Assembly: GCF_014202975.1 (NCBI RefSeq)
Contig: NZ_JACHHZ010000002.1
Location: 496,001 to 560,000 of the forward strand
DNA: 64,000 nucleotides
DNA from: Povalibacter uvarum
GTDB lineage: Bacteria > Pseudomonadota > Gammaproteobacteria > Steroidobacterales > Steroidobacteraceae
Reading direction: 5' to 3'
Positions within the stretch are counted from its first letter, which is position 1; each line of letters opens with the position of its first letter. Below are positions 1 to 64,000 of this stretch, in pieces. Under the pieces are notes generated by a model. The model did no database searches. It saw only the letters and a list, made by a program, of their open reading frames with translations, and was not told the origin of the DNA. The position numbers and the translations under genes were made by a program.

Positions 1-1216
1 CCCAGCCGCCGGGCGGACGCTGCTGTTCATCGCCCTGCCAGTGGAGCCGATAGGAATAGTCGAACGGCTGACCGACAGCCGGCGCCTTTTCCGGCACCCA
101 GTACGCGACGATGTTGTCGTTCGTCTCATCGGGCGTGCTCAGTTGCACGAGCTCGACGCGACCCGGGCCCCACGAGCTGGTCGGCTCCACCCAGGCGCTC
201 GGTCGCAGCTCATAGCGCGCTTCGCTGTCTTCGTAGCTGCTGAAGCTGCGATCGCGCTGCATGACACCGAAGCCGCGCAGCGATGGCATCGAGAACGATG
301 TCGCCAGCACGCCCTTCGGATTGATCAGCGGGCGCCAGATCCACTCGCCGCTGCCCATCGCGACCATCAGCCCATCGGAGTCGTGCACCTCAGGACGAAA
401 GTCGGTGCGATGCGGCTGGTTCTCGCCGAACTGATACATGCTCGTGAGCGGCGCAATCCCCAGCGTCGCGACAGGCGCACGCAGGAACAGGCGCGCACGG
501 ACATCCATGACCGTTTCCTTGCCGGGCCGGATGTCGAACTGATACGCGCCGCTTGCCCGCGGTGAATCGAGCAGCGCATAGACCGTCAGCGAGTCCGTGC
601 TCTTCTCGGGTTTGACGAGCCAGAACTCGGTGAAGCGCGGAAACTCTTCGCCCTTGCCGCCGACGGTATCGAGCGCAAGGCCCCGCGCCGACAGCCCGTA
701 ACGCTGACCTGCGCCGAGTGCGCGGAAGTAGCTCGCACCAAGGAACACGACGAGTTCATCTTTGTACGCGCCCGAGTTCAGGGGATAGTGCGCGCGAAAT
801 CCCGCAAAACCCACATCGCCCCAGCGCTGCGGCGACAGCTTGTTCTGACCGTAGTCGAAATCCGCGCTGCGATAGCGCAGGTGCCGCACTGAGCTGCCCG
901 CGACTTCGTTGATCAACACCGGCTCGGTCTGGAACTTGCCGAGATGAAAGAACATCACCTCGAACGACGCCGCATCGGATCGCCATAGCGCATGATCGGG
1001 ACGAAAGCGGATGTCGCGATACTGATCGTACGTCAGCGCCGCGAGTTCCGCCGGCGGCTTGCGGCTCTCGGCCACATACGGCTTCTGCGCCTGCGCCCTC
1101 GCACGCTCCGCGACATCGTCGAATCCGAACGCATACGTCCGCGACGCGACCAGCATCGCGCAAAGACACGCGCCAAAGACCCTGCTCGCAAGTGAGTACC
1201 GATCGATCCGCGACAT
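1..1216 (-). CDS. opgG: Glucan biosynthesis protein G (periplasmic), C-terminus off window
   Basis: The visible 405 or so residues match the OpgG/OpgD (MdoG) family along their whole length. Visible blocks include FGFDDVAERA right after the signal peptide, GASYFRALGAGQ, YGLSARGLA, GEEFPRF, YALLDSPRASGAY, SMYQFGENQP, GEWIWRPL, LRPSAWVEP and DETNDNIVAYW. The family acts in the periplasm on the beta-1,2-glucan backbone of osmoregulated periplasmic glucans, together with the membrane synthase OpgH. The start gives a Sec-type signal peptide with likely cleavage after TYA near residue 29; there is no twin-arginine pair, which fits OpgG better than OpgD. The gene runs off the left edge, so about a quarter of the protein is missing. 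It lies 69 nt downstream of a LytTR response regulator on the same strand and may be co-transcribed with that two-component pair. Confidence 0.93.
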   Translation of the reverse strand, partial: MSRIDRYSLASRVFGACLCAMLVASRTYAFGFDDVAERARAQAQKPYVAESRKPPAELAALTYDQYRDIRFRPDHALWRSDAASFEVMFFHLGKFQTEPVLINEVAGSSVRHLRYRSADFDYGQNKLSPQRWGDVGFAGFRAHYPLNSGAYKDELVVFLGASYFRALGAGQRYGLSARGLALDTVGGKGEEFPRFTEFWLVKPEKSTDSLTVYALLDSPRASGAYQFDIRPGKETVMDVRARLFLRAPVATLGIAPLTSMYQFGENQPHRTDFRPEVHDSDGLMVAMGSGEWIWRPLINPKGVLATSFSMPSLRGFGVMQRDRSFSSYEDSEARYELRPSAWVEPTSSWGPGRVELVQLSTPDETNDNIVAYWVPEKAPAVGQPFDYSYRLHWQGDEQQRPPGGW

Positions 1217-1285
1217 TGCATTCGCCCCAACGCTTGTTTCGGCGGAAGATAGCATGAGGCGGGAGGGCGCGAGGCTCGCGCCTCT

Positions 1286-2071
1286 CTACATCTGCCTGAA
1301 CAGATGCAAATAGCTGCGGCTGACGGGCAACACATCCTCTCTGCCCTTCAGATGAATGTCAGCCGTTTCGTTCTCGCCGCGCGTCACATGACTGATCGCT
1401 TTCAGGCTCACGACCACGGACCGATGCACCTGCGCGAACTGTTCGGGATCCAGCTGTGTCGCCAGCTCCTTCAGGGGTGTGCGAATCACAGCCTCGCGAG
1501 ACTGACCCTCTTCATCGCGCCAGGCCACGAGCGTGTACTTCTCATCTGAACGCAGGAAGTCGATGTCCTCCACCGGGATCAGCCGCACCGTCTGACCCAC
1601 CGATGCACGAATCCATCGCAGGGACGCAGGTGCACTGCCCCGCTGCAGATTCGTCGCGAGCTGCTGCAGCAATGCCTCGGTATTCGCGGCAGGCTGCGAA
1701 GCGCGCAGCCGCTCCTGCAGCCGCGCTACAGTCTCCGCAAGGCGTGAAGGTTCGACGGGCTTCACCAGATAGTCGAGCACACCCTGCGCGAATGCCTGGA
1801 CCGCGTACTGATCGAATGCCGTGACGAACACGAGATGAGCCCGCCGCCCGATGTGACGCGCCGCCTCGACGCCCGTCATGCCAGGCATGTGGACATCGAG
1901 AAAACAGATGTCCGGTTGCTGAGCTTCGAATTTGTCGACTGCCTCTCTGCCGTTGCGGGCCTGTGCGATCACTTCGAGTTCCGGCCACGCTTGTGCCAGC
2001 AGGCGCTGCAGCGCGTCGCGCAACAGCGGCTCGTCGTCAGCGATCAATGCCGTGGGTCGCTGGGGCGTCAT
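1286..2071 (-). CDS. LytTR-family DNA-binding response regulator
   Basis: A 261-residue response regulator. The N-terminal receiver has the acidic pair D12/D13, the phospho-acceptor D59 in CFLDVHMPG, T84 in FVTAF and K104 in LVKP. The C-terminal third is a LytTR domain (blocks DIDFLRSDEKYTLV, VHRSVVVSL, and an SRSYLHLF end), which binds DNA with beta-strands rather than a helix-turn-helix. The start is chosen because its ATG overlaps the kinase stop as ATGA; an upstream in-frame start would add 13 residues with no similarity to receivers. It is the cognate partner of the LytS-type kinase just upstream. Targets cannot be read from the sequence, though opgG is the next gene. Confidence 0.93.
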   Translation of the reverse strand: MTPQRPTALIADDEPLLRDALQRLLAQAWPELEVIAQARNGREAVDKFEAQQPDICFLDVHMPGMTGVEAARHIGRRAHLVFVTAFDQYAVQAFAQGVLDYLVKPVEPSRLAETVARLQERLRASQPAANTEALLQQLATNLQRGSAPASLRWIRASVGQTVRLIPVEDIDFLRSDEKYTLVAWRDEEGQSREAVIRTPLKELATQLDPEQFAQVHRSVVVSLKAISHVTRGENETADIHLKGREDVLPVSRSYLHLFRQM

Positions 2072-3141
2072 GCCGCCACCTGTCGTGCCGGGAATTCGAG
2101 TTCGGCGCACACACCGTGCGGCTCGATCTCGCTCAGCCTCAACTGCGCCTCGGCACCGAATGCCAGCTGCAGGCGCTCACGCAACGTGGACAACCCGGTA
2201 CCGAGACCAGCGCTCGTCGCTTTCATCCCAGCGCCGGTATCCGTTACTCGCGCGAGAACGCGGCCGTCGCGAATCCATACATCGACATCGATGCGGCCAC
2301 CGACTTCACTCGGGTCGATGCCGTGACGCACTGCATTCTCGACGAGCGTCAGCAACGTCATGGGTGGGCACTGCAGCTTGCGTGCGGCCGGATCGATGTG
2401 CAGCCCGACCTGCAGTCGATCGGGCATGCGCATCTCCATCAGCTCCAGGTATGCACGCACCAGGTCCGTCTCCTGTCCGAGGGTCGTCGCTGTCTCGTGC
2501 ATTCGCGGCACAGCGGCACGCAGGTACGCAATCAAACTGGCGAGCACCTTCGAGGCCTGCGGCGAGCCGGCATCGACGAGTGCCTGAACGTTCGCGAGCG
2601 TATTGAACAGGAAGTGCGGCTCGACCTGCGCCTGCAACAACCGCAATCGAGCATCGAGCGCCTGGCGCTCGAACTCGCTGCGCTCGAGCTCGAAGCCGAG
2701 CGCCTGCTCGCGAGCGAATGCGTCGCGCTGCTTCAACATCGCACCGACAGCGATCCACGGCGCGAACAGCACGCCTGTGAACGTCAGGCTCGCGTAGCCA
2801 ATGACGCGCTTGCGATCCTTCTCGAACTCCGGGTTACCTCCCGTCGTGACGATGTAGGCCATCGCAGCCGCGACTGGAATAGCGGCAACGATGCCGAGGA
2901 GCTGCAATACCGACCGCGCGAGCCACACCGGCAACCGCCGTGGCCATTGCTCGAACAGGCCGAAAGCAAACATCGCCGCCAGTCCGACAATCACCGTCCG
3001 AGCGATGACGATCAGCATGGGCGATTCGTTCGGCAGCGCGAGGAAGAAGCCGAACACGGCACCGACGATGAGAGTGAAGCGCACGCGCGACCAGGCGAAC
3101 AGCAACGCCAGACCGCGCGGTTTCACGGGGAGAGAGGACAT
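2068..3141 (-). CDS. LytS/YehU-type sensor histidine kinase
   Basis: A 357-residue membrane kinase of the His_kinase (PF06580) type. Four hydrophobic segments (about residues 22-38, 42-62, 78-98 and 114-136) anchor it in the inner membrane with almost no periplasmic domain. A short coiled stretch follows, then the phospho-acceptor box EPHFLFNTL with H176. The ATPase region has the N box VENAVRHG and a D-x-G-x-G motif (DTGAGM), followed by GTGLSTLRERL. This family typically phosphorylates LytTR regulators, and the LytTR gene overlaps its stop codon by 4 nt. The ligand is unknown; the multi-helix sensor suggests a membrane-associated or envelope signal. Confidence 0.92.
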   Translation of the reverse strand: MSSLPVKPRGLALLFAWSRVRFTLIVGAVFGFFLALPNESPMLIVIARTVIVGLAAMFAFGLFEQWPRRLPVWLARSVLQLLGIVAAIPVAAAMAYIVTTGGNPEFEKDRKRVIGYASLTFTGVLFAPWIAVGAMLKQRDAFAREQALGFELERSEFERQALDARLRLLQAQVEPHFLFNTLANVQALVDAGSPQASKVLASLIAYLRAAVPRMHETATTLGQETDLVRAYLELMEMRMPDRLQVGLHIDPAARKLQCPPMTLLTLVENAVRHGIDPSEVGGRIDVDVWIRDGRVLARVTDTGAGMKATSAGLGTGLSTLRERLQLAFGAEAQLRLSEIEPHGVCAELEFPARQVAA

Positions 3142-3396
3142 GAACGGACTATATCCGAACCTCGCAGCCGCCCCTGGCCGGCCGTGTGCCTGATTCGGGG
3201 CGATTGCAGTCTTCCGTCAGGTACTGCCGCAGCCTGTCGGTCGAGGAGGCAATTCGTCGCATGATGAACGGGAGGGCCAGCCGGCCAGCTGGCCTCACGT
3301 CAACGAATTTCATCCTGACGCGTTACTCCCCACGTACCGCCGGCTCCGACCTTATGTTCCCTCAGTTTGCTACCCTCGGGAGCGGTCGTGTCACGC

Positions 3397-3403
3397 GAAG
3401 GAG
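3397..3403 (+). promoter_or_regulatory. Shine-Dalgarno supporting a CTG start
   Basis: GAAGGAG lies 6 nt before an in-frame CTG. No ATG, GTG or TTG occurs in this frame between the CTG and conserved sigma region 2, so this ribosome site decides the start of the sigma-factor gene. Confidence 0.6.
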
Positions 3404-3409
3404 TGGCTT

Positions 3410-3946
3410 CTGGATCGGGCTCGTGAGCTGGACAAGTTCCTCGCTGGCGTCGAACGGCGTGCGTTCCGGATCGCACGTATCGCGCTGCGCAATGACGACG
3501 ACGCACTGGACGCCGTGCAGGACGCGATGTTCAAGCTTGCGCGCAACTACAGCGCCCGCCCCCCGGAGGAATGGGCGCCGCTGTTCTACCGGATCCTGCA
3601 GAACCGCATTCGCGACGGTCAGCGGCGGCGACAGGTCCGCAACCGCTTCTTCGCCTGGTTGCCGGGAGCGTCGGCGCGGGAAGATGAAGTCGATCCCGTG
3701 GAAACCGCGCCAGCCGACGAGGCGGGTGCGGTCGAGCGCCTCATGGCGAATGAAGCCCTTGGGCGACTCGAGCAATCGATCGCCCAGTTGCCGGCCCGGC
3801 AGCAGGAGGCCTTCATGCTGCGGGCGCTCGGGGGTTTCGACGTCGCGCAGACAGCTTCTGCCATGGGCTGCTCGGAAGGCAGCGTAAAGACGCATTACTC
3901 ACGCGCAGTGCACACCCTGCGCGCCGAATTGGGAGACGCGTGGTGA
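3410..3946 (+). CDS. ECF-type RNA polymerase sigma factor, probable CTG start
   Basis: A sigma-70-family factor of 178 residues when started at CTG. Region 2 begins at ELDKFLAGVERRAFRIA and continues through DDALDAVQDAM. Region 4 shows LPARQQEAFMLRALGG and then the helix-turn-helix DVAQTASAMGCSEGSVKTHY. The first conventional start codon (a GTG at 3515) falls inside region 2 and would remove about 35 conserved residues, so I place the start at CTG behind a strong GAAGGAG. Frame and motif are clear; the start codon is inference. It heads a four-gene run with GTGA/ATGA overlaps and is probably co-transcribed with the membrane protein that follows, which may act as its regulator. A 268-bp divergent gap separates it from the LytS kinase. 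Confidence 0.87.
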   Translation: MDRARELDKFLAGVERRAFRIARIALRNDDDALDAVQDAMFKLARNYSARPPEEWAPLFYRILQNRIRDGQRRRQVRNRFFAWLPGASAREDEVDPVETAPADEAGAVERLMANEALGRLEQSIAQLPARQQEAFMLRALGGFDVAQTASAMGCSEGSVKTHYSRAVHTLRAELGDAW

Positions 3947-4332
3947 GTGACGATCCGAAAACACCGCTCGAACAGCGCAGCAAGGCGCTCTTCGATGAAA
4001 GCGTCGAAGCGCTGCCCGCTCACATCCGCTCGAGGTTGACGCAGGCGCGGCATCGCGCGGTCGAACAGGCGCCGAGCAGCATCAGCCGGCGGATCTGGCT
4101 GCCCGCTGCGGGACTGACCGCGGCGGCGGTCGCAGCGGTCGTAGTGATCGCGCCGCGCGTGACCAACGAACGCTCCATCCCGGAGTCGTTCGCAGCAGCG
4201 GACGACATGGCAATGCTGCTCAACGACGACGACCTGGAGCTGATCGAGAACCTGGAGTTCTACGCCTGGATGGAAGAGGGCATGGATGCGACGGCCGCGC
4301 CGAACGATGGAAGCGACGATGCGCAAACCTGA
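3943..4332 (+). CDS. Single-pass membrane protein, possible anti-sigma partner
   Basis: A 129-residue protein with a cytoplasmic-looking N-terminal half (residues about 1-50, charged, EQRSKALFDESVEALPAHIRSRL), one hydrophobic segment (WLPAAGLTAAAVAAVVVIA, about 51-70) and an acidic C-terminus rich in Asp and Glu. The start is the GTG that overlaps the sigma stop as GTGA, with GGGAGA 6 nt upstream; a second GTG lies one codon before it. The layout and position directly after an ECF sigma gene suggest membrane-bound sigma regulation. No recognised zinc anti-sigma motif (HxxxCxxC) is present, so that role is inferred from context only. Confidence 0.72.
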   Translation: MSDDPKTPLEQRSKALFDESVEALPAHIRSRLTQARHRAVEQAPSSISRRIWLPAAGLTAAAVAAVVVIAPRVTNERSIPESFAAADDMAMLLNDDDLELIENLEFYAWMEEGMDATAAPNDGSDDAQT

Positions 4333-4549
4333 ACAGATCGATCGGCTCGGTGCGCTCGCGCTACTGATGGTTCCCGCGCTTGCGCTCAGCGCGGAGCCGG
4401 AGCCGCTGGACGAAGCTTTCCTCGACTACCTCGCCGAGCTGGAAGACGAGGACGATGACTGGACGTGGTTCGCGCAGGACGACGATGACGAAGCCGAAAC
4501 GAAGAAAACGGCCGCCAAGCCCGCGCCCGAGAAGAAGGTGAAGCCATGA
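4319..4549 (+). CDS. Small acidic exported protein of the sigma operon
   Basis: A 76-residue protein with a signal-like N-terminus (RLGALALLMVPALALSAEP) and then an extremely acidic stretch (LEDEDDDWTWFAQDDDDEAE) ending in a Lys/Pro/Ala-rich tail. The start is placed at the ATG that overlaps the preceding gene by 14 nt; a start 11 codons earlier would spoil the signal peptide. It precedes the DUF3106 gene with an ATGA overlap. I do not recognise the family. An acidic exported protein beside a strongly basic one suggests the two could bind each other, but this is inference. Confidence 0.65.
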   Translation: MRKPEQIDRLGALALLMVPALALSAEPEPLDEAFLDYLAELEDEDDDWTWFAQDDDDEAETKKTAAKPAPEKKVKP

Positions 4550-5031
4550 ATCGGTTGCGACGCAATCTCGTGCTGATGCTGGTCGGCACCACGCTCGCCG
4601 GCACTTCGTTCGCGCAGAACACAGGACAGACAGACGGCGCCGGTGTCGCGTGGAATGAACTGAAGCCGGAACAACAGAAGCTGCTGAAGAACTTCGAACA
4701 GCGCTGGGGCGAACTGCCGCCGGAGCGGCAACGCAAACTCTCCGACGGCGCTTCGCGATGGAATGAGCTCACCCCAGAGCAGCGCCAGCAGACGCGCGCT
4801 CGCTTCAACGAATGGCAGAAGCTTCCGGAAGAACGGCGCGCTCGGATCCGCAAGCGCTACGGCGAGTTCCGTTCACTGCCGCCGGAAGAGAAGCAGCGGC
4901 TGCGCAAGAACTATAAACGCTTCCAGCAACTGAACCCCGAGCAGCGCAAACGACTGCGCGAGATGTGGCGCAACGCGACACCGGAGCAGCGCCAGCGCGT
5001 GCAGCAGCGGCTTCGAGAGCGGAAGCAGTGA
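4546..5031 (+). CDS. DUF3106 domain protein, exported, Gln/Arg-rich
   Basis: A 161-residue exported protein with an N-terminal signal (LVLMLVGTTLAGTSFA) followed by about eight degenerate helical repeats of the form W/F-x-x-L-x-P-E-Q-R-Q, for example WNELKPEQQK, WGELPPERQR, WNELTPEQRQ, FRSLPPEEKQ and FQQLNPEQRK. This is the DUF3106 pattern. The body is strongly basic and should be helical. The function is unknown. It is the last gene of the sigma-factor operon and overlaps the acidic small protein as ATGA. Confidence 0.85.
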   Translation: MNRLRRNLVLMLVGTTLAGTSFAQNTGQTDGAGVAWNELKPEQQKLLKNFEQRWGELPPERQRKLSDGASRWNELTPEQRQQTRARFNEWQKLPEERRARIRKRYGEFRSLPPEEKQRLRKNYKRFQQLNPEQRKRLREMWRNATPEQRQRVQQRLRERKQ

Positions 5032-5052
5032 AGAGGTAGGAGAAAGCGCCTA

Positions 5053-5145
5053 CACGGGGTTTCACGGGGAAAGACCATGATGTTCGAGCAGGGTGCTGCC
5101 GTCTTCACGAGAAATCTCCCGCCTTATTATCCCGTGTACCCCGTG
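5053..5145. repeat. Inverted repeat in convergent gap
   Basis: CACGGGGT at the left is matched by ACCCCGTG at the right, and an inner CACGGG by CCCGTG, so two stems can pair across about 75 nt. It sits between two convergent genes (DUF3106 and DUF1501) and may form a transcript end shared by both. No run of T follows, so a classic Rho-independent terminator is not evident. Confidence 0.4.
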
Positions 5146-5171
5146 GGAAATCCGATGCCTTGTCTTGGCCT

Positions 5172-6362
5172 TCATGCACGTTGCATCAGCCCTTCAAGAG
5201 GACTGGCGCCGCGGCTGTCGGGGAAGACTTTCGATTCGAGATCGCTCTCGCTCACCGACAGGTGCGTCGCCAGAACTCCTTTGAACACGCTGCGCAGATC
5301 GAGCGTCGGTGCGAGATCGCGTCCCTGATGCAGCGACGAGGTTGCGAGACCCGGCCAATCAGCGATGACTTTACCGCCGTTCACAGCGCCGCCGACAAGG
5401 AAGGCGCACGTCGCGGTGCCGTGATCCGTGCCGCGAGTTCCGTTGACAGCGACGGTGCGGCCGAACTCCGTTACCACCATCACCGCAGTCCGGTTCCACG
5501 CGGGGCCGAGCGATACTCGCAGCGCGTCGAGACCTGAATCGAGGACACGCAGGCGGTTCACCAGTTGGCCCTGCTCGGCGCCCTGGTTCGCATGCGTGTC
5601 CCAGCCGCTCGCTTCGATGACTGCGATGCGCGCGCCATCATCGGTCACCAGCAAACGACCGGCGGCAGCAGCCAGCTGATTGAACTGGCCGAGTGGATCG
5701 CGCCCGCCGCCCTTCATGCCGCCCTCGGCAATTTCGTTCGAAGCCACGGCTGCCTGCAATCGCTCGGCGAAGTACGGTTCGGTCGAATACAGATCGGCGA
5801 TCCGCTGCAACGTATCGGCATCCGCTTCGGGTAGGCGTGACGGTGCCCATGAGTTCACCTGGTTCTCGCCGCGCAGCACGAGCGGCAGGTTCTGCGAAAG
5901 CGCCACCGAGATCTGCTCCGTCGTCCTCATCCTCGCGGCCGGCAACACGCTCAACGCGCGATTGAGCCAACCGTCGCGCGCCACGCCTGGCCGGGTCGTG
6001 CCGTTCTCCAGCAGATCCTGGCCATCGAAATGCGATCGCTCGCGATAGGGCGAAGCCGCCGCATGGAACACGACGAGCTCCTTCGATCGATAGCGTTCAT
6101 GCAACTGCGCAAGGCCGGGATTCAGAGCGAACAGGCCGTTCAGTCGCAGCGCCGGGGCAGTGATCGCAAGTGCACCGCGCTTCGTCGCGTAGTTCCCATC
6201 GCCGTACGGCGGCACGGCAGCGAGGCCATCGAGCGCACCCCGCAGGATGACGAGAACGAAGCGGGAATCGGTCGCCGCGTCTGCAAGCAGGAGGCGCGGT
6301 GTGAGCGCCGCCACCGACGCTCCGAACGCGGATTGGAGAAAGGTACGACGGAGCATATTCAT
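5172..6362 (-). CDS. DUF1501 protein with Tat-type signal
   Basis: A 396-residue protein of the DUF1501 (alkaline-phosphatase-like fold) family. The start MNMLRRTFLQ overlaps the DUF1800 stop as ATGA and provides a twin-arginine signal (RR at 5-6, hydrophobic stretch to about residue 25, then LLADA). Family blocks include FVLVILRGALDGL, HFDGQDLLENG, IAVIEASGWDTH, VMVVTEFGRTV and GTDHGTATCAFLVGG; the Asp, Thr and His residues in these blocks resemble the metal-binding positions of phosphatase-fold enzymes. No enzyme activity is established for most members. It is almost always paired with a DUF1800 gene, as here, and both are probably exported together. Confidence 0.93.
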   Translation of the reverse strand: MNMLRRTFLQSAFGASVAALTPRLLLADAATDSRFVLVILRGALDGLAAVPPYGDGNYATKRGALAITAPALRLNGLFALNPGLAQLHERYRSKELVVFHAAASPYRERSHFDGQDLLENGTTRPGVARDGWLNRALSVLPAARMRTTEQISVALSQNLPLVLRGENQVNSWAPSRLPEADADTLQRIADLYSTEPYFAERLQAAVASNEIAEGGMKGGGRDPLGQFNQLAAAAGRLLVTDDGARIAVIEASGWDTHANQGAEQGQLVNRLRVLDSGLDALRVSLGPAWNRTAVMVVTEFGRTVAVNGTRGTDHGTATCAFLVGGAVNGGKVIADWPGLATSSLHQGRDLAPTLDLRSVFKGVLATHLSVSESDLESKVFPDSRGASPLEGLMQRA

Positions 6363-7762
6363 CGCCTCATGAACTCCGGGCTCGCGAGCAACAAGGTCGT
6401 TCCCTGCGCGGCGCTTGCTGCACGAGAGATTGCAGTTCGCGTGCGTTCGTTGAGCGCTTCGCCGAGCGATTGAGCGGCAATGTCGAGAGGCTTTGCACGG
6501 GAGCGCAGTCGATCGCTCAGTTGCGTCGCCCACTCGATGCGTTTGAGCAATGCGTCGGGCCCATCCCACTGCGCGGCGGTGTCCGGCCAGCCCGCCGGTG
6601 AACCGGGCGTGTAGGGACGCTGGCCGAGCAGTTGAAACGGTGCGGCGATCTGCAACGGCTTGTCCGGCACGAAATCGAGCGCGCGGAAACTCGAGATCAC
6701 GAACTCATGAGGTGTCTTGAATTTGCGCGGCGCGGCTTCCCACGCTTGCGGCAGCTCAATGACGGCGCGATGCACCGAGGGCAGATCGCCGTTGGTATCG
6801 CGAAAGACTTTTGCCACGTGGTCGACCGCCGCGAGAGGAGGCTCATCGGCGACGAAATGCCGGACGAGTTTCGTCGCGACGTGATTCGCGGTGGCTGGAT
6901 GCCGCGCGAGATCGTTCAGCACTGCTTTCGCCTGTGCACCTCCGCTCTCGGAATAGCGCTTGCCGACGACTGTCTGAGCACCGGGCTCGTGCATGTTTTC
7001 GCGGAACTCGAATACACCGGGCTTGCCCTCCGCCAGCGGCCCGCGACTTCCACCGACCGACCATCCGGTGAGCACGCGCGCGAAGCTCGTGACATCCGCT
7101 TGTGTGTACCCGCCGTTCACTCCGAGCGTGTGCAGCTCAAGGATCTCGCGAGCGAGATTCTCGTTGATGTCCAGCTTGCGCTCTGCCTTGCGGGCACGAC
7201 GCGAAGCGCGCTGCGCAAGCATCGAGTTCGGGCCGATCGATCCCTGGTTGTCGAGATACAGGATCATCGCCGGATGCGATTCCGCCGCGAGCAGCAGCTC
7301 GGCGAAACTCCCTGACAGGTGCGGCCGGATGGCTTCGTTCTCGAGCGTGCCCGCAAGCCCGGCCACGAGCGCCTTGTCGGCAGACACGGCGAAATGATTG
7401 CTCCAGAAATGCACGAGGCGCTCGCGGAACGGATCAGTGCTGGCAACGGCGACCTGGTAGCGCGCCGCAACCTGGTCGAGATACAGAGGAGCGAGCTTCT
7501 GGCGCACGTTCGCAACGGGATCGCGTTCCTTGTTGTCGCTGGCGGGTTCCGCGCGCGCCTCGCGCCGCATTTCTTGCAGCTCACGATAGGCTTCGAACGC
7601 CTGAGCCGAGGAAGGCAGAGCCCTGATCACCTGCGGCACCGCAACGTCGCGCTCGACCTGGCGCATCAGCCACTCGCGCGGGTCGCGACCGATGTCGGTA
7701 ATTTCACCCGGCCGCGCACCGAGGCCGAACCGGTTCGCGGCAAGTACCGCCTGCAATGTCAT
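6359..7762 (-). CDS. DUF1800 family protein
   Basis: A 467-residue DUF1800 protein. Recognisable blocks are AANRFGLGARPGE at the N-terminus, LVHFWSNHFAVSADK, NENLAREILELHTLGVNGGYTQ, VTSFARVLTGWSV and HVATKLVRHFVADEPP. The family co-occurs with DUF1501 and the pair is found in many bacteria that export it, but the biochemical role is unknown. No obvious signal peptide is visible at this start. It is the first gene of a two-gene operon and overlaps DUF1501 by 4 nt. The divergent 293-bp gap to the ATP-grasp gene must hold both promoters. Confidence 0.93.
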   Translation of the reverse strand: MTLQAVLAANRFGLGARPGEITDIGRDPREWLMRQVERDVAVPQVIRALPSSAQAFEAYRELQEMRREARAEPASDNKERDPVANVRQKLAPLYLDQVAARYQVAVASTDPFRERLVHFWSNHFAVSADKALVAGLAGTLENEAIRPHLSGSFAELLLAAESHPAMILYLDNQGSIGPNSMLAQRASRRARKAERKLDINENLAREILELHTLGVNGGYTQADVTSFARVLTGWSVGGSRGPLAEGKPGVFEFRENMHEPGAQTVVGKRYSESGGAQAKAVLNDLARHPATANHVATKLVRHFVADEPPLAAVDHVAKVFRDTNGDLPSVHRAVIELPQAWEAAPRKFKTPHEFVISSFRALDFVPDKPLQIAAPFQLLGQRPYTPGSPAGWPDTAAQWDGPDALLKRIEWATQLSDRLRSRAKPLDIAAQSLGEALNERTRTAISRAASAAQGTTLLLASPEFMRR

Positions 7763-8055
7763 GGCGCGCCCTGCACTGTATTTCGTTACGGTTCATGCAA
7801 CGCGCGGGGACTCCCGCGGTTGACTGCTTTGTCACCGATATTCCCCCCGCCGGCGACTGAATCTTTACCGAACGCCCCGTACCTTCGCCCGTGCCTGATT
7901 TGCAACGATATGTTTTGTCGGCCGACGCCGGAACTCGCCCTCTTCCTACATCGTTCTCTCATCGCCGCGGACGCGCTGCCGCAGGCGATACCGAAAAGAG
8001 AGTTCAGCGCGGATTCGTCCCTGATGCTCATAGTCGGCTGACACGAGGAAACCCC

Positions 8056-9054
8056 ATGCGCTGCTGGCTGCTCTTTCATCGCGAACTCGCACCCGACGTT
8101 CCAGAAGCCGCGGAAGTGATGCGCTTCCAGCAGGTCGCTGCGCGCCTCGGCATCGACCTGAAGGTGCTGCAGCCCCGCGACTTCGAACTGATCGTCGATT
8201 CGGCCGACAACTGGTCCGCGATCTATCAAGGCAAGTCTTTGCCGAAACCGGATCTGATCATTGCGCGCACCGGCAGCGAGACGAGTTACTTCACCCTCGC
8301 CGTGCTGCGTCACTTCGAGCGCCAGGGTGTCGCGATGGTGAACGGCCCGACGGCGATCGAATCGGTTGCCGATAAACTGCAGACGCTGCAGATCCTCTCG
8401 AGCGCGGGTCTGCCGATTCCGAAAACCATCCTCGGAAAATTTCCGGTCGACGTGGGTGTCGTCGAGCGCGAGCTCGGCTTCCCGGTCGTCGTGAAGACGC
8501 TCAAGGGCACGCGTGGCAACGGTGTGCTCCTGTGCAAGGACCGCGAACAGTTCGGCGATCTCGCGAACCTGCTCGACGGAGCCAGCCCGGGCGCCGACTT
8601 CATCTTCCAGCAGTACATCAAATCGAGTCACGGTCGCGACGTGCGAGTGCTCGTCGTGAACGGCAAGGCAGTGGCCGCGATGGAGCGCCGCTCGGCGGAC
8701 GGCAGCTTCAAATCGAACATTTCGCTCGGTGGCATCGGTACGTGTTTCGACCCGCCGCCCGAGATGGCAGAACTTGCGGTACGCGTGACACGGGCACTGG
8801 GACTCGATGTCGCGGGCATCGACATCCTCTTCGATACCCACGGGTATCGCATCTGCGAAGCCAATTCATCGCCGGGTTTTCAGGGCCTCGAGAAGGCGTG
8901 CGGCATCAGCGTGCCCGATGCGATTTTTGCAGGCATGCGCGAACGCCTCGGCCTGCCATCGCGACCTCGCGGCAGCTCGTGGCGTCGCTTCATCAGTTCG
9001 TTGCGTCGTTCGCTCGGCGACACGCAACATCAGGCGGATTCAGCAAATCCCTGA
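8056..9054 (+). CDS. RimK-like ATP-grasp ligase
   Basis: A 332-residue member of the RimK/GshB ATP-grasp superfamily. The N-terminal domain is the RimK type (ending in NGPTAIESVADKLQTLQIL), followed by the ATP-grasp core with PVVVKTLKGTRGNGV, FIFQQYIKSSHGRDVRVLVV, and the metal-binding end VAGIDILFDTHGYRICEANSSPGFQGLE. RimK enzymes add glutamate or other amino acids to protein or small-molecule carboxylates using ATP. The ATG behind GAGGAAA is chosen over an upstream in-frame start because RimK homology begins at it. It stands alone, so the acceptor cannot be inferred; rpsF is not nearby. The C-terminal 35 residues are basic and Ser/Arg-rich. Confidence 0.88.
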   Translation: MRCWLLFHRELAPDVPEAAEVMRFQQVAARLGIDLKVLQPRDFELIVDSADNWSAIYQGKSLPKPDLIIARTGSETSYFTLAVLRHFERQGVAMVNGPTAIESVADKLQTLQILSSAGLPIPKTILGKFPVDVGVVERELGFPVVVKTLKGTRGNGVLLCKDREQFGDLANLLDGASPGADFIFQQYIKSSHGRDVRVLVVNGKAVAAMERRSADGSFKSNISLGGIGTCFDPPPEMAELAVRVTRALGLDVAGIDILFDTHGYRICEANSSPGFQGLEKACGISVPDAIFAGMRERLGLPSRPRGSSWRRFISSLRRSLGDTQHQADSANP

Positions 9055-9197
9055 ACGTTCGACAACGCTGTCGTCACTCGCGCATCGATTTCGTGAACCA
9101 GTTGCCGCCTCTGGCGCGGCGTTAAGTGATTCCAAGTCTTGTCCGAGAAATTCCCCTCTGCTATCTGTGAGTGCGAAGGCGGAGGGAATTAGAAGGG

Positions 9198-10784
9198 ATG
9201 AAGATCCTGCATCTGGAGGACAGCGCCAGCGATGCGCTGATCATCGAGCGGCGACTGCAGAAGGACGGTGTCCAGGCCGAGTTCATTCCGGCACGGTCCC
9301 GTGAAGAATTCATCCGCGCGCTCGAGACCGGCGGCTTCGATGTCGTCATCGTCGACAACGGCCTGCCGCGTTTCGACGCACGCGAGGCGATCTCGCTCTC
9401 GAAAGCCCGGTACGCAAATCTGCCGGTCATCGTGTGTTCCGGCGCAGCCCGCGAAGCCGATGTGAATGCAAGCTTCGCAGCCGGTGCCGACGACTACGTT
9501 CTCAAGGACTACGCGTGGCAACTCACCGCGGCCTTGCGACGAACCCAGAATGCCCGCGCCCCCCAATCTGTCCACCCGAGCCGGCCTGTCGACCCGAGCC
9601 GGCAGCACGCATCCATGTCGCGGCTCATCAACGTCGTGCAGGAGCTGTCGCTCGCCCGTGGACTGGATGCGATCGTCGAGATCGTGCGTCATGCCGCGCG
9701 TGAACTGACCGGCGCCGATGGCGCAACGTTCGTGCTGCGCGACGGCGACTATTGTTTCTACGTCGATGAAGACGCGATCTCACCGCTCTGGAAGGGCCAG
9801 CGCTTTCCGTTGCAGACCTGCGTGAGCGGCTGGGCAATGCTCAACGGCAGATCGACGGTCATCCCCGACATCTTCAAGGATCCTCGCGTGCCGGTGGACG
9901 CCTACCGCCCGACCTTCGTGCGCAGCATGGTCATGGTGCCGATCCGGACGAACGCGCCGATCGGTGCGATCGGCAACTACTGGGCGACTCAACACGAATG
10001 CACGGCCGAGGAGCTGATGCTGCTCGAGGCGCTCGCGAACACGACGGCGGTCGCCATGGAAAACGTGCAGATCTACTCCGATCTCGAGCGGCAGGTCCGC
10101 ATCCGGACCAGGGAGCTGGAAGGCGCCAACCAGGAGCTCGAAGCGTTCTCGTCCGCGGTTTCGCACGATCTGCGTGCACCGCTGCGAGCGATGAACCTGG
10201 AGCTCGATCGCGCCCGCGGCGAAGACGATCCGGCGACCAGTATCGACAACCTGTTCGGACACACGCAGCGCATGAGCGACCTCATCGATGACCTGCTGAG
10301 GTTGTCGCGGATCAGCCGCGCCGAACTGGAAATGGAACCCGTCGACATCGCGGGCCTGGTGCGGGGGGCCCTCGCCCGCCTGAGCGCCGCGGACCCGGAC
10401 CGGCAGGTCGATCAGGTCATCGAACCCGCCGAGCCCGTACAGGGGGACCTGGGCCTGCTCGGGGTCCTGGTCGAAAACCTGGTGTCCAATGCCTGGAAGT
10501 ACTCCTCCCGCCAGCCACTGGCCCGGATCGAGTTCCGCTCGTTCCTGGATGAACAGGGACGACGGGTCTTCTGCGTCAGCGATAACGGCACCGGGTTCGA
10601 CGAGCGGTATGCGGATCGGCTCTTCAAGCCGTTCTCGCGTCTGCACGGGGATCAGGAATTCCCGGGTGTCGGGATCGGGCTGGCAACGGTGCAGCGCATT
10701 GTCCAGCGGCATGGGGGCGAGGTCTGGGCCCGCAGCCGGCCCGGCGTGGGGACCCAGATGTACTTCGCGCTGGGAAATGCTTAA
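9198..10784 (+). CDS. Receiver-GAF-histidine kinase
   Basis: A 528-residue soluble kinase whose receiver domain is at the N-terminus: acidic E7/D8, phospho-acceptor D53 in VIVDNGLP, K103 in VLKD. A GAF domain follows (about 140-290, with GWAMLNGRSTVIPD and SMVMVPIR), then a dimerisation/phospho-acceptor region with H323 in AVSHDLRAPLRAMN and an ATPase domain with ENLVSNAWKYS, DNGTGFD and GVGIGLATVQRIV. There are no membrane segments. This order resembles bacteriophytochrome-type or two-component relay kinases that receive a phosphate and then signal onward. The GAF lacks an obvious bilin-binding Cys context. No partner regulator is adjacent. ATG with GAAGGG upstream is chosen over a start nine codons earlier. 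Confidence 0.9.
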   Translation: MKILHLEDSASDALIIERRLQKDGVQAEFIPARSREEFIRALETGGFDVVIVDNGLPRFDAREAISLSKARYANLPVIVCSGAAREADVNASFAAGADDYVLKDYAWQLTAALRRTQNARAPQSVHPSRPVDPSRQHASMSRLINVVQELSLARGLDAIVEIVRHAARELTGADGATFVLRDGDYCFYVDEDAISPLWKGQRFPLQTCVSGWAMLNGRSTVIPDIFKDPRVPVDAYRPTFVRSMVMVPIRTNAPIGAIGNYWATQHECTAEELMLLEALANTTAVAMENVQIYSDLERQVRIRTRELEGANQELEAFSSAVSHDLRAPLRAMNLELDRARGEDDPATSIDNLFGHTQRMSDLIDDLLRLSRISRAELEMEPVDIAGLVRGALARLSAADPDRQVDQVIEPAEPVQGDLGLLGVLVENLVSNAWKYSSRQPLARIEFRSFLDEQGRRVFCVSDNGTGFDERYADRLFKPFSRLHGDQEFPGVGIGLATVQRIVQRHGGEVWARSRPGVGTQMYFALGNA

Positions 10785-10997
10785 GGGAAAGGCCTGAAAT
10801 TTCCGGCCGTTGCCCGTCCGCCGCCGGCCCCGTGGCGTTGACCATTACACGTCGAATACAGCTTTTATCCGGCCGCATCGGGTACGATTGCGCCGCCCGA
10901 CTGCGCGCGAAGAATATCTTCGACCGAGCCACGTAAGCCGCGGCAAAGACTCGGGCCGCGCAATGGGCGCGCGCCCACGCTATTGAAGGAAGAGCCT

Positions 10998-12629
10998 GTG
11001 CATTACTCGACCGGTGCGCGCCGCGTTGCGTGCGTCGCATTGCTGTTGTCCCTCGCCGCTTGTTCCAGCGGCGGCGGCAGCGACAGCGAAACCTCCCGAC
11101 AGATCGATCTCTCCACCAGTTCGCTGACGTTCAGCGCAGCGTCTCCGGCTGCCGCGGCCCCCGCGGCCCAGACGATTACCGCGACCTTCTCCGAAGGGGT
11201 CGTGAACGTCTCGGTCCTTCATACGGGCAACGGCATCGCGGACGTGGTGACAACCGTCAACGGCACGACGGCGCAAATCGTCGTTACGCCCGCTGCACCC
11301 TCGACCATCGGCGCGGGCTCGTACTCCGGCACGGTCGCCGTTACCGCTTACTTCTGCGCCGACTCGGCGTGCAGCCGTCTGCAAGCCGGTGGTTCGCGCA
11401 CAGCGACGGTGAAGTATCAGGTTTCTCCCGTCATCGACTACGTCGCCCCGAACGTCGCTACGGCGGGTGTTTCGGCGACTGCAATCATCCGGGGCATCGG
11501 CTTCAGCGGCTTCCCCATCTCGGGCGTGAGGTTCGGCGGTACCGCCGCAACCTCGATGCTCTACATCAGCGACACTGAGGTCAGAGCGGTCTATCCGGCG
11601 CTCGCGGCAGGGAGCTACCCCGTTTCGCTGGATATCCCCGACCATCAGGGTGCGATCACGAGCACAGCGACACTCATTGCAGTCGACCCGGTCACGCGCG
11701 CGGCACAGACGCTCGCCTGGCCCGCAGGCGTCGGCGTCGTGAAGTCCCTTCGGCACGATGCGCAGCGCGATGCGTTGCTCGTCGCCACGGATATCAGCGG
11801 TGGCACGATCGTCCGCTATCCCTACGCCGGTGGCGCATGGGGCGCGCCGACGACAGCTGTTGTCACCAATCTGCAGGGTCTGTCTCTGACCGTCGATGCT
11901 GCGCAACTGCTGGCAGTGGCGAATACGCAGGTCGTGTCGGTCGATCCGGAGACTCTGGCTCGCGGCACGGCTATCGAAGCGCCGGCGCTCCCGACCAACA
12001 GCTTCCTGAAAAGCATCGAAGTCGCCAATACCAACCTCGCGCTGATCACGACCGGCATCGCCGAGAGCAAGGGGACGGAGCTGTACACGCTCGTCGTGCG
12101 AACCAACGCCATCACCAAGCTCGCGGCGAATTTCAACAACGGAACACTCGGAACGTCCGCCGATCGGTCGGTGATCAACCTGGTTCAGGGTGATCCGTCG
12201 CTCACGACCGCACCTGCCGTGGTTGCGTTCGCGGCGGGCAACGGGGGCATCTCGAACACAGGTATCGCCATCAATCAGAACACCATCGGGCCGGCGCTCG
12301 ACAGGGAGGCGACACGACTCGTCCTCAATGGCTTGAACGTCTATGGCGCCAACTACGCGTTGTTGGGCAAGTTGCCGACGACGACGCTTGCGGTCGCACT
12401 GCGGCCGGACGGTAAGCGTGCCTTCACCTACGACAGCGCTGCGGGCGCGCTGCTCGTCTTCGACACCTCCACAACGAAGAATGGTGAAGCACTGCCGCAA
12501 GTGGGTGCCGCAGTACCGCTCGCTGGAGCACCCGGAGCGGGACCTAAGATGATCATCAGCGCGGACGGCCGCACGCTCTTCCTCGCGGGCGCGACCCAGC
12601 TCGTCGTTCAACCGACCCCGGATCAATAA
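10998..12629 (+). CDS. Lipoprotein with BACON-like, IPT/TIG and propeller-like regions
   Basis: A 543-residue lipoprotein. The signal ends in LSLAAC with the lipidated Cys at 22, followed by a Ser/Gly linker. Residues about 35-135 look like a BACON-type all-beta domain (LSTSSLTFSA start). Residues about 140-220 look like an IPT/TIG domain (VIDYVAPNVATAGVSATAIIRGIGF). The remainder contains repeated short strands with DAQRDALLVAT and LRPDGKRAFTYD, suggesting a beta-propeller of WD/YVTN type. The start is a GTG behind AAGGAAGAG; a TTG five codons upstream overlaps that ribosome site and is less likely. It is followed 10 nt later by a barrel protein, so the pair may form one cell-surface unit. 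Function unknown. Confidence 0.85.
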   Translation: MHYSTGARRVACVALLLSLAACSSGGGSDSETSRQIDLSTSSLTFSAASPAAAAPAAQTITATFSEGVVNVSVLHTGNGIADVVTTVNGTTAQIVVTPAAPSTIGAGSYSGTVAVTAYFCADSACSRLQAGGSRTATVKYQVSPVIDYVAPNVATAGVSATAIIRGIGFSGFPISGVRFGGTAATSMLYISDTEVRAVYPALAAGSYPVSLDIPDHQGAITSTATLIAVDPVTRAAQTLAWPAGVGVVKSLRHDAQRDALLVATDISGGTIVRYPYAGGAWGAPTTAVVTNLQGLSLTVDAAQLLAVANTQVVSVDPETLARGTAIEAPALPTNSFLKSIEVANTNLALITTGIAESKGTELYTLVVRTNAITKLAANFNNGTLGTSADRSVINLVQGDPSLTTAPAVVAFAAGNGGISNTGIAINQNTIGPALDREATRLVLNGLNVYGANYALLGKLPTTTLAVALRPDGKRAFTYDSAAGALLVFDTSTTKNGEALPQVGAAVPLAGAPGAGPKMIISADGRTLFLAGATQLVVQPTPDQ

Positions 12630-12639
12630 GGCAGCCTTC

Positions 12640-13443
12640 ATGAGAATCCTCATTCGCACTTCTGCCGCTGCCGTGGCAACCCTGCTGCTCGGCGGCACCG
12701 CATGGGCGGCCGATGATCGTGCGGTCGACTCGATGCATTTCGAATTCGACTTCTCCAGCATCAACAGCGACACGAAGGACAGCACCTCGGCGGGAACGCT
12801 GGGTGCGGATCTGATCGGCACTTTTCCGATCGGCTCCTACTTCGGCGCATCGCTCGCCGGCCACTACGCCAAGTCGACCGTTCGCACGCGTGACATCCTG
12901 GAAGACGAAACCGGCGAGCTGCCCGGCAGCAAGCCCTCGTGCAACTTCGACAGCTACGGCGGCGAAGCTGCGCTGTTCTTCCGGCTGCCGAAGTACGGCC
13001 GGATCGGGGGCGCCTATGCCAGCGGCACTCTCTCGCCGGATTGCGACGGCGATTCGTCGTTTCCCGTCACCGACAAGGACAAACTCGGCACGGACAGCTA
13101 CCGCTACTTCGCCGAAGCGTACCTCTGGGACTTCACGGTCGGCGGCTCCTTCACGACCACGAAGCTCGAGGACGCGTCGGAATTCGAGACCACGGAGCTG
13201 CGCGCGAGCTGGTATCCGATCGACAGCCTGAAGATCGAACTGTCCGGCAACGATCTCTACGACGAGAACACGTACGCCATCCTTCTCGAACACCAGCCCG
13301 AAATGCTGGGCGATGGCTTCAGCGTCCAGCTCGGCTATTCGACGACGGACGAAGATCCGAAGACCAATACGTTCCGGATCGGGCTGTCCTACTTCTTCGG
13401 CGCCAAGGTGCCGCTGAAGATTCGCGATCGGCAGTTCCGCTGA
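12640..13443 (+). CDS. Outer-membrane beta-barrel protein
   Basis: A 267-residue protein with a Sec signal (cleavage after AWA, near residue 23) and alternating amphipathic strands typical of small barrels, such as VDSMHFEFDFSSIN, SYFGASLAGHYAKS, EAALFFRLPKYGRIGGAY and FSVQLGYSTT. It ends with FRIGLSYFF, although a further 15 residues follow, so the C-terminal Phe signature is internal rather than terminal. The acidic loops and one Cys pair (SCNFD and PDCDGD) may bind metal or form a disulfide. It is 10 nt downstream of the lipoprotein and likely co-transcribed. I do not recognise a characterised homologue. Confidence 0.75.
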   Translation: MRILIRTSAAAVATLLLGGTAWAADDRAVDSMHFEFDFSSINSDTKDSTSAGTLGADLIGTFPIGSYFGASLAGHYAKSTVRTRDILEDETGELPGSKPSCNFDSYGGEAALFFRLPKYGRIGGAYASGTLSPDCDGDSSFPVTDKDKLGTDSYRYFAEAYLWDFTVGGSFTTTKLEDASEFETTELRASWYPIDSLKIELSGNDLYDENTYAILLEHQPEMLGDGFSVQLGYSTTDEDPKTNTFRIGLSYFFGAKVPLKIRDRQFR

Positions 13444-13462
13444 CGGTTGACGGGAGGAATTC

Positions 13463-13858
13463 ATGAGCCGCAATGCCATCAACGCGCCCGGTGCCGCTGT
13501 CGTCGGCCCGTACTCGCACGCTGTAGAAGCCGCGGGCCTCGTGTTCTTCTCCGGCCAGACGCCGCTCGATCCGGCAACCGGAAAACTCGTGACCGGTTCG
13601 ATCGGCGAACAGACCGCGCAATGCTTCCGGAATCTCTTCAGCGTCCTCGATGCCGCCGGCCTCACGCCCGCGGACGTCGTGAACGTGCAGGTCTACCTCA
13701 CCGACATGAAGGACTTCGCGGCAATGAACGAAGTCTATGCAACGCAGTTCGCCAAGCCGTACCCCGCGCGAACGACGATCGGAGTCGCGAGCCTCCCGCT
13801 GGGAGCGCAGGTAGAGATTGGAATGACGGCGCGCACGCGAGGGGCGTACGCGGTTTGA
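13463..13858 (+). CDS. RidA/YjgF family enamine deaminase
   Basis: A 131-residue RidA-family protein of normal length. The family hydrolyses reactive enamine/imine intermediates from pyridoxal-phosphate enzymes and works as a trimer in the cytosol. Visible signatures are GPYSHAVEAAGLVFFSGQTPLDP, FRNLFSVLDAAGLTPADVV and PYPARTTIGVASLPLGAQVEI; the Arg in PARTT corresponds to the active-site Arg that defines the deaminase-competent subgroup. GGGAGG precedes the ATG. It sits 19 nt after the barrel gene and converges with DUF885. A threonine-synthase-like PLP enzyme lies about 2 kb away, but the link is only suggestive. Confidence 0.93.
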   Translation: MSRNAINAPGAAVVGPYSHAVEAAGLVFFSGQTPLDPATGKLVTGSIGEQTAQCFRNLFSVLDAAGLTPADVVNVQVYLTDMKDFAAMNEVYATQFAKPYPARTTIGVASLPLGAQVEIGMTARTRGAYAV

Positions 13859-13874
13859 AGAAGCTCATGCCCGC

Positions 13875-15653
13875 TTACTTGTTCGCCGCAATCCACCTGT
13901 CAATCTTCGCCTCCAGCACTCCCATCGGCAGTGCCCCGTCTCTCAGCACTTCCGTGTGGAACTGCTTGATGTCGAACTTGCCGCCGAGCGCTTTTTCGGC
14001 TTTCACGCGCATCTGACGAATCCGGATCTGGCCGATCTTGTAGCCGAGGGCCTGCGCCGGGTTCGCGATATAGCGTTCCACTTCTGCTTCGACGTCGCTC
14101 TTCGCCATCGATGAGTTGTCGAGCATGTATTGAATCGCTTTCTCGCGTGTCCAGCCCCGGGTGTGCAGGCCGGTATCGACGACGAGGCGCAGCGCACGAA
14201 GCATTTCATCGCTCAGGCGTCCGTAGTACTGATACGGATCGGTGAACAATCCCATCTCCTTGCCGATCGATTCCGCGTACAGCGCCCAGCCTTCGACGTA
14301 GGCCGTGTAGTTGCCGCCGAAGCGGCGGAAGCGCGGCAGCTCGGTGAGCTCCTGCTGAATCGAGATCTGGAAGTGATGACCCGGCGCGGCCTCGTGCAGC
14401 GACAACGTCTCCATGCCGAATTTCGGCTGCGCTTTCAGGTTGAAAGTGTTGACGTAGAAAATGCCCGGGCGCGATCCGTCGGCCGACGGCTGCTGATAGG
14501 AACCGCCGGCGGCGGATTCCGCGCGGAATGCTTCGACGGCCCGCACTTCGTAGTCCGCCTTCGGGAACAGCGAGAAGTACTTCGGCAGGACCGCGTCGAT
14601 GCGGCGCTTCACGTCCTGGTAGCCCGCGATCAGATCGTCAGCCTTCGTGTAGTAGAACTTCGGATCGTCCTGCAGATACCGGAAGAACGCATTCAGGTCG
14701 CCCTTGAAGCCCACTTGCGTCTTCACCTGTTCCATCTCCGCGAGAATGCGCGCGACTTCCTTCAACCCGAGATCATGGATCTCATCGGGCGTCATCTCGG
14801 TCGTGGTGCTGTTCTTCACAAGGAAAGCGTACCAAGCCGGGCCATCGGGCAATGCGGTCCACGCAACCGTCGCGCGCGTCTTCGGCAGGTATTCGTCGCG
14901 AACGAAATCGTGCAGGCGCCGGTATGACGGATTGATCTTGCTCACGACCGCGTCCCGATACGCCTTCTCGAGTCGAGTGCGATCGGCCGCGGCGAAGCCA
15001 TCGGGGAACTGCGTCACGGGCGTATAAAAGATGCTCTTCAGCGGATCCTCCGCGATCAGCGCCGCGAGCTGCTTCTGAACGTTCTGCATGACCACGCGCG
15101 GCTGCACCACGTTGCGTCTGATGCCTTCGCGCATATTGACGACAGCCTGATCGGACCAGGTGATGTAGTCGTTCATGCGCGCCAGAAACTGATCGTAGTC
15201 CTCGACCGTCTTGAACGGCTGCGCGCTGGTGGCCGACGCCAGCACCGGCATCAGCGTCGGGATGCTGAACATCTGATCGATCGGCAGCAGCTCCCCGGGA
15301 AACTTCGCGCTTTCGATCGACACCCGGCGTTCGTGCACGAAGATCTCCCAGCTCAGCCGATCTTCCGGCGACAACTTCTTGGGGTCGTACTTGAGCGCCG
15401 CATCGAGATAGCTGCGATCGACCTCGAGCGCCATGCGGATGAATTCCGGCGAGATGCTGTTCGTCAGCTTGTCGTCGTACCGGTCGTCACCGATGAACGT
15501 GGCCTGCAACGGCGACAGCTCCAGCGACTTCTCGAAGTAGTCGTCGAAGAGCTTGTTCAGTTCGGGCGATGCACCGGGCGCCGCGGCTTGAGCGAGCGAG
15601 AGCCCGGCGACTGCCAGCACCAGAGCGAACGTCGATTGGCGGAGAGCGCGCAT
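13875..15653 (-). CDS. DUF885 family exported metallo-hydrolase
   Basis: A 592-residue DUF885 protein with a Sec signal (LVLAVAGLSLAQAAA). The zinc-site motif HEAAPGHH is at residues 420-427 (H420, E421, H426), followed by YVEGWALYAE, which carries the downstream Glu. Members resemble M3-like peptidases with a long helical body. The start is the ATG 5 nt after GAGGTT. Upstream in-frame codons would read through the 7-bp tandem repeat and give a nonsense His-Cys-Ser-Leu-Leu-Ile-Ala repeat, so they are not used. The gene is monocistronic; its 5' region carries the eight-copy heptamer array, which could affect its expression. Confidence 0.92.
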   Translation of the reverse strand: MRALRQSTFALVLAVAGLSLAQAAAPGASPELNKLFDDYFEKSLELSPLQATFIGDDRYDDKLTNSISPEFIRMALEVDRSYLDAALKYDPKKLSPEDRLSWEIFVHERRVSIESAKFPGELLPIDQMFSIPTLMPVLASATSAQPFKTVEDYDQFLARMNDYITWSDQAVVNMREGIRRNVVQPRVVMQNVQKQLAALIAEDPLKSIFYTPVTQFPDGFAAADRTRLEKAYRDAVVSKINPSYRRLHDFVRDEYLPKTRATVAWTALPDGPAWYAFLVKNSTTTEMTPDEIHDLGLKEVARILAEMEQVKTQVGFKGDLNAFFRYLQDDPKFYYTKADDLIAGYQDVKRRIDAVLPKYFSLFPKADYEVRAVEAFRAESAAGGSYQQPSADGSRPGIFYVNTFNLKAQPKFGMETLSLHEAAPGHHFQISIQQELTELPRFRRFGGNYTAYVEGWALYAESIGKEMGLFTDPYQYYGRLSDEMLRALRLVVDTGLHTRGWTREKAIQYMLDNSSMAKSDVEAEVERYIANPAQALGYKIGQIRIRQMRVKAEKALGGKFDIKQFHTEVLRDGALPMGVLEAKIDRWIAANK

Positions 15654-15674
15654 AGAACCTCGAAGGGCAACAGA

Positions 15675-15730
15675 CAATGAGCAATGAGCAATGAGCAATG
15701 AGCAATGAGCAATGAGCAATGAGCAATGAG
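15675..15730. repeat. Heptamer tandem array (CAATGAG)x8
   Basis: Eight perfect consecutive copies of CAATGAG, with a partial CAA after them. The array ends 22 bp from the DUF885 start codon on its upstream side, so it lies in that gene's 5' leader or promoter. Perfect short-unit arrays of this length change copy number easily. Confidence 0.95.
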
Positions 15731-15839
15731 CAAGAGTGCTTGCTGGGGCGAGCTGATGCAACCGGCGGCTGAACCGGCTGCGATCAGACGCGCGTCCGAT
15801 GCGACGGTTGTCGCGGGAGTCCTGGGGTTACTTGTGGCT

Positions 15840-15905
15840 GTCACTCCCGCGAAAGCGGGAGTCCATGCCTCGATGCAGATGGATTCCCGCGTGCGCGGGA
15901 ATGAC
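15840..15905. repeat. REP-like double hairpin, copy 1
   Basis: Two adjacent hairpins: ACTCCCGC-GAAA-GCGGGAGT and ATTCCCGC-GTGC-GCGGGAAT, separated by 20 nt. A near-identical element occurs at 52862-52928. It sits between divergent-side DUF885 and the 3' end of the threonine-synthase-like gene. This GTCATTCCCGCGNNAGCGGGAATCC theme is common between genes in many Proteobacteria. Confidence 0.9.
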
Positions 15906-15918
15906 GACCGGCTCCCCC

Positions 15919-17058
15919 TCACCGATACTTCAGCCCTGTCCCGGTATTGAAGATCACCACGCGATCGCTCGGGCCGATGAATTTTCTGTCACGCAACTGG
16001 CGCAGCGCCGCCCACGCGGCCCCACCCTCCGGACACACATCGATCCCCGACTTCGCCGCGAGTTCCGCTGTCGCGGACGCGATGTTGGCCTCATCGATGG
16101 CGATCGCAGTTCCGCCTGTCTCGCGCAGTGCGCGCACACAGAGGAAACCGCCCAGCGGCGATGGCACTCGCAAACCGTAGGCTTTCGTCTGCGCATTCGG
16201 CCAGGGTTCGGTCTTCTCGTTGCCCTCGTCGAACGCTTTGACGACGGGAGCGCAGCCGGCCGCCTGGACGGACACGAATCGCGGACGTCGATCCTGGTCG
16301 ATCCAACCGAGCGCCGCCATTTCATTGAAGGCTTTCCACATGCCGATCAGGCCCGTGCCTCCGCCGGTCGGATACAGGATGACGTCAGGCACCTCGCCTT
16401 CGAACTGCTCGACGAGCTCGTACGCCATCGTCTTCTTGCCTTCGATGCGATAAGGCTCGCGCAGCGTCGATGCATCGAACGTGTCTTTCGGGCCGTGTTC
16501 GCGCAGGAATTTTCCAGCGTCGGCGATCGTTCCCTTCACGCGATGAATCGTCGCGCCATACAGCTCGCATTCGTCGAAGAAAGGCTTGGGCGTGTCGATC
16601 GGCATCGCAACAGTCACCGGAAGTCCCGCCCGCGCACCGTAGGCAGCCAGCGCGCCCGCCGCGTTTCCAGCGGAAGGCGCCGACAGTGCGCGAGCGCCGA
16701 GATGCTTCGCCATCGAAACCGCCAGAGCCATGCCGCGCGCCTTGAAGGAGCCGGTCGGGTTGCGCGCCTCGTCCTTCACCCACACGTTCGGCTCGACCGC
16801 GAGCAGAGGCGTATAGCCTTCGGCGAGCGTCGTCTCGTCTCCCTCGATCAGCGGCAGTACTTCGCGATAGCGCCACAGCGTCGGCACGCGCCCGACGACA
16901 TCACTGCGCTTCCAGCGGATCGATGCCAGGTCGTAGTCGACACGCAGCGGCATGCCGCATTGCCGGCAGACGGTGAGCAGCGTGCGTGGATCGTGGGGAG
17001 TCTCGCAGGCGAAACAACGGACGCCCGAGAAGAAGGGGGACAGACGTATTGCACTCAT
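15919..17058 (-). CDS. Threonine-synthase-like PLP enzyme
   Basis: A 379-residue fold-type II pyridoxal-phosphate enzyme. The N-terminus carries a zinc-ribbon pair (C15, C18, C31, C34). The PLP lysine is K106 in NPTGSFKARGM, followed by APSAGNAAGALAAYG and the phosphate-binding loop PTGGGTGLIGMW. Threonine synthases convert O-phosphohomoserine to threonine; the zinc-ribbon class is the common bacterial/archaeal short form. Distant members of the same fold (diaminopropionate lyase and others) are possible. The gene appears alone, with no hom or thrB beside it, so the assignment to threonine synthesis is by family only. Confidence 0.85.
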   Translation of the reverse strand: MSAIRLSPFFSGVRCFACETPHDPRTLLTVCRQCGMPLRVDYDLASIRWKRSDVVGRVPTLWRYREVLPLIEGDETTLAEGYTPLLAVEPNVWVKDEARNPTGSFKARGMALAVSMAKHLGARALSAPSAGNAAGALAAYGARAGLPVTVAMPIDTPKPFFDECELYGATIHRVKGTIADAGKFLREHGPKDTFDASTLREPYRIEGKKTMAYELVEQFEGEVPDVILYPTGGGTGLIGMWKAFNEMAALGWIDQDRRPRFVSVQAAGCAPVVKAFDEGNEKTEPWPNAQTKAYGLRVPSPLGGFLCVRALRETGGTAIAIDEANIASATAELAAKSGIDVCPEGGAAWAALRQLRDRKFIGPSDRVVIFNTGTGLKYR

Positions 17059-17233
17059 GATTGCGGACTCGCTGCCGTCGATCGCCCGCTCGGGGCGCCG
17101 TAATTCGAGGCGTGCAATGTGCCCATGCGGGCCCGGCTGCGCAACTGGGTCACATTCGGGTCATGCGTGGAGAAATGTACGCAGAGACGCTGCGCTCTCG
17201 TTATTCCTTCGGACAGCAGCTACTGTTCAGCCT

Positions 17234-17923
17234 ATGCAACTCGCCCGTCGTCTCGCACTCATCGCAGGCAGCTTCCTTATGTCCGCTGCCTGTATCGCTG
17301 TCGCCCACACGGTAGCGGAAGGCGATCAGGCGTTCGTCAGCGGCAGCGAAGGACCGCGGATCGTGCCCTTCATCTATCTGGGCGCGAAGCACATGGTCAC
17401 CGGCTACGACCACCTGCTGTTCCTCGTCGGCGTCATCTTCTTTCTCTATCGACTGAAGGATGTGGCGCTCTACGTGACCCTCTTTGCGATCGGTCACAGC
17501 ACCACGCTGCTCCTCGGCGTGCTGGCCGGCTGGCACGTGAACGCGTTTCTCGTTGACGCGATCATCGGCCTGTCCGTGGTGTACAAGGCGCTCGACAACA
17601 TCAATGCCTTCCGCACCTGGTTCGGTATCGAACCCAATCCCCGCTTTGCCGTACTGTTCTTCGGCTTCTTCCACGGCCTCGGCCTCGCAACGAAATTGCA
17701 GGACCTGAACCTGCCGCGCAATGGCCTGGTGACGAACATGATCTCCTTCAACGTCGGCGTCGAGATCGGTCAGTTCCTCGCGCTCGGCGTGATCCTGCTG
17801 TTCATGAACTACTGGCGGCGGACGGCGAGCTTTCTGCGTCACGCCTATTTCACCAACGTGTTGCTGATGACCGCGGGATTCGTGCTCACCGGCTACCAGC
17901 TCAGCGGCTACTTCCTCACATGA
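17234..17923 (+). CDS. HupE/UreJ family membrane protein
   Basis: A 229-residue membrane protein with a signal-like N-terminus (ALIAGSFLMSAACIAVAHT) and about six further hydrophobic helices. The family motif GAKHMVTGYDHLLFLVGVIFF is present, followed by FAIGHSTTLLLGVLAG and FGFFHGLGLATKLQ with conserved His. HupE/UreJ proteins are thought to be nickel or cobalt permeases, although many paralogues are not linked to hydrogenase or urease, and neither is here. The ribosome site is weak. The stop overlaps the next gene as ATGA, so the two are translated together. Confidence 0.88.
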   Translation: MQLARRLALIAGSFLMSAACIAVAHTVAEGDQAFVSGSEGPRIVPFIYLGAKHMVTGYDHLLFLVGVIFFLYRLKDVALYVTLFAIGHSTTLLLGVLAGWHVNAFLVDAIIGLSVVYKALDNINAFRTWFGIEPNPRFAVLFFGFFHGLGLATKLQDLNLPRNGLVTNMISFNVGVEIGQFLALGVILLFMNYWRRTASFLRHAYFTNVLLMTAGFVLTGYQLSGYFLT

Positions 17924-18513
17924 CCCACTCTTCAGAAACCACTCTCGCAGCGCCTCCGGCGAGCGCAATCACCGCCACCGGCAAGACGCTGCTCCTGAGC
18001 ACGCTCGGCGCAGCCGCGGTTGCGGCGATCATCGTCGTCGGCGTGATCCTGCCCGCCGAGTACGGCATCGATCCGCTGCGCACGGGTCGCCTGCTCGGCC
18101 TCGATGAAATGGCGGCAGCGAAGGCAGTGGCCGCGAACCTCGGGGCCTCGGGGCCGATGCACGAACACGAGCGCAAGTTCTTCACGGGACGCGTCGAGAT
18201 CGCAGTGAAGCCGCGGGAAGAGCTGGAATACAAGGCCCTGCTGGCCGCCGGCGAACCGATGCTCTACTCCTGGCGCGTGGAAGGCGGCCCGGTGTATTCC
18301 GAGTTCCACGGCGAACCCACCGAGGGCGAGTGGCCCGAGGGTTTCTATCAGAGCTACCAGATCAAGGAGTCGACCCCGGCCGAACATGGTTCGTTCGTTG
18401 CGCCCTTTACCGGCAACCACGGCTGGTACTGGCGCAATCTGAGCGATCAGCCGGTGACCATCGTGCTCGAGGCAAGCGGGTATTACACAAAGCTGCAGCG
18501 GATCGGAGGATAG
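17920..18513 (+). CDS. Transmembrane anchor protein partnered with HupE
   Basis: A 197-residue protein with a cytoplasmic N-terminal tail, one membrane helix (LLLSTLGAAAVAAIIVVGVIL) and a soluble domain of about 140 residues facing the periplasm. Visible blocks are LPAEYGIDPLRTGRLLGL, EYKALLAAGEPMLYSWRV, YQSYQI, GSFVAPFTGNHGWYWRNL. This is the protein often annotated as a transmembrane anchor and found directly after HupE/UreJ genes in other Proteobacteria. The conserved aromatic/His stretch (GNHGWYWRN) may bind metal or a ligand. ATGA overlap with the upstream gene indicates a working pair. Confidence 0.8.
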   Translation: MTHSSETTLAAPPASAITATGKTLLLSTLGAAAVAAIIVVGVILPAEYGIDPLRTGRLLGLDEMAAAKAVAANLGASGPMHEHERKFFTGRVEIAVKPREELEYKALLAAGEPMLYSWRVEGGPVYSEFHGEPTEGEWPEGFYQSYQIKESTPAEHGSFVAPFTGNHGWYWRNLSDQPVTIVLEASGYYTKLQRIGG

Positions 18514-18545
18514 CGACAGTAGCGCCGGGGCCTTTGAGTCGGGCC

Positions 18546-18632
18546 GCTGGCGACTGGCCAGAATCAAGAACCGCACATCAGCCCTTCTGGCCAGTCGCCA
18601 GCAGCCAGTCGCCAGCAGCCAGTCGCCAGCAG
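18546..18632. repeat. Heptamer-type array, 14-bp unit x3 with inverted arm
   Basis: CCAGTCGCCAGCAG repeated three times at 18591-18632 (six alternating heptamers). An inverted arm, CTGGCGACTGG, lies at 18547-18557, across a spacer starting CCAGAATCAAGAACC. Located between the anchor gene and ppa. Confidence 0.85.
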
Positions 18633-18723
18633 CCCTTCTCCACTGCCCAGTTGGCCCACGAACTTCCCCCCCGGGCATGGCAGAATACGGGTCTCCCCCG
18701 CTCATTTCCTGATGGAGAAGTAG

Positions 18724-19260
18724 ATGCGTCTCGACGCTGTTTCGATCGGCCGCGATCCGCCCCGTGAAGTCAATGTCGTCGTCGAAGTTCCGGTGGGCGG
18801 CGAACCGATCAAGTACGAAATGGACAAGGCATCGGGAACGCTGGTCGTCGACCGCTTTCTCTACACGTCGATGCGCTATCCGGGCAATTACGGCTTCATC
18901 CCGCACACACTGTCGGATGACGGCGATCCTTGCGACGTACTGATCGCGAATCAGCGCGGCATCATTCCGGGCGCCCTCGTCGCCTGCCGGCCGGTCGGCG
19001 TGCTGAAGATGCAGGACGAAGCCGGCGGCGATGAAAAGATCATTGCGGTGCCCGTGCCCAGGCTGACGCGCCGCTACGAGAAGGTGCACAACTACACCGA
19101 CCTGCCCGAAATCACGATCAAGCAGATCGAGCACTTCTTCGAGCACTACAAGGATCTCGAAACGACGAAGTGGGTCAAAGTGCTCGGCTGGGGCGATGCG
19201 GAAGAAGCCCAGCGCCTGATCGTCGAAGCGATTGACCGGGCGAAGAACGCCGCCAAGTAG
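18724..19260 (+). CDS. ppa: Inorganic pyrophosphatase (family I)
   Basis: A 178-residue soluble family I pyrophosphatase, the usual bacterial length. It hydrolyses pyrophosphate to two phosphates and drives biosynthetic reactions. Visible metal- and substrate-site blocks are [29 protein letters not shown], the signature [20 protein letters not shown] and [20 protein letters not shown] precedes the ATG by a normal distance. It appears to be transcribed alone or with the AraC gene 12 nt downstream. Confidence 0.97.
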
Positions 19261-19272
19261 TGCGAGACACCC

Positions 19273-20127
19273 ATGTCGGTCACCTCCCTGCTGCAGCGCG
19301 ACTCGATCTCCGTGATCGACTATCGCTGCGAAGCCGGGCCGGGTGACCGGCCGTTCACGGAACTGCACCGGCAGTTCTCGATCTCGTATGTGCGCCGCGG
19401 CAGCTTCGGCTGCGTCACGCGCGGTCACACATATGAGCTCGTCACCGGTTCGATTCTCATCGGCTCCCCTGGCGACGAGTACTGCTGCACTCACGAGCAT
19501 CATGACGAAGGCGATGAATGCCTGTCGTTCCATCTCTCCCCCGCGCTGGTCGACACACTCGGCCCTCGCATCGAAGCTCTCTGGCGCAGCGGCAGTCTGC
19601 CTCCCCTACCCGAGCTGATGCTGCTCGGCGAGTTCGCGCAGACCATCGCTTCGGGCAACAGCGATGTGGCGCTCGACGAAGCAGGACTGCTGCTCGCGGC
19701 GCGCTATGTCGATGTGACGATGGGTCGACGACGCCAGCCGGTACGTGCACACGCCCGCGACCGCCGACGCGCGGTCGAAGCAGCGATGTGGATCGATGCC
19801 CACTCTCATCATGAGATCGACTTCGAGCAGGCTGCGCGGCACGTCGGTCTCAGCGCCTTTCATTTCCTGCGCCTGTTCGGACGGATCGTCGGCGTGACGC
19901 CGCATCAGTATCTGTTGCGATCGCGCCTGCGTCGCGCAGCCCGGCTGCTCGCCGATGAGGATCGGCAGATCACACAGATCGCTCTCGATGTCGGCTTCAA
20001 CGACCTGTCGAATTTCGTGCGCACGTTCCATCGTGCCGCGGGCATGTCGCCGCGGGACTTCCGTCGCGCCTCGCGCGGTGATCGCAAGATTCTCCAAGAA
20101 GCACTGGGTGCACTGCGCCCAGCATGA
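19273..20127 (+). CDS. AraC-family transcriptional regulator
   Basis: A 284-residue regulator. The N-terminal half looks like a cupin-type sensor ([39 protein letters not shown]), with several His/Cys residues in that region that could bind metal. The C-terminal 100 residues hold the two helix-turn-helix motifs, with [32 protein letters not shown] and [32 protein letters not shown]. It is followed 24 nt later by a VOC protein on the same strand, so that small enzyme is the first candidate target. Confidence 0.92.
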
Positions 20128-20151
20128 GGCTCCTTTTCCAAGGGGCACATC

Positions 20152-20517
20152 ATGTACGACCACATCGGTCTGCGCGTCAGCGATCTGGACGCCAGCATTC
20201 GTTTCTATCAGACGGCACTCAAGCCGCTCGGTATCGTTCTCTGCTCGACCTATGAAGGCGGCGCCGGCTTTGGACCTCCAGGCAAGCCGGGCCTGTGGCT
20301 GCACGCCGTGAAGCAGGCATCCGGCGGCACCCACGTTGCATTCGCCGCATCGAATCGCGCAGCGGTGTCAGCGTTCTACAGCGAAGGCCGCAGCGCCGGC
20401 GGCAAGGACAACGGCGAGCCTGGACTGCGGACGGATTACAGCCCGACCTACTACGCCGCGTTCCTCATCGATCCGGATGGGAACAACGTGGAGGCGGTGT
20501 GCCTGAAAGACGGTTGA
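20152..20517 (+). CDS. VOC-superfamily (glyoxalase-like) protein
   Basis: A 121-residue protein of the glyoxalase/bleomycin-resistance fold. The visible paired beta-alpha-beta units start MYDHIGLRVSDLDASIRFYQ and end FLIDPDGNNVEAVC; H4 and the Glu in NNVEAV fit the usual metal ligands. GFGPPGKPGLWLHA lies between. Members act in glyoxal detoxification or as dioxygenases; the substrate cannot be told. The heptamer array begins inside the last two codons and supplies the stop codon (TGA of TTGACGG). Confidence 0.88.
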   Translation: MYDHIGLRVSDLDASIRFYQTALKPLGIVLCSTYEGGAGFGPPGKPGLWLHAVKQASGGTHVAFAASNRAAVSAFYSEGRSAGGKDNGEPGLRTDYSPTYYAAFLIDPDGNNVEAVCLKDG

Positions 20518-20665
20518 CGGTTGACGGTTGACGGTTGACGGTTGACGGTTGACGGTTGACGGTTGACGGTTGACGGTTAACGGTTGACGGTTAACGGTTG
20601 ACGGTTGACGGTGAGAGAAGAACCTCTGGTTCTGGCCGTCAACCGTCAACTGCGGACCGTCAACC
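20514..20665. repeat. Heptamer array (TTGACGG)x14 with inverted arm
   Basis: Fourteen consecutive 7-bp units at 20514-20611, twelve TTGACGG and two TTAACGG. After a 25-bp spacer that includes the hairpin AGAACC-TCT-GGTTCT, inverted copies CCGTCAA, CCGTCAA and CCGTCAA follow at 20637-20665. The array starts within the VOC stop codon and ends just before the ABC-transporter start, so it fills the whole gap. Confidence 0.95.
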
Positions 20666-20666
20666 G

Positions 20667-21439
<773 letters not shown>

Positions 21440-21443
<4 letters not shown>

Positions 21444-23011
21444 CCTCAGAAGCAAGTGCCTGGACCGCAGCGTGGCGGCTGCTGCCGGAATACGTGAGCG
21501 AACACGTAGTACTCAGCGCGTGCGCTCTCGCGCTCGGCCTGCTGATCAGCCTGCCGCTCACTGTACTTGCCGTTCGCTGCCCGCGAGTGCGCTGGCCTGT
21601 TCTGGCGTTCGCGAGCGTCATTCAAACCATCCCCAGCCTCGCCCTGCTGGCGTTGTTCTATCCGCTGCTGCTCGCGCTGTCGGCACTCACCCAGAAGCTC
21701 TGGGGCACGAGTTTTTCGGCGCTCGGTTTTCTTCCCTCGCTCCTGGCACTCACGCTGTACTCGATGCTGCCGATCATCCGCAACGGCGTGACAGCCATCG
21801 TGAATCTTCCGGCGCCGATCGTCGAAGCCGCGCGCGGTGTCGGAATGACGGACGCGCAGCGTTTGTGGCGAATCGAACTGCCATTGGCCACGCCCATGCT
21901 GATGGCTGGCGTGCGCACGGCAGCAGTCTGGGTCATCGGCGCAGCGACGCTGTCGACACCCGTCGGCCAGACGAGCCTGGGCAACTACATCTTCTCCGGG
22001 CTGCAGGTGGAGAACTGGGTGTCCGTGCTGTTCGGGTGCCTGGCGGCAGCGCTGCTCGCGCTGATCGTCGATCAACTGCTGGGCCTGATCGAAAGCGGCA
22101 CCGCACGGCGAAGTCCGCTGCGAATCGTCCTTGGGGTTTCGATTCTGGTCGTGGGCTTTGCTTTCGCGGCATTACCGCGAATAGGCGGCTCCGCGACGGC
22201 CTACGTGATCGGCGCGAAGAATTTCTCGGAGCAATACATCCTCGCGGACCTCATCGCGCAGCGACTCGGACAGGCCGGCCACGCGTCGACCCAGAAGACG
22301 GGACTCGGCTCCGTCATCGCCTTCCGCGCCCTCTCGCGGGATGAGCTCGATGTCTACGTCGACTACTCAGGAACGCTCTGGGCGAATGTCATGCGCCGCA
22401 CCGACACGCCTGCGCGCGAGGTTGTGCTGAAAGAACTGACAGTCTGGCTCGAGCGCGAGCACGGCATCGCGCTGCTCGGCTCGTTGGGATTCGAGAACGC
22501 CTATGCGCTTGCGATGCGCCGCGATCGTGCGGAAGCGCTTGGAATCCGCACTATCGATGATCTGGCCCGGCAGGCCGGCGCGCTACAGATGGGCAGCGAC
22601 CTGGAATTCTTCGAACGCCCGGAGTGGCAGGCACTGCAGACGGCGTACGGCCTGACCTTCGCTGGCCGGCGCCAGTTCCAGCCGACGTTCATGTACAAGG
22701 CCGTTCGCGATGGCGAGGTCGATGTGATCTCCGCGTTCTCGAGCGATGGGCGCATTGCCGCGGACAATCTGATCGTGCTCGAAGATCCGCGTCAGGCAAT
22801 CCTTCCCTATGACGCAGTGGTACTGCTTTCGCCGCGGCGCGCCAAGGATCCCGCGCTGCATCACGCCCTGGCATCCCTCATCGGCGCGGTCGATATCGAG
22901 TCCATGCGCGAGGCGAATCTCGAAGTGGACCGAGAAGTCGGCAAAATCCCCCCAGCGGAAGCCGCCACTCGGCTCGATTCCCGTCTCCGAAATGCAACAC
23001 TCAGCCCATAG
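21440..23011 (+). CDS. Osmoprotectant ABC importer, permease fused to substrate-binding domain
   Basis: A 523-residue fusion. The N-terminal part (about 1-225) is an OpuCB/ProW-type permease with five to six helices and the coupling loop EAARGVGMTDAQRLWRIELPLA. A further helix (LRIVLGVSILVVGFAFAALP) leads into a periplasmic OpuAC-type binding domain (about 255-523), with VIGAKNFSEQYILADLIAQ, LDVYVDYSGTLW and PTFMYKAVRDGEVDVISAFSSDGR. Substrates of this class are glycine betaine, choline or related compounds. Fusion means each transporter carries two binding domains, as in OpuA-type systems. The operon has only two genes: ATPase and fusion. The stop is followed by a 257-bp gap. Confidence 0.93.
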
Positions 23012-23268
23012 CGTGAGCGCTCGATAGGCGTTCGCCGCTTCGCTCTGACCCGCTTCGGCAGGCTTCAGCGTTCGTTCAACATCGATGCCGCACGCTCCCG
23101 GCTACCCGCGTACAAACCACGACGCGGCGGGCCGATCGACGGCCGTATGTTTTGAGCGACATTTGCACGCCGGGCGGGAAACTTATTTGATGGCATTGCG
23201 TTGATACGGATCGTCGACCCCCACGCGGCATTCGAGCCGCAGACCCTGAGTCCACCACGGAGTCCCGA

Positions 23269-23547
23269 ATGCGAACTGCAGCCCCCCTCCTTGCGCTTCT
23301 GCTGGCAGGATCGCTTGCAGCCCACGCGGATCCGTCTGCACCGGAACGGGCATCCGGCGTACAGATCACCTTCGATTCCATCGATCGCAATGCCGATCGT
23401 CGCATCAGCCGCACCGAAGCCGGCTACTACAAGTACCTGATCGATCGCTTCGCATCGATCGATACCGACGGCGACGGTTTCATCAGCCGCGAAGAGCTCT
23501 ACGCAAGCTTCACCGCGAGCAGCACGCAGTCCACCGCCGGACGCTGA
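23269..23547 (+). CDS. Small exported EF-hand protein
   Basis: A 92-residue protein with a Sec signal (LLALLLAGSLAAHA) and two EF-hand loops. The second loop is canonical (DTDGDGFISREE). The first (DRNADRRISRTE) keeps the 1st, 3rd, 5th and 12th positions as D, N, D and E, but has Arg where Gly is usual at position 6, so its calcium affinity may be lower. This is a common family of small periplasmic EF-hand proteins with no defined function. Confidence 0.85.
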   Translation: MRTAAPLLALLLAGSLAAHADPSAPERASGVQITFDSIDRNADRRISRTEAGYYKYLIDRFASIDTDGDGFISREELYASFTASSTQSTAGR

Positions 23548-23668
23548 AGCGCGCTGCTCCCTCCTCGAATCGTCACAGCGATCATCGTGATCGCTGAAGT
23601 AACGGCGCCTCTGGCATCATGATCCACGCCGCGCGAGCTCCGTGCGGTTCCCGTCGCCAGAGGTTTTC

Positions 23669-24610
23669 ATGTCATCGCCCGAACAGAACTCCATCCTGAC
23701 CATTGCCTTGCTCGCTGCCTTCGCCGACGGCTCGGGTGACGATCGCGAGCGTGCCGCCATCAAGGGCATTGCCGACTCGCTCGCCGGTGAACACGGAGCG
23801 CCGCAACTTCCGCAGCTCTATCAGGACGTGCTGCTCAAGCGCGTGAATCTGCAGAAGGCTGTCGCTGGACTCACGGAGACAGCGCATCGTCAGCTCGCTT
23901 ACGAGATGGCCGTCTGCGTCTGCGATGCCGATGGGGCTGCGAACGCTCAGGAAGTGGCCTTCCTGAAGGAACTGCGCGCCGCGCTGTCTCTCGACGCGCA
24001 ACAAGCGCAGCAGGTCGAACAGACCGCAGCCGCGCTCGTCGCGGCGCCGCTGACCGAAACCGCTGCATCGCCTCCGTCGCCTGCTGCATCCACGAGGTCG
24101 GATGCGGAACTCGACAAGTACATCTTCAATCACGCGCTCGTGAACGGCGCCATCGAGCTGCTGCCGCAGTCGCTCGCTTCGATGGCGATCATTCCGCTGC
24201 AGATGAAAATGGTCTATCGCATCGGTCAGAGCTACGGCGTGCAACTCGACAAGGGTCACATCAAGGAATTCCTGGCGACCGCCGGTGTGGGACTGACCTC
24301 GCAGTACGTGGAGCAGTTCGGCCGCAAATTGCTCGGCGGTCTCCTCGGCAGCGTTGCAGGCGGATTGGGACGGGGTGTCGGTAGTGTCGCGACGGGCGCT
24401 GCTTTCTCTTTCGCCACTACTTACGCACTGGGCCAGCTGGCAAAGCGCTACTACGCAGGCGGGCGGCAGATGAACACTGCTCTGTTGCAGAGCACGTATC
24501 AGTCGCTCCTCGGCGATGCTCGCCAGTTGCAGCAGCAGAATCTGACCCAGATCCGCGATCGGGCACGGACGCTGGATGTGGGGCAGGTGATGCAGATGGT
24601 GAAGAACTGA
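23669..24610 (+). CDS. TerB-like plus membrane-associated domain protein
   Basis: A 313-residue protein. The N-terminal 125 residues resemble a TerB/DUF533-type helical domain (LTIALLAAFADGSGDDRERAAIKGIAD, and AVCVCDADGAANAQEVAFLKEL). After a Pro/Ala/Ser linker comes a region like DUF697/EcsC-type proteins (NHALVNGAIELLPQSLASMAIIPLQMKMVYRIG) with a Gly-rich hydrophobic hairpin (LGGLLGSVAGGLGRGVGSVATGAAFSFATTYALGQL) that probably inserts into or lies on the membrane. The start is chosen where TerB similarity begins. The next gene, an FHA coiled-coil protein, is on the same strand 105 nt away. Confidence 0.75.
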   Translation: MSSPEQNSILTIALLAAFADGSGDDRERAAIKGIADSLAGEHGAPQLPQLYQDVLLKRVNLQKAVAGLTETAHRQLAYEMAVCVCDADGAANAQEVAFLKELRAALSLDAQQAQQVEQTAAALVAAPLTETAASPPSPAASTRSDAELDKYIFNHALVNGAIELLPQSLASMAIIPLQMKMVYRIGQSYGVQLDKGHIKEFLATAGVGLTSQYVEQFGRKLLGGLLGSVAGGLGRGVGSVATGAAFSFATTYALGQLAKRYYAGGRQMNTALLQSTYQSLLGDARQLQQQNLTQIRDRARTLDVGQVMQMVKN

Positions 24611-24715
24611 GCAGGCCACTGGCTAGCTGGTCCACAGCTTCCCTGCACCAACTACCGCTGGCAATCGTTCCGCACTGAGGTAGGCTGGGGATCAGGCATT
24701 TTTTGCCGAAAGACC

Positions 24716-26818
24716 ATGTCGACCCATCCCGATTCCGACGATCTCGATCGTACCGACGAGCTGCCGCAGCTCGACGTTGTCGCCTACGAGGCTGCGCAGG
24801 GCGCAGCTCAGGCCAATGCTCATGGCGCCAATACTCATGACGCGCTGTCGACGACGGATACCTGGCTCGTCGATCCCGAGCCGGAGGGGTTCGTTGAAAC
24901 ACAGGTCCGGGGACGTGCGAACTGGCCGGCACCCGGCAGCGTCGATCTGTCGATCAACATCGACCGGATGCGCCAGCGCATCGCCGCGCTGGAATCGGAC
25001 CTGGCGACGGCCCGGACGGCCCAGCATGAATTCGAAACGGCGAGCCGGATGCCGGACACGGAGCGCAGCGAGCTCTCATCGCGCATCTCGAACCTCGAAG
25101 CCGACAACGCCCACCTTCGCGAACAGCAGGCGATCTCGCATGCGCTGACGCAAAAGCTGCAGCAGCAACTACGCGAACAGGTCGAGACGCACAAGTCCCA
25201 GCTCGCGCATCTCGATAGCGCGCGCGAAGCGGATCGGCAGTCGGCCGAGGACCAGCGACTCTCGCTCGAACAGCAACTCGAACGCAGCACGGCCAACTTC
25301 ACCTCGACTGCGGACGAACACGCGAAGCTGAAGGCAGCGCTCGAAGAGTCACGCGATCTCGCCGCCTCCCGCGCGCGACAGATCGACGAGTTGCAACGCA
25401 CTGTCATCGCCGAGCACAGCAAGGCGCACGTGCTCGGCCGCAATCTCGCGGCGAAACTGGCTGACTACGACATCGTCTCGAGCATGGTCTCGCAGCGCAA
25501 TTCGACGATCTCCGCGCTCGAGGGAATGCGCGATGAGCTCGCCGCCCAGCTGGAGCGGGCCTTCGCCGACGGACGCAATCTCACGACGTTGCTCGAACAG
25601 GCCAACCAGCGTGCCGGTGCGAGCGAGCGGCTTTCGGCCGAAGTCATGTCGCGCGACGAGAAGCTGTCCGAGCTGAACACGCAGATCGAAACGTTGCATC
25701 GCGAGCAGCAGGACAGCCTGCTGGCACGCACAGATCTCGAAAGGGCGATCAGCGAAGCGGAGGCGCGTGCAACAGCCGATGCTCAGCGCCAGCAGGCGCT
25801 CGCCGCGGAGATCGAAGGACTGAAAGGTTCGACCGCCGCCCTCATCGAGGAGCGGGACAAGCTGTCCGCGACCGTGAGCGAGCTCGAGCAGCGGGCAGCC
25901 GCGTTGGCGCAGGTATCGGAAGAACTGGACAGTGTGAAGCGGGATGCTGTGTCCGTCTGGTCGGAGCTGCAGTCGCAATCCGCCGCGTCAGCGACTCGGC
26001 AACAGGAACTGGCTTCATTGCAGCAGTCTCTGGAGCAACAGCGGCACGCGCGCGAGCAACTGCAAGCAGCCCTGCAGGATGCACAGCACAAGATCGAGCG
26101 CCTGCATGCCGTGTCCGCCGACGACACGCAGTTGCTCAACGAACGGACCACCGAGATCGCGGGCCTGAAGGGCGAGCTCGAGTCGGCCGCTGCCTCGATT
26201 CGCGGACTCGAGCACTCACTACAGGCGCGCAATACGCTGATCGACGATCTGCGAACCGAGATCCGCACGGCGCAGGAAGAGCGCGGCATCATGTCGGAGC
26301 AACTCAGCAAGGCGCGGACGCGGGTCAAGAGCATGACCCAGCAGATCTTCAATCGCGACAACCGCATCGCGACGCTCAAGGCGGATCTCGCTGTTCACAT
26401 CGAAGCGCTGGCGTCGATCCGCCGCGACGTCGATGGAGCCGAAGCCGAGATCGCGACGCCCAAGGAAGAGATCATGGAGCGGTTCCTCGAGCCCGTCGGT
26501 CATGACGCCGAGCCGATCGCGCTCAACCGCAAAGTCATGACGATGGGTCGAACGAATGACAATGACATCTTCATTCCCTCGAAGATGATCAGCCGCCATC
26601 ATGCGCGCCTGCTCGTCGGTCCAAATGCCGTGATCGTCGAGGACGCGGGCAGTACGAACGGCTGCTTCGTGAACGACCAGCAGATCAAGCAGCACGTGCT
26701 GCACGAGGGCGATGTGCTGACGATCGGCGATCTGAAGTTCCGCCTCAGCGTGCGCGCCGTGGGTGATCGCCGCGACAACGTCGTTCATCTCAACGAAGGC
26801 CGTCGTCACGACGACTGA
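24716..26818 (+). CDS. Coiled-coil protein with C-terminal FHA domain
   Basis: A 700-residue protein: an acidic N-terminus (about 1-75), a continuous coiled coil rich in Glu, Gln, Leu and Arg (about 80-590), and a C-terminal FHA domain (about 600-690). The FHA shows GRTNDNDIFIPSKMISRHHARL and GSTNGCFVNDQQI, with the phospho-peptide residues R, S-R-H and N-G. FHA domains bind phosphothreonine, so this is a likely reader of Ser/Thr kinase signalling, although no such kinase is in the window. The acidic N-terminal stretch is typical of FHA partner proteins. It may be a scaffold for cell-envelope or division proteins; that is inference. Confidence 0.9.
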   Translation: MSTHPDSDDLDRTDELPQLDVVAYEAAQGAAQANAHGANTHDALSTTDTWLVDPEPEGFVETQVRGRANWPAPGSVDLSINIDRMRQRIAALESDLATARTAQHEFETASRMPDTERSELSSRISNLEADNAHLREQQAISHALTQKLQQQLREQVETHKSQLAHLDSAREADRQSAEDQRLSLEQQLERSTANFTSTADEHAKLKAALEESRDLAASRARQIDELQRTVIAEHSKAHVLGRNLAAKLADYDIVSSMVSQRNSTISALEGMRDELAAQLERAFADGRNLTTLLEQANQRAGASERLSAEVMSRDEKLSELNTQIETLHREQQDSLLARTDLERAISEAEARATADAQRQQALAAEIEGLKGSTAALIEERDKLSATVSELEQRAAALAQVSEELDSVKRDAVSVWSELQSQSAASATRQQELASLQQSLEQQRHAREQLQAALQDAQHKIERLHAVSADDTQLLNERTTEIAGLKGELESAAASIRGLEHSLQARNTLIDDLRTEIRTAQEERGIMSEQLSKARTRVKSMTQQIFNRDNRIATLKADLAVHIEALASIRRDVDGAEAEIATPKEEIMERFLEPVGHDAEPIALNRKVMTMGRTNDNDIFIPSKMISRHHARLLVGPNAVIVEDAGSTNGCFVNDQQIKQHVLHEGDVLTIGDLKFRLSVRAVGDRRDNVVHLNEGRRHDD

Positions 26819-26903
26819 CGCAGTCTCGCCACTCGCTGTCGTTCTGCGCTACAGTCGCGCGCCGCAGGGCAAAGGGCCCTGCTGAACGGAGCGAGCTAGA
26901 CAC

Positions 26904-27818
26904 ATGATTCAACTGTCCGTCGCGCGTATCGCGTCATGCGTCCTGGCACTGCTGATCGGCGTATCGAGCTTCACGGTTCACGCCCAGGATGGAGGCCGCG
27001 TCCTCGAGAGCCGCGATTTCAAGAGCCAGGTTCTCGGCAAGAGCGTCCGCTACAGCGTCTATCTGCCGGCCGGCTACGAGTCGAGCCCGACCCGTCACTA
27101 TCCGACGGTGTACCTGCTGCATGGCATGCCCTTCGATCCCGTCGATTCGGAAACCGACTGGATCCAGCAGGGTTCGGCTGATCGACTCGTCGGCGAAGCG
27201 ATCGCGAGCGGCCGGTTGCCGCCGATGATCCTCGTGATGCCCGATGCCGGCACGACCTGGTATTCGAACAGCGCGGACGGCAAAGTCCGTTACGAGGACA
27301 TGCTGATCGAGGAGTTCATTCCCTTCGTCGATCGTACGTTCCGCACGCGGCCACAGCGCCTGTTCCGTTCGGCCGTCGGCCTGTCGATGGGCGGTTACGG
27401 TGCGATGATGCTGGCGATGCGTCATCCGACGCTGTTCAGCGGAGCGGCAGCGCTCTCTCCCGGCATTCGCACCGAACAGGAAATCATCGCGACCGACGAT
27501 GCGTCCTGGCAGCGCTACTTCGGCCCGATCTACGGCGCGAACCTGCAAGGCGAGGCGCGTCTCAACGATGTCTGGCGCGCTCACTCGCCGCTCGCGCTGG
27601 CGAAGACGCTGCCGGTCGAACAGCTGAATCGCCAGCGCTGGTGGATCGACATGGGCGATGATGATTTCCTCTCCCAGGGCGGCGATGCGATGCATACGGT
27701 CCTGAAACAGCGCGGGATCAATCATGAGTATCGCGTGCGCGACGGCGGCCACACCTGGCTCTACTGGCGCACGGGACTCGTCGACGCGCTCGAGTTCGTC
27801 GCGGGCGCATACTGGTGA
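26904..27818 (+). CDS. Exported alpha/beta-hydrolase esterase (esterase D type)
   Basis: A 304-residue alpha/beta hydrolase with a Sec signal (VLALLIGVSSFTVHA). The nucleophile elbow is GLSMGGYGAM with the catalytic Ser in it; an oxyanion-region block is YPTVYLLHGMP. The terminal His is in DGGHTW, and an acid lies in MGDDDFL. It resembles putative tributyrin esterases, mycolyltransferases and enterochelin-esterase-like proteins. The substrate is unknown. It has its own ribosome site (GGAGCGAG) and stands alone. Confidence 0.9.
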   Translation: MIQLSVARIASCVLALLIGVSSFTVHAQDGGRVLESRDFKSQVLGKSVRYSVYLPAGYESSPTRHYPTVYLLHGMPFDPVDSETDWIQQGSADRLVGEAIASGRLPPMILVMPDAGTTWYSNSADGKVRYEDMLIEEFIPFVDRTFRTRPQRLFRSAVGLSMGGYGAMMLAMRHPTLFSGAAALSPGIRTEQEIIATDDASWQRYFGPIYGANLQGEARLNDVWRAHSPLALAKTLPVEQLNRQRWWIDMGDDDFLSQGGDAMHTVLKQRGINHEYRVRDGGHTWLYWRTGLVDALEFVAGAYW

Positions 27819-27918
27819 TCTGAAGCGCGTTTCTGAACGAAACGCCTGAAAAATCCCGGCCCACGACGATACGCTGCCATTTGTAATCGCCTCCGGTGCA
27901 TCCGCGCCGGAGGTCACG

Positions 27919-28899
27919 ATGCGAAAGCTGCTGGTCGTTCTCAGCCTGGTGGGATCTGTTCTCCCGAGCGGGATTCCATTCGCGGCGAACGCGCCGCCAC
28001 TGCTGCTCGCCAACATTTTTCGCGAAGACGCCGATCTCCCGAAGTACTGGGTGAGCGAGAAGTACGATGGCATCCGCGCGTACTGGAACGGCAGCGAGCT
28101 CGTTACACGCAACGGGAATGCCGTCCCGGCGCCCGGGTGGTTCACCGCGAACCTGCCTGACGTCCCGCTCGATGGCGAACTCTGGACAGGCCGCGGTCAG
28201 TTCGAAGCGCTGGCGCGCACCGTTCGCGATGTCATTCCCGACGAGGATGGCTGGCGCGCGGTGCGATACATGGTGTTCGATCTGCCGGCGCATCCCGGCA
28301 CATTCGATCAGCGGCTGGCGGCGCTCGGGAAATTGCATCTCGTCGCACCGGCCGAGGTCGTGACGCAGTTCAGGGTCGCGGACCGCGACTCACTTGAACG
28401 AAAGCTGCGAGAGATCGTCGACGCCGGCGGCGAAGGACTGATGCTTCACCACGGCGATTCGTACTACGTCGCCGGACGCAGCGACGATCTGCTCAAACTC
28501 AAACCGACGCTCGATGCGGAAGCACGCGTCGTCGGTCACCTGCCCGGCAAAGGCAAGTACGAAGGCATGATGGGAGCGCTGCGGGTCGAACGGCCTGACG
28601 GCTTGCAATTCCTGCTGGGAACCGGCTTCTCCGACGAGCAACGGCGCAATCCGCCGGCGATCGGCAGCTGGGTGACGTACAGCTTCACGAGCCTGACGGC
28701 AAAAGGACAGCCGAGGTTTGCGAGATTCGTCAGGGTCGCCGGGAGTAGTACCCGTCAAACCACTCATTCCACGTCTTGCCTTCGTCCCTGGACTCGACAA
28801 AGTGCTGACGCACGCGACCGTCGGGCAATGCGGTCCAGATACCTCGCAGGAGTGAGGTTTGCTTCTTGTCGATGTCCTGCAGCGGCCCTTCCAGGATGA
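27919..28899 (+). CDS. Periplasmic LigE-type ATP-dependent DNA ligase, extended C-terminus
   Basis: A 326-residue minimal ATP-dependent DNA ligase with a signal peptide. Motif I is SEKYDGIRAYW (adenylated K48), followed by LDGELWTGRGQFEAL, GGEGLMLH and LLKLKPTLDAEARVVGH, and an OB-fold ending at GSWVTYSFTSL and GQPRFARFVRV. LigE proteins seal nicks in the periplasm and are linked to uptake or repair of external DNA. Relatives end close to the RFVRV block. Here the frame runs about 55 residues further, through the antisense 3' end of the DUF1579 gene, with low-complexity Arg/Ser content, so the tail is unlikely to be functional. A stop in another frame (TAG near 28746) is a few bases after the expected end. 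Confidence 0.87.
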   Translation: MRKLLVVLSLVGSVLPSGIPFAANAPPLLLANIFREDADLPKYWVSEKYDGIRAYWNGSELVTRNGNAVPAPGWFTANLPDVPLDGELWTGRGQFEALARTVRDVIPDEDGWRAVRYMVFDLPAHPGTFDQRLAALGKLHLVAPAEVVTQFRVADRDSLERKLREIVDAGGEGLMLHHGDSYYVAGRSDDLLKLKPTLDAEARVVGHLPGKGKYEGMMGALRVERPDGLQFLLGTGFSDEQRRNPPAIGSWVTYSFTSLTAKGQPRFARFVRVAGSSTRQTTHSTSCLRPWTRQSADARDRRAMRSRYLAGVRFASCRCPAAALPG

Positions 28900-29236
28900 G
28901 CGAGCCGTCCTGCACCGTGCCGCTCATCTCGAGAATCACGCCCGGACTCACCCAGTTCTGTTTCCAGCGACGAGACAGCGGATCGTAGTAGTTCATGCTC
29001 ATCCCGCCGTGGCCCGCGGCCGACTGCCATCGTTCGATGAGCACGCAGCCATTCTCTTCCGAAGTAATGGTGTTGTAGCCGGCCAGCTTGCCGCTGCCAT
29101 CGCGTACCTCCCAGGTGCCCACCCAGAAGTCGAACTGTCGATGCGGCTCGCCATTGCATGCGGGCAACTGCGCTGGGAAGGCCGGCGACGACAGCAGAAG
29201 CGCCAGGCTCACGGCACTCGGCAGGGTTGCTCGCAT
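28730..29236 (-). CDS. DUF1579-type exported protein
   Basis: A 168-residue exported protein with signal peptide (LALLLSSPAFPA). Blocks such as HRQFDFWVGTWEV, GCVLIERWQSA, WKQNWVSPGV and RGIWTALPDGRVRQHFVESRDEGKTW match DUF1579-like (calycin/lipocalin-like) proteins. The single Cys pair (C27 and C63) could form a disulfide. Its 3' 170 nt overlap the tail of the DNA-ligase gene on the other strand. It is divergent from the AraC gene, with 122 bp between the likely starts. Confidence 0.8.
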   Translation of the reverse strand: MRATLPSAVSLALLLSSPAFPAQLPACNGEPHRQFDFWVGTWEVRDGSGKLAGYNTITSEENGCVLIERWQSAAGHGGMSMNYYDPLSRRWKQNWVSPGVILEMSGTVQDGSLILEGPLQDIDKKQTSLLRGIWTALPDGRVRQHFVESRDEGKTWNEWFDGYYSRRP

Positions 29237-29358
29237 GATCGTTTCCCGCGGGAGAGATCCATCGATCGTAAGCGTGGGGAATGCCCGGCGTGTCTCTCTG
29301 GCTGCGAATTTTCCAGGCCTTGACGACGCAAGGGCGAGTTCCCAGTCTATCCATCGTC

Positions 29359-30249
29359 ATGCTGCTGCGATCGATGCCCGACCTCTCGCCTGCGAACCGA
29401 TCCTTTCGGGAATGGTTCTATACGCGCTGGGGTCGCGAGAATTGCTTGATCCTGGGGCGCGCGCGCCACGCCGAGTACGCAAGGTTCCGGCAGCGCCTGT
29501 CGATCAAGATGGCTCGGGGCGGTGGCGAGCGTTACTTCCTCGACGGCCGCAGCGTCGCCGTCGACGATGACAGCTACCTGGTTTTGAACGATGGACGCAG
29601 CTACGGATCGCTGATCGACACGGACCAGGAAGTGGAGTCGTTCTCGATCTTCTTCCGGCCCGGCCTGCTCGAAGAAGTCTCCAGCGCAATGCGTGTGCCG
29701 ATCGATGACATCCCCGCGTACTCCCATCGGTTTGCGGGCAGCATCGAGTTCGACGAGCAATTGCGCCCTCATGATCAGGCGGTATCGCCGGTCATGCGGT
29801 TCATTCGTCATCACATCCTCGATGGCGTCGATGACGATCGCTGGTACGAGGAGCAGCTTCACGTCCTTGCCGCACGACTGCTTGCGCAGCAACACCGAAC
29901 GACGCAGGCGGTGCTGCGGCTCGACTGCGCGAAAGCATCCACGCGACAGGAGCTGCATCGTCGGGTCGGACTCGCGGCCGACTTCATGCAATCGAACTAC
30001 GAGCGCGACATCGGCCTCGACGACATCGCCGCGGCGGCGTGCCTGTCGGTTCACCACTTCATGCGGCTGTTTCGTCGCGTTCACAGCATGACGCCCACGC
30101 AGTTCCTCTACCGCAAACGCGTCCAGGTCGCGCTTCGGCTGCTGCAGCAGTCGAACCTGCCGGCGCAGGACATCGCAAGTCGGGTCGGCTTCAACTCGCG
30201 GGCGACCTTCTATCGGCAACTGAAGCGCTGGCGCAACCAGACCCCCTAA
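29359..30249 (+). CDS. AraC-family transcriptional regulator
   Basis: A regulator of about 296 residues. The C-terminal 100 residues carry the AraC helix-turn-helix pair (IGLDDIAAAACLSVHHFMRLFRRVHSMTPTQFLYRKRV and AQDIASRVGFNSRATFYRQLKRW). The N-terminal part has a cupin-like feature (RYFLDGRSVAVDDDSYLVLNDG). The start is uncertain: an in-frame ATG at 29359 gives homology from its first residues; starts at 29281 or 29374 are possible. The divergent DUF1579 gene and the gene downstream are candidate targets. Confidence 0.87.
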   Translation: MLLRSMPDLSPANRSFREWFYTRWGRENCLILGRARHAEYARFRQRLSIKMARGGGERYFLDGRSVAVDDDSYLVLNDGRSYGSLIDTDQEVESFSIFFRPGLLEEVSSAMRVPIDDIPAYSHRFAGSIEFDEQLRPHDQAVSPVMRFIRHHILDGVDDDRWYEEQLHVLAARLLAQQHRTTQAVLRLDCAKASTRQELHRRVGLAADFMQSNYERDIGLDDIAAAACLSVHHFMRLFRRVHSMTPTQFLYRKRVQVALRLLQQSNLPAQDIASRVGFNSRATFYRQLKRWRNQTP

Positions 30250-30312
30250 CCCGATCCGCCGTGCCGCAACGTTTGTAGAATACGAACGGCGGCAGCCTTC
30301 GCGGAGGATCTC

Positions 30313-31221
30313 TTGAGCGCTTCAATTCCAACCCCTATTGCCAATCGAGCGGGTCAGGCACTTATCTGCCTGGGGCTCGGGCTGGTGGTACTCGCGCTCG
30401 GCGGTTGCACGAAAAAGCCCGGCACGAGCGCTGAGTCGTCCTTTGGCCTTGCAGCCAACTATGCATCGCCCGCGCCGGCGATAGCAGCTCAGGCCACACG
30501 AAGGATCTCGGAGATCGCGGAAGACAGCTCGCTGGCCTATGAGCATTCCGTGTCCATCGAACTTCCCAAGGAAGTCCTGCCGAATCGGATGAAAGAGATC
30601 CAGAGCGCTTGCCAGAGTGATGCCCAGTCCGGCTGCACGTTGCTTGATGTCTCGATCAGTGCCAGCGAACGCGTCCCGAGCGGGAACCTGCGCATGCGCC
30701 TTGCCCCCGGAGGTGTCGAGCCTTTGCTCGAGGCCGCGTCGAAGGGCGGCGAGATCACTTCGCGCAATACTCATGCGGAGGACCTTGCCGAGTCTGTTGC
30801 CGATACCGAACGCAGACTTGCGCTGCTGACGGTGCACCGGGATCGGCTTGCTGAGTTCATGAAGGACAAGTCGCTGAAGGTGGAACAGCTGATCACTGTT
30901 TCCCGGGAACTGGCAGACGTGCAGACGCAGCTCGAGCAGGCCGCTACGACGCGAGCCAACCTCCGGCGCCGCATCGACACGGAACTGCTTACGATCTACT
31001 TCTCGGTTCCCGTCCAGGATTCCGCGGCTGAGCAATCGCCGATCTTCGATGCGTTGCGCGATTTCGGATCGACACTGCGCGAGACCTTCGGAATGGTCAT
31101 CCGGTTCATCGCAACGCTGCTGCCGTGGCTGCTCGTGATCGTGCCGGGTCTAATCCTGATCCGTTGGCTCTGGCGACGGATCAGTCTGTGGCTGAATCGC
31201 CGCGAGCAACGCCCTGCATGA
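30313..31221 (+). CDS. DUF4349 lipoprotein, TTG start
   Basis: A 302-residue DUF4349 protein. A lipobox (ALGGC) follows a hydrophobic signal. The DUF4349 body has a putative beta part, a coiled-coil (VADTERRLALLTVHRDRLAEFM through VQTQLEQA), then a membrane helix near the C-terminus (LLPWLLVIVPGLILIRWLWRRI) and a basic tail. GGAGGAT precedes a TTG start by a normal distance. A lipobox plus a C-terminal helix is the usual family layout. It overlaps the HAD phosphatase as ATGA. The function is unknown; an envelope role is likely. Confidence 0.85.
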   Translation: MSASIPTPIANRAGQALICLGLGLVVLALGGCTKKPGTSAESSFGLAANYASPAPAIAAQATRRISEIAEDSSLAYEHSVSIELPKEVLPNRMKEIQSACQSDAQSGCTLLDVSISASERVPSGNLRMRLAPGGVEPLLEAASKGGEITSRNTHAEDLAESVADTERRLALLTVHRDRLAEFMKDKSLKVEQLITVSRELADVQTQLEQAATTRANLRRRIDTELLTIYFSVPVQDSAAEQSPIFDALRDFGSTLRETFGMVIRFIATLLPWLLVIVPGLILIRWLWRRISLWLNRREQRPA

Positions 31222-31847
31222 CCGAACGGCTGCGGCTGGTCGTCTTCGATCTCGATGACGTGCTCGTGCATTTCCGGCCGCCGCGGCGGCTCGACTACCT
31301 GCATGCGCTCACCGGGCTCGCGCGCGAGCATCTGCACGAATCAATCTGGGCCTCCGACTTCGAGCCGGCAGCTGAGGCCGGCGCGTGGCCGGATCCGGAT
31401 GACTACCTCGACGAGTTCAACAAGCGGATAGGCTATCGCGTAACCGTGCAGCAGTGGATCGAAGCACGACGTGCCGCAATGGAACTGCGGCCCGAGGTGC
31501 TCGACGTCGCTCGTTCACTGCGCGGCCGCGTCGAGCTCGCGCTGCTCACGAACAACGGCTCGCTGCTCAAGCGCTCGCTGCCTGATCTCGTGCCCGATGT
31601 GTGCGAGGTTTTCGCGCCGCGCGTGCATGCGTCCTGCGACTTCAATGCACGCAAGCCCGATCCCATCGTCTTCACGCGACTCCTCGAGCACTACGGTGTT
31701 TCCCCAGAGCAGGCCCTGCATATCGATGACTCCCTCGATTATGTGAACGGCGCGATCGCCGCCGGCCTTAAGGGTGTGGTTTTCCACGACGTGCATTCGC
31801 TGATCGAAGCCTTGGGCCAATTACTCAGTACCGATCGCGGCAAGTAA
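31218..31847 (+). CDS. HAD-superfamily hydrolase (subfamily IA)
   Basis: A 209-residue HAD hydrolase. Motif I is VVFDLDDVLVHF (nucleophile and acid Asp), motif II is ALLTNNGS, motif III the Lys in FNARKPDPIVF, and motif IV LHIDDSLDYVNGA. It resembles small-molecule phosphatases such as beta-phosphoglucomutase or epoxide hydrolase N-domains. The ATGA overlap with DUF4349 fixes the start and shows co-translation. The substrate is unknown. Confidence 0.9.
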   Translation: MTERLRLVVFDLDDVLVHFRPPRRLDYLHALTGLAREHLHESIWASDFEPAAEAGAWPDPDDYLDEFNKRIGYRVTVQQWIEARRAAMELRPEVLDVARSLRGRVELALLTNNGSLLKRSLPDLVPDVCEVFAPRVHASCDFNARKPDPIVFTRLLEHYGVSPEQALHIDDSLDYVNGAIAAGLKGVVFHDVHSLIEALGQLLSTDRGK

Positions 31848-31887
31848 CCAATGCAAGTTCCCGCGGGCAGGCCTATGCTCGCAGCTC

Positions 31888-32415
31888 ATGGGGCGCTTCA
31901 CCGGGCATGACGTTCAGTTCTTCACAAGCGATGCCGATCAGGTTCGCGCGGTAGCGCATTTCGTTCAGGAAGGCGTCGCCGCTTCGCACACCTGTATCGT
32001 GGTCTCGACGCCAGAGCGTCGAAAGCAGATCACTGAGGAGCTGCGGTCGCGAGGCATCGACGTCACTTCTCTGATTGCGCGCTACCAGTACATCGAGCTG
32101 GACGCGCGAACCCTCCTTTCCAGTTTTCTCATCGACGATCGTTGCGACCGCGAACACTTCCATCGGATGCTCGACACATTGATGCGCCAGGCGTCGTCGC
32201 GTGGTGCACCAGTGCGAGCTTACGGCGAGATGGTCAGCCTGCTGATCGAAGACGGCCTGCCCGAAACGGCGATCGAGCTCGAAGAGCTCTGGAATGAGCT
32301 GACCCGCCAACAGGAGCTGATGTTGTTCTGCGGCTATTCCGCGAGCGCTGCGGCCGCACCCGTCTGTTCGAGCCGCGTGAGGGAACGAATCTGCGCCCTC
32401 CATAGCCACGCGTGA
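31888..32415 (+). CDS. Stand-alone MEDS-domain sensory protein
   Basis: A 175-residue protein consisting of one MEDS domain, named after DcmR-type sensors of methanogens and methylotrophs. Typical blocks are GRFTGHDVQFFTSDADQVRAVAHFVQEGV, HTCIVVSTPERRKQI, YQYIELDARTLLSSFLIDD and RAYGEMVSLLIEDG. It has no kinase, receiver or helix-turn-helix domain, so it must act through a partner; in other bacteria the domain is fused to histidine kinases or near anti-anti-sigma proteins. The gap to purT is small. The partner cannot be identified here. Confidence 0.85.
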   Translation: MGRFTGHDVQFFTSDADQVRAVAHFVQEGVAASHTCIVVSTPERRKQITEELRSRGIDVTSLIARYQYIELDARTLLSSFLIDDRCDREHFHRMLDTLMRQASSRGAPVRAYGEMVSLLIEDGLPETAIELEELWNELTRQQELMLFCGYSASAAAAPVCSSRVRERICALHSHA

Positions 32416-32494
32416 AGAGTGAGGCGCCTCAAGCCTCGCGCCCCTCTGCCTCCTATATACTCCCGCTCCCTTTCGTCACCGGTGAGATCGACCT

Positions 32495-33691
32495 GTGGCT
32501 TCACTCACGCTTGGCACTCCCCTCGCCCCCTCCGGTACGCGCGTAATGCTGCTTGGCTCGGGTGAGCTGGGCAAGGAAGTGGCGATCGAGCTGCAGCGCT
32601 TCGGTTGCGAAGTGATCGCAGTCGACCGCTATCCGAATGCGCCGGCCATGCAGGTCGCTCATCGCTCGCATGTCATCAGCATGCTCGACGGCAGCGCGTT
32701 GCGGGCAGTGATCGAGAAAGAACGTCCGCGCCTGATCGTTCCCGAGATCGAAGCCATTGCGACGCCGACGCTGATCGAGCTCGAGACCGAAGGCTTCACG
32801 GTCATTCCGACAGCGCGCGCAGCTCGCCTGACGATGGATCGGGAAGGCATCCGCAGGCTCGCGGCCGAACACCTCAAGCTTCGAACATCGCCCTATCGCT
32901 TTGCGGACACCGAAGCGGAGTACCGCAACGCCGTGCACGAGCTCGGCATGCCGTGCGTCGTGAAGCCGGTGATGAGCTCGTCGGGCAAAGGACAGAGCGT
33001 CGTGAAGTCAGCGGCGGACATCGCGCATGCCTGGAGCTACTCGCAGCAGGGCGGCCGCGCTGGCGGCGGACGGATCATCGTCGAAGGCTTCATTCGCTTC
33101 GACTACGAGATCACGCTGCTCACGGTGCGCCATGGCGGCAAGACGAGCTTCTGCGATCCGATCGGGCACCTGCAGATCGACGGCGACTATCGTGAATCGT
33201 GGCAGCCCCAGCCGATGAGCGCCCTCGCGCTCGCCGAATCGAAGCATATCGCCGAAGCGATCACGACCGAGCTCGGCGGCAACGGACTCTTCGGCGTCGA
33301 GCTCTTCGTTGCGGGCGATACGATCTACTTCAGCGAAGTGTCGCCGCGCCCGCACGACACTGGGCTCGTGACGCTGATCTCGCAGGACCTGTCCGAGTTT
33401 GCATTGCATGCCCGCGCGATTCTCGGTTTGCCGATTCCGGTTATCCGACAGCGCGGTCCGGCAGCTTCGTGCGCGTTGCTGGTCGATGGGGACTCCGCCA
33501 ACGTACGGTTTGAAAATGTTGAACGTGCGTTAACGGAACCTGACACAGCTATCCGGCTCTTCGGAAAACCGGAGGTGAGAGGCCATCGGCGCATGGGCGT
33601 ATCGCTGGCACTCGGTGACAGCATCGACAGTGCACGCGCGAAGGCACGTGCAATGACGCAAGCGTTGCTCGACGGAGTGCGGCTGGACTGA
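32495..33691 (+). CDS. purT: Formate-dependent phosphoribosylglycinamide formyltransferase
   Basis: A 398-residue ATP-grasp enzyme of the PurT type. It makes formyl-GAR from GAR using formate and ATP in step 3 of purine synthesis, a folate-independent alternative to PurN. Blocks are [71 protein letters not shown] and [22 protein letters not shown]. The length is normal. The start is a GTG; the ribosome site is modest. A TATATACT stretch lies about 35 nt before the start and could be part of a promoter. Confidence 0.96.
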
Positions 33692-33791
33692 TTCGTGACG
33701 TCAAGTCACTTGCCCGTTCCCGGCAATCGGCTGCCTCGTCAGTCCCGATCCATGTAAGCTGCGCGCCTTGCGCAGCTCAGGGGATCTTTTC

Positions 33792-34706
33792 ATGTCGAGC
33801 AGCCCCGCCACTGTTTCTTCGCCTATCGCCGACACGCGTACCTGGCTCACGCCAGTCGAGCTGTTGTTGCTCGGCGCCATCTGGGGCGCATCCTTCATGT
33901 TCATGCGAGTGTCGGCGAAAGACTTCGGCGCATTCGCACTGGTCGAAGTGCGAATCGCACTGGGTGCGCTGATCCTTCTCCCCTTCCTCTGGCGCGAGCG
34001 CGCACTCTTTACACGTTCGATCTGGTTGCGTGCCGCCGCAATCGGGACGATCAACACAGCGATTCCTTTCACCTTGTTCGCATGGGCAGCACAGCGTGCA
34101 CCCGCCGGCATCGGCGCGATCAGCAATGCGACGGCCGCCATGTTCACAGCACTCGTTGCGTTCGCGCTCTACGGCGAACGCATCAGCCTGCGTCGAAGCA
34201 TCGGCCTCGTGATCGGCTTCACCGGCGTCGTCGTTCTCGCGAGCGGCAAGACAGATGGCGACAGCGTCTGGCAGGCGGCATTGGCGGGCACATTCGCGGC
34301 GCTGCTCTATGGCTTCGGCGGCAACTTCCTGCGCCGCTATCTCGGAACACTTCCGCCCGCGGCAACCGCCGCTGCCACGCTGATCTGCGCGAGTGTCTTG
34401 CTTGCCCCGCTCGCGATTGCAACGTGGCCGCAGCAACCCATTCCGACAGTGTCATGGCTGAGTGCAATCGCATTGGGCGTACTCTGCACAGGCGTCGCCT
34501 ACCTGCTCTACTACCGACTGATCTATCGCATCGGCGCAACGCGTGCATCAACGGTCACGTACCTGATTCCACTGTTCGGTGTCATGTGGGCCTGGCTGCT
34601 GCTCGATGAGCCGGTGACGACCAGCATGGCCATTGCCTGCACGCTGATCCTGGGCGGTGTCGCGTTGAGCCAGCAGCGAGCGGTGACTGCGAAGAAACCT
34701 TCATGA
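33792..34706 (+). CDS. EamA/DMT-family transporter
   Basis: A 304-residue ten-helix protein of the drug/metabolite transporter superfamily with two EamA repeats. The first starts VELLLLGAIWGASFMFMRVSAKDFG, the second after LAGTFAALLYGFGGNFLRRYL. It also has typical repeat ends with IPLFGVMWAWLLLDEP. These transporters usually export amino acids or metabolites; the substrate is unknown. It overlaps the SDR gene as ATGA. The chosen ATG has a ribosome site AGGGGAT just upstream. Confidence 0.92.
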   Translation: MSSSPATVSSPIADTRTWLTPVELLLLGAIWGASFMFMRVSAKDFGAFALVEVRIALGALILLPFLWRERALFTRSIWLRAAAIGTINTAIPFTLFAWAAQRAPAGIGAISNATAAMFTALVAFALYGERISLRRSIGLVIGFTGVVVLASGKTDGDSVWQAALAGTFAALLYGFGGNFLRRYLGTLPPAATAAATLICASVLLAPLAIATWPQQPIPTVSWLSAIALGVLCTGVAYLLYYRLIYRIGATRASTVTYLIPLFGVMWAWLLLDEPVTTSMAIACTLILGGVALSQQRAVTAKKPS

Positions 34707-35446
34707 ATGACCGCAACGCCACCGTTGCAGTAGTTGGCGCCGGAGACTTCATCGGCGCGGCCATCGCGAAGCGATTTGCGGCGGAAGGCTTTACGGTGTT
34801 CGCCGGTCGACGCAATGGAGACAAGCTCGCACCGTTGGTTGCGGAGATTGAAGCGACCGGCGGCCGGATCGTCGCTCGATCGCTCGACGCGCGCCAGGAA
34901 GAGCAGATCGTGCAGTTCCTCGCCGACGCGGATCGACACGCGCCGCTCGAAGTGTGCATCTTCAACGTCGGCGCGAATGTGAATTTCCCGCTGCTCGACA
35001 CGACGGAGCGTGTGTTCCGCAAAGTCTGGGAGATGGCTTGCTACGGCGGATTTCTTTCGGCACGAGAAGCCGCACGCCTGATGCTGCCGCATGGCCGTGG
35101 GGCGATCTTCTTCACGGGCGCGACAGCGAGCCTTCGCGGCGGTATCGGTTACGCGGCCTTTGCGAGTGCCAAGTTCGGATTGCGGGCAGTGGCTCAGAGT
35201 GCGGCACGCGAGCTGGGACCCAAGAACATTCACGTCGCGCACCTGATTATCGATGCCGGTGTCGACACCGCGTGGGTACGAGAGCGAATCAAGTCGCAGC
35301 ACGGTGAGGAAGCAGCAGCCAATCTGCCGCCCGATCAGCTCATGAAACCGGAGTCTGTGGCTGACGCCTATTGGCAGCTCTATCAGCAACCCCGGGATGC
35401 CTGGACTTTCGAACACGAGATCCGCCCGTTCGGCGAGAAGTGGTGA
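34703..35446 (+). CDS. Short-chain dehydrogenase-like protein lacking the catalytic Tyr
   Basis: A 247-residue protein with the Rossmann fold of the SDR superfamily. The nucleotide loop is VVGAGDFIGAAIAKRFA (a variant of TGxxxGIG) and there is an N-terminal NVGAN motif replacing NNAG. The usual active-site Y-x-x-x-K is F-A-S-A-K here: Lys is present and a Phe is at the Tyr position, with a Tyr three residues earlier. Ser in TASLRGG remains. It is probably a diverged dehydrogenase or a binding protein. It is co-translated with the EamA exporter and followed by a DsbA-like isomerase. Confidence 0.87.
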   Translation: MNDRNATVAVVGAGDFIGAAIAKRFAAEGFTVFAGRRNGDKLAPLVAEIEATGGRIVARSLDARQEEQIVQFLADADRHAPLEVCIFNVGANVNFPLLDTTERVFRKVWEMACYGGFLSAREAARLMLPHGRGAIFFTGATASLRGGIGYAAFASAKFGLRAVAQSAARELGPKNIHVAHLIIDAGVDTAWVRERIKSQHGEEAAANLPPDQLMKPESVADAYWQLYQQPRDAWTFEHEIRPFGEKW

Positions 35447-35451
35447 ACCGC

Positions 35452-36054
35452 ATGCGCAGCGTCGAGTTCCATTTCGATTTCGGCAGCCCGAACGCCTACC
35501 TGAGTCATCGGGTCATTCCCGCCATCGAGAAGCGAACCGGCGTCCGCTTCGAGTACGTGCCCGTTCTCCTCGGCGGTGTCTTCAAGCTCACCAGCAACCG
35601 CTCGCCGATCGAAAGCTTCGCGGGCGTCCGCAACAAGCTCGAATACCAGCAGCTCGAGATTCGTCGCTTCGTCGCGCGGCATGGCATCACGGATTTCAGG
35701 ATGAACCCGCATTTCCCCGTGAACACACTGACGTTGATGCGCGGTGCCGTGGCGGCGCAGTCGCTAGGCGTGTATGAACGCTACGTCGAGGCGATGTTCC
35801 GCAACATGTGGGCGGAGCCGAAGAAGATGGATGATCCCGAAGTGCTCCGATCAGTGCTGAAGCACGAGGGCTTCGATGCGGAGCGCCTGATGGAACTGGC
35901 GCAGACCCAGGCAATCAAGGATCAGCTCGCCGCGAATACTGCGCGCTCAGTGGAGCGAGGGACATTCGGGTCGCCGACGTTCTTCGTGGGGGAGGAGATC
36001 TACTTTGGGAAGGACAAGCTGGGGGAAGTAGAGGAGAGCCTGCTGGCCGGCTAG
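35452..36054 (+). CDS. 2-hydroxychromene-2-carboxylate isomerase-like (DsbA-fold) protein
   Basis: A 200-residue protein of the HCCA-isomerase/DsbA-like thioredoxin fold. Visible are VEFHFDFGSPNAYLSHRVIP at the N-terminus (the Ser in FGSPNAY is the glutathione-site residue), FAGVRNKLEYQQLEI, FPVNTLTLMRGAVAA and ERGTFGSPTFFVGEEIYFGKDKL at the end. The family isomerises aromatic-degradation intermediates with glutathione; many members have unknown substrates. The start is the ATG 6 nt after the SDR stop; a GTG overlapping that stop (GTGA) is an alternative. Confidence 0.9.
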   Translation: MRSVEFHFDFGSPNAYLSHRVIPAIEKRTGVRFEYVPVLLGGVFKLTSNRSPIESFAGVRNKLEYQQLEIRRFVARHGITDFRMNPHFPVNTLTLMRGAVAAQSLGVYERYVEAMFRNMWAEPKKMDDPEVLRSVLKHEGFDAERLMELAQTQAIKDQLAANTARSVERGTFGSPTFFVGEEIYFGKDKLGEVEESLLAG

Positions 36055-36080
36055 CAATTAGCCGCAGAGAGTCTGGGTTC

Positions 36081-36196
36081 GCTGTGGGTCCGGCTTTAGC
36101 CGGACGTCATCGCCGCAGGCGATCTTGGTTGCGGGTCCGGCGAGCCGGACAGATCGCCTGTCGGCGATGGCTTCCGACTGAAGTCGGACCCACAGC
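36081..36196. repeat. Palindromic intergenic element (GTGGGTCCG type), copy 1
   Basis: Outer arms GCTGTGGGTCCG and CGGACCCACAGC pair over 116 bp. Inner stems are GTCCGGC-TTTA-GCCGGAC and ATCGCC-GCA-GGCGAT. A related 79-bp element with the same outer arms is at 51837-51915. Located between the isomerase gene and the convergent molybdenum-hydroxylase operon, where it may act as a bidirectional terminator. Confidence 0.9.
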
Positions 36197-36202
36197 AGGA
36201 GA

Positions 36203-37186
36203 TCAGCGCGTCGCCGCGTCGAGGATCGTCCGTCGGATAACTGCCTCGAGCACATCCACCTTGTAAGCATTCCGCGATAGCGGCTTCGCCTTGCTCACCG
36301 CTGCTCGCGCCGCGCGGCGTGCGGCTTCCTCATCGACGCGGTGACCCAGCAGGATGGCTTCGGCTTCCGTCGCTCGCATCGGGGTTGGCGCAACCCAGCC
36401 GAGCGCGATCGCAATTGACTCCACTCGTGCATCCGACCCCCGGCGCAGTACGACGGCGACGTCGCAGAGAGGCCAATCGTAACTGTCTCGTTCGGTCTGC
36501 TTTCGATAAGCCGATTGAGTTCCATCAGCGAGAGCTGGAAGCGTGACCTGCGTGAGGATTTCCCCTTGCTGAAGCGCGGCGTCGCGGTCACGGCCAGGAT
36601 CCGGCGGCAGGAGGAAGTCGCTAATCGCAACTGTGTGCTGGCCTCGCACCGACGAGAGCTGGACACGTGCGTCGTATGCTACGAGCGCCGTGGCTGGTGT
36701 CGATGCATGAACAAGGGGTGTCTGCTCCGTCGCAAAGATTCCGTGATACTGGTTCTCACCCTGTCGCACCGCTTCGGCGACATCCTCACCGCTGAAGTGT
36801 TCGTGCCTGAAATACCAGCATCTCGGTCGCTGCAGGAGATTGCCGCCGAGTGTCGCGACATTGCGGACCTGAGGCGTTGCGGCATGGCTCGCTGCTGCTG
36901 CGAGCGCGCCGTAGTGCTTCAGCACATTCGGATCGCTGCTGATCTGCGCGAGTGTCACGAGGGCACCCAGGTGCAGCGAACGTGAAGCATCGGTCTGGAT
37001 TCCGTCGAGGCCTTGAATCGTCCGCAGGTTCACCACGCGCGCGGGCCGAAGGATGCCTTCCTTCATCAGGTCCAGTACATCCATGCCGCCTGCCTTGGCG
37101 ATCACAGGTCGATCGTGCGTACTCTCAGCGAGCAGCCGCGATGCCTCGTCGACACTGGACGCGTCGATCCATTCGAAGCTGTTCAT
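36203..37186 (-). CDS. Molybdenum-hydroxylase FAD-binding subunit
   Basis: A 327-residue FAD-binding subunit of the xanthine-dehydrogenase family (subunit M). FAD blocks are PVIAKAGGMDVLDLMKEG, LHLGALVTLAQI, ATPQVRNVATLGGNLLQR and the C-terminal CO-dehydrogenase flavoprotein domain. In close relatives the segment after NLLQR-x-RC carries several Cys that hold an extra 4Fe-4S cluster. Here only C123 remains; the following residues are His, Ser, Glu and Gln. It overlaps the large-subunit gene as ATGA and is last in a three-gene operon. Confidence 0.9.
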   Translation of the reverse strand: MNSFEWIDASSVDEASRLLAESTHDRPVIAKAGGMDVLDLMKEGILRPARVVNLRTIQGLDGIQTDASRSLHLGALVTLAQISSDPNVLKHYGALAAAASHAATPQVRNVATLGGNLLQRPRCWYFRHEHFSGEDVAEAVRQGENQYHGIFATEQTPLVHASTPATALVAYDARVQLSSVRGQHTVAISDFLLPPDPGRDRDAALQQGEILTQVTLPALADGTQSAYRKQTERDSYDWPLCDVAVVLRRGSDARVESIAIALGWVAPTPMRATEAEAILLGHRVDEEAARRAARAAVSKAKPLSRNAYKVDVLEAVIRRTILDAATR

Positions 37187-39560
37187 GCGTTGCCCCGCTC
37201 GTCCGGCGCTCTCAGCGCTGCCAGTACGTTTGCCGGCGTCAGCGGCAGGGTGAGTATTCTTTTTCCGGTTGCGTTGAAGAATGCGTTCGCGATCGCGGCG
37301 GCGGTCGCCACGTTCGCCGGCTCGGCGACCCCGCGCGCGTCGGTCGACGATTGACCGCCAAGCTGTTCGATCAGATGAACCTCGATCGCCGGCGTTTCGC
37401 GCGAACCCACGATCTTGTACTGATCGATATTCGCATTGAGCTGCACACCACTCGCGCCGTCGAGGTGCCGCTCCTCATACAGCGCGTAGCTCACGCCCTG
37501 AATCACGCCGCCGTAGATCTGGCTCTCGACGAGCTGCGGATTGATCGGCCGTCCGCAGTCGTGCACGGCCAGCACGCGCTCGACTTTCACGACACCCGTT
37601 TCGGTGTCGACGCTGATCTGCGCGAACTGGACGCCACCAATGCCGTGACGACTCAACTGAAAGTCACCGGCCGTGCGTGCGTAGCCTTCGTAGTCCGGCA
37701 CGCGCCGCGAGCGCTGCACGATCGTGTCGATACGCGCTTCGCGAATCGCCTCACGAAAGCCCATCGACCGGGTCGGGCCCTCGACCTTTCCTCCTGAGAA
37801 AACAACCTCGCCCGGCTTGCATCCGAGCAGCGGCGCGATGTGTTTCGCGAGTTCCTGTGCAGCGCGGTAAGCGGCATTGCGTGCTGCCGGCGTCAGCGAG
37901 CTCGTCACGCGACTGCCACCCGATGGCGGCCCGGCGGGATAGCGGGAATCGCCAATGCGCGCGTCGATTTCCTCGGTGCGCAGGCCGAACTCCTCGGCGA
38001 TGACCTGCGCAAATACCGTTCTCGTTCCGGTACCGATGTCCTGCGCGCTGCTGAACGCCTGCACAGTGCCGTCGCCGAGCACACGCACTTCGCATTCAGT
38101 GTCTTTGTGCACGATGTAGTACCACTGCGATTGCGCCATACCGACACCGCGCTTGATCGGCCCCGCATCTGCGTTGGTGGGACGACGCTTCTCCCAGCCG
38201 AAGCGTTGCGCGCCGCGATGGCGTTCGACCTTGCGCGCTTTGCTGTCGTCGACGTCGCGCGTGTCGATGCGATCGCGCAGTTCTATCGGATCGATGCCCA
38301 GCTTGTCCGCGATCTCGTCGATGGCCTGCTCCAGCGCGAAGATTCCCTGGACCTGACCCGGGCCGCGAAATGCAGCGGCTGGCCCGGCGTTGGTGAAGAC
38401 ATCGTAGTGCTCAGTCGAAACGTTCGAGCACGCGTAGAGCGTCGAGTGACACGAGCCGACGCCAGCCCCCGCCGCCACTCCGCCGGTGCCGAAGCTCCGC
38501 AACCGCACCGCTGTCAGCGTGCCATCGCGTTTCGCGCCGATCTTGAGCTGCTGCACCGTAGCGGGCCGGTTGCCGACCGTTACGTGCTCTTCTCTGCGAT
38601 CGAGCATGAATCGCACTGGTGCGCGAGCCTTGCGGGAAAGATGAATCGCGAGCGCACCATAGTTCCCGATGCCGTACTTCGCGCCGAATCCACCGCCCGT
38701 GAATTCACTCAGCACGCGAACCTTCGCCGGGTCGAGACCGAAGATCTCGACGGCTTCATCGCGCACGCTCAGCGTGAACTGCGTCGAGGCGTAGAGCGTC
38801 AGTTCATCATCGCGCCAGTCGGCAACGATGCCGTGCGTCTCCATCGGCACATGCGTCTGGACCTGAGTGCGGTATTCGCGCTCGACGACGACTTCCGCGT
38901 CCGCGAAGCCCTGATCGACGTTGCCACGGGTATTCGTGGCGGGACCGCGAAGATTGCCCTTCTGATCGAGACCCTTCTGCGCCCCTCCGCCACCCGCCGT
39001 CGCGGGCTGCTCCGTCGGTCCGGGAAAGATCATCGGTGCATCCGGCTGCCGCGCTTCCTCCAGCGATACGACATGCGGCAACGGCTCATATTCGATCTGG
39101 ACGAGGCTTGCCGCTTCCCGCGCTGCCCTCGCTGATGTCGCAGCGATACCCGCGATCGGTTGGCCGAGATAGCGTACCGTCGGATAGCGCTGCTTCGCCT
39201 CGTCTCCCGGATCGCGCAAGCTCGCGGTCATGAGCACGCGATCGAGGATGTGAACCGCACGCACTCCTGGATGACGTTCAGCCTTGCTCGTATCGATCGA
39301 TCTGATTCTCGCGTGCGCCACCGTACTCGACACGGTGCAGCCGAAGAGCATGCCGTCGAGCTGCACATCGAACGTGTAGAGGGCCTGACCGGTCACCTTC
39401 TGTCGTGCGTCGAGACGCGGCGTGGGCTTCCCGACGACGGCGAGCTGATCGTTCGCCGGCCAGGGAGGTGGTTCGTCCTGGGGTACTTTTCGAACGACAT
39501 CTCGCAGGGCGTCGCCGACAATGCCGTACTGAACGGACCGGTCGCTGGATGCGGGGTCGC

Positions 39561-39564
<4 letters not shown>
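37183..39564 (-). CDS. Molybdenum-hydroxylase molybdopterin-binding large subunit
   Basis: A 793-residue aldehyde oxidase/xanthine dehydrogenase large subunit. The N-terminal hammerhead domain begins VVGKPTPRLDARQKVTGQALYTFDVQLDGMLFG. Later motifs are GGFGAKYGIGNYG, AFRGPGQVQG, AQDIGTGTRTVFAQV, and the base Glu in DARGVAEPANVATAAAIANA. The start is GTG overlapping the iron-sulfur subunit stop as GTGA; a longer frame upstream overlaps that gene completely. The substrate is unknown; likely an aldehyde or N-heterocycle. Mo-cofactor loading needs a chaperone (XdhC type), which is not seen in this window. Confidence 0.94.
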
Positions 39565-40103
<539 letters not shown>

Positions 40104-40256
40104 GACGAAGTATCGATGGGAATACGGTGGCGACAGATTACGCGCCTGAAAACGCAACGACCACCGTACAGTGAAGTTCCGCTGCGCAGCCGCAGCAGCG
40201 ACGCATCAGGGATTGCGCAATCGGCATCCGCGCCGGGAATCGGCGACAATGCGTGC

Positions 40257-40922
40257 ATGCAGTCGGTCCCGACAGAATCCGCTCACACCCTCCCGGCAGG
40301 TACCTTCGGCGCCTGGTTGAAGAGCACGCGCGCGTCGCTGCAGGGCGAAGGCGGATCGGATGTTCCTTGCGGCGACTGCGTCGGCTGCTGCGTCTCGTCC
40401 TATTTCATCCCGCTGCGGCCCAAGGACACGGCCGCGCTCCATGAGATCCCAGCGAAGTTCCTGTCGGCCACGCAGCCTCGCGGAAACTGGGTAATGGGGT
40501 ATCGCGATGACGGTACGTGCCCGATGCTGCGCGATCGCAAGTGTTCGATCTACGCCCATCGGCCGCAGACCTGCCGCGACTACGACTGCCGGGTTTTCGC
40601 GGCAGCGGGCATGGAGGCCGGCGGGCCAGACAAATCAGTGATCAACGAACGCGTGCGCGCCTGGCGATTCACTTATGCCGACGAAGCAGATCACGCCGCG
40701 CATCGCGCAGTACAGGCTGCAGCAACGTTCATCCGCGAGAAGCGTGAGCATTTCCCGGGCGGACGCGCACCAACGGCACCGACTGGCGTCGCGGTGCTGG
40801 CGGTCAAGGTCTACGAGCTGTTTCTGGATGAAGCCGCCGAGCGGCGCGATGCGGAGGCGCTTGCGGCTGACGTCGTGAAGATGGCCCGGGCGTTTGACGC
40901 CGCTTCAACGGACCTGCGCTAG
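40257..40922 (+). CDS. YkgJ-family cysteine-cluster protein
   Basis: A 221-residue protein of the YkgJ/UPF0153 family. The Cys cluster is PCGDCVGCC, then TCPMLRDRKCSIYAHRPQTCRDYDC. It probably binds zinc or an iron-sulfur cluster. It may act in maturation of metalloproteins, but no function is settled. The ATG near the first homology is used; a longer frame exists upstream but has no similarity. The divergent molybdenum-hydroxylase operon suggests possible co-regulation, inferred from position only. Its stop overlaps the 3' end of the convergent NTF2-like gene by 4 nt. Confidence 0.87.
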   Translation: MQSVPTESAHTLPAGTFGAWLKSTRASLQGEGGSDVPCGDCVGCCVSSYFIPLRPKDTAALHEIPAKFLSATQPRGNWVMGYRDDGTCPMLRDRKCSIYAHRPQTCRDYDCRVFAAAGMEAGGPDKSVINERVRAWRFTYADEADHAAHRAVQAAATFIREKREHFPGGRAPTAPTGVAVLAVKVYELFLDEAAERRDAEALAADVVKMARAFDAASTDLR

Positions 40923-41416
40923 GGATTCGATCGATACGGCTCGGGAATCGGCGCGGTCGCTTTCTCGAGCTGGTAGTACAGCGTGACGATGCGCCACTCG
41001 CCGTTGTCTTTATAGAGCTGCAGGCTGTTCACGCCGATCGCGGTCGGTTCCTTCGCATTGCGGTCCTTGCGCGATTCCACGGTCGAGAAGACTTGCGCGA
41101 GCTCTTCGTAGCGATCGATCGAGCGATGCACTTCACGCTCGTAGAAACCTTCCGCGCTCGGTGAAGCGTACAGTTCGATGAACTCCTTCACCTCGAATAC
41201 CCGCAGCTGCGGCTGGCCCGTCTTCGTGCTCACGCCGTAGATGCGGGCCTGCGGGTGGAATATCTCGCGCAGCGTTTTCACGTCGGCCGCTTTGCCTGGG
41301 TCGTTCGCCAGCGCTGCCCAGAGCTTGTCGACTGTTGTTTCGACGGAGTCGTCGGCACGTGCCAGCGTGCCGAACGCGATCATTGCCGCGAACAGTGCGA
41401 ATCGGAGCTGCATCAA
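40919..41416 (-). CDS. Exported NTF2-like (SnoaL/DUF4440-type) protein
   Basis: A 165-residue protein with signal peptide (LRFALFAAMIAFGTLARA). The body has the cone-shaped NTF2-like pattern: TTVDKLWAALAN, LREIFHPQARIYG, FIELYA, and the final GVNSLQLYKDNGEWRIVTLYYQLEK. Members bind small hydrophobic ligands or act as enzymes. It is encoded with the acyltransferase on the same strand 7 nt away, so the two may be co-transcribed. Confidence 0.8.
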   Translation of the reverse strand: MMQLRFALFAAMIAFGTLARADDSVETTVDKLWAALANDPGKAADVKTLREIFHPQARIYGVSTKTGQPQLRVFEVKEFIELYASPSAEGFYEREVHRSIDRYEELAQVFSTVESRKDRNAKEPTAIGVNSLQLYKDNGEWRIVTLYYQLEKATAPIPEPYRSNP

Positions 41417-41423
41417 TGAAAGC

Positions 41424-42539
41424 TCAGGTGCGCGAAACCGCCGCTGCTTCGACGGGCTTGCGGGCAGCCGCCGGAATGAGCTCGCGCCAGGACGGTGTCG
41501 TGCGGAACTCGATGTAGCGGAACGTGAACGCAGAGATCGCGAAGACGATCGCGAGGTAACCCGCGTAACCCAGCAATCCCGTATACATGGAATGCTTGAA
41601 ATGCAGCTGCAAGATGCCGTGCCACATATAGAGGCTGTAGCACATCACGCCGAACAACTGCAGCCAGCGCCACTGCATGACACTGGCCCACCAGCGGGAA
41701 GCCGTGAGCAGGCCCAACGTCGCCGCCAGTACGCCGAGATCGACGAGATTGTTTGCGAAAGCGCCGCTGACCGGCGGGAGTGCGCCGAGGTAGCGGAATG
41801 CCCAGATCAGTGCGCCGCCGAGAACGAGCGCGCCGCCGATCCAGAGATGAGATGCATGAGCGCGAAAGCCGTTTCGATAAAGATGCGCCGCGAACATGCC
41901 GATGACGAACTCATCGAGCCGGCCGATGACAGAGTCGCTGATCGGGTTGAGGGGCGTTGCCGCGGAGCCGATCATGAGCTGGCCGCCGATCCGTACGACG
42001 AGCGCGAGGATGAGTGCGAGCACCAGACCTTTTCTCCAGCCGAGCTTGCGCACGCCAATCACCACGAGCGGGAACAGCACCGAGAACCAGATCTCCGCAC
42101 CGAGTGACCACATCACCCAGTTGCCCGGCGGATAGAACATGCCCGGCACGAACGGATAGGTGCACGTCGCATACAGCAGCGCGACCTTGTAGAAGTACGG
42201 CTGGTTCGGCTGCAGGTCGGTCATGAAGACCAGCGAGACGATCCAGACGAATGTGTACAGCGGGATCAGGCGGATGAACCGGCGCCGATAGAACTCCCGG
42301 ATGTCACCCTGGCTGCTCATGTGCCGCTTGCCTGACGCGTACGGCAGGTAGAGGACGAAGCCCGACAGGAAGAAGAACAGGTTGACGCCGAGCCAGCCGC
42401 TCGATGCGATCAGGTCGACCAGCCAAGGCGTCGAATTGTTCGCGGCGCCGTACTTGAAATAGTCGAAGAACGAATGATGGAAAATGGTGCCGAGGATCGC
42501 GAGACCTCGCAGACCATTGATGACACCCAGTCTATCCAT
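41424..42539 (-). CDS. Acyltransferase 3 family membrane protein
   Basis: A 371-residue integral membrane acyltransferase with about ten helices. The N-terminus LGVINGLRGLAILGTIFHHSFF holds the conserved R and H-H motif. Further blocks are GVNLFFFLSGFVLYLPYA, RRFIRLIPLYTFVWIVSL, MWSLGAEIWFSVLFP. It probably acylates sugars, lipids or envelope polymers. The product is unknown. It is followed by the NTF2-like gene. Confidence 0.93.
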   Translation of the reverse strand: MDRLGVINGLRGLAILGTIFHHSFFDYFKYGAANNSTPWLVDLIASSGWLGVNLFFFLSGFVLYLPYASGKRHMSSQGDIREFYRRRFIRLIPLYTFVWIVSLVFMTDLQPNQPYFYKVALLYATCTYPFVPGMFYPPGNWVMWSLGAEIWFSVLFPLVVIGVRKLGWRKGLVLALILALVVRIGGQLMIGSAATPLNPISDSVIGRLDEFVIGMFAAHLYRNGFRAHASHLWIGGALVLGGALIWAFRYLGALPPVSGAFANNLVDLGVLAATLGLLTASRWWASVMQWRWLQLFGVMCYSLYMWHGILQLHFKHSMYTGLLGYAGYLAIVFAISAFTFRYIEFRTTPSWRELIPAAARKPVEAAAVSRT

Positions 42540-42761
42540 GTAGTGAATCCGGCTCCCCGGCGCAAAAGTGCGCGGAGCGTAGGTTGCAGACCGACATCTC
42601 GCAACTTTTGTCGGCGTCCGGCCGCGGAGCGGGAGCGTCGGGGGCGAGAGCTATGCGTGTGGCCGGGGTCCGACGGACCGCGACCAGCCACGCTGTACAG
42701 GATGCCTGTCCCCATGGGACGGTGCATCGGCCGGAAGTCTAGGTCAGGGGGAGGGATTTGC

Positions 42762-42971
42762 CTAAAGGTCTCTTGCGAAAGCGTGATCGACCGCAACTTG
42801 CGGGGAATGACCCCGGTCGTAGAGGGGGCGCCAGGCCTCCCAGTCGATGTCGTCGAGACCGACGTCCTGCAGCACTTCGGGGAAATCGGCTCGGATCACG
42901 GCCACGACTTCATCCCGCCATTGTGCCCACGCATCGGGCCACATCTGCGTTACCTGTGCGGGTTGTGCCAT
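42762..42971 (-). CDS. Small hypothetical protein
   Basis: A 69-residue soluble protein, Trp- and Asp-rich: MWPDAWAQWRDEVVAVIRADFPEVL and DIDWEAWRPLYDRGHSP. A good ribosome site (GAGGAG) precedes the ATG. Codon use and composition look coding; a much longer in-frame extension upstream is Arg/Ser-rich and not used. I do not recognise it. Confidence 0.65.
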   Translation of the reverse strand: MAQPAQVTQMWPDAWAQWRDEVVAVIRADFPEVLQDVGLDDIDWEAWRPLYDRGHSPQVAVDHAFARDL

Positions 42972-43042
42972 CGTTGGCTCCTCGATCGCGAATACTGCCG
43001 AACCATCATTGAGATCCTGTGACACCGATCCGTGGCACCGAT

Positions 43043-43058
43043 CAGTGCCGTGGCACTG
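43043..43058. promoter_or_regulatory. Inverted repeat, possible operator
   Basis: CAGTGCC-GT-GGCACTG is a perfect 7-2-7 dyad, with another GTGGCAC nearby (43032-43038). It sits 72 nt upstream of the small gene on one side and 372 nt before sbp on the other. The size fits a dimeric repressor site, but no factor is identified. Confidence 0.4.
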
Positions 43059-43293
43059 GCCGTTCGAAACGCGCACGTGCAGTACTTGTTCCGGTCGTGC
43101 AAGGGGTGCGAAGCGTAAGGGAACTTCACGACGCGCGGACCCGCAACGCTCATCAGGCAAACCCTGCTGCAAGTGCTTTCAGTGGCTGAACCCGCTGTGT
43201 TTCTCAAGTTAGACGATTGATGTGACAACGTCAGTCGAACCGAAGTCACGAACGGGTCGTAAGGGCTGGTTCGCGCCCAATGATTCGTTCGGG

Positions 43294-43332
43294 GCCCAGA
43301 ACGTTTCGTTCTGGGCGTTTCGTTCTGTTACC
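43294..43332 (+). terminator. Terminator-like hairpin in the leader of sbp
   Basis: GCCCAGAACG-TTT-CGTTCTGGGC, a perfect 10-bp stem with a 3-nt loop, is followed on the plus strand by GTTTCGTTCTGTTACC. No gene lies upstream on this strand, so it could end a small RNA or act as an attenuator for the sulfate-binding gene about 110 nt downstream. The T tract is interrupted, so efficiency is uncertain. Confidence 0.55.
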
Positions 43333-43429
43333 GCTATTTCACCCGGCGTCGACTGACTCGTCACCCTCGCGCGCATAGCCTTGCCTCCAGCGCATCGCAG
43401 TGCAGCGGACCCCGAGAGAACGTAGAACC

Positions 43430-44431
43430 ATGCGCTTGAAGTCTTTCCTGCTGGCATTTGCCGGCGTGACGCTCAGCCACATCGCGTCAGGCGCCGATCT
43501 GCTCAACGCTTCGTACGATGTTTCGCGCGAGCTGTTCGATGACATCAATCCGGCTTTCATCGCTCAATGGAAAGCGAAGACCGGCGAGGAAGTGCGCATC
43601 CGCCAGTCGCATGGCGGCTCTTCGAAGCAAGCGCGATCGGTTGCGGACGGCTTGCCAGCCGATATCGTCACGTTCAATCAGGTCACGGACATCGAGCTGC
43701 TGGAGAAACGCGGTCTCGTCGCGACCGGGTGGCGACAACGCCTGCCGCACGGAGCATCGCCCTACTACTCGTTGCCCGTGCTGCTCGTGCGCGAAGGCAA
43801 TCCAAAGAGGATTCGCGACTGGTCCGACCTGGTTCAGCCAGGGATTCAGGTCGTCTTCCCGAATCCGAAGACTTCCGGCAACGGCCGGTACACGTACCTC
43901 GCCGCATACGCTTACGCACTCGATCGATTCAAAGGCGACCGGACACAGGCGACTGCGTTCGTCGGCAAGCTGCTTGCGAACGTCCCCGTCTTCGACACAG
44001 GGGGGCGAGGTGCGAGCACCACGTTCATCGAGCGAGGCATCGGCGATGTGCTCGTGACGTTCGAATCGGAGATCACGGCGATCCGCAAGGAATATGGCAA
44101 GAGCAAGCTCGAGGCCGTGACGCCTTCGCTGAGTCTTCGCGCCGACTTCCCGGTCGCTGTCGTGGACAAGGTGGTCGACAAGAAGAGAACGCGGAAAGCG
44201 GCAACCGCCTACCTCGAGTTCCTGTTCTCACCGCAAGGCCAGGACATCATCGCAAAGCACTACAACCGGGTGGACGACCCTGCGGTCAGTCACCGATACG
44301 CGCAGCAGTTTCCGTCAGTGAAGCTGGTGACAGTGGATCAGGCGCTCGGCGGCTGGGAGGCCGTGAGCAAGGAGCACTTCGCGGACGGCGGGATTCTGGA
44401 CCGCGCGTTGCTCAACGCACCGGCGCGCTGA
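43430..44431 (+). CDS. Sulfate ABC importer, periplasmic binding protein (second copy)
   Basis: A 333-residue Sbp/CysP-family binding protein with a Sec signal (FAGVTLSHIASGADLLN). Conserved blocks are LNASYDVSRELFDDINPAF, QSHGGSSKQARSVADGL, PNPKTSGNGRYTYLAAYAYA, RGASTTFIERGIGDVLVTFESE and ADFPVAVVDKVVDKKRTR. This family captures sulfate or thiosulfate. It differs from the operon copy at 53 kb, which has a lipobox. It is transcribed opposite to the main operon and lies behind a 458-bp leader with a stem-loop. Confidence 0.92.
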   Translation: MRLKSFLLAFAGVTLSHIASGADLLNASYDVSRELFDDINPAFIAQWKAKTGEEVRIRQSHGGSSKQARSVADGLPADIVTFNQVTDIELLEKRGLVATGWRQRLPHGASPYYSLPVLLVREGNPKRIRDWSDLVQPGIQVVFPNPKTSGNGRYTYLAAYAYALDRFKGDRTQATAFVGKLLANVPVFDTGGRGASTTFIERGIGDVLVTFESEITAIRKEYGKSKLEAVTPSLSLRADFPVAVVDKVVDKKRTRKAATAYLEFLFSPQGQDIIAKHYNRVDDPAVSHRYAQQFPSVKLVTVDQALGGWEAVSKEHFADGGILDRALLNAPAR

Positions 44432-44432
44432 T

Positions 44433-44657
44433 TCAGGCAGGAAGCACCGTCGCTGCGACCGCGACCGTCGTGCTCACCACGAGTACCGCGCCGATAAACT
44501 TAGCGAAGACTCTTCCCAGGCCATCGTTGCTCGCGAGCGCTGGAGCATTCACTTCGACCGCTGCACCTTCGCGTGCTTCGAGCCGGAGCTTGTGAACGTA
44601 GCCGCTGCGATCCGGGCTTGCCCTGCGGTTGGACGGAATGACTGCAATGACGGGCAT
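44433..44657 (-). CDS. Small hypothetical protein with C-terminal membrane helix
   Basis: A possible 74-residue protein: basic N-terminus, then FIGAVLVVSTTVAVAATVLPA as one hydrophobic helix at the C-terminal end. It converges with sbp, with one base between the two stop codons. A weak purine-rich site precedes it. No recognised family; may be a chance frame. Confidence 0.4.
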   Translation of the reverse strand: MPVIAVIPSNRRASPDRSGYVHKLRLEAREGAAVEVNAPALASNDGLGRVFAKFIGAVLVVSTTVAVAATVLPA

Positions 44658-44840
44658 GACTGTCTCGTTCGGCTCGGAAGATTCGGAGTTTCGAGTCTAG
44701 ACAGCGAGCGGTCACGGACGCAGTCGCAGCGCGGTTATGAATGGGTCACCAACTGTGCGGCCTCCGCCCTGGCGAACTGTGGCGTCTCAACGGCAATCCC
44801 CGGCGCTACGCTTGTTTCCTCTACAACAGCGGAGCCGTCG

Positions 44841-45671
44841 ATGATCGTTCAACGTCTTGCAGCCTTTTCCAACGGCAACTCAGGCGGCAATCCCGCGGGC
44901 GTCGTCATTGCAGACACGCTGCCCTCGGTTGAAGAGATGCAGAGCATCGCCCGCGATGTTGGCTTTTCGGAGACCGCGTTCGCAGCGCCGAGCGGCGACC
45001 ATTGGCGAGTCCGCTACTTCGCGCCGGAAGCCGAGGTGCCCTTCTGCGGTCACGCAACGATCGCGCTGGGTGCCGCGCTTGCGATGCGCGAAGGCGATGG
45101 CACGTTTCCGCTGCAGCTCAATCAAGGCAACATCTCCGTCGAAGGACGCACCCAGGGCGACTTCTACGCTGCCGCGCTGCAGTCGCCGCCGACGAGAAGC
45201 GCGATCGCCGACGATCAAACGAGCGCTCAGGCACTCGAGCTGTTCGGCCTGAGCAAGTCAGACCTCGACGCACGCATCCCTGTCGCACGCATTCACGGCG
45301 GCGCCGATCATCTGGTCATCATGCTCAAGGATCGCGCGACGCTCGCAGCGATGAAGTACGACTTCACGAAGGGCCAGTCACTGATGCAACGGGAAGGCTG
45401 GGTCACGGTGCTGCTCGGCTACGCTGAATCCGCGCAGCGCTTTCACACTCGGAACGCATTCGCCTTCGGCGGCGTGTACGAAGATCCAGCCACTGGCGCC
45501 TCGACCGCTGCGTTCTCAGGCTACCTTCGCGACCTGGGCTGGCCCCACGGCGGCCGCATCGAAGTCCATCAGGGCGACGACATGGGCGTGCCCTCGCGGC
45601 TGACGGCGCAGATCGGCGCGAAGAAAGGGGAGTCGATCAGGGTGTCGGGGACGGCGCGCGTCATTGGGTGA
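44841..45671 (+). CDS. PhzF-family isomerase/epimerase
   Basis: A 276-residue PhzF-type protein with two diaminopimelate-epimerase-like halves. Blocks are SNGNSGGNPAGVVIADTLP, MQSIARDVGFSETAFAAPS, VRYFAPEAEVPFCGHATIALGAAL, ARIHGGADHLVIMLKDR and YEDPATGASTAAFSGYLRDLG. Glu of FSETAF is the likely catalytic acid. PhzF itself makes phenazine precursors; most paralogues have unknown substrates. The ATG with GGAG upstream is used. Convergent with the OmpR-type regulator. Confidence 0.9.
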   Translation: MIVQRLAAFSNGNSGGNPAGVVIADTLPSVEEMQSIARDVGFSETAFAAPSGDHWRVRYFAPEAEVPFCGHATIALGAALAMREGDGTFPLQLNQGNISVEGRTQGDFYAAALQSPPTRSAIADDQTSAQALELFGLSKSDLDARIPVARIHGGADHLVIMLKDRATLAAMKYDFTKGQSLMQREGWVTVLLGYAESAQRFHTRNAFAFGGVYEDPATGASTAAFSGYLRDLGWPHGGRIEVHQGDDMGVPSRLTAQIGAKKGESIRVSGTARVIG

Positions 45672-45727
45672 GCAGAGCAGTTTCGGAGATAGGAGAAGAT
45701 TTTCCGGCTCCGGCTCCCGGCTCTTCC

Positions 45728-46432
45728 TTACTCCACCACCAACTTATACCCCGCCCCCGGAGTCGTCTGCAGCACCTGCGGTGTCGCGGGATCGTGCTCG
45801 AGTTTCTGTCGCAACCGATAGATCAACTGCTTCAGCGTCCGCCGTTCGCGCGAGGTTGCACGTCCCCACACATGATTGAGCAAACGTTCGGCGGTGACGG
45901 TTCTGCCGGGGCTCGTCATCAACAGATGCAGTGCCCTGAGCTCGAGCGGCGTCAGTCGGAACGGTTCGCCCGATCCGATGCGAAGGGTCTGCTGCTCGAG
46001 ATCGAGATGGACGTTACCGGCGGCGAGCGAATCGGCGTTCATCGGCTCAGAGCGCCGCACGAGAGCACGAATGCGGGCGAGCAGTGCACGCGGACTGAAT
46101 GGCTTGCGCACGTAGTCATCGGCGCCACTTTCGAGGGCACTGACCAGATCGTCCTCCTGGTCACGCACGGTGAGCATCATGATCGGCACCGTCGAGCGGC
46201 TGCGGATCTCGCGGCAGACTTCGAGGCCGTTCGGCGCCGGCATGTTGATGTCGAGCAGCACGAACTCGGGCGGCTCTTCCGCGAAGGAACGCAGTGCGCC
46301 GGAGCCGTCGTGTGCGGTGCGAACGTCGTAGCCCGCCTGACGCAGGGTGAAGCCGATCAGCGCGAGCAGATCGGCATCGTCATCCGCAATGAGCACCTTC
46401 AAGGGCCGGCTGACCTGAGGTTCGATGGCCAT
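45728..46432 (-). CDS. OmpR/PhoB-type response regulator (second)
   Basis: A 234-residue regulator. Receiver: acidic DDD near residue 17, phospho-acceptor in FVLLDINMPAPN, T in MMLTVRD, K in YVRKPFSP. The winged helix ends in QVLQTTPGAGYKLVVE. It is a paralogue of the regulator at 47.9-48.6 kb (shared DINMP, MMLTVR, PGAGYKLVVE). It is 2 nt after the FAD protein gene, and thus last in the sulfate/sensor unit. It may share the single kinase. Confidence 0.93.
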   Translation of the reverse strand: MAIEPQVSRPLKVLIADDDADLLALIGFTLRQAGYDVRTAHDGSGALRSFAEEPPEFVLLDINMPAPNGLEVCREIRSRSTVPIMMLTVRDQEDDLVSALESGADDYVRKPFSPRALLARIRALVRRSEPMNADSLAAGNVHLDLEQQTLRIGSGEPFRLTPLELRALHLLMTSPGRTVTAERLLNHVWGRATSRERRTLKQLIYRLRQKLEHDPATPQVLQTTPGAGYKLVVE

Positions 46433-46434
46433 GA

Positions 46435-47838
46435 TCAACCGCGCTCCGTCGCAAGCAATGCGGCGAGTTGCTCCGCGTGACCGCGCAGCTCGCCGACTGC
46501 CGTCGCTTCCCAATGATCGGCACGCAACATCGGACCGACGTAGAACAAGTGCGGACCGGGCCAGCCGTCGGCATCCATCACCGCGCCTTTGGGTCCCGTT
46601 CGCAGACCCAGGCCGAGCGGATCAGGCACACACAGCCCCCTCTCCAGCAAATTGCGCCAGAGCGGATCGTTCGAGCGCTCGATCGCGTAATCCGGGCCCG
46701 TGCAGTTCACCACCTGATCGACCGTCAGCGTTTCGGATTGCGCGGCATGCCGCGGACGCCACGTGACTTCGATCCGGCCCGCGCGGGCTTCGAAGCGCTG
46801 GATCCGGCCGGCGTGAATCTGCATCTGTCCGCCGTTACGCAGCGTCTCGATCCGCTGCAGCACGTCCGGTGGAAGGCGATGTCGATGGACTTCCCACTGC
46901 GCGCGCAGGTGCCGCATGAAGCGTTCGCGATCGCGCTCCGGCATGCGCTGCCAGATCGTCGGCGCCATGTGGCGCACGAAAGTGACTGCTTCGCGCCAGT
47001 CGCCTCCGCATCGCTCTGCTTCCGCCGCGAGCAGACGCACTGCGCTCGCCAGCCCCCGCAGCGATCGCGATGCCGCCAGCAGCAATGCATTGCCGTCGCC
47101 CTTGAATGCTTCGGGCCTGAAAGGCGTTTGTCGCGGCGGCAGCAATCCGTGACGCGACAGCGCGTGAATTCTTGGTGTCGTGTGACGATCCGCTGAAGCA
47201 ACGTTCACGATGTCGGCCATCGTGAGACCGGTGCCGATCAGGAGCACCGATTGATGCCGCGCGAACTTCAGGTCCTGCGACCACGGATCCGCCACGTACG
47301 CCGGATTTCCGATGAGCGTTTTCGCTGCAGGAAGAGAAGCCGGTTTCGGATTGCCCAGCGCCAGCACGACATCGTCGGCGGTGAGTTTGCGTCCATCAGC
47401 GAGTTCGAGCTGCAGCGGCAAATGCCGCTCGAGGCGCCGCACTCCACTGACTTCGCCGCGCCAGATCTCCAGGCGGATATTGCTGGGTGCGCTCAGTTCG
47501 GCGGCAAGCAGCACCTGCTGAAGGTATTCCCCGTAGAGCGCCCTCGGCAGAAAGTCCTCACCGGTAGCCTTGGGAATGCGTTCCTGCGCAAAGTGGAGAA
47601 ATTCCTTCGGTGCGAGGGAATTCGCCGACATGCGGCTTGCCGGCACGTTGAGCAGGTATGGGAACCGCCGTTCCGCGTACGCGACACCACGCCCGACCGT
47701 CTCCGATCGTTCGATCAGCACCAGTCGCGTGGGTCCCCGAGGCGGCCGACGCAGGAGATTCGCGGCCACCAGCGTGCCGCTGAAACCTCCGCCGACGATC
47801 GCGATCGTGCGCAGCAATCCCGCCAAGAAACACTCCAC
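46435..47838 (-). CDS. FAD/NAD(P)-binding protein (COG4529-like)
   Basis: A 467-residue flavoprotein with a Rossmann FAD site TIAIVGGGFSGTLVAANLL, the block RFPYLLNVPASRMS, a second dinucleotide site SVLLIGTGLTMADIVN, and VVNCTGPDY near the C-terminus. It resembles uncharacterised NAD(P)-binding FAD oxidoreductases often annotated as hydroxyacylglutathione-hydrolase-like or HpaB-like. The start is uncertain: GTG (used here) or a TTG seven codons later. Embedded between two OmpR-type regulators in the sulfate unit; the electron acceptor is unknown. Confidence 0.85.
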   Translation of the reverse strand: MECFLAGLLRTIAIVGGGFSGTLVAANLLRRPPRGPTRLVLIERSETVGRGVAYAERRFPYLLNVPASRMSANSLAPKEFLHFAQERIPKATGEDFLPRALYGEYLQQVLLAAELSAPSNIRLEIWRGEVSGVRRLERHLPLQLELADGRKLTADDVVLALGNPKPASLPAAKTLIGNPAYVADPWSQDLKFARHQSVLLIGTGLTMADIVNVASADRHTTPRIHALSRHGLLPPRQTPFRPEAFKGDGNALLLAASRSLRGLASAVRLLAAEAERCGGDWREAVTFVRHMAPTIWQRMPERDRERFMRHLRAQWEVHRHRLPPDVLQRIETLRNGGQMQIHAGRIQRFEARAGRIEVTWRPRHAAQSETLTVDQVVNCTGPDYAIERSNDPLWRNLLERGLCVPDPLGLGLRTGPKGAVMDADGWPGPHLFYVGPMLRADHWEATAVGELRGHAEQLAALLATERG

Positions 47839-47919
47839 CTGAATCTGTCGCGGACAGACTAGGTGAAGGGCGGTATCAAGTAAGTAACTGCGAGGTTAGA
47901 GATTGGGAGCGGGTCCCGG

Positions 47920-48594
47920 TCATTCGACGACGAGCTTGTATCCCGCGCCCGGCGCCGTCTGCAGCATCTCCGGCGCCGCGGGATCGATCTCGATCTTCTG
48001 GCGCAGGCGATGCACGAGTTGCTTGAGGAGCTGGCGGTCACCCGATCCCTTGTGTCCCCACACCTGCATCAGCAGGCGATCGGAGCTCACCGTGTGACCG
48101 GCATTCGCGATCAGCATCTGCAACAGGCGCAGTTCGAGCTTCGTGAGGCGCACCGGCGGATTGCCGCCCACCTGCACCGTGTGTTCTTCGACATCCAGCT
48201 GCACGCGACCCGCTGCGAGCGGTGCCGAGTTCTCCATCCCTGCGCGACGCAGCAGCGCTTTCACCCGGGCCAGCAACGTTCTCGGGCTGAACGGCTTCGT
48301 AAGGTAGTCATCCGCGCCGAGTTCCAGGGCCTTCACGAGATCCTCTTCCTCGCCGCGCACGGTGAGCATCATCACCGGCACGCGCGATTTCGCACGGACG
48401 GCTTCGCACACCTGGAAACCGCTCGCACCCGGCATGTTGATGTCGAGAATGACGAGATCGGGTGATTCGGATTCGAACGCCTTGATCGCGCTCGGCCCGT
48501 CACCTGCCTTGACGACAAGATAACCCGCCTGCGAAAGCGTGAACGCGATCAGCGCGAGCAGGTCTTTGTCGTCGTCGGCGGAGAGGATTTTCAT
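47920..48594 (-). CDS. OmpR/PhoB-type response regulator (first)
   Basis: A 224-residue regulator. Receiver: D8/D9, phospho-acceptor in LVILDINMPGASG, T in MMLTVRG, K in YLTKPFSP. The DNA-binding wing starts PVRLTKLELRLLQMLI and ends MLQTAPGAGYKLVVE. It follows the histidine kinase on the same strand (117 nt) and is its likely direct partner. Targets are probably the cys genes upstream, which is inference. Confidence 0.95.
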   Translation of the reverse strand: MKILSADDDKDLLALIAFTLSQAGYLVVKAGDGPSAIKAFESESPDLVILDINMPGASGFQVCEAVRAKSRVPVMMLTVRGEEEDLVKALELGADDYLTKPFSPRTLLARVKALLRRAGMENSAPLAAGRVQLDVEEHTVQVGGNPPVRLTKLELRLLQMLIANAGHTVSSDRLLMQVWGHKGSGDRQLLKQLVHRLRQKIEIDPAAPEMLQTAPGAGYKLVVE

Positions 48595-48711
48595 GAAGAT
48601 GGAGCGACGTGGGTGACGGAAGTGACGACAGTCACTCCCGCCAGAATAAGATGTTGCGACGCAGGCTGTGCATACGAAAGTGGCATGTCGTGGTAACCGG
48701 TTCTGCCTTCG

Positions 48712-50817
48712 TCACTCAGGCTTCGCCTGCATCAGCTCCACCACGAACCTCGTTCGCCCTTCCCTGCGTTCCGCATGGATCGAGCCTTCGTGGCGATTGA
48801 TGATGGATTTGACGATCCACAGACCGAGACCGAGGCCGCCCGGCTCGGGTTCCTGGTCGGGGCCGCGGTAGAAGCGTTCGAAGATCGAACCGCTCTCGAT
48901 CTCCGGGACGCCGGCACCTTCGTCTTCGACCCAGGTCGTCACTGTGTGGCCCGTAGCCGAGGCGCCAATGCGAACGGTGCTGTCCTCGGGCGCGAACTTG
49001 CTGGCATTGGCCAGCAGGTTCACGAACACCTGCGTCAGTCGCGGGCCATCGCCGTCGACACGCGGCAGATCCTCCGGAATATCGAGGACCAGTGTCTGGC
49101 GGCGCTGCTTCAGCAACGCACCGATGAGGGCGTCCGCATCCTCGACGATCTCGGCGATCGCGACGCTCTGGTGCCGGATGCCGAGTTGCCCGGATTCGAT
49201 GCGGACGCTTTCCAGCAGGTTGTCGATCAGGCGCGTGAGCCGCAGTGCACCGCGCTCGAGCGAGAGCACGAGCTCCTTCTGATCGGTGACGGACATCGTA
49301 TCCATGCCTTCCCGCAGCAACTCGATCGAGGCGAGCTGCGCGGCAAGCGGTGTGCGGAATTCGTGTGAGATATTCGCAAGCACTGAATCGCGCGCACGGC
49401 GGACGCCTTCGAGCTCCGTTTCGTCACGAATGACCTGTACCTGCAGGTCGTCGACGGGTGCCGCGCTCGTGATGATGGTCGTGCGCGGCGTTCCTTCTCG
49501 GAGATTGAGCCTCTCGGTCGACTGCGCGCTGCCCTCGGAGCGAGCGTGCAGGATCGGGCAGTTGTTTTCGCACGGCCGCATGCCGTTCTCGGCACAGGGC
49601 TTCAGCACGTCGCCGCAGAAGCGGCCGATCGCTTCATGTGCCTGCACGCCGAGCAATCGCGCCGCTTGCGGGTTCAAGTAGCGAATGACACGGGACTTGT
49701 CGACCGCGTACACGCCCTCGACGATTCCGCCCAGGACCGCCTGTGCCTCCGCTTCGCGCCGTCGCAACGCACCCGTCAGTTCGACGAGGTTGTTGCGCAT
49801 GTCTTCCATCGTGCGACCGAGCTTGCCGACCTCTTTGGTGCCGCCGACGGGGATCGATGTCGAGAAGTCACCGTGACCCAATCGCTCAGCCGCTTCGGTC
49901 AGCGTGCTGACGGGGCCGGTGACCTGCTGCCCAAGGATCACGCCCGCGAGAACCGCGAGCGCCGCCAGTACGATCGCGGTGATGATCAATCGCTTCACGA
50001 GGCTGCCAGTGGATTTGTCGATATCGCCGGCCGGCAGCCGCGCTTCGAGCAGCGCGATGGCTTCACCGGTGGATGCGAAGATGGGGAAGCTGGCGGCGTA
50101 CAGGTCCGCATCGCCGATGCGCGCAACTGCGGAACGGCCATCGGACAATCCCGCGGAATGCAGCCGCGTGAAATCGTCGACGACGCGGTTGTTTACGAAC
50201 GTCCGGTAGCTGATGAGATGAATGCCGAGTCCGACACGATCGCTGAGCAACCGTCCTAGCTTTTCATCCATCAGTCGAGCAACGAAGACGCGTCGCTCGG
50301 TTGCGCCCCCGACCTGCGCGGACGCACCGAGCACCGCACTCCCGGTGTTCGTCGGAACAGCGAGGAAACGCTCGCCCTGCTCCGTCGTTGCCTGCGCGAT
50401 CTCCGCCCATGGCAAAGCAACGCCCGCCTGTGCGACGAGTGAGCGACCCTCGAATACCGCGCACGCAGTGATCGTGTCCGTATTGCATGAACGCCGCAGA
50501 TAGGGACCGATGGCAGCCGCCTGGCGATCCGCCAGCAAGCGCTGCAACGTCGCCCGCTCAGCGACACTCTTCGCATGCGTCAGCGCGTCTTCACCGAAAC
50601 GGCGCAGATCCTCGCGGGCCATCGCGCCAGCCAGCTGCACGCGCGACTTGCCCTGCTGGTCCGCCAGGTCCCGCAGCGAACCGATCGCGGAAATGGAAAT
50701 GCCGCCCACGACCAGGATCACGATCAGCACGTTGATCGCGGCGATCCAGAACCCAAGGCTCGCACGCGACGTGTCGAGCTGGATGCGGTCGATGAATTCC
50801 TGGAGCCTGGAAAGCAT
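48712..50817 (-). CDS. Membrane sensor histidine kinase with HAMP and Cys-rich PAS
   Basis: A 701-residue kinase. Membrane helices at about 22-44 and 275-297 flank a periplasmic sensor of about 230 residues containing a Cys pair (C111 and C119). HAMP follows (300-350), then a PAS domain (about 355-465) with cysteines C401, C408, C416 and C420 (spacing 6, 7, 3). The phospho-acceptor is H485 in NISHEFRTP, and the ATPase has LLANASKFAP, DEGAGVPE and GLGLGLWIVKSI. The four-Cys cluster in the PAS looks like a metal or iron-sulfur site. It lies directly after cysW in the sulfate unit. Confidence 0.93.
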   Translation of the reverse strand: MLSRLQEFIDRIQLDTSRASLGFWIAAINVLIVILVVGGISISAIGSLRDLADQQGKSRVQLAGAMAREDLRRFGEDALTHAKSVAERATLQRLLADRQAAAIGPYLRRSCNTDTITACAVFEGRSLVAQAGVALPWAEIAQATTEQGERFLAVPTNTGSAVLGASAQVGGATERRVFVARLMDEKLGRLLSDRVGLGIHLISYRTFVNNRVVDDFTRLHSAGLSDGRSAVARIGDADLYAASFPIFASTGEAIALLEARLPAGDIDKSTGSLVKRLIITAIVLAALAVLAGVILGQQVTGPVSTLTEAAERLGHGDFSTSIPVGGTKEVGKLGRTMEDMRNNLVELTGALRRREAEAQAVLGGIVEGVYAVDKSRVIRYLNPQAARLLGVQAHEAIGRFCGDVLKPCAENGMRPCENNCPILHARSEGSAQSTERLNLREGTPRTTIITSAAPVDDLQVQVIRDETELEGVRRARDSVLANISHEFRTPLAAQLASIELLREGMDTMSVTDQKELVLSLERGALRLTRLIDNLLESVRIESGQLGIRHQSVAIAEIVEDADALIGALLKQRRQTLVLDIPEDLPRVDGDGPRLTQVFVNLLANASKFAPEDSTVRIGASATGHTVTTWVEDEGAGVPEIESGSIFERFYRGPDQEPEPGGLGLGLWIVKSIINRHEGSIHAERREGRTRFVVELMQAKPE

Positions 50818-50824
50818 GGAAGAA

Positions 50825-50948
50825 GCGGTTAGCGGTTAGCGGTTCGCGGTTGGTTCGGAATAGAGAGAGCTGGCGCACGCATAGCCGTTGGGTATCTCCG
50901 GCTCTGGTCCGGATCTGAACCAACCGCTGACCGCGAACCGCCAACCGC
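50825..50948. repeat. Inverted heptamer arrays (GCGGTTN)x4 and (NNACCGC)x4
   Basis: Left arm: GCGGTTA, GCGGTTA, GCGGTTC, GCGGTTG at 50825-50852. Right arm: CAACCGC, TGACCGC, GAACCGC, CAACCGC at 50921-50948. The arms are inverted relative to each other with a 68-bp spacer. It fills the gap between cysW and the histidine kinase. Confidence 0.93.
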
Positions 50949-50956
50949 TTCGTCCG

Positions 50957-51820
50957 TCACGTCTTTTGTCTCCACTCGATCAGCGACTTGATGATCAATG
51001 TCAGGACCGCCAGCAGCGTGAGCAGTGAGGCGACCGCGAAGGCACCGACGAAATTGTATTCCTGGTAGAGGATTTCCACATGCAGCGGCATGGTCGTCGT
51101 CAGGCCGCGGATGTGGCCGGAGACCACGGAGACGGCGCCGAATTCGCCCATTGCACGAGCATTGCACAGGATCACGCCGTACAGCAGGCCCCAGCGGATC
51201 TTGGGCAGGGTCACGTGGAAGAAGGTCATGATGCCGCCGGCGCCGAGGGTGATGGCGGCCTCCTCTTCGTCGTTGCCCATCTGCTGCATCAACGGGATCA
51301 GTTCGCGGGCGACGTACGGGAACGTCACGAACATCGTCGCGAGGATGATGCCGGGCAGCGCGAAGACGATGCTGATGTCGTGCTCCTGCAGCCACAGGCC
51401 GAACCAGCCCTGCATGCCGAACAGCAGCACGTAGATCAGGCCGGAGATCACGGGCGACACCGCGATCGGCAGGTCGATCAGCGTGATCAGGATGCTCTTG
51501 CCCTTGAACTCGAACTTCGCGATGGCCCACGCAGCCGCGACGCCGAACACTGTGTTGGTCGGAACGACGATCGCCGCCGTGATCAGCGTCAGCCGGATCG
51601 CCGCAATCGTGTCGGGATCGGCGAAGCTGTTGAAGTACATCTCGAAGCCCTTGCTCAGCGCCGTCGCGAACACCGTGATGAGCGGTGCGAACAACAGGGC
51701 CGCAAGGAACAGCAGCGAGAGCGTGATGAACGCGCCCTTGATGACGGAGCTGACGAAAGTGTCGCGCCCCGGCCGGCTCGCGATCTCATCGAGCAGCGCT
51801 CTTGAAGGTCCACCGGCCAT
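50957..51820 (-). CDS. cysW: Sulfate ABC importer permease CysW
   Basis: A 287-residue membrane protein with six or so helices. The coupling loop is [28 protein letters not shown], with the conserved EAA-type Gly. Blocks [59 protein letters not shown] and [19 protein letters not shown] are typical of CysW. With CysT it forms the channel for sulfate or thiosulfate. The downstream 139-bp gap contains the inverted heptamer arrays. Confidence 0.95.
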
Positions 51821-51836
51821 CAGGCGACTCCTCTCG

Positions 51837-51915
51837 GTTGTGGGTCCGACTTCAGTCGGACTCGCTGCGAGGATCGCCTGCGGCGATGACGTCCGGCTGA
51901 AGCCGGACCCACAAC
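51837..51915. repeat. Palindromic intergenic element (GTGGGTCCG type), copy 2
   Basis: Outer arms GTTGTGGGTCCG and CGGACCCACAAC, with inner stems GTCCGAC-TTCA-GTCGGAC and GTCCGGC-TGAA-GCCGGAC. Same family as 36081-36196. Lies between cysT and cysW. Confidence 0.9.
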
Positions 51916-51937
51916 GGGAGGCCGATTCCGTCTCTGG

Positions 51938-51965
51938 CTATCCGCCATCCGCCATCCGCTATCCA
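51938..51965. repeat. Heptamer array x4 (CTATCCG/CCATCCG)
   Basis: CTATCCG, CCATCCG, CCATCCG, CTATCCA in tandem, preceded by TCTCTGG. Lies between the palindromic element and the end of cysT. Confidence 0.85.
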
Positions 51966-51974
51966 CTTCCATCT

Positions 51975-52814
51975 TCACCGCCCCGCCGCCACGTGTCGGC
52001 GACGCCCCCAGGTCTGCAGCAGGTTGATGGACAGCAGCATGACGAACGAGATGACGAGCATCAGGAAACCGATCGCCGCAGCGCCGACGTAGTCGAACTG
52101 TTCGAGCTTGATGACGATCAGCAGCGGTGCGATCTCGGTCTTCATCGGCAGGTTGCCGGCGATGAAGATGACCGAACCGTACTCACCCACGCCGCGCGCG
52201 AACGCCATCGTGAATCCGGTGAGCAGCGCGGGGGTAACCGTCGGCAGGATGATGCGCCGGAAGATCGTGAAGCGTCCCGCGCCGAGGGTTTCCGCCGCGT
52301 CCTCGAGATCGCGCTGCACCTCGACCAGCGCCGGCTGAATCGATCTCACGACGAACGGCAGGCCGATCAGCGTGAGCGCGACGACGACACCGATCCACGT
52401 GTAGGCCACCTTGATGCCGAACGGCGCGAGGTGCTCGCCGATCCAGCCGTTCTCCGCGAAGACTGCGGTCAGCGCGATACCCGACACGGCGGTCGGCAGC
52501 GCAAAAGGCATGTCGATCAGCGCATCGATCAGCTTGCGACCCGGAAAGTCGTAACGCACCAGCGTCCAGGCGATGACGAACCCGAAGATGCCGTTGAGCG
52601 TCGCCGCCAGCAGCGACGCGCCGAAGCTCAGACGAAACGACGCGAGCACGCGCGGATCGAACAGCACGTTCAGGAAATCATCCCAGCCCATCGTCGCCGT
52701 CTTCATCACGAGCGCCGCCAGCGGTATGAGCACCAGCGCGCAGAGGAAGAAGACAGAGAAGCCCAGCGTGAGGCCGAAGCCGGGAAGGATGGAGGGTTGG
52801 CGGAAAGAGGACAT
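51975..52814 (-). CDS. cysT: Sulfate ABC importer permease CysT (CysU)
   Basis: A 279-residue permease. The coupling loop is DLEDAAETLGAGRFTIFRRIILPTVTPALLTG. Other blocks are LSFGASLLAATLNGIFGFVIAWTLVRYDFPGRKLIDALIDMPFALPTAVSGIAL and GVGEYGSVIFIAGNLPMKTEIAPLLI. It pairs with CysW. The start is followed on its upstream side by the REP element and the 52.8-kb heptamer array in the 130-bp gap to sbp. Confidence 0.95.
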   Translation of the reverse strand: MSSFRQPSILPGFGLTLGFSVFFLCALVLIPLAALVMKTATMGWDDFLNVLFDPRVLASFRLSFGASLLAATLNGIFGFVIAWTLVRYDFPGRKLIDALIDMPFALPTAVSGIALTAVFAENGWIGEHLAPFGIKVAYTWIGVVVALTLIGLPFVVRSIQPALVEVQRDLEDAAETLGAGRFTIFRRIILPTVTPALLTGFTMAFARGVGEYGSVIFIAGNLPMKTEIAPLLIVIKLEQFDYVGAAAIGFLMLVISFVMLLSINLLQTWGRRRHVAAGR

Positions 52815-52825
52815 ACGGACTAGCT

Positions 52826-52853
52826 GTGAGCGGTGAGCGATGAGCGGCGAGCC
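52826..52853. repeat. Heptamer array x4 (GTGAGCG/ATGAGCG)
   Basis: GTGAGCG, GTGAGCG, ATGAGCG, GCGAGCC in tandem, 12 bp upstream of the cysT start and next to the REP-like element. Confidence 0.8.
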
Positions 52854-52861
52854 CGAAGTCC

Positions 52862-52928
52862 GTCATTGCCGCGCAAGCGGGAATCCATGCCTTTCGCCGA
52901 GATGGATTCCCGCGTGCGCGGGAATGAC
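52862..52928. repeat. REP-like double hairpin, copy 2
   Basis: ATTGCCGC-GCAA-GCGGGAAT and ATTCCCGC-GTGC-GCGGGAAT with the same spacing as at 15840-15905. Lies between sbp and cysT. Confidence 0.9.
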
Positions 52929-52944
52929 GAGTGGCTAGCGCGCA

Positions 52945-54021
52945 TCACTGCGCCCCCGCCTGATAAATGCGATCAAACACTCCGCCATCCGCGAAGTGCT
53001 TCGCATGCGCCGCACTCCAGCCACCGAAGACTTCGTCGATCGTGAACGTCGGCAGCGTCGGGAACAGCTCGCCGTACTTGGCGAGGATCTCTGGCTTGCG
53101 CGGACGGAAATAGTGCTTCGCCGCGAGTTCCTGGCCTGCATCCGAATAGAGATGCTGCAGGTACGCTTCGGCGATCTGCCGGGTGCCGCGACGATCGACC
53201 ACGGTGTCGACTACTGCGACGGGGGGCTCCGCGAGAATCGTGATCGACGGAATCACGATCTCGACTTTGTCGGGTCCAAGCTCCTTGAGTGCGAGCAGTG
53301 CCTCGTTCTCCCACGCAATCAGGACGTCACCGATCTCGCGCTGCACGAACGTATTCGTCGCGCCACGCGCGCCACTGTCGAGCACAGGCGTGTGACGATA
53401 GATTTCTCCGACGAATCTCTCCGCCGAAGCCTGCGCCTCTTCCACCTGCGCGGCGTTCGCGGGATCGTCGAGCTTCGACCAGTCGCCGAGCTGACGATGC
53501 AGCTCGTAGCCCCACGCCGCGAGATAGTTCCAGCGTGCTCCGCCGGACGTCTTCGGGTTCGGCGTCACTACGCTGACGCCCTCGCGAACGAGATCCGGCC
53601 AGTCGCGAATCTGCTTCGGATTGCCTTTGCGCACCAGGAACACGATCGTCGATGTGTAGGGCGCGCTGTTGTTGGGAAAGCGGGTCTGCCAGTTGGCGCC
53701 GAGCCGCTTGCCCTTCTCCTGGATGGAATTGATGTCGTAAGCGAGCGCTAGTGTCACGACATCCGCGTCGAGTCCGTCGATCACCGCGCGAGCCTGACTG
53801 CCCGAGCCGCTGTGCGACTGTTTGATCGTCACGCGCTGCCCTGTCTGCTGCTGCCATTGGCGCGCGAAATCCTCGTTGAAATCCCTGTAGAGCTCACGCG
53901 TCGGGTCGTAGCTGACATTGAGCAGCGTGACACTCTTGTCGTCGGAGGAACCACAGCCGGCGAGAGTGAGGATCGACAGCAGCGTGACGAACGCCGTGCG
54001 CAAGGATGGTGAGAGGTTCAT
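52945..54021 (-). CDS. sbp: Sulfate-binding lipoprotein of the importer
   Basis: A 358-residue Sbp/CysP-family binding protein. The signal ends in LTLAGC, with the lipidated Cys at 23, so the mature protein should be anchored in a membrane. Conserved blocks are [86 protein letters not shown] and [18 protein letters not shown]. It delivers sulfate or thiosulfate to CysT/CysW. The start overlaps the cysA stop as ATGA, so the two are co-translated. Confidence 0.95.
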
Positions 54022-55799
54022 CGCTCGTTCGCTCCGCTGGAGCCCGCCGGCCGATAGACGACCATGAGTGCGAAGGGCGGGGGGGTGGAAAACAGCGCCG
54101 CGAAGTTCTGATGCAGGTCGGCGAGATCGGAAATGCCCAGGATCAGCATCTGGTCCGGTGCGTCGTTCAGTTGCCGGCGCAGTTCTTCGGCGGCGGAACC
54201 GAATCGCAACTCCGTGCGCATTTCGAGACCATGCATCGCCTGCGCTTCGGAGCGTGCATCGAGCAATGTGCGCATGCCGACGGGCCGCTGAGTGTCCGAT
54301 GCGCCCTCCGGCAGGATGCCCACGTAAACCGCTTCGGCTGAAACGTGCCGCAGCAGGCTGGCTGCAACCGCAAGCGTCGGTCGACGCGCCGCGTCGTTCG
54401 CCCAGTGAATGAGAACCCGCTGCGGCGGCAGCAACTGCTCCGGCAGCACGAGAACTTCAGCCGCGCCATTGCGCAGCAGCCATTCGATCTGCTTGGCCGT
54501 ATCCACGCCAGGCGTGACGACGGCGACACCGGAGATCGGCGTTTCGGCATCGGTGCCCTCGGCAAGCGCGGGCTCCGTGCGCGTCGCGATGCGTGTCTTC
54601 ATGCGACTCGCGAGTTCCGTCAGGAAAGGATGCGAGGCCAGGCGTTCCGCAGCGGCCTTCTGCGTGGCACACACCGTGTAGCTCGACAATGGCGTCGGCA
54701 ATACGTGAATCCTGCGCACGCCAAGCGCGACCGATTGTCCGAGCGTCACCGGGAATGTGCGCTGCTCGTGCTGCGTCCGCGTCACCTCGAGCATCGCAGT
54801 ACTCGCTGCAGCGTCACCGGGCGGTGTGATCTGTGCTTCCGCGGCGCCATTGGTCAATCGCACACGCAGTCGCTCGAGCGCGCCGGTGAACACCATCTCT
54901 TCGACCACACCGAGTCCCATGTAGTTGACGCGCAGATTGTCGCGCGTCGGCGCAAGCTCGATCTCTTCCGGACGAAGCACTGCAACGACTTCGTGCTCGC
55001 GCGTGCCATCGATCTTTTCGAGCGCACGAATGTTTACGGGCGTGGCACCGAAGCGAATGCCCTGCGCCGTCTGACGTGCCAGCAGCAGATTCGCGGCACC
55101 GAGGAACGTCGCGACGAATCGCGTTGCCGGTCGTGCGTAAAGCTCGTCGGGCTTGCCGCATTCGAGCAGCCGGCCGAGATTCATGACACCGATGCGATCC
55201 GCGAGCGCGAAAGCTTCTTCCTGGTCATGCGTCACCAGCACCGTGGTGATGTTCAGCTCACGCTGCACCTGGCGGATCGTGCGGCGCAGCTCTTCGCGGA
55301 TCTTGGCATCGAGCGCACCGAACGGCTCGTCCAGCAGCAGTACCTGGGGCTTGTGAGCCAGCGCGCGTGCAACCGCCACTCGCTGCTGCTGGCCGCCGGA
55401 CAACTGCGTCGGCAACCGGTCATCCATTCCTTCCAGAGCGACGAGCCGGAGCAGTTCCTTGCGACGGGCCAGCCGGTCAGCGGCTTTCATGCGGCGCACC
55501 CGCAAGGCAAACTCGATGTTGTCGCCGACGGTCATGTGCCGGAACAGCGCGTAGTTCTGGAACACCAGGCCGACGCCGCGCTGGCGGGCGGAAATATGCG
55601 TCACATCGCGACCGTGCAGCGCGATCCGGCCGTGATCGACCCCCGTCAACCCGGCGATGGCGCGCAGCAGCGTGCTCTTGCCGCTGCCGCTGGGACCGAG
55701 CAGTACGAAGAACTCGCCTTCGCCGACGTCCACCGAGACGTCATTGACTACGGGCGACCCCTGATACCGTTTGGTGACTTGATCGAGGGTAATGGACAT
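54018..55799 (-). CDS. cysA: Sulfate importer ATPase CysA fused to a USP-like domain
   Basis: A 593-residue protein; ordinary CysA has about 360. Residues 1-235 are the ATPase: Walker [10 protein letters not shown] (35-43), Q-loop [10 protein letters not shown], signature LSGGQQQR (133-140), Walker B LLLDEPFG (154-161) and H191. Residues about 240-355 are the TOBE/regulatory part ([25 protein letters not shown]). The remaining 200 or so residues are extra and resemble a universal-stress-protein fold: [37 protein letters not shown] and QMLILGIS. It heads the sulfate unit and is divergent from the HerA-like gene. USP domains bind ATP or AMP, so energy-state control of the importer is a reasonable guess. 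Confidence 0.92.
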
Positions 55800-55979
55800 A
55801 GGGGCGGCACTTTAGCGACCCGCGGGTAGTAAGGTCAGTCTCTGCCCGGTGACAAAACGGTTATAGAAGAGTGATCCGCCGATAACACTGCGGACGCTGG
55901 ACGGGCGGTTGACCGTAGGCCATCGACGGTCGACAGTCCGAATGCCCTTGCAAACGCCCAACCGGACGAACGCTCAACG

Positions 55980-58343
55980 ATGTCACTGCCTCCCTACGAA
56001 AAACTCGGCGCCTTCTATCTAGGCCGTGAAGTCGACCCGGCGACCGGGGCGGACAAGCCGGACCTCCTCTTATATGACTCGCGCGACCTGACGACCCACG
56101 CGGTCTGCGTGGGCATGACCGGGAGCGGCAAGACGGGTCTGTGCCTGTCGCTGCTCGAGGAAGCGGCGATCGACGGCATCCCGGCCATCGCGATCGACCC
56201 CAAGGGCGACATCGGCAACCTGCTGCTGACGTTCCCGCAACTGCGGCCGGAGGATTTCGAGCCCTGGGTCGATCCCGGTGAAGCCGCCCGCAAGGGTCAG
56301 ACGACCCAAGCCTACGCCGCGGCGACCGCTGAAACATGGCGCAAGGGATTGGGCGACTGGGGCCAGGACGGCGAGCGGATCCAGCGCTTCCGCGATGCCG
56401 CGGATGTAGCGATCTATACGCCGGGCAGCACGACGGGCCGGCCGCTGTCCGTATTGCGTTCCTTCTCCGCGCCGCCCGCCGAGTTGCGACAGGACCCGAG
56501 CGCCCTGCGCGAGCGAATCGCGTCGACGGTTGCCGGGCTGCTGAGCCTGATCGGTGTCGATGCCGATCCGCTGCAAAGCCGCGAACACATCCTGCTTTCC
56601 ACGCTGCTCGATCAGGCCTGGAGTGCCGGTCGCGATCTCGATCTCGCTGCATTGATCCAGAGCATCCAGAAGCCCGGGCTCGACAAGATCGGCGTCTTCG
56701 ATCTCGAAACGTTCTATCCCGCGAAAGAACGCCTGCAGCTCGCGATGTCGCTCAACAACCTGATCGCGGCGCCGGGCTTTGCAGCATGGATGCAGGGCGA
56801 GGCACTCGATGTGCAGCGGCTGCTCTATACCGACGCCGGCAAGCCACGTATTGCCATCATCTCGATTGCCCATCTCAGCGATGCGGAGCGCATGTTCGTC
56901 GTCACGCTGCTGCTTGGCGAAGTCGTCGCATGGATGCGCCGGCAGTCGGGAACTTCGAGCCTGCGTGCACTGCTCTACATGGATGAGATCTTTGGCTACT
57001 TCCCGCCGACGGCGATGCCGCCGTCGAAGCAGCCGCTGCTGACGCTCATGAAGCAGGCACGCGCTTTCGGCCTTGGCGTCGTGCTCGCGACTCAGAATCC
57101 GGTCGATCTCGACTACAAGGGCCTGTCGAACGCGGGGACGTGGTTCATCGGCCGGCTGCAAACCGAACGCGACAAGGCACGCGTCATCGAAGGCCTGCTG
57201 AGCGCCGGCGAAGGCCTCGACAAGGCCGAGCTCGACAGCCTGCTTGCAAATCTCACGGGCCGGGTCTTCCTGATGCGCAATGCGCACGACGATGCGCCGG
57301 CGCTGTTCCGCACGCGATGGGCGCTGTCGTATCTGCGCGGCCCGCTCACGCTGCCGGAGATCGCGAAATTGACGCCGTCGCGGCCTGTCGAACAGCGCGC
57401 AGCCGCAGGCGCGCCGAGGGCCATGACTCCGGAAGCGGCAAGTTCAGCCGCGGGCAGCAGCAAACCTGTCGTTCCGGCGGGCATCGACGAGTACTACCTG
57501 CAACGTTCCTCGGGCGGCGCATGGACACCGCATCTGCTGGGAATCGCGCGCATGCACTTCGTAAATGCGCCGGCGGGCATCGATGTCTGGGAAACACGCT
57601 CGTATCTGCTCCCAATGGAGACGGACGACGATCCCAACTGGACCCAGGCCGAGTCCGCTGCCGACCTCAGCGATCAGCTGAAGAAGACCGCGACGGAGGG
57701 TGAGTACGCAGAAGCGCCCGCTGCCTTGCTTCGCGCCCAGAACTACAAGGCCTGGGAGAAGCAGCTCGAAGGCTACGTTTACGAATCCGCGGGCCTCGAC
57801 GTCTTCCGCTGCCCTTCGATTGGCGCAACTTCCGCCGCCGGCATGACCGAAGCCGACTTCCGATCCCGTATTGCCCTGGGCCTGCGCGAGAAGCGTGATG
57901 CGGCTGTCGAAGCGCTGCGGAAGAAGTATGCGCCCCGCCTCACGACGCTCGAGGATCAGATTCGTCGCGCCGAAGACCGCGTCCGGCGGGAAAGCGCGCA
58001 GCTATCGGAACAGAAGATGTCGACCGCGATCTCCGTCGGCACGTCCATTCTCGGCGCGCTTCTTGGCCGCAAGAAAATCAGTGTCGGAAATGTGGGTCGC
58101 GTCGGCACCGCCGCTCGCAGCGCCGGCCGCATCGGTCGCGAAAGCGACGACGTCACCCGCGCGAACGAAAGCCTGGACGTGATCAAGCAGCGCTACACGG
58201 ATCTGAGCAACGAGTTCGAACAGGAATCGAGCCGGCTGCAAGGCGAGTTCGATCCCGCAGCTGCGGTCGTCGATCGGGTTCAGGTCAAGCCGCGCAAAGC
58301 GGATATCGACGTGAAGAAGCTGGCGCTGGTTTGGGTGAGGTGA
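55980..58343 (+). CDS. HerA-like ATPase (DUF87/DUF853 type)
   Basis: A 787-residue ATPase. Walker A is GMTGSGKTG (45-53); Walker B is ALLYMDEIFG, followed by LLTLMKQARAFGLGVVLATQNPVDLDYKGLSNAGTWFIGRLQTERDK with an arginine-finger region. The C-terminal 200 residues contain a coiled coil (ALRKKYAPRLTTLEDQIRRAEDRVRRESAQLSEQ) around a Gly-rich hydrophobic patch. The core belongs to the HerA/FtsK-like family that moves along DNA or proteins. Without a NurA nuclease or conjugation genes nearby the role is open. A 17-bp direct duplication spans its stop codon. Confidence 0.88.
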   Translation: MSLPPYEKLGAFYLGREVDPATGADKPDLLLYDSRDLTTHAVCVGMTGSGKTGLCLSLLEEAAIDGIPAIAIDPKGDIGNLLLTFPQLRPEDFEPWVDPGEAARKGQTTQAYAAATAETWRKGLGDWGQDGERIQRFRDAADVAIYTPGSTTGRPLSVLRSFSAPPAELRQDPSALRERIASTVAGLLSLIGVDADPLQSREHILLSTLLDQAWSAGRDLDLAALIQSIQKPGLDKIGVFDLETFYPAKERLQLAMSLNNLIAAPGFAAWMQGEALDVQRLLYTDAGKPRIAIISIAHLSDAERMFVVTLLLGEVVAWMRRQSGTSSLRALLYMDEIFGYFPPTAMPPSKQPLLTLMKQARAFGLGVVLATQNPVDLDYKGLSNAGTWFIGRLQTERDKARVIEGLLSAGEGLDKAELDSLLANLTGRVFLMRNAHDDAPALFRTRWALSYLRGPLTLPEIAKLTPSRPVEQRAAAGAPRAMTPEAASSAAGSSKPVVPAGIDEYYLQRSSGGAWTPHLLGIARMHFVNAPAGIDVWETRSYLLPMETDDDPNWTQAESAADLSDQLKKTATEGEYAEAPAALLRAQNYKAWEKQLEGYVYESAGLDVFRCPSIGATSAAGMTEADFRSRIALGLREKRDAAVEALRKKYAPRLTTLEDQIRRAEDRVRRESAQLSEQKMSTAISVGTSILGALLGRKKISVGNVGRVGTAARSAGRIGRESDDVTRANESLDVIKQRYTDLSNEFEQESSRLQGEFDPAAAVVDRVQVKPRKADIDVKKLALVWVR

Positions 58344-58362
58344 ACGTTTGGGTGAGGTGAAC
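58329..58362. repeat. 17-bp direct duplication at a stop codon
   Basis: GTTTGGGTGAGGTGAAC occurs twice without a gap; the first copy contains the TGA stop of the HerA-like gene, so the second copy is a post-stop duplicate. The stop is the seventh base pair from the end of the unit. Confidence 0.9.
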
Positions 58363-58363
58363 G

Positions 58364-58400
58364 GAAGAAAGGGCGACGAAACGCTCGTCACCCTTTCTTC
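58364..58400. terminator. Bidirectional stem-loop between convergent genes
   Basis: GAAGAAAGGGCGACGA pairs with TCGTCACCCTTTCTTC (one mismatch) around the loop AACGC. Sixteen base pairs between the HerA-like gene and the convergent OmpA gene; A-rich and T-rich sides give weak tails in each direction. Confidence 0.65.
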
Positions 58401-58460
58401 GCAGGCAGGCGGAAGCACTCCTGCTCGCGTCTCGCAGCTCGAACCTCGTGACCTTCCTCC

Positions 58461-59282
58461 TCAATCCGTCGCCACCCGCTGTCCCGGCTCTTCCGTGAAG
58501 ATCAGCTCGACGCGGCGATTCTGCTGACGGCCAGCGGCGTTGTCGTTGCTCGCGACCGGGAAGCTTTCGCCCTTGCCCGTCGACGAGATCTGTCCACCGG
58601 AGACTCCCCGCTCCATCAGCGCCGCCTGAACAGACAGGGCGCGGTTCTGTGAGAGCTGCTGGTTGAACTCATCCGCACCGACGCTGTCCGTGTGACCTTC
58701 GATCACGACCTTGCGCGTCGGCTCTTCCTTCAGGGCACTCGCGAGACGATCGATCGTGCCGTACGCACCTGGCTTCAGCGTTGACTTGCCGGTATCGAAG
58801 AGCACGTCGCCCAGTGTCAGTACGAGGCCGCGGTCGGTCTTCTGCGCCTTCAGATCCTTGAGCTCCTGCTCGAGGCTCTGTGCACGCATACGCTGGGCGT
58901 CCGCTTCCCGTGCACGTGCCTGCACCAACACCTGCTGGCGTTCCTGCTCGCCCTTGGCTAGCTCTTCCTTTGCCTGCGCTTCGAGAATCTTCTCGTTTGC
59001 GATCTGTGCGTTGAGCGCCGCGACGGTCGCCTCGTAGCGGATGTCCGGTTCCTTCCCGCCCTGCTCCATCATGCGGTTGGCGGAATCAAGAGCCTTGCGC
59101 GCGTTCGAAACATTCTCGGCCGCGACACCGGCACGCGGAGAGCTTTCGATTTGTGGCACGACCGCGCGAGCGGTCTCCAGCTCGGCAATCGGCTGGTCGG
59201 GTGTCGAGCTGCAGGCACCGAGTACCGCAGCCACCGCTACAGCCAATGCTGCCCGCGGTATTACGTTGGATAGCAGTTTCAT
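58461..59282 (-). CDS. OmpA-family lipoprotein with DUF4398 N-terminus
   Basis: A 273-residue lipoprotein. The lipobox is VLGAC. Residues about 30-140 form a helical DUF4398-like region (ARAVVPQIESSPRAGVAAENVSNARKALDSANRMMEQ then a coiled coil with AKEELAKGEQERQQV). The C-terminal OmpA domain (about 155-265) has DVLFDTGKSTL, IEGHTDSVGADEFNQQLSQNRALSV and QQNRRVELIF, which bind peptidoglycan. ATG is chosen because GAAGAGG is spaced well for it; a GTG two codons earlier is close. Encoded after a stand-alone DUF4398 lipoprotein on the same strand. Confidence 0.9.
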   Translation of the reverse strand: MKLLSNVIPRAALAVAVAAVLGACSSTPDQPIAELETARAVVPQIESSPRAGVAAENVSNARKALDSANRMMEQGGKEPDIRYEATVAALNAQIANEKILEAQAKEELAKGEQERQQVLVQARAREADAQRMRAQSLEQELKDLKAQKTDRGLVLTLGDVLFDTGKSTLKPGAYGTIDRLASALKEEPTRKVVIEGHTDSVGADEFNQQLSQNRALSVQAALMERGVSGGQISSTGKGESFPVASNDNAAGRQQNRRVELIFTEEPGQRVATD

Positions 59283-59315
59283 GGTCACAACCTCTTCAAT
59301 TGAAATCGGTGGGCA

Positions 59316-59699
59316 TCAGCGCGGCGTCGTGCCGGCGCGATCTGTTTCCTGTCGCAAGGTTTGGATGGAAGCCAGCAGCTCATCCGCAGCCTTGCGCGCA
59401 CTCGCGTTCTGCGCCTTCGCGACTGCCAGCTGAGCATTCAGCTCCGCCTGGTTCGCATAGCGCTGCGCGGTGGTTTCGTTCTTGGCCTCCAGCGCCTTCT
59501 GCGCCTGTGCGTAGTTGTCCTTCGCCTGCTGCAGCTCAATGGCGCCGGCCTCGGACTTGCCGATAGAGGTTTCCGCCTGTTTCACGGCTGTCTCGCTGCG
59601 CGCGACCTGCTGTTTGGTCAAGTCCGATACACCGGCGCAGGCGCTCAGGCAAACGAGCGCCACCGTGCCGGCGATAAAAGATCCGAACGCTGTGTTCAT
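59316..59699 (-). CDS. DUF4398 lipoprotein
   Basis: A 127-residue lipoprotein. The lipobox is CLSAC, and the mature part is one helical domain with a coiled-coil look (VARSETAVKQAETSIGKSEAGAIELQQAKDNYAQAQKALEAK and YANQAELNAQLAVAKAQN). It shares its fold with the N-terminus of the next gene, an OmpA protein. The pair is probably co-transcribed and may form a complex in the outer membrane or periplasm. Confidence 0.9.
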   Translation of the reverse strand: MNTAFGSFIAGTVALVCLSACAGVSDLTKQQVARSETAVKQAETSIGKSEAGAIELQQAKDNYAQAQKALEAKNETTAQRYANQAELNAQLAVAKAQNASARKAADELLASIQTLRQETDRAGTTPR

Positions 59700-59914
59700 G
59701 ATGCGTCTCCACTGGTAGGCGCTTCGCCCAGCACGCCCGGTTGTAAGAGTTGAGGGTTATTCACCGATTTCTGAAGGATTGAACGCACACGGCGCAGGGC
59801 GGGTTCCGGTTGTTTACGCGCACGAATATGCTGATTCCGCCACACGACTTCCGGGTCTGCAGGATCGTCGGTAGAGTGCGGACATCCAGACGGGTTTCGA
59901 CGGGATTGCAGAGC

Positions 59915-61168
59915 ATGAGTCGACATCAGACATCGCGAGTGACTTCGATCTTTGCGCTCGCCCTCCTCACCGTAGCAACGATCGGCGGATGCAGCTCGCG
60001 CGTGTCCGAGCCGGTCGCCGGCCGCTATCGCGCTGTCCTCGAATTGCCAGGCGGCGATGCACCGTTCGGTCTCGACATTGCGCGCGAGGACGAGAAGACG
60101 GTTCTCTATCTGAGCAACGGCACCGAGCGTACGCGCGTCGCAAACGTGACGGTGCACGATGGCGAACTCTCAGCCGTGTTTCCCGGCTACGAGAACACGC
60201 TGCGAGCAAAGGTGTCGCGAGACGCGCTGGACGGCAACGTCACGCTGATCAAAGCGGGCGGCGTCGAGCAGGTGATCCCCTTCAGGGCGAAGCTCAACGA
60301 AACGTGGCGGTTCTATCCGGAATCGCTGACGGACAACCCCGACGTCGCAGGCAGATGGGAAGTTACGCTCACGGACAGCGAAGGCAAAGCCACGAAGGCC
60401 GTCGCGCTACTCGAGCAATCGCACGATCGCGTGAGCGGCACGGTGATGACGCCGACAGGCGATCATCGCTTCCTCGACGGCCAGATTCACGGCAACGAGC
60501 TGCAGCTCTCGACGTTCGCCGGCGGCCTCGCTTACCTCTACAAGCTGCAGGTCGTCGACGGCGCACTGCAGGGCGATTACTGGCAGGGCCTGAAGAGCCA
60601 CGAACAGGTCGCTGCGAGCCGCAACGACAACGCCGAGCTCGAGCACATCGAGACGACGCTGAAGTCCGACGACCGCTTCAACTTCACGTTCAAGGATGTC
60701 GACGGCAACGACGTCGCGTTGAATGACGAACGCTTCCGCGGCAAGGTCGTCGTCGTGACTCTCGGCGGCACCTGGTGCCCGAACTGCCACGACGAAGCTG
60801 CGTTCCTCGTTCCCTACTACCGCGAGATCGAGGCGCAGGGCTTCGAGGTGATCGCGCTCATGTTCGAGCGTCACGGTGAGTTCGAGAAGGCGGCCACTGC
60901 TGTGCGTGGATTCCGTCGCGACCTCGGCATTCCGTACACGACGCTCATCGCCGGTGTTGCCGATGACGAAGATCCCGAACGCAAGCTGCCGACGCTCAGC
61001 GGTGTTTACGGCTATCCCACGGCGATCTTTGTCGATCGCACCGGGCACATCCGCAAGATCCACACCGGATTCTCCGGACCGGCGACGGGCAAGCACTACG
61101 ACGAACAGATCGCCGACTTCAAGGCGCTGGTCGAACAGCTGCTGAAGGAACCGGCGACCGCGTCGTAG
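59915..61168 (+). CDS. TlpA/thioredoxin-like lipoprotein
   Basis: A 417-residue lipoprotein. The lipobox is ATIGGC (Cys 26). The N-terminal 230 residues are beta-rich (repeated GRYRAVLELPGGD, GRWEVTLTD, GTVMTPTGDHRFLDG), and the C-terminal thioredoxin domain has TWCPNCHDEAAFL with the redox pair C288 and C291, plus the cis-Pro in GYPTAIFVDRTGHI. Such fusions serve cytochrome or envelope disulfide chemistry. The start is the ATG 35 codons inside a longer frame because the signal peptide begins there. The next gene, an oxidoreductase, is 21 nt away. Confidence 0.9.
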   Translation: MSRHQTSRVTSIFALALLTVATIGGCSSRVSEPVAGRYRAVLELPGGDAPFGLDIAREDEKTVLYLSNGTERTRVANVTVHDGELSAVFPGYENTLRAKVSRDALDGNVTLIKAGGVEQVIPFRAKLNETWRFYPESLTDNPDVAGRWEVTLTDSEGKATKAVALLEQSHDRVSGTVMTPTGDHRFLDGQIHGNELQLSTFAGGLAYLYKLQVVDGALQGDYWQGLKSHEQVAASRNDNAELEHIETTLKSDDRFNFTFKDVDGNDVALNDERFRGKVVVVTLGGTWCPNCHDEAAFLVPYYREIEAQGFEVIALMFERHGEFEKAATAVRGFRRDLGIPYTTLIAGVADDEDPERKLPTLSGVYGYPTAIFVDRTGHIRKIHTGFSGPATGKHYDEQIADFKALVEQLLKEPATAS

Positions 61169-61189
61169 TCATCCGCCGAGGTCACTGTC

Positions 61190-62212
61190 ATGGCACTGCG
61201 CGCAGGACTCATCGGATTCGGGCTGGCCGGACGCTATTTCCATGCACCGCTCATCGAAGCGGCAGGCTTCGAGCTGAGTGCTGTCGTCACGAGCCGTGCA
61301 AAGGATGTCCGCGACAATCATCCGCGCGCGGCCGTCGTGGACTCGGCGGACACTCTGATCGCGAGCGATGACATCGACGTCGTCGTGATCGCCTCGCCGA
61401 ATCAGTTCCACTTCCCGCAGGCACGCGATGCCATCCTGGCCGGCAAGCATGTCATCGTCGACAAGCCGCTCAGCATCACTTCATCTGAAGCAGAGTCGCT
61501 CGCGGAGCTTGCCCGTGGCCACAACGTCAAGCTCGCCGCATTTCAGAACCGGCGCTGGGACAGCGACTTCCTGACGATCCAGTCCCTGCTCGCCCGCCAG
61601 CAGCTCGGCGAGGTCGTCTTCTATCGTGCGCGATGGGACCGTTTCCGTCCCACCGTCGCGGACCGCTGGCGCGAACGCCCCGAACCCGGCGGCGGGATCC
61701 TGTACGACCTCGGCTCTCATCTCATCGACCAGGCGCTTTGTCTGTTCGGCAAGCCGGACTGGCTCACAGCCGACGTCTTCATGCAACGCAAGGGCGCCGC
61801 CGTCGACGACGGTTTCGAGATCCTGATGGGGAAAGGCGCGCTCCGCATTTCTCTCGGCGTGAGCTCACTCGCCGCCGATGGCGATTGGCGTTACTGCCTG
61901 CATGGCACGAGCGGCTCCTTCTTCAAGCGCGGCCTCGATCCTCAGGAAGAACAGCTTCGCGCAGGCACACCGCCAGCGGCCGCTTCCTTTGGCGTCGAGC
62001 CGGAGAACCGCTGGGGAACGCTCACGAGGGACGCCGGGGCACGGACGATCGAATCCGCGCGCGGCACGTGGGTACGGTTCTATGAACGGATGCGCAGCGC
62101 AATCGAGAACAATGACCCCGAGCCGGTGACGGCGAGCGAGGCGGCGCTGATTCTGAGGGTGATCGAGGCGGCGCAGCGCAGCAGCAGCGAGGGACGACGC
62201 GTCGATCTTTGA
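61190..62212 (+). CDS. Gfo/Idh/MocA-family oxidoreductase
   Basis: A 340-residue NAD(P)-dependent oxidoreductase. Rossmann site [19 protein letters not shown], then [12 protein letters not shown], the EKP-like [12 protein letters not shown] (Asp replaces Glu) and the catalytic-site [21 protein letters not shown]. Substrates of the family are sugars or cyclitols; here unknown. Transcribed after the TlpA gene. Confidence 0.92.
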
Positions 62213-62294
62213 AGCTCCGCCGGAGTCGATGACTTCACCGATCCCGGCGGGCGGTTTATTCTTGTTCGATTACCGGATCACCTGCGAACAAATC

Positions 62295-62777
62295 ATGCCC
62301 TCCTTCGACATCGTCTCCGAGCTGAACGCGCACGAAGTGTCCAACGCGCTCGACCAGGCCAGCCGTGAAGTTTCCACGCGGTTCGACTTCAAGGGGACCA
62401 ACGCAAAATTCGAACTGAAGGAATTCGTCATCACGATGACGGCGCAGGCCGACTTCCAGCTGAAGCAGATGCTCGACATCCTGCGCCTCAAGCTCAGCAA
62501 GCGCGGCATCGATGTGATGTGCATGAAGATCGACGATCCCGTCATGAGCGGCCAGACCGCCAAGCAGGTCGTCACCCTCCGAGAGGGCATCGACACGGAG
62601 CTCGGCAAGAAGATCCAGCGCCTGATCAAGGACTCGAAACTGAAAGTACAGGCCGCGATCCAGGACAAGCAGGTCCGCGTCACGGGCAAGAGCCGTGATG
62701 AGCTGCAGGAGACGATCGCGCTGATCCGGGGAGCGAAGCTGGAGTTGCCGTTTCAGTTCACGAACTTCAGGGATTGA
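62295..62777 (+). CDS. yajQ: YajQ family cyclic-di-GMP/nucleotide-binding protein
   Basis: A 160-residue YajQ protein of standard length. Blocks are [62 protein letters not shown] and [19 protein letters not shown]. YajQ-family proteins bind cyclic di-GMP in some Xanthomonadales and affect gene expression. The ATG is used; an upstream in-frame start 22 codons earlier lacks homology. Its last 11 nt overlap the 3' end of the convergent NADH dehydrogenase gene. Confidence 0.95.
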
Positions 62778-64000
62778 CGTCCTTCGAGTACGCCCGCCAC
62801 TCCTTTCCCACGATCAACCTCGCGCCCCGCGTGAAGGTCATATACGACCACGCCCACTGGACCAGCACGATCACGCGATTGCGGAAACCGCTGAGGCGGT
62901 AGATGTGAACGAGCAGCCAGACCCACCAGGCCATCCAGCCTGAGAGCTTGAAGCCGAAGATTTCGCAGATGGCACGGCTGCGGCCGATCGTTGCCAGCTG
63001 GCCGAGGTTGCGATAGCGAAATGGAGTGCGCGCGCGGCCACGAAGATCGTTGTGAATCATGTCAGCGGCGTAGACGCCCTGCTGCATCGCTACGAGCGCG
63101 ACGCCGGGCAGCGGCTTGCCGTCTTCGCCCGCGCTGTGTGCGAGATCGCCGGTGATGAACACTTCGGGGTGGTCCGGCACGGTGAGGTCGGGATTGACGA
63201 CGACACGGCCGACCGAATCGAGCGGTACGCCGAGCGTTCGGCCGATGTCGGCCGCTCGCACGCCGGCGGCCCAAAGCACGGTCGATGCATTGATCTGTTC
63301 GTTGCCAATCACCACGCCTTCGCTGCTGACGTTCGTCACGCGCGCAGCAGTCCACACCTGCACACCTAGCGATTCGAGATCACGCATGGCGCGTGCGGCG
63401 AGTTTCGCATCGAAGGAAGGCAGAATCCTCGGACCGGCTTCGACGAGCATGACTCGGGTCTGCCGCGGATCGATGGCTCGAAAATCCCGCGCGAGCGTGT
63501 AGCGGCTCATCTCCCCGATCGCGCCTGCGAGTTCGACGCCGGTGGGCCCGCCGCCAACGACAACGAACGTCAGATGACGGCGACGGGTATCGGGGTTGCT
63601 TTCGCGTTCCGCCGCTTCGAAGGCCTCGAGAACGCGGCGACGGATTTCGGTCGCCTGCGGGAGATTCTTCAGGCCTGGCGCGTGCGCCTCCCATTCCTCG
63701 TGACCGAAGTACGCATGCTGGGCACCGCATGCGAGCAGCAGATAGTCATAGGGAAACTCGCCGCTGTCGGTGACAACACGCTTCGACGCGAGATCGATTC
63801 GTTCCGCGCTCGCCTTGATCACCCGCGCATTGCCGCGGGAAAGCAGACTGCGGATCGGCGCCGCGATCTCCGCCGGGCTGAGCGCAGCCATCGCAACCTG
63901 GTAGAGCAGCGGTTGAAAGAGATGATGGTTCTCACGATCGATGACCGTGATGTCGACATCCTTGAACTTGCGCATGCAACGCGCAGCGTTCAACCCGGCG
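62767..64000 (-). CDS. Type II NADH dehydrogenase-like flavoprotein, N-terminus off window
   Basis: About 410 visible residues of a type II NADH:quinone oxidoreductase. The frame is open to the right edge and reads AGLNAARC there, so the first FAD-binding strand is cut off. Visible are [64 protein letters not shown] (NADH site), [10 protein letters not shown] and [17 protein letters not shown]. Two hydrophobic C-terminal stretches ([30 protein letters not shown]) fit a membrane-attached enzyme. It transfers electrons from NADH to quinone without pumping protons. Confidence 0.93.

Follow-up and report, generated by a model that had tools for sequence, protein, structure and literature searches.

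How is sulfate uptake controlled in a bacterium whose sulfate importer genes lie in line with a sensor kinase of their own? In general teaching, control of sulfate uptake in Proteobacteria belongs to CysB, a regulator of the LysR type. In the excerpts of PMC4501297, uptake in Proteobacteria is likewise treated as a LysR (CysB) matter, and the SbpCysUWA importer of Xanthomonas citri, an example of the CysTWA-Sbp type, is under CysB. The window that we analyzed, a 64,000-nt stretch of the Povalibacter uvarum genome, encodes a CysTWA/Sbp importer, a membrane histidine kinase, two OmpR-type regulators (RR1 and RR2) and a flavoprotein (Table 1).

Profile and domain matches in the window confirmed the eight minus-strand genes and the families that a sequence-only reading had given them. 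The 4-nt overlap of cysA with sbp1 and the 2-nt spacing between the flavoprotein gene and RR2 also measured as that reading had them. The remaining five junctions of the run are 81-154 nt wide. Because these gaps part several of the genes, it is uncertain whether one transcript runs across all eight. CysT, CysW and the sulfate-binding protein passed the curated cut-offs of their importer models. CysA, a long variant with a C-terminal domain, fell below those of TIGR00968 (317.5 bits; cut-off 342.75) and PRK10851 (308.8 bits; cut-off 502). A kinase with HisKA and HATPase domains beside a regulator with Response_reg and Trans_reg_C domains makes this an orthodox two-component pair, and the kinase is the sole full-length match to itself in its own genome. 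A second sulfate-binding protein, Sbp2, is 46% identical to Sbp1.

Table 1. Features of the sulfate uptake locus, numbered from the first letter of the window, and the two CysB orthologs of the same genome, numbered by contig.
Feature	Positions	Strand	Remarks
cysA	54018..55799	-	sulfate ABC ATPase, 593 aa, C-terminal tandem USP extension
Tandem universal-stress-protein (USP) domain of CysA	54054..54680	-	about residues 374-582
sbp1	52945..54021	-	sulfate-binding protein; TIGR00971 2.1e-137
cysT	51975..52814	-	sulfate permease; TIGR02139 3.2e-120
cysW	50957..51820	-	sulfate permease; TIGR02140 2.6e-118
Sensor histidine kinase	48712..50817	-	TM, periplasmic double-Cache, TM, HAMP, Cys-rich PAS, HisKA, HATPase
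PAS cysteine motif of kinase	49552..49617	-	FCGDVL..RPC...CPI; C401, C416, C420
RR1	47920..48594	-	OmpR/PhoB-type response regulator, core member
Flavoprotein	46435..47838	-	FAD/NAD(P)-binding (PF13454), accessory
RR2	45728..46432	-	OmpR-type regulator, accessory, 58% identical to RR1
Box 1, upstream of cysA	55834..55865	-	TATAACC-N4-TGTCACC plus ACTGAC
-10-like element	55809..55814	-	TAAAGT, ~10 nt before cysA ATG; guess from position
Box 2, upstream of sbp2	43326..43357	+	
sbp2	43430..44431	+	second sulfate-binding protein, 333 aa; TIGR00971 8.5e-129; frame from GTG 43400
CysB ortholog 1	C3:137215-138180		
CysB ortholog 2	C2:485967-486935		~9 kb left of window

To see how the kinase is distributed, we searched 246 genomes from the window's order with its sensor-HAMP-PAS part. 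At E <= 1e-6, 170 of them show some match, and matches that cover the sensor (E <= 5e-81; the next best is 7e-13) are present in 32. CysW (TIGR02140) was found in 40 genomes, in 39 of them above the curated cut-off. Thirty genomes have both the kinase and CysW, two (G156 and G070) have the kinase alone, and ten have CysW alone (Fisher p 1.2e-27 over the 246 genomes, which are kin, so the counts are not independent). The sequence-only reading had tied a sensor and regulator circuit to the importer, and would have been undermined by kinases without cys genes in most relatives; the kinase lies directly beside cysTW in 30 of its 32 genomes.

We compared 31 neighborhoods of the kinase, plus those of all 10 CysW-only genomes. 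The counts below refer to 32 clusters with kinase and importer, which include the window and two loci from named MAGs (L078 and L081). Left out were repeats of two genomes (L079, L082), a short contig (L080), an unrelated kinase match (L083) and the kinase-only loci (L076, L077). The order and strand of the core, cysA-cysT-cysW-kinase-RR1, are kept in all 32 clusters, including two (L054 and L074) that end at contig edges with four of the five genes visible. In 29 of the 32, no more than 25 nt separate cysW from the kinase gene (in one case, L062, through an over-long start choice), and the kinase gene runs exactly 4 nt into RR1 in 20 of 31. The place of sbp varies: it is in line, convergent or divergent. 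By gene order, then, the kinase and RR1 genes belong with cysA-cysT-cysW to a single conserved unit on one strand. Two core genes of L073, cysT and that of the kinase, are split between frames.

Beyond the order, few candidates were scored per genome in our class-wide searches (350-369 genomes). Within that scope, a single-protein search (E <= 1e-20) found the kinase sensor in 2 of 369 genomes, both of the window's genus, and the CysA extension also matched in 2 of 369, of the same genus. A profile of the kinase matched in 81 of 350 genomes, and the out-of-genus matches listed start at profile position 192 or later, so that they cover TM2-HAMP and no more than the tail of the sensor. In a quickly built tree of CysT plus CysW, the kinase-bearing clusters L072 and L075 group with kinase-free ones, with three label changes, but the branches are long and the grouping is unsure.

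The earlier reading had also taken all eight genes as one unit, and this part did not hold: the exact order, with the flavoprotein gene and RR2 after RR1, is found in 3 of 30 genomes (our own, G233 and G217) and in one named MAG (L081). RR2 was found in no other locus that we examined. The flavoprotein is present in 16 of 42 genomes, namely 10 of the 32 with the kinase and 6 of the 10 CysW genomes without it, and its neighbors elsewhere are mixed (homocysteine methyltransferase, GST and others). This distribution marks the flavoprotein and RR2 as lineage-specific additions, and we rejected the eight-gene unit as such. A single redox and sulfur circuit to which the flavoprotein and both regulators are integral would fit the tight junction between flavoprotein gene and RR2 and the three PAS cysteines, which are invariant among the kinases. 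It would also fit relatives in which the flavoprotein is part of a sulfate locus: only 42 nt lie between the end of its gene and sbp in G219, and its gene follows a box-like site (PWM 19.2) in G213. Among the sites of the matrix scan, L057:5610 stands before the flavoprotein gene. Given how few genomes have RR2, and given that the flavoprotein also occurs without the kinase, we consider such a circuit very improbable. The sequence-only reading is thus partly supported.

Upstream of cysA is a direct repeat with 11-bp spacing, TRTMACC-N4-TGTMACC-N8-ACYGAC. An alignment of 34 sites shows two half-sites of the TRTMACC type at a distance of 11 bp, with AC(T/C) another 11 bp on. We trained a weight matrix on the cysA promoters, so its matches there arise by construction: 30 of the 31 clusters with the cysA upstream region on the contig score above 16 bits, the exception being L075 (from G158). 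No site above 16 bits was found in the 10 CysW-only loci or the 2 kinase-only loci, and 20 simulated 64-kb sequences gave none above 14 bits. Further matrix sites in the window are at 43326 (24.1 bits, box 2), 44720 (20.0), 7830 (14.6) and 43231 (14.2). Fourteen sbp genes are placed apart from the cysA strand. In the 220 bp upstream of them, four score above 16 bits; three share a divergent cysA-sbp region with a cysA box, and seven have no such site over that distance. One of the seven, in L053, sits after a porin gene that has a box. Outside the window the matrix also picked out sites ahead of sbp and porin genes, and those above 16 bits that we could not assign to a gene are L051:19676, L068:15578 and L073:2111.

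As an independent test, we scanned 42 whole genomes with an IUPAC pattern, TRTNACCNNNNTGTNACCNNNNNNNNACYGAC, allowing at most 1 mismatch. This gave 23 sites; the reversed pattern, as a control, gave 0. Sites were found in 18 of 30 genomes with kinase and CysW, in 0 of 2 with the kinase only and in 0 of 10 with CysW only (18/30 versus 0/12, Fisher p 0.0003). So among the 42 genomes searched, the box, as defined by this pattern, is found only where both kinase and importer are encoded. Downstream of the 23 sites are cysA (13), genes for sulfate-binding proteins (7) and Porin_O_P genes (2, in G227 and in G245, where sbp follows the porin gene); one site is unexplained (G201:C92). Four of the seven sulfate-binding protein genes are sbp next to the cluster, and the other three are on other contigs in G099 and G205 and, in our own genome, sbp2 near the far end of the cluster. 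The own genome's two pattern sites are box 1 and box 2. At this stringency, 12 of the 30 that encode both kinase and CysW have no site; most of them have a weaker matrix site before cysA, and G158 has none.

When up to 3 mismatches were allowed, a search of 6 genomes found 11 sites, compared to 1 for the reversed control. Six precede cysA, and the others include box 2, the site in G205 and a site before a Porin_O_P gene in G217. The remaining two are a weak site, with 3 mismatches, before a TonB-receptor gene in our own genome and a site without an assigned gene in G217. We had considered a TonB-dependent receptor as the target of the G205 box and rejected it, as that box faces the sulfate-binding protein gene instead. 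Porin_O_P genes also occur inside the clusters of L066 and L072.

Could another regulator bind the repeat? The kinase and RR1 might merely be carried beside the importer and act otherwise, while CysB or a PhoB paralog binds the box. The sequence-only reading had noted that no CysB-type regulator is nearby. This holds inside the window, but elsewhere the genome encodes two CysB orthologs with 53% and 54% identity to the E. coli protein. With E. coli CysB as the query (E <= 1e-30), CysB-like matches are present in 41 of the 42 genomes: G108 has a fragment only, and G118 has none. Also, RR1 resembles the PhoB and MtrA models, the box resembles the Pho box, and G156 and G070 keep kinase and RR1 with neither CysW nor box. 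(At the kinase-only locus L077, none of the tested neighbor genes showed a sulfur function.) But CysB is present in 9 of the 10 kinase-free CysW genomes, all but G118, and none of the 10 has a box at 1 mismatch or fewer. Of the 22 sites assigned to genes, none stands before a gene for phosphate transport (the Porin_O_P genes would be an exception if they serve phosphate). And regulators of the OmpR/PhoB type would be expected to bind head-to-tail repeats with 11-bp spacing. These observations make a mere neighbor improbable. Because CysB-like proteins are so widespread, the kinase is not needed in their place, and since the genome has CysB orthologs, the two-component system would be an addition to CysB rather than a demonstrated replacement. 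It is likely a second layer of control on sulfate uptake.

From the co-occurrence of box and kinase and from the OmpR/PhoB-like form of the repeat, we infer that RR1 is the factor that binds the box. Our best reading, which the comparative evidence makes probable, is that the core encodes a dedicated two-component system for sulfate uptake, built like Pst/PhoR/PhoB. When sulfate is scarce, the kinase would phosphorylate RR1, and phosphorylated RR1, as a head-to-tail dimer, would occupy the repeat immediately before the -10 element and activate uptake genes, its own operon among them. Activation at low rather than high sulfate is what the logic of uptake genes would predict. If TAAAGT is the -10 element, box 1 spans roughly -63 to -32, the position to be expected for an activator of the PhoB kind.

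The state of sulfate supply would most likely reach the kinase from the importer itself, by either or both of two routes. In the first, the tandem USP on CysA may act as PhoU does between PstB and PhoR. A comparison of predicted folds identified the C-terminus of CysA as a tandem USP, and no Usp family in Pfam matched it at E <= 0.001. Tandem-USP CysA is found in 32 of the 246 genomes. Thirty of these have the kinase (G085 and G207 do not), and 30 of the 32 kinase genomes have this CysA. Where the full frame could be read, kinase-bearing clusters encode a CysA of 570-623 aa; of the kinase-free loci, the 7 in which CysA is complete have one of 351-371 aa. (In the other 3 of those 10 loci, CysA is cut by a contig end, missing from the line, or broken and long.) In the second route, a sulfate-loaded binding protein might touch the sensor of the kinase, whose predicted fold is a LuxQ-like double-Cache. 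Through its cysteine-bearing PAS domain the kinase may also respond to redox or thiol state in the cytosol: C401, C416 and C420 are invariant in 33 of 33 kinases. The H-box reads HEFRTPL in 32 of the 33 and HE[FL]RTP in all of them.

A fuller version, which we put forward tentatively and hold to be possible rather than probable, is that a PhoU-like USP relay on CysA, which might bind APS or another nucleotide of sulfur activation, sets the kinase, that the three-cysteine PAS reports cytosolic redox or thiol state, and that RR1 drives the importer, the binding proteins and an anion porin. Alternatively, the circuit may be the same with the double-Cache sensing sulfate or another anion directly, so that neither CysA nor Sbp is needed. 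Cache domains commonly bind small ligands directly, and the 42 Foldseek matches of the sensor (E <= 0.001) include many ligand-bound chemoreceptor domains. Against direct sensing, 30 of the 32 genomes with the tandem USP also have the kinase and vice versa, and conserved sensor residues such as EQGERF are missing from the kinases of G156 and G070, which have no CysW; both observations suggest coupling to the importer but do no more than suggest it. We regard direct sensing as rather unlikely, though a serious contender.

If an importer-coupled system is correct, how does it relate to known ones? The Pho system has an 11-bp repeat box and a porin in its regulon. The sulfate unit resembles it in having a nutrient-anion ABC importer, a PAS-containing membrane kinase, an OmpR/PhoB-type regulator, a direct-repeat box of 11-bp period before the importer genes and a porin among the putative targets. 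It differs in that its genes are for sulfate, its USP is fused to the ATPase, and its box reads TGTMACC. Also, PhoR is not known to have a large periplasmic sensor domain, whereas the sulfate kinase has the double-Cache. LuxQ, a hybrid kinase, has different outputs, and identity to LuxPQ, which senses autoinducer-2 in Vibrio, is ~10%, with many other Cache proteins tied within 1-2 Z. Among known systems, the one that works most alike is Pst/PhoU/PhoR/PhoB (as described in excerpts of PMC9239213 and PMC5775613). We do not file the sulfate unit in that family because the kinase and RR1 fall below the cut-offs of the equivalog models for PhoR (155.9 of 334.2 bits) and PhoB (181.6 of 296.2 bits), and because none of the eight proteins of the unit belongs to the PhoU family. 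With the CysTWA-Sbp/CysB systems, the own genome shares the importer families and CysB orthologs, and it differs from them in having kinase and regulator genes in the unit, cysA first in the order and a CysA of 593 aa where the kinase-free relatives have 351-371 aa.

These comparisons suggest that Steroidobacter-like bacteria control sulfate uptake much as others control phosphate uptake. If so, the logic of phosphate control (sensing by the importer, a kinase, a repeat box and a porin) has been reused for a second anion, in a transporter-coupled sulfate counterpart of Pst/PhoU/PhoR/PhoB, and the tandem-USP fusion would be a compact, testable link from an ABC importer to a kinase. Among the open-licence PMC papers listed, as far as their excerpts go, we recognized no two-component system for sulfate uptake and nothing on Fe-S sensing by PAS domains that matched this one, and none of the papers listed matched the CysA-USP fusion. 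TeaD, of the TeaABC ectoine importer, is a separate, single USP that goes with a TRAP transporter, whereas the USP of the sulfate unit is a tandem fused to an ABC ATPase.

Two loci in relatives from the same taxonomic order, L076 and L077 (genomes G156 and G070), retain the kinase and RR1, with the 4-nt overlap intact; the importer and the box are absent from both, and the sensor residues of their kinases have diverged. At L094 (G085), the sulfate cluster lacks the kinase, and the reading frames of cysA, cysW, and sbp are broken. This looks like decay or an assembly error.

The sequence-only reading had overlooked a second sulfate-binding protein gene, which is adjoined by a small ORF (see table). 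When we compared this ORF to the other compared loci with tblastn, only its own copy was matched.

A -10-like hexamer lies so close to the start codon of cysA that transcripts of this gene may have almost no leader. In the upstream sequences of several relatives, the layout looks similar. For the flavoprotein gene, one relative has a box-like site; in another (G219, locus L062), sbp begins 42 nt past the end of this gene.

The gaps around cysW contain repeats that are REP-like to the eye. In most relatives, the same gaps are just a few bases wide. A similar repeat is found upstream of cysA in L078, a MAG locus with the kinase and the importer.

At a CysB locus of the window's own genome (L103), a pattern search found a weak box (3 mismatches) ahead of the TonB-receptor gene.

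Features at the cluster and at other loci (PWM, weight matrix trained on cysA promoters)
Feature	Location	Strand	Remarks
Second sulfate-binding protein gene	window 43430-44431	+	own box; convergent with the cluster
Small ORF, 74 aa	window 44432-44656	-	single-TM-looking
Box-like site ahead of the 74-aa ORF	window 44720-44750		PWM 20.0 bits
Repeat-rich intergenic stretches	window 50818-50956 and 51821-51974		e.g. GGTCCGACTTCAGTCGGAC..GTCCGGCTGAAGCCGGAC
-10-like hexamer	window 55809-55814		~10 nt upstream of cysA ATG
Box-like site, L057 (G213)	5610-5640	-	PWM 19.2 bits; directly upstream of flavoprotein gene
L103	own genome, C2:485589-488620		CysB orthologue, then TonB-receptor gene (Pfam)
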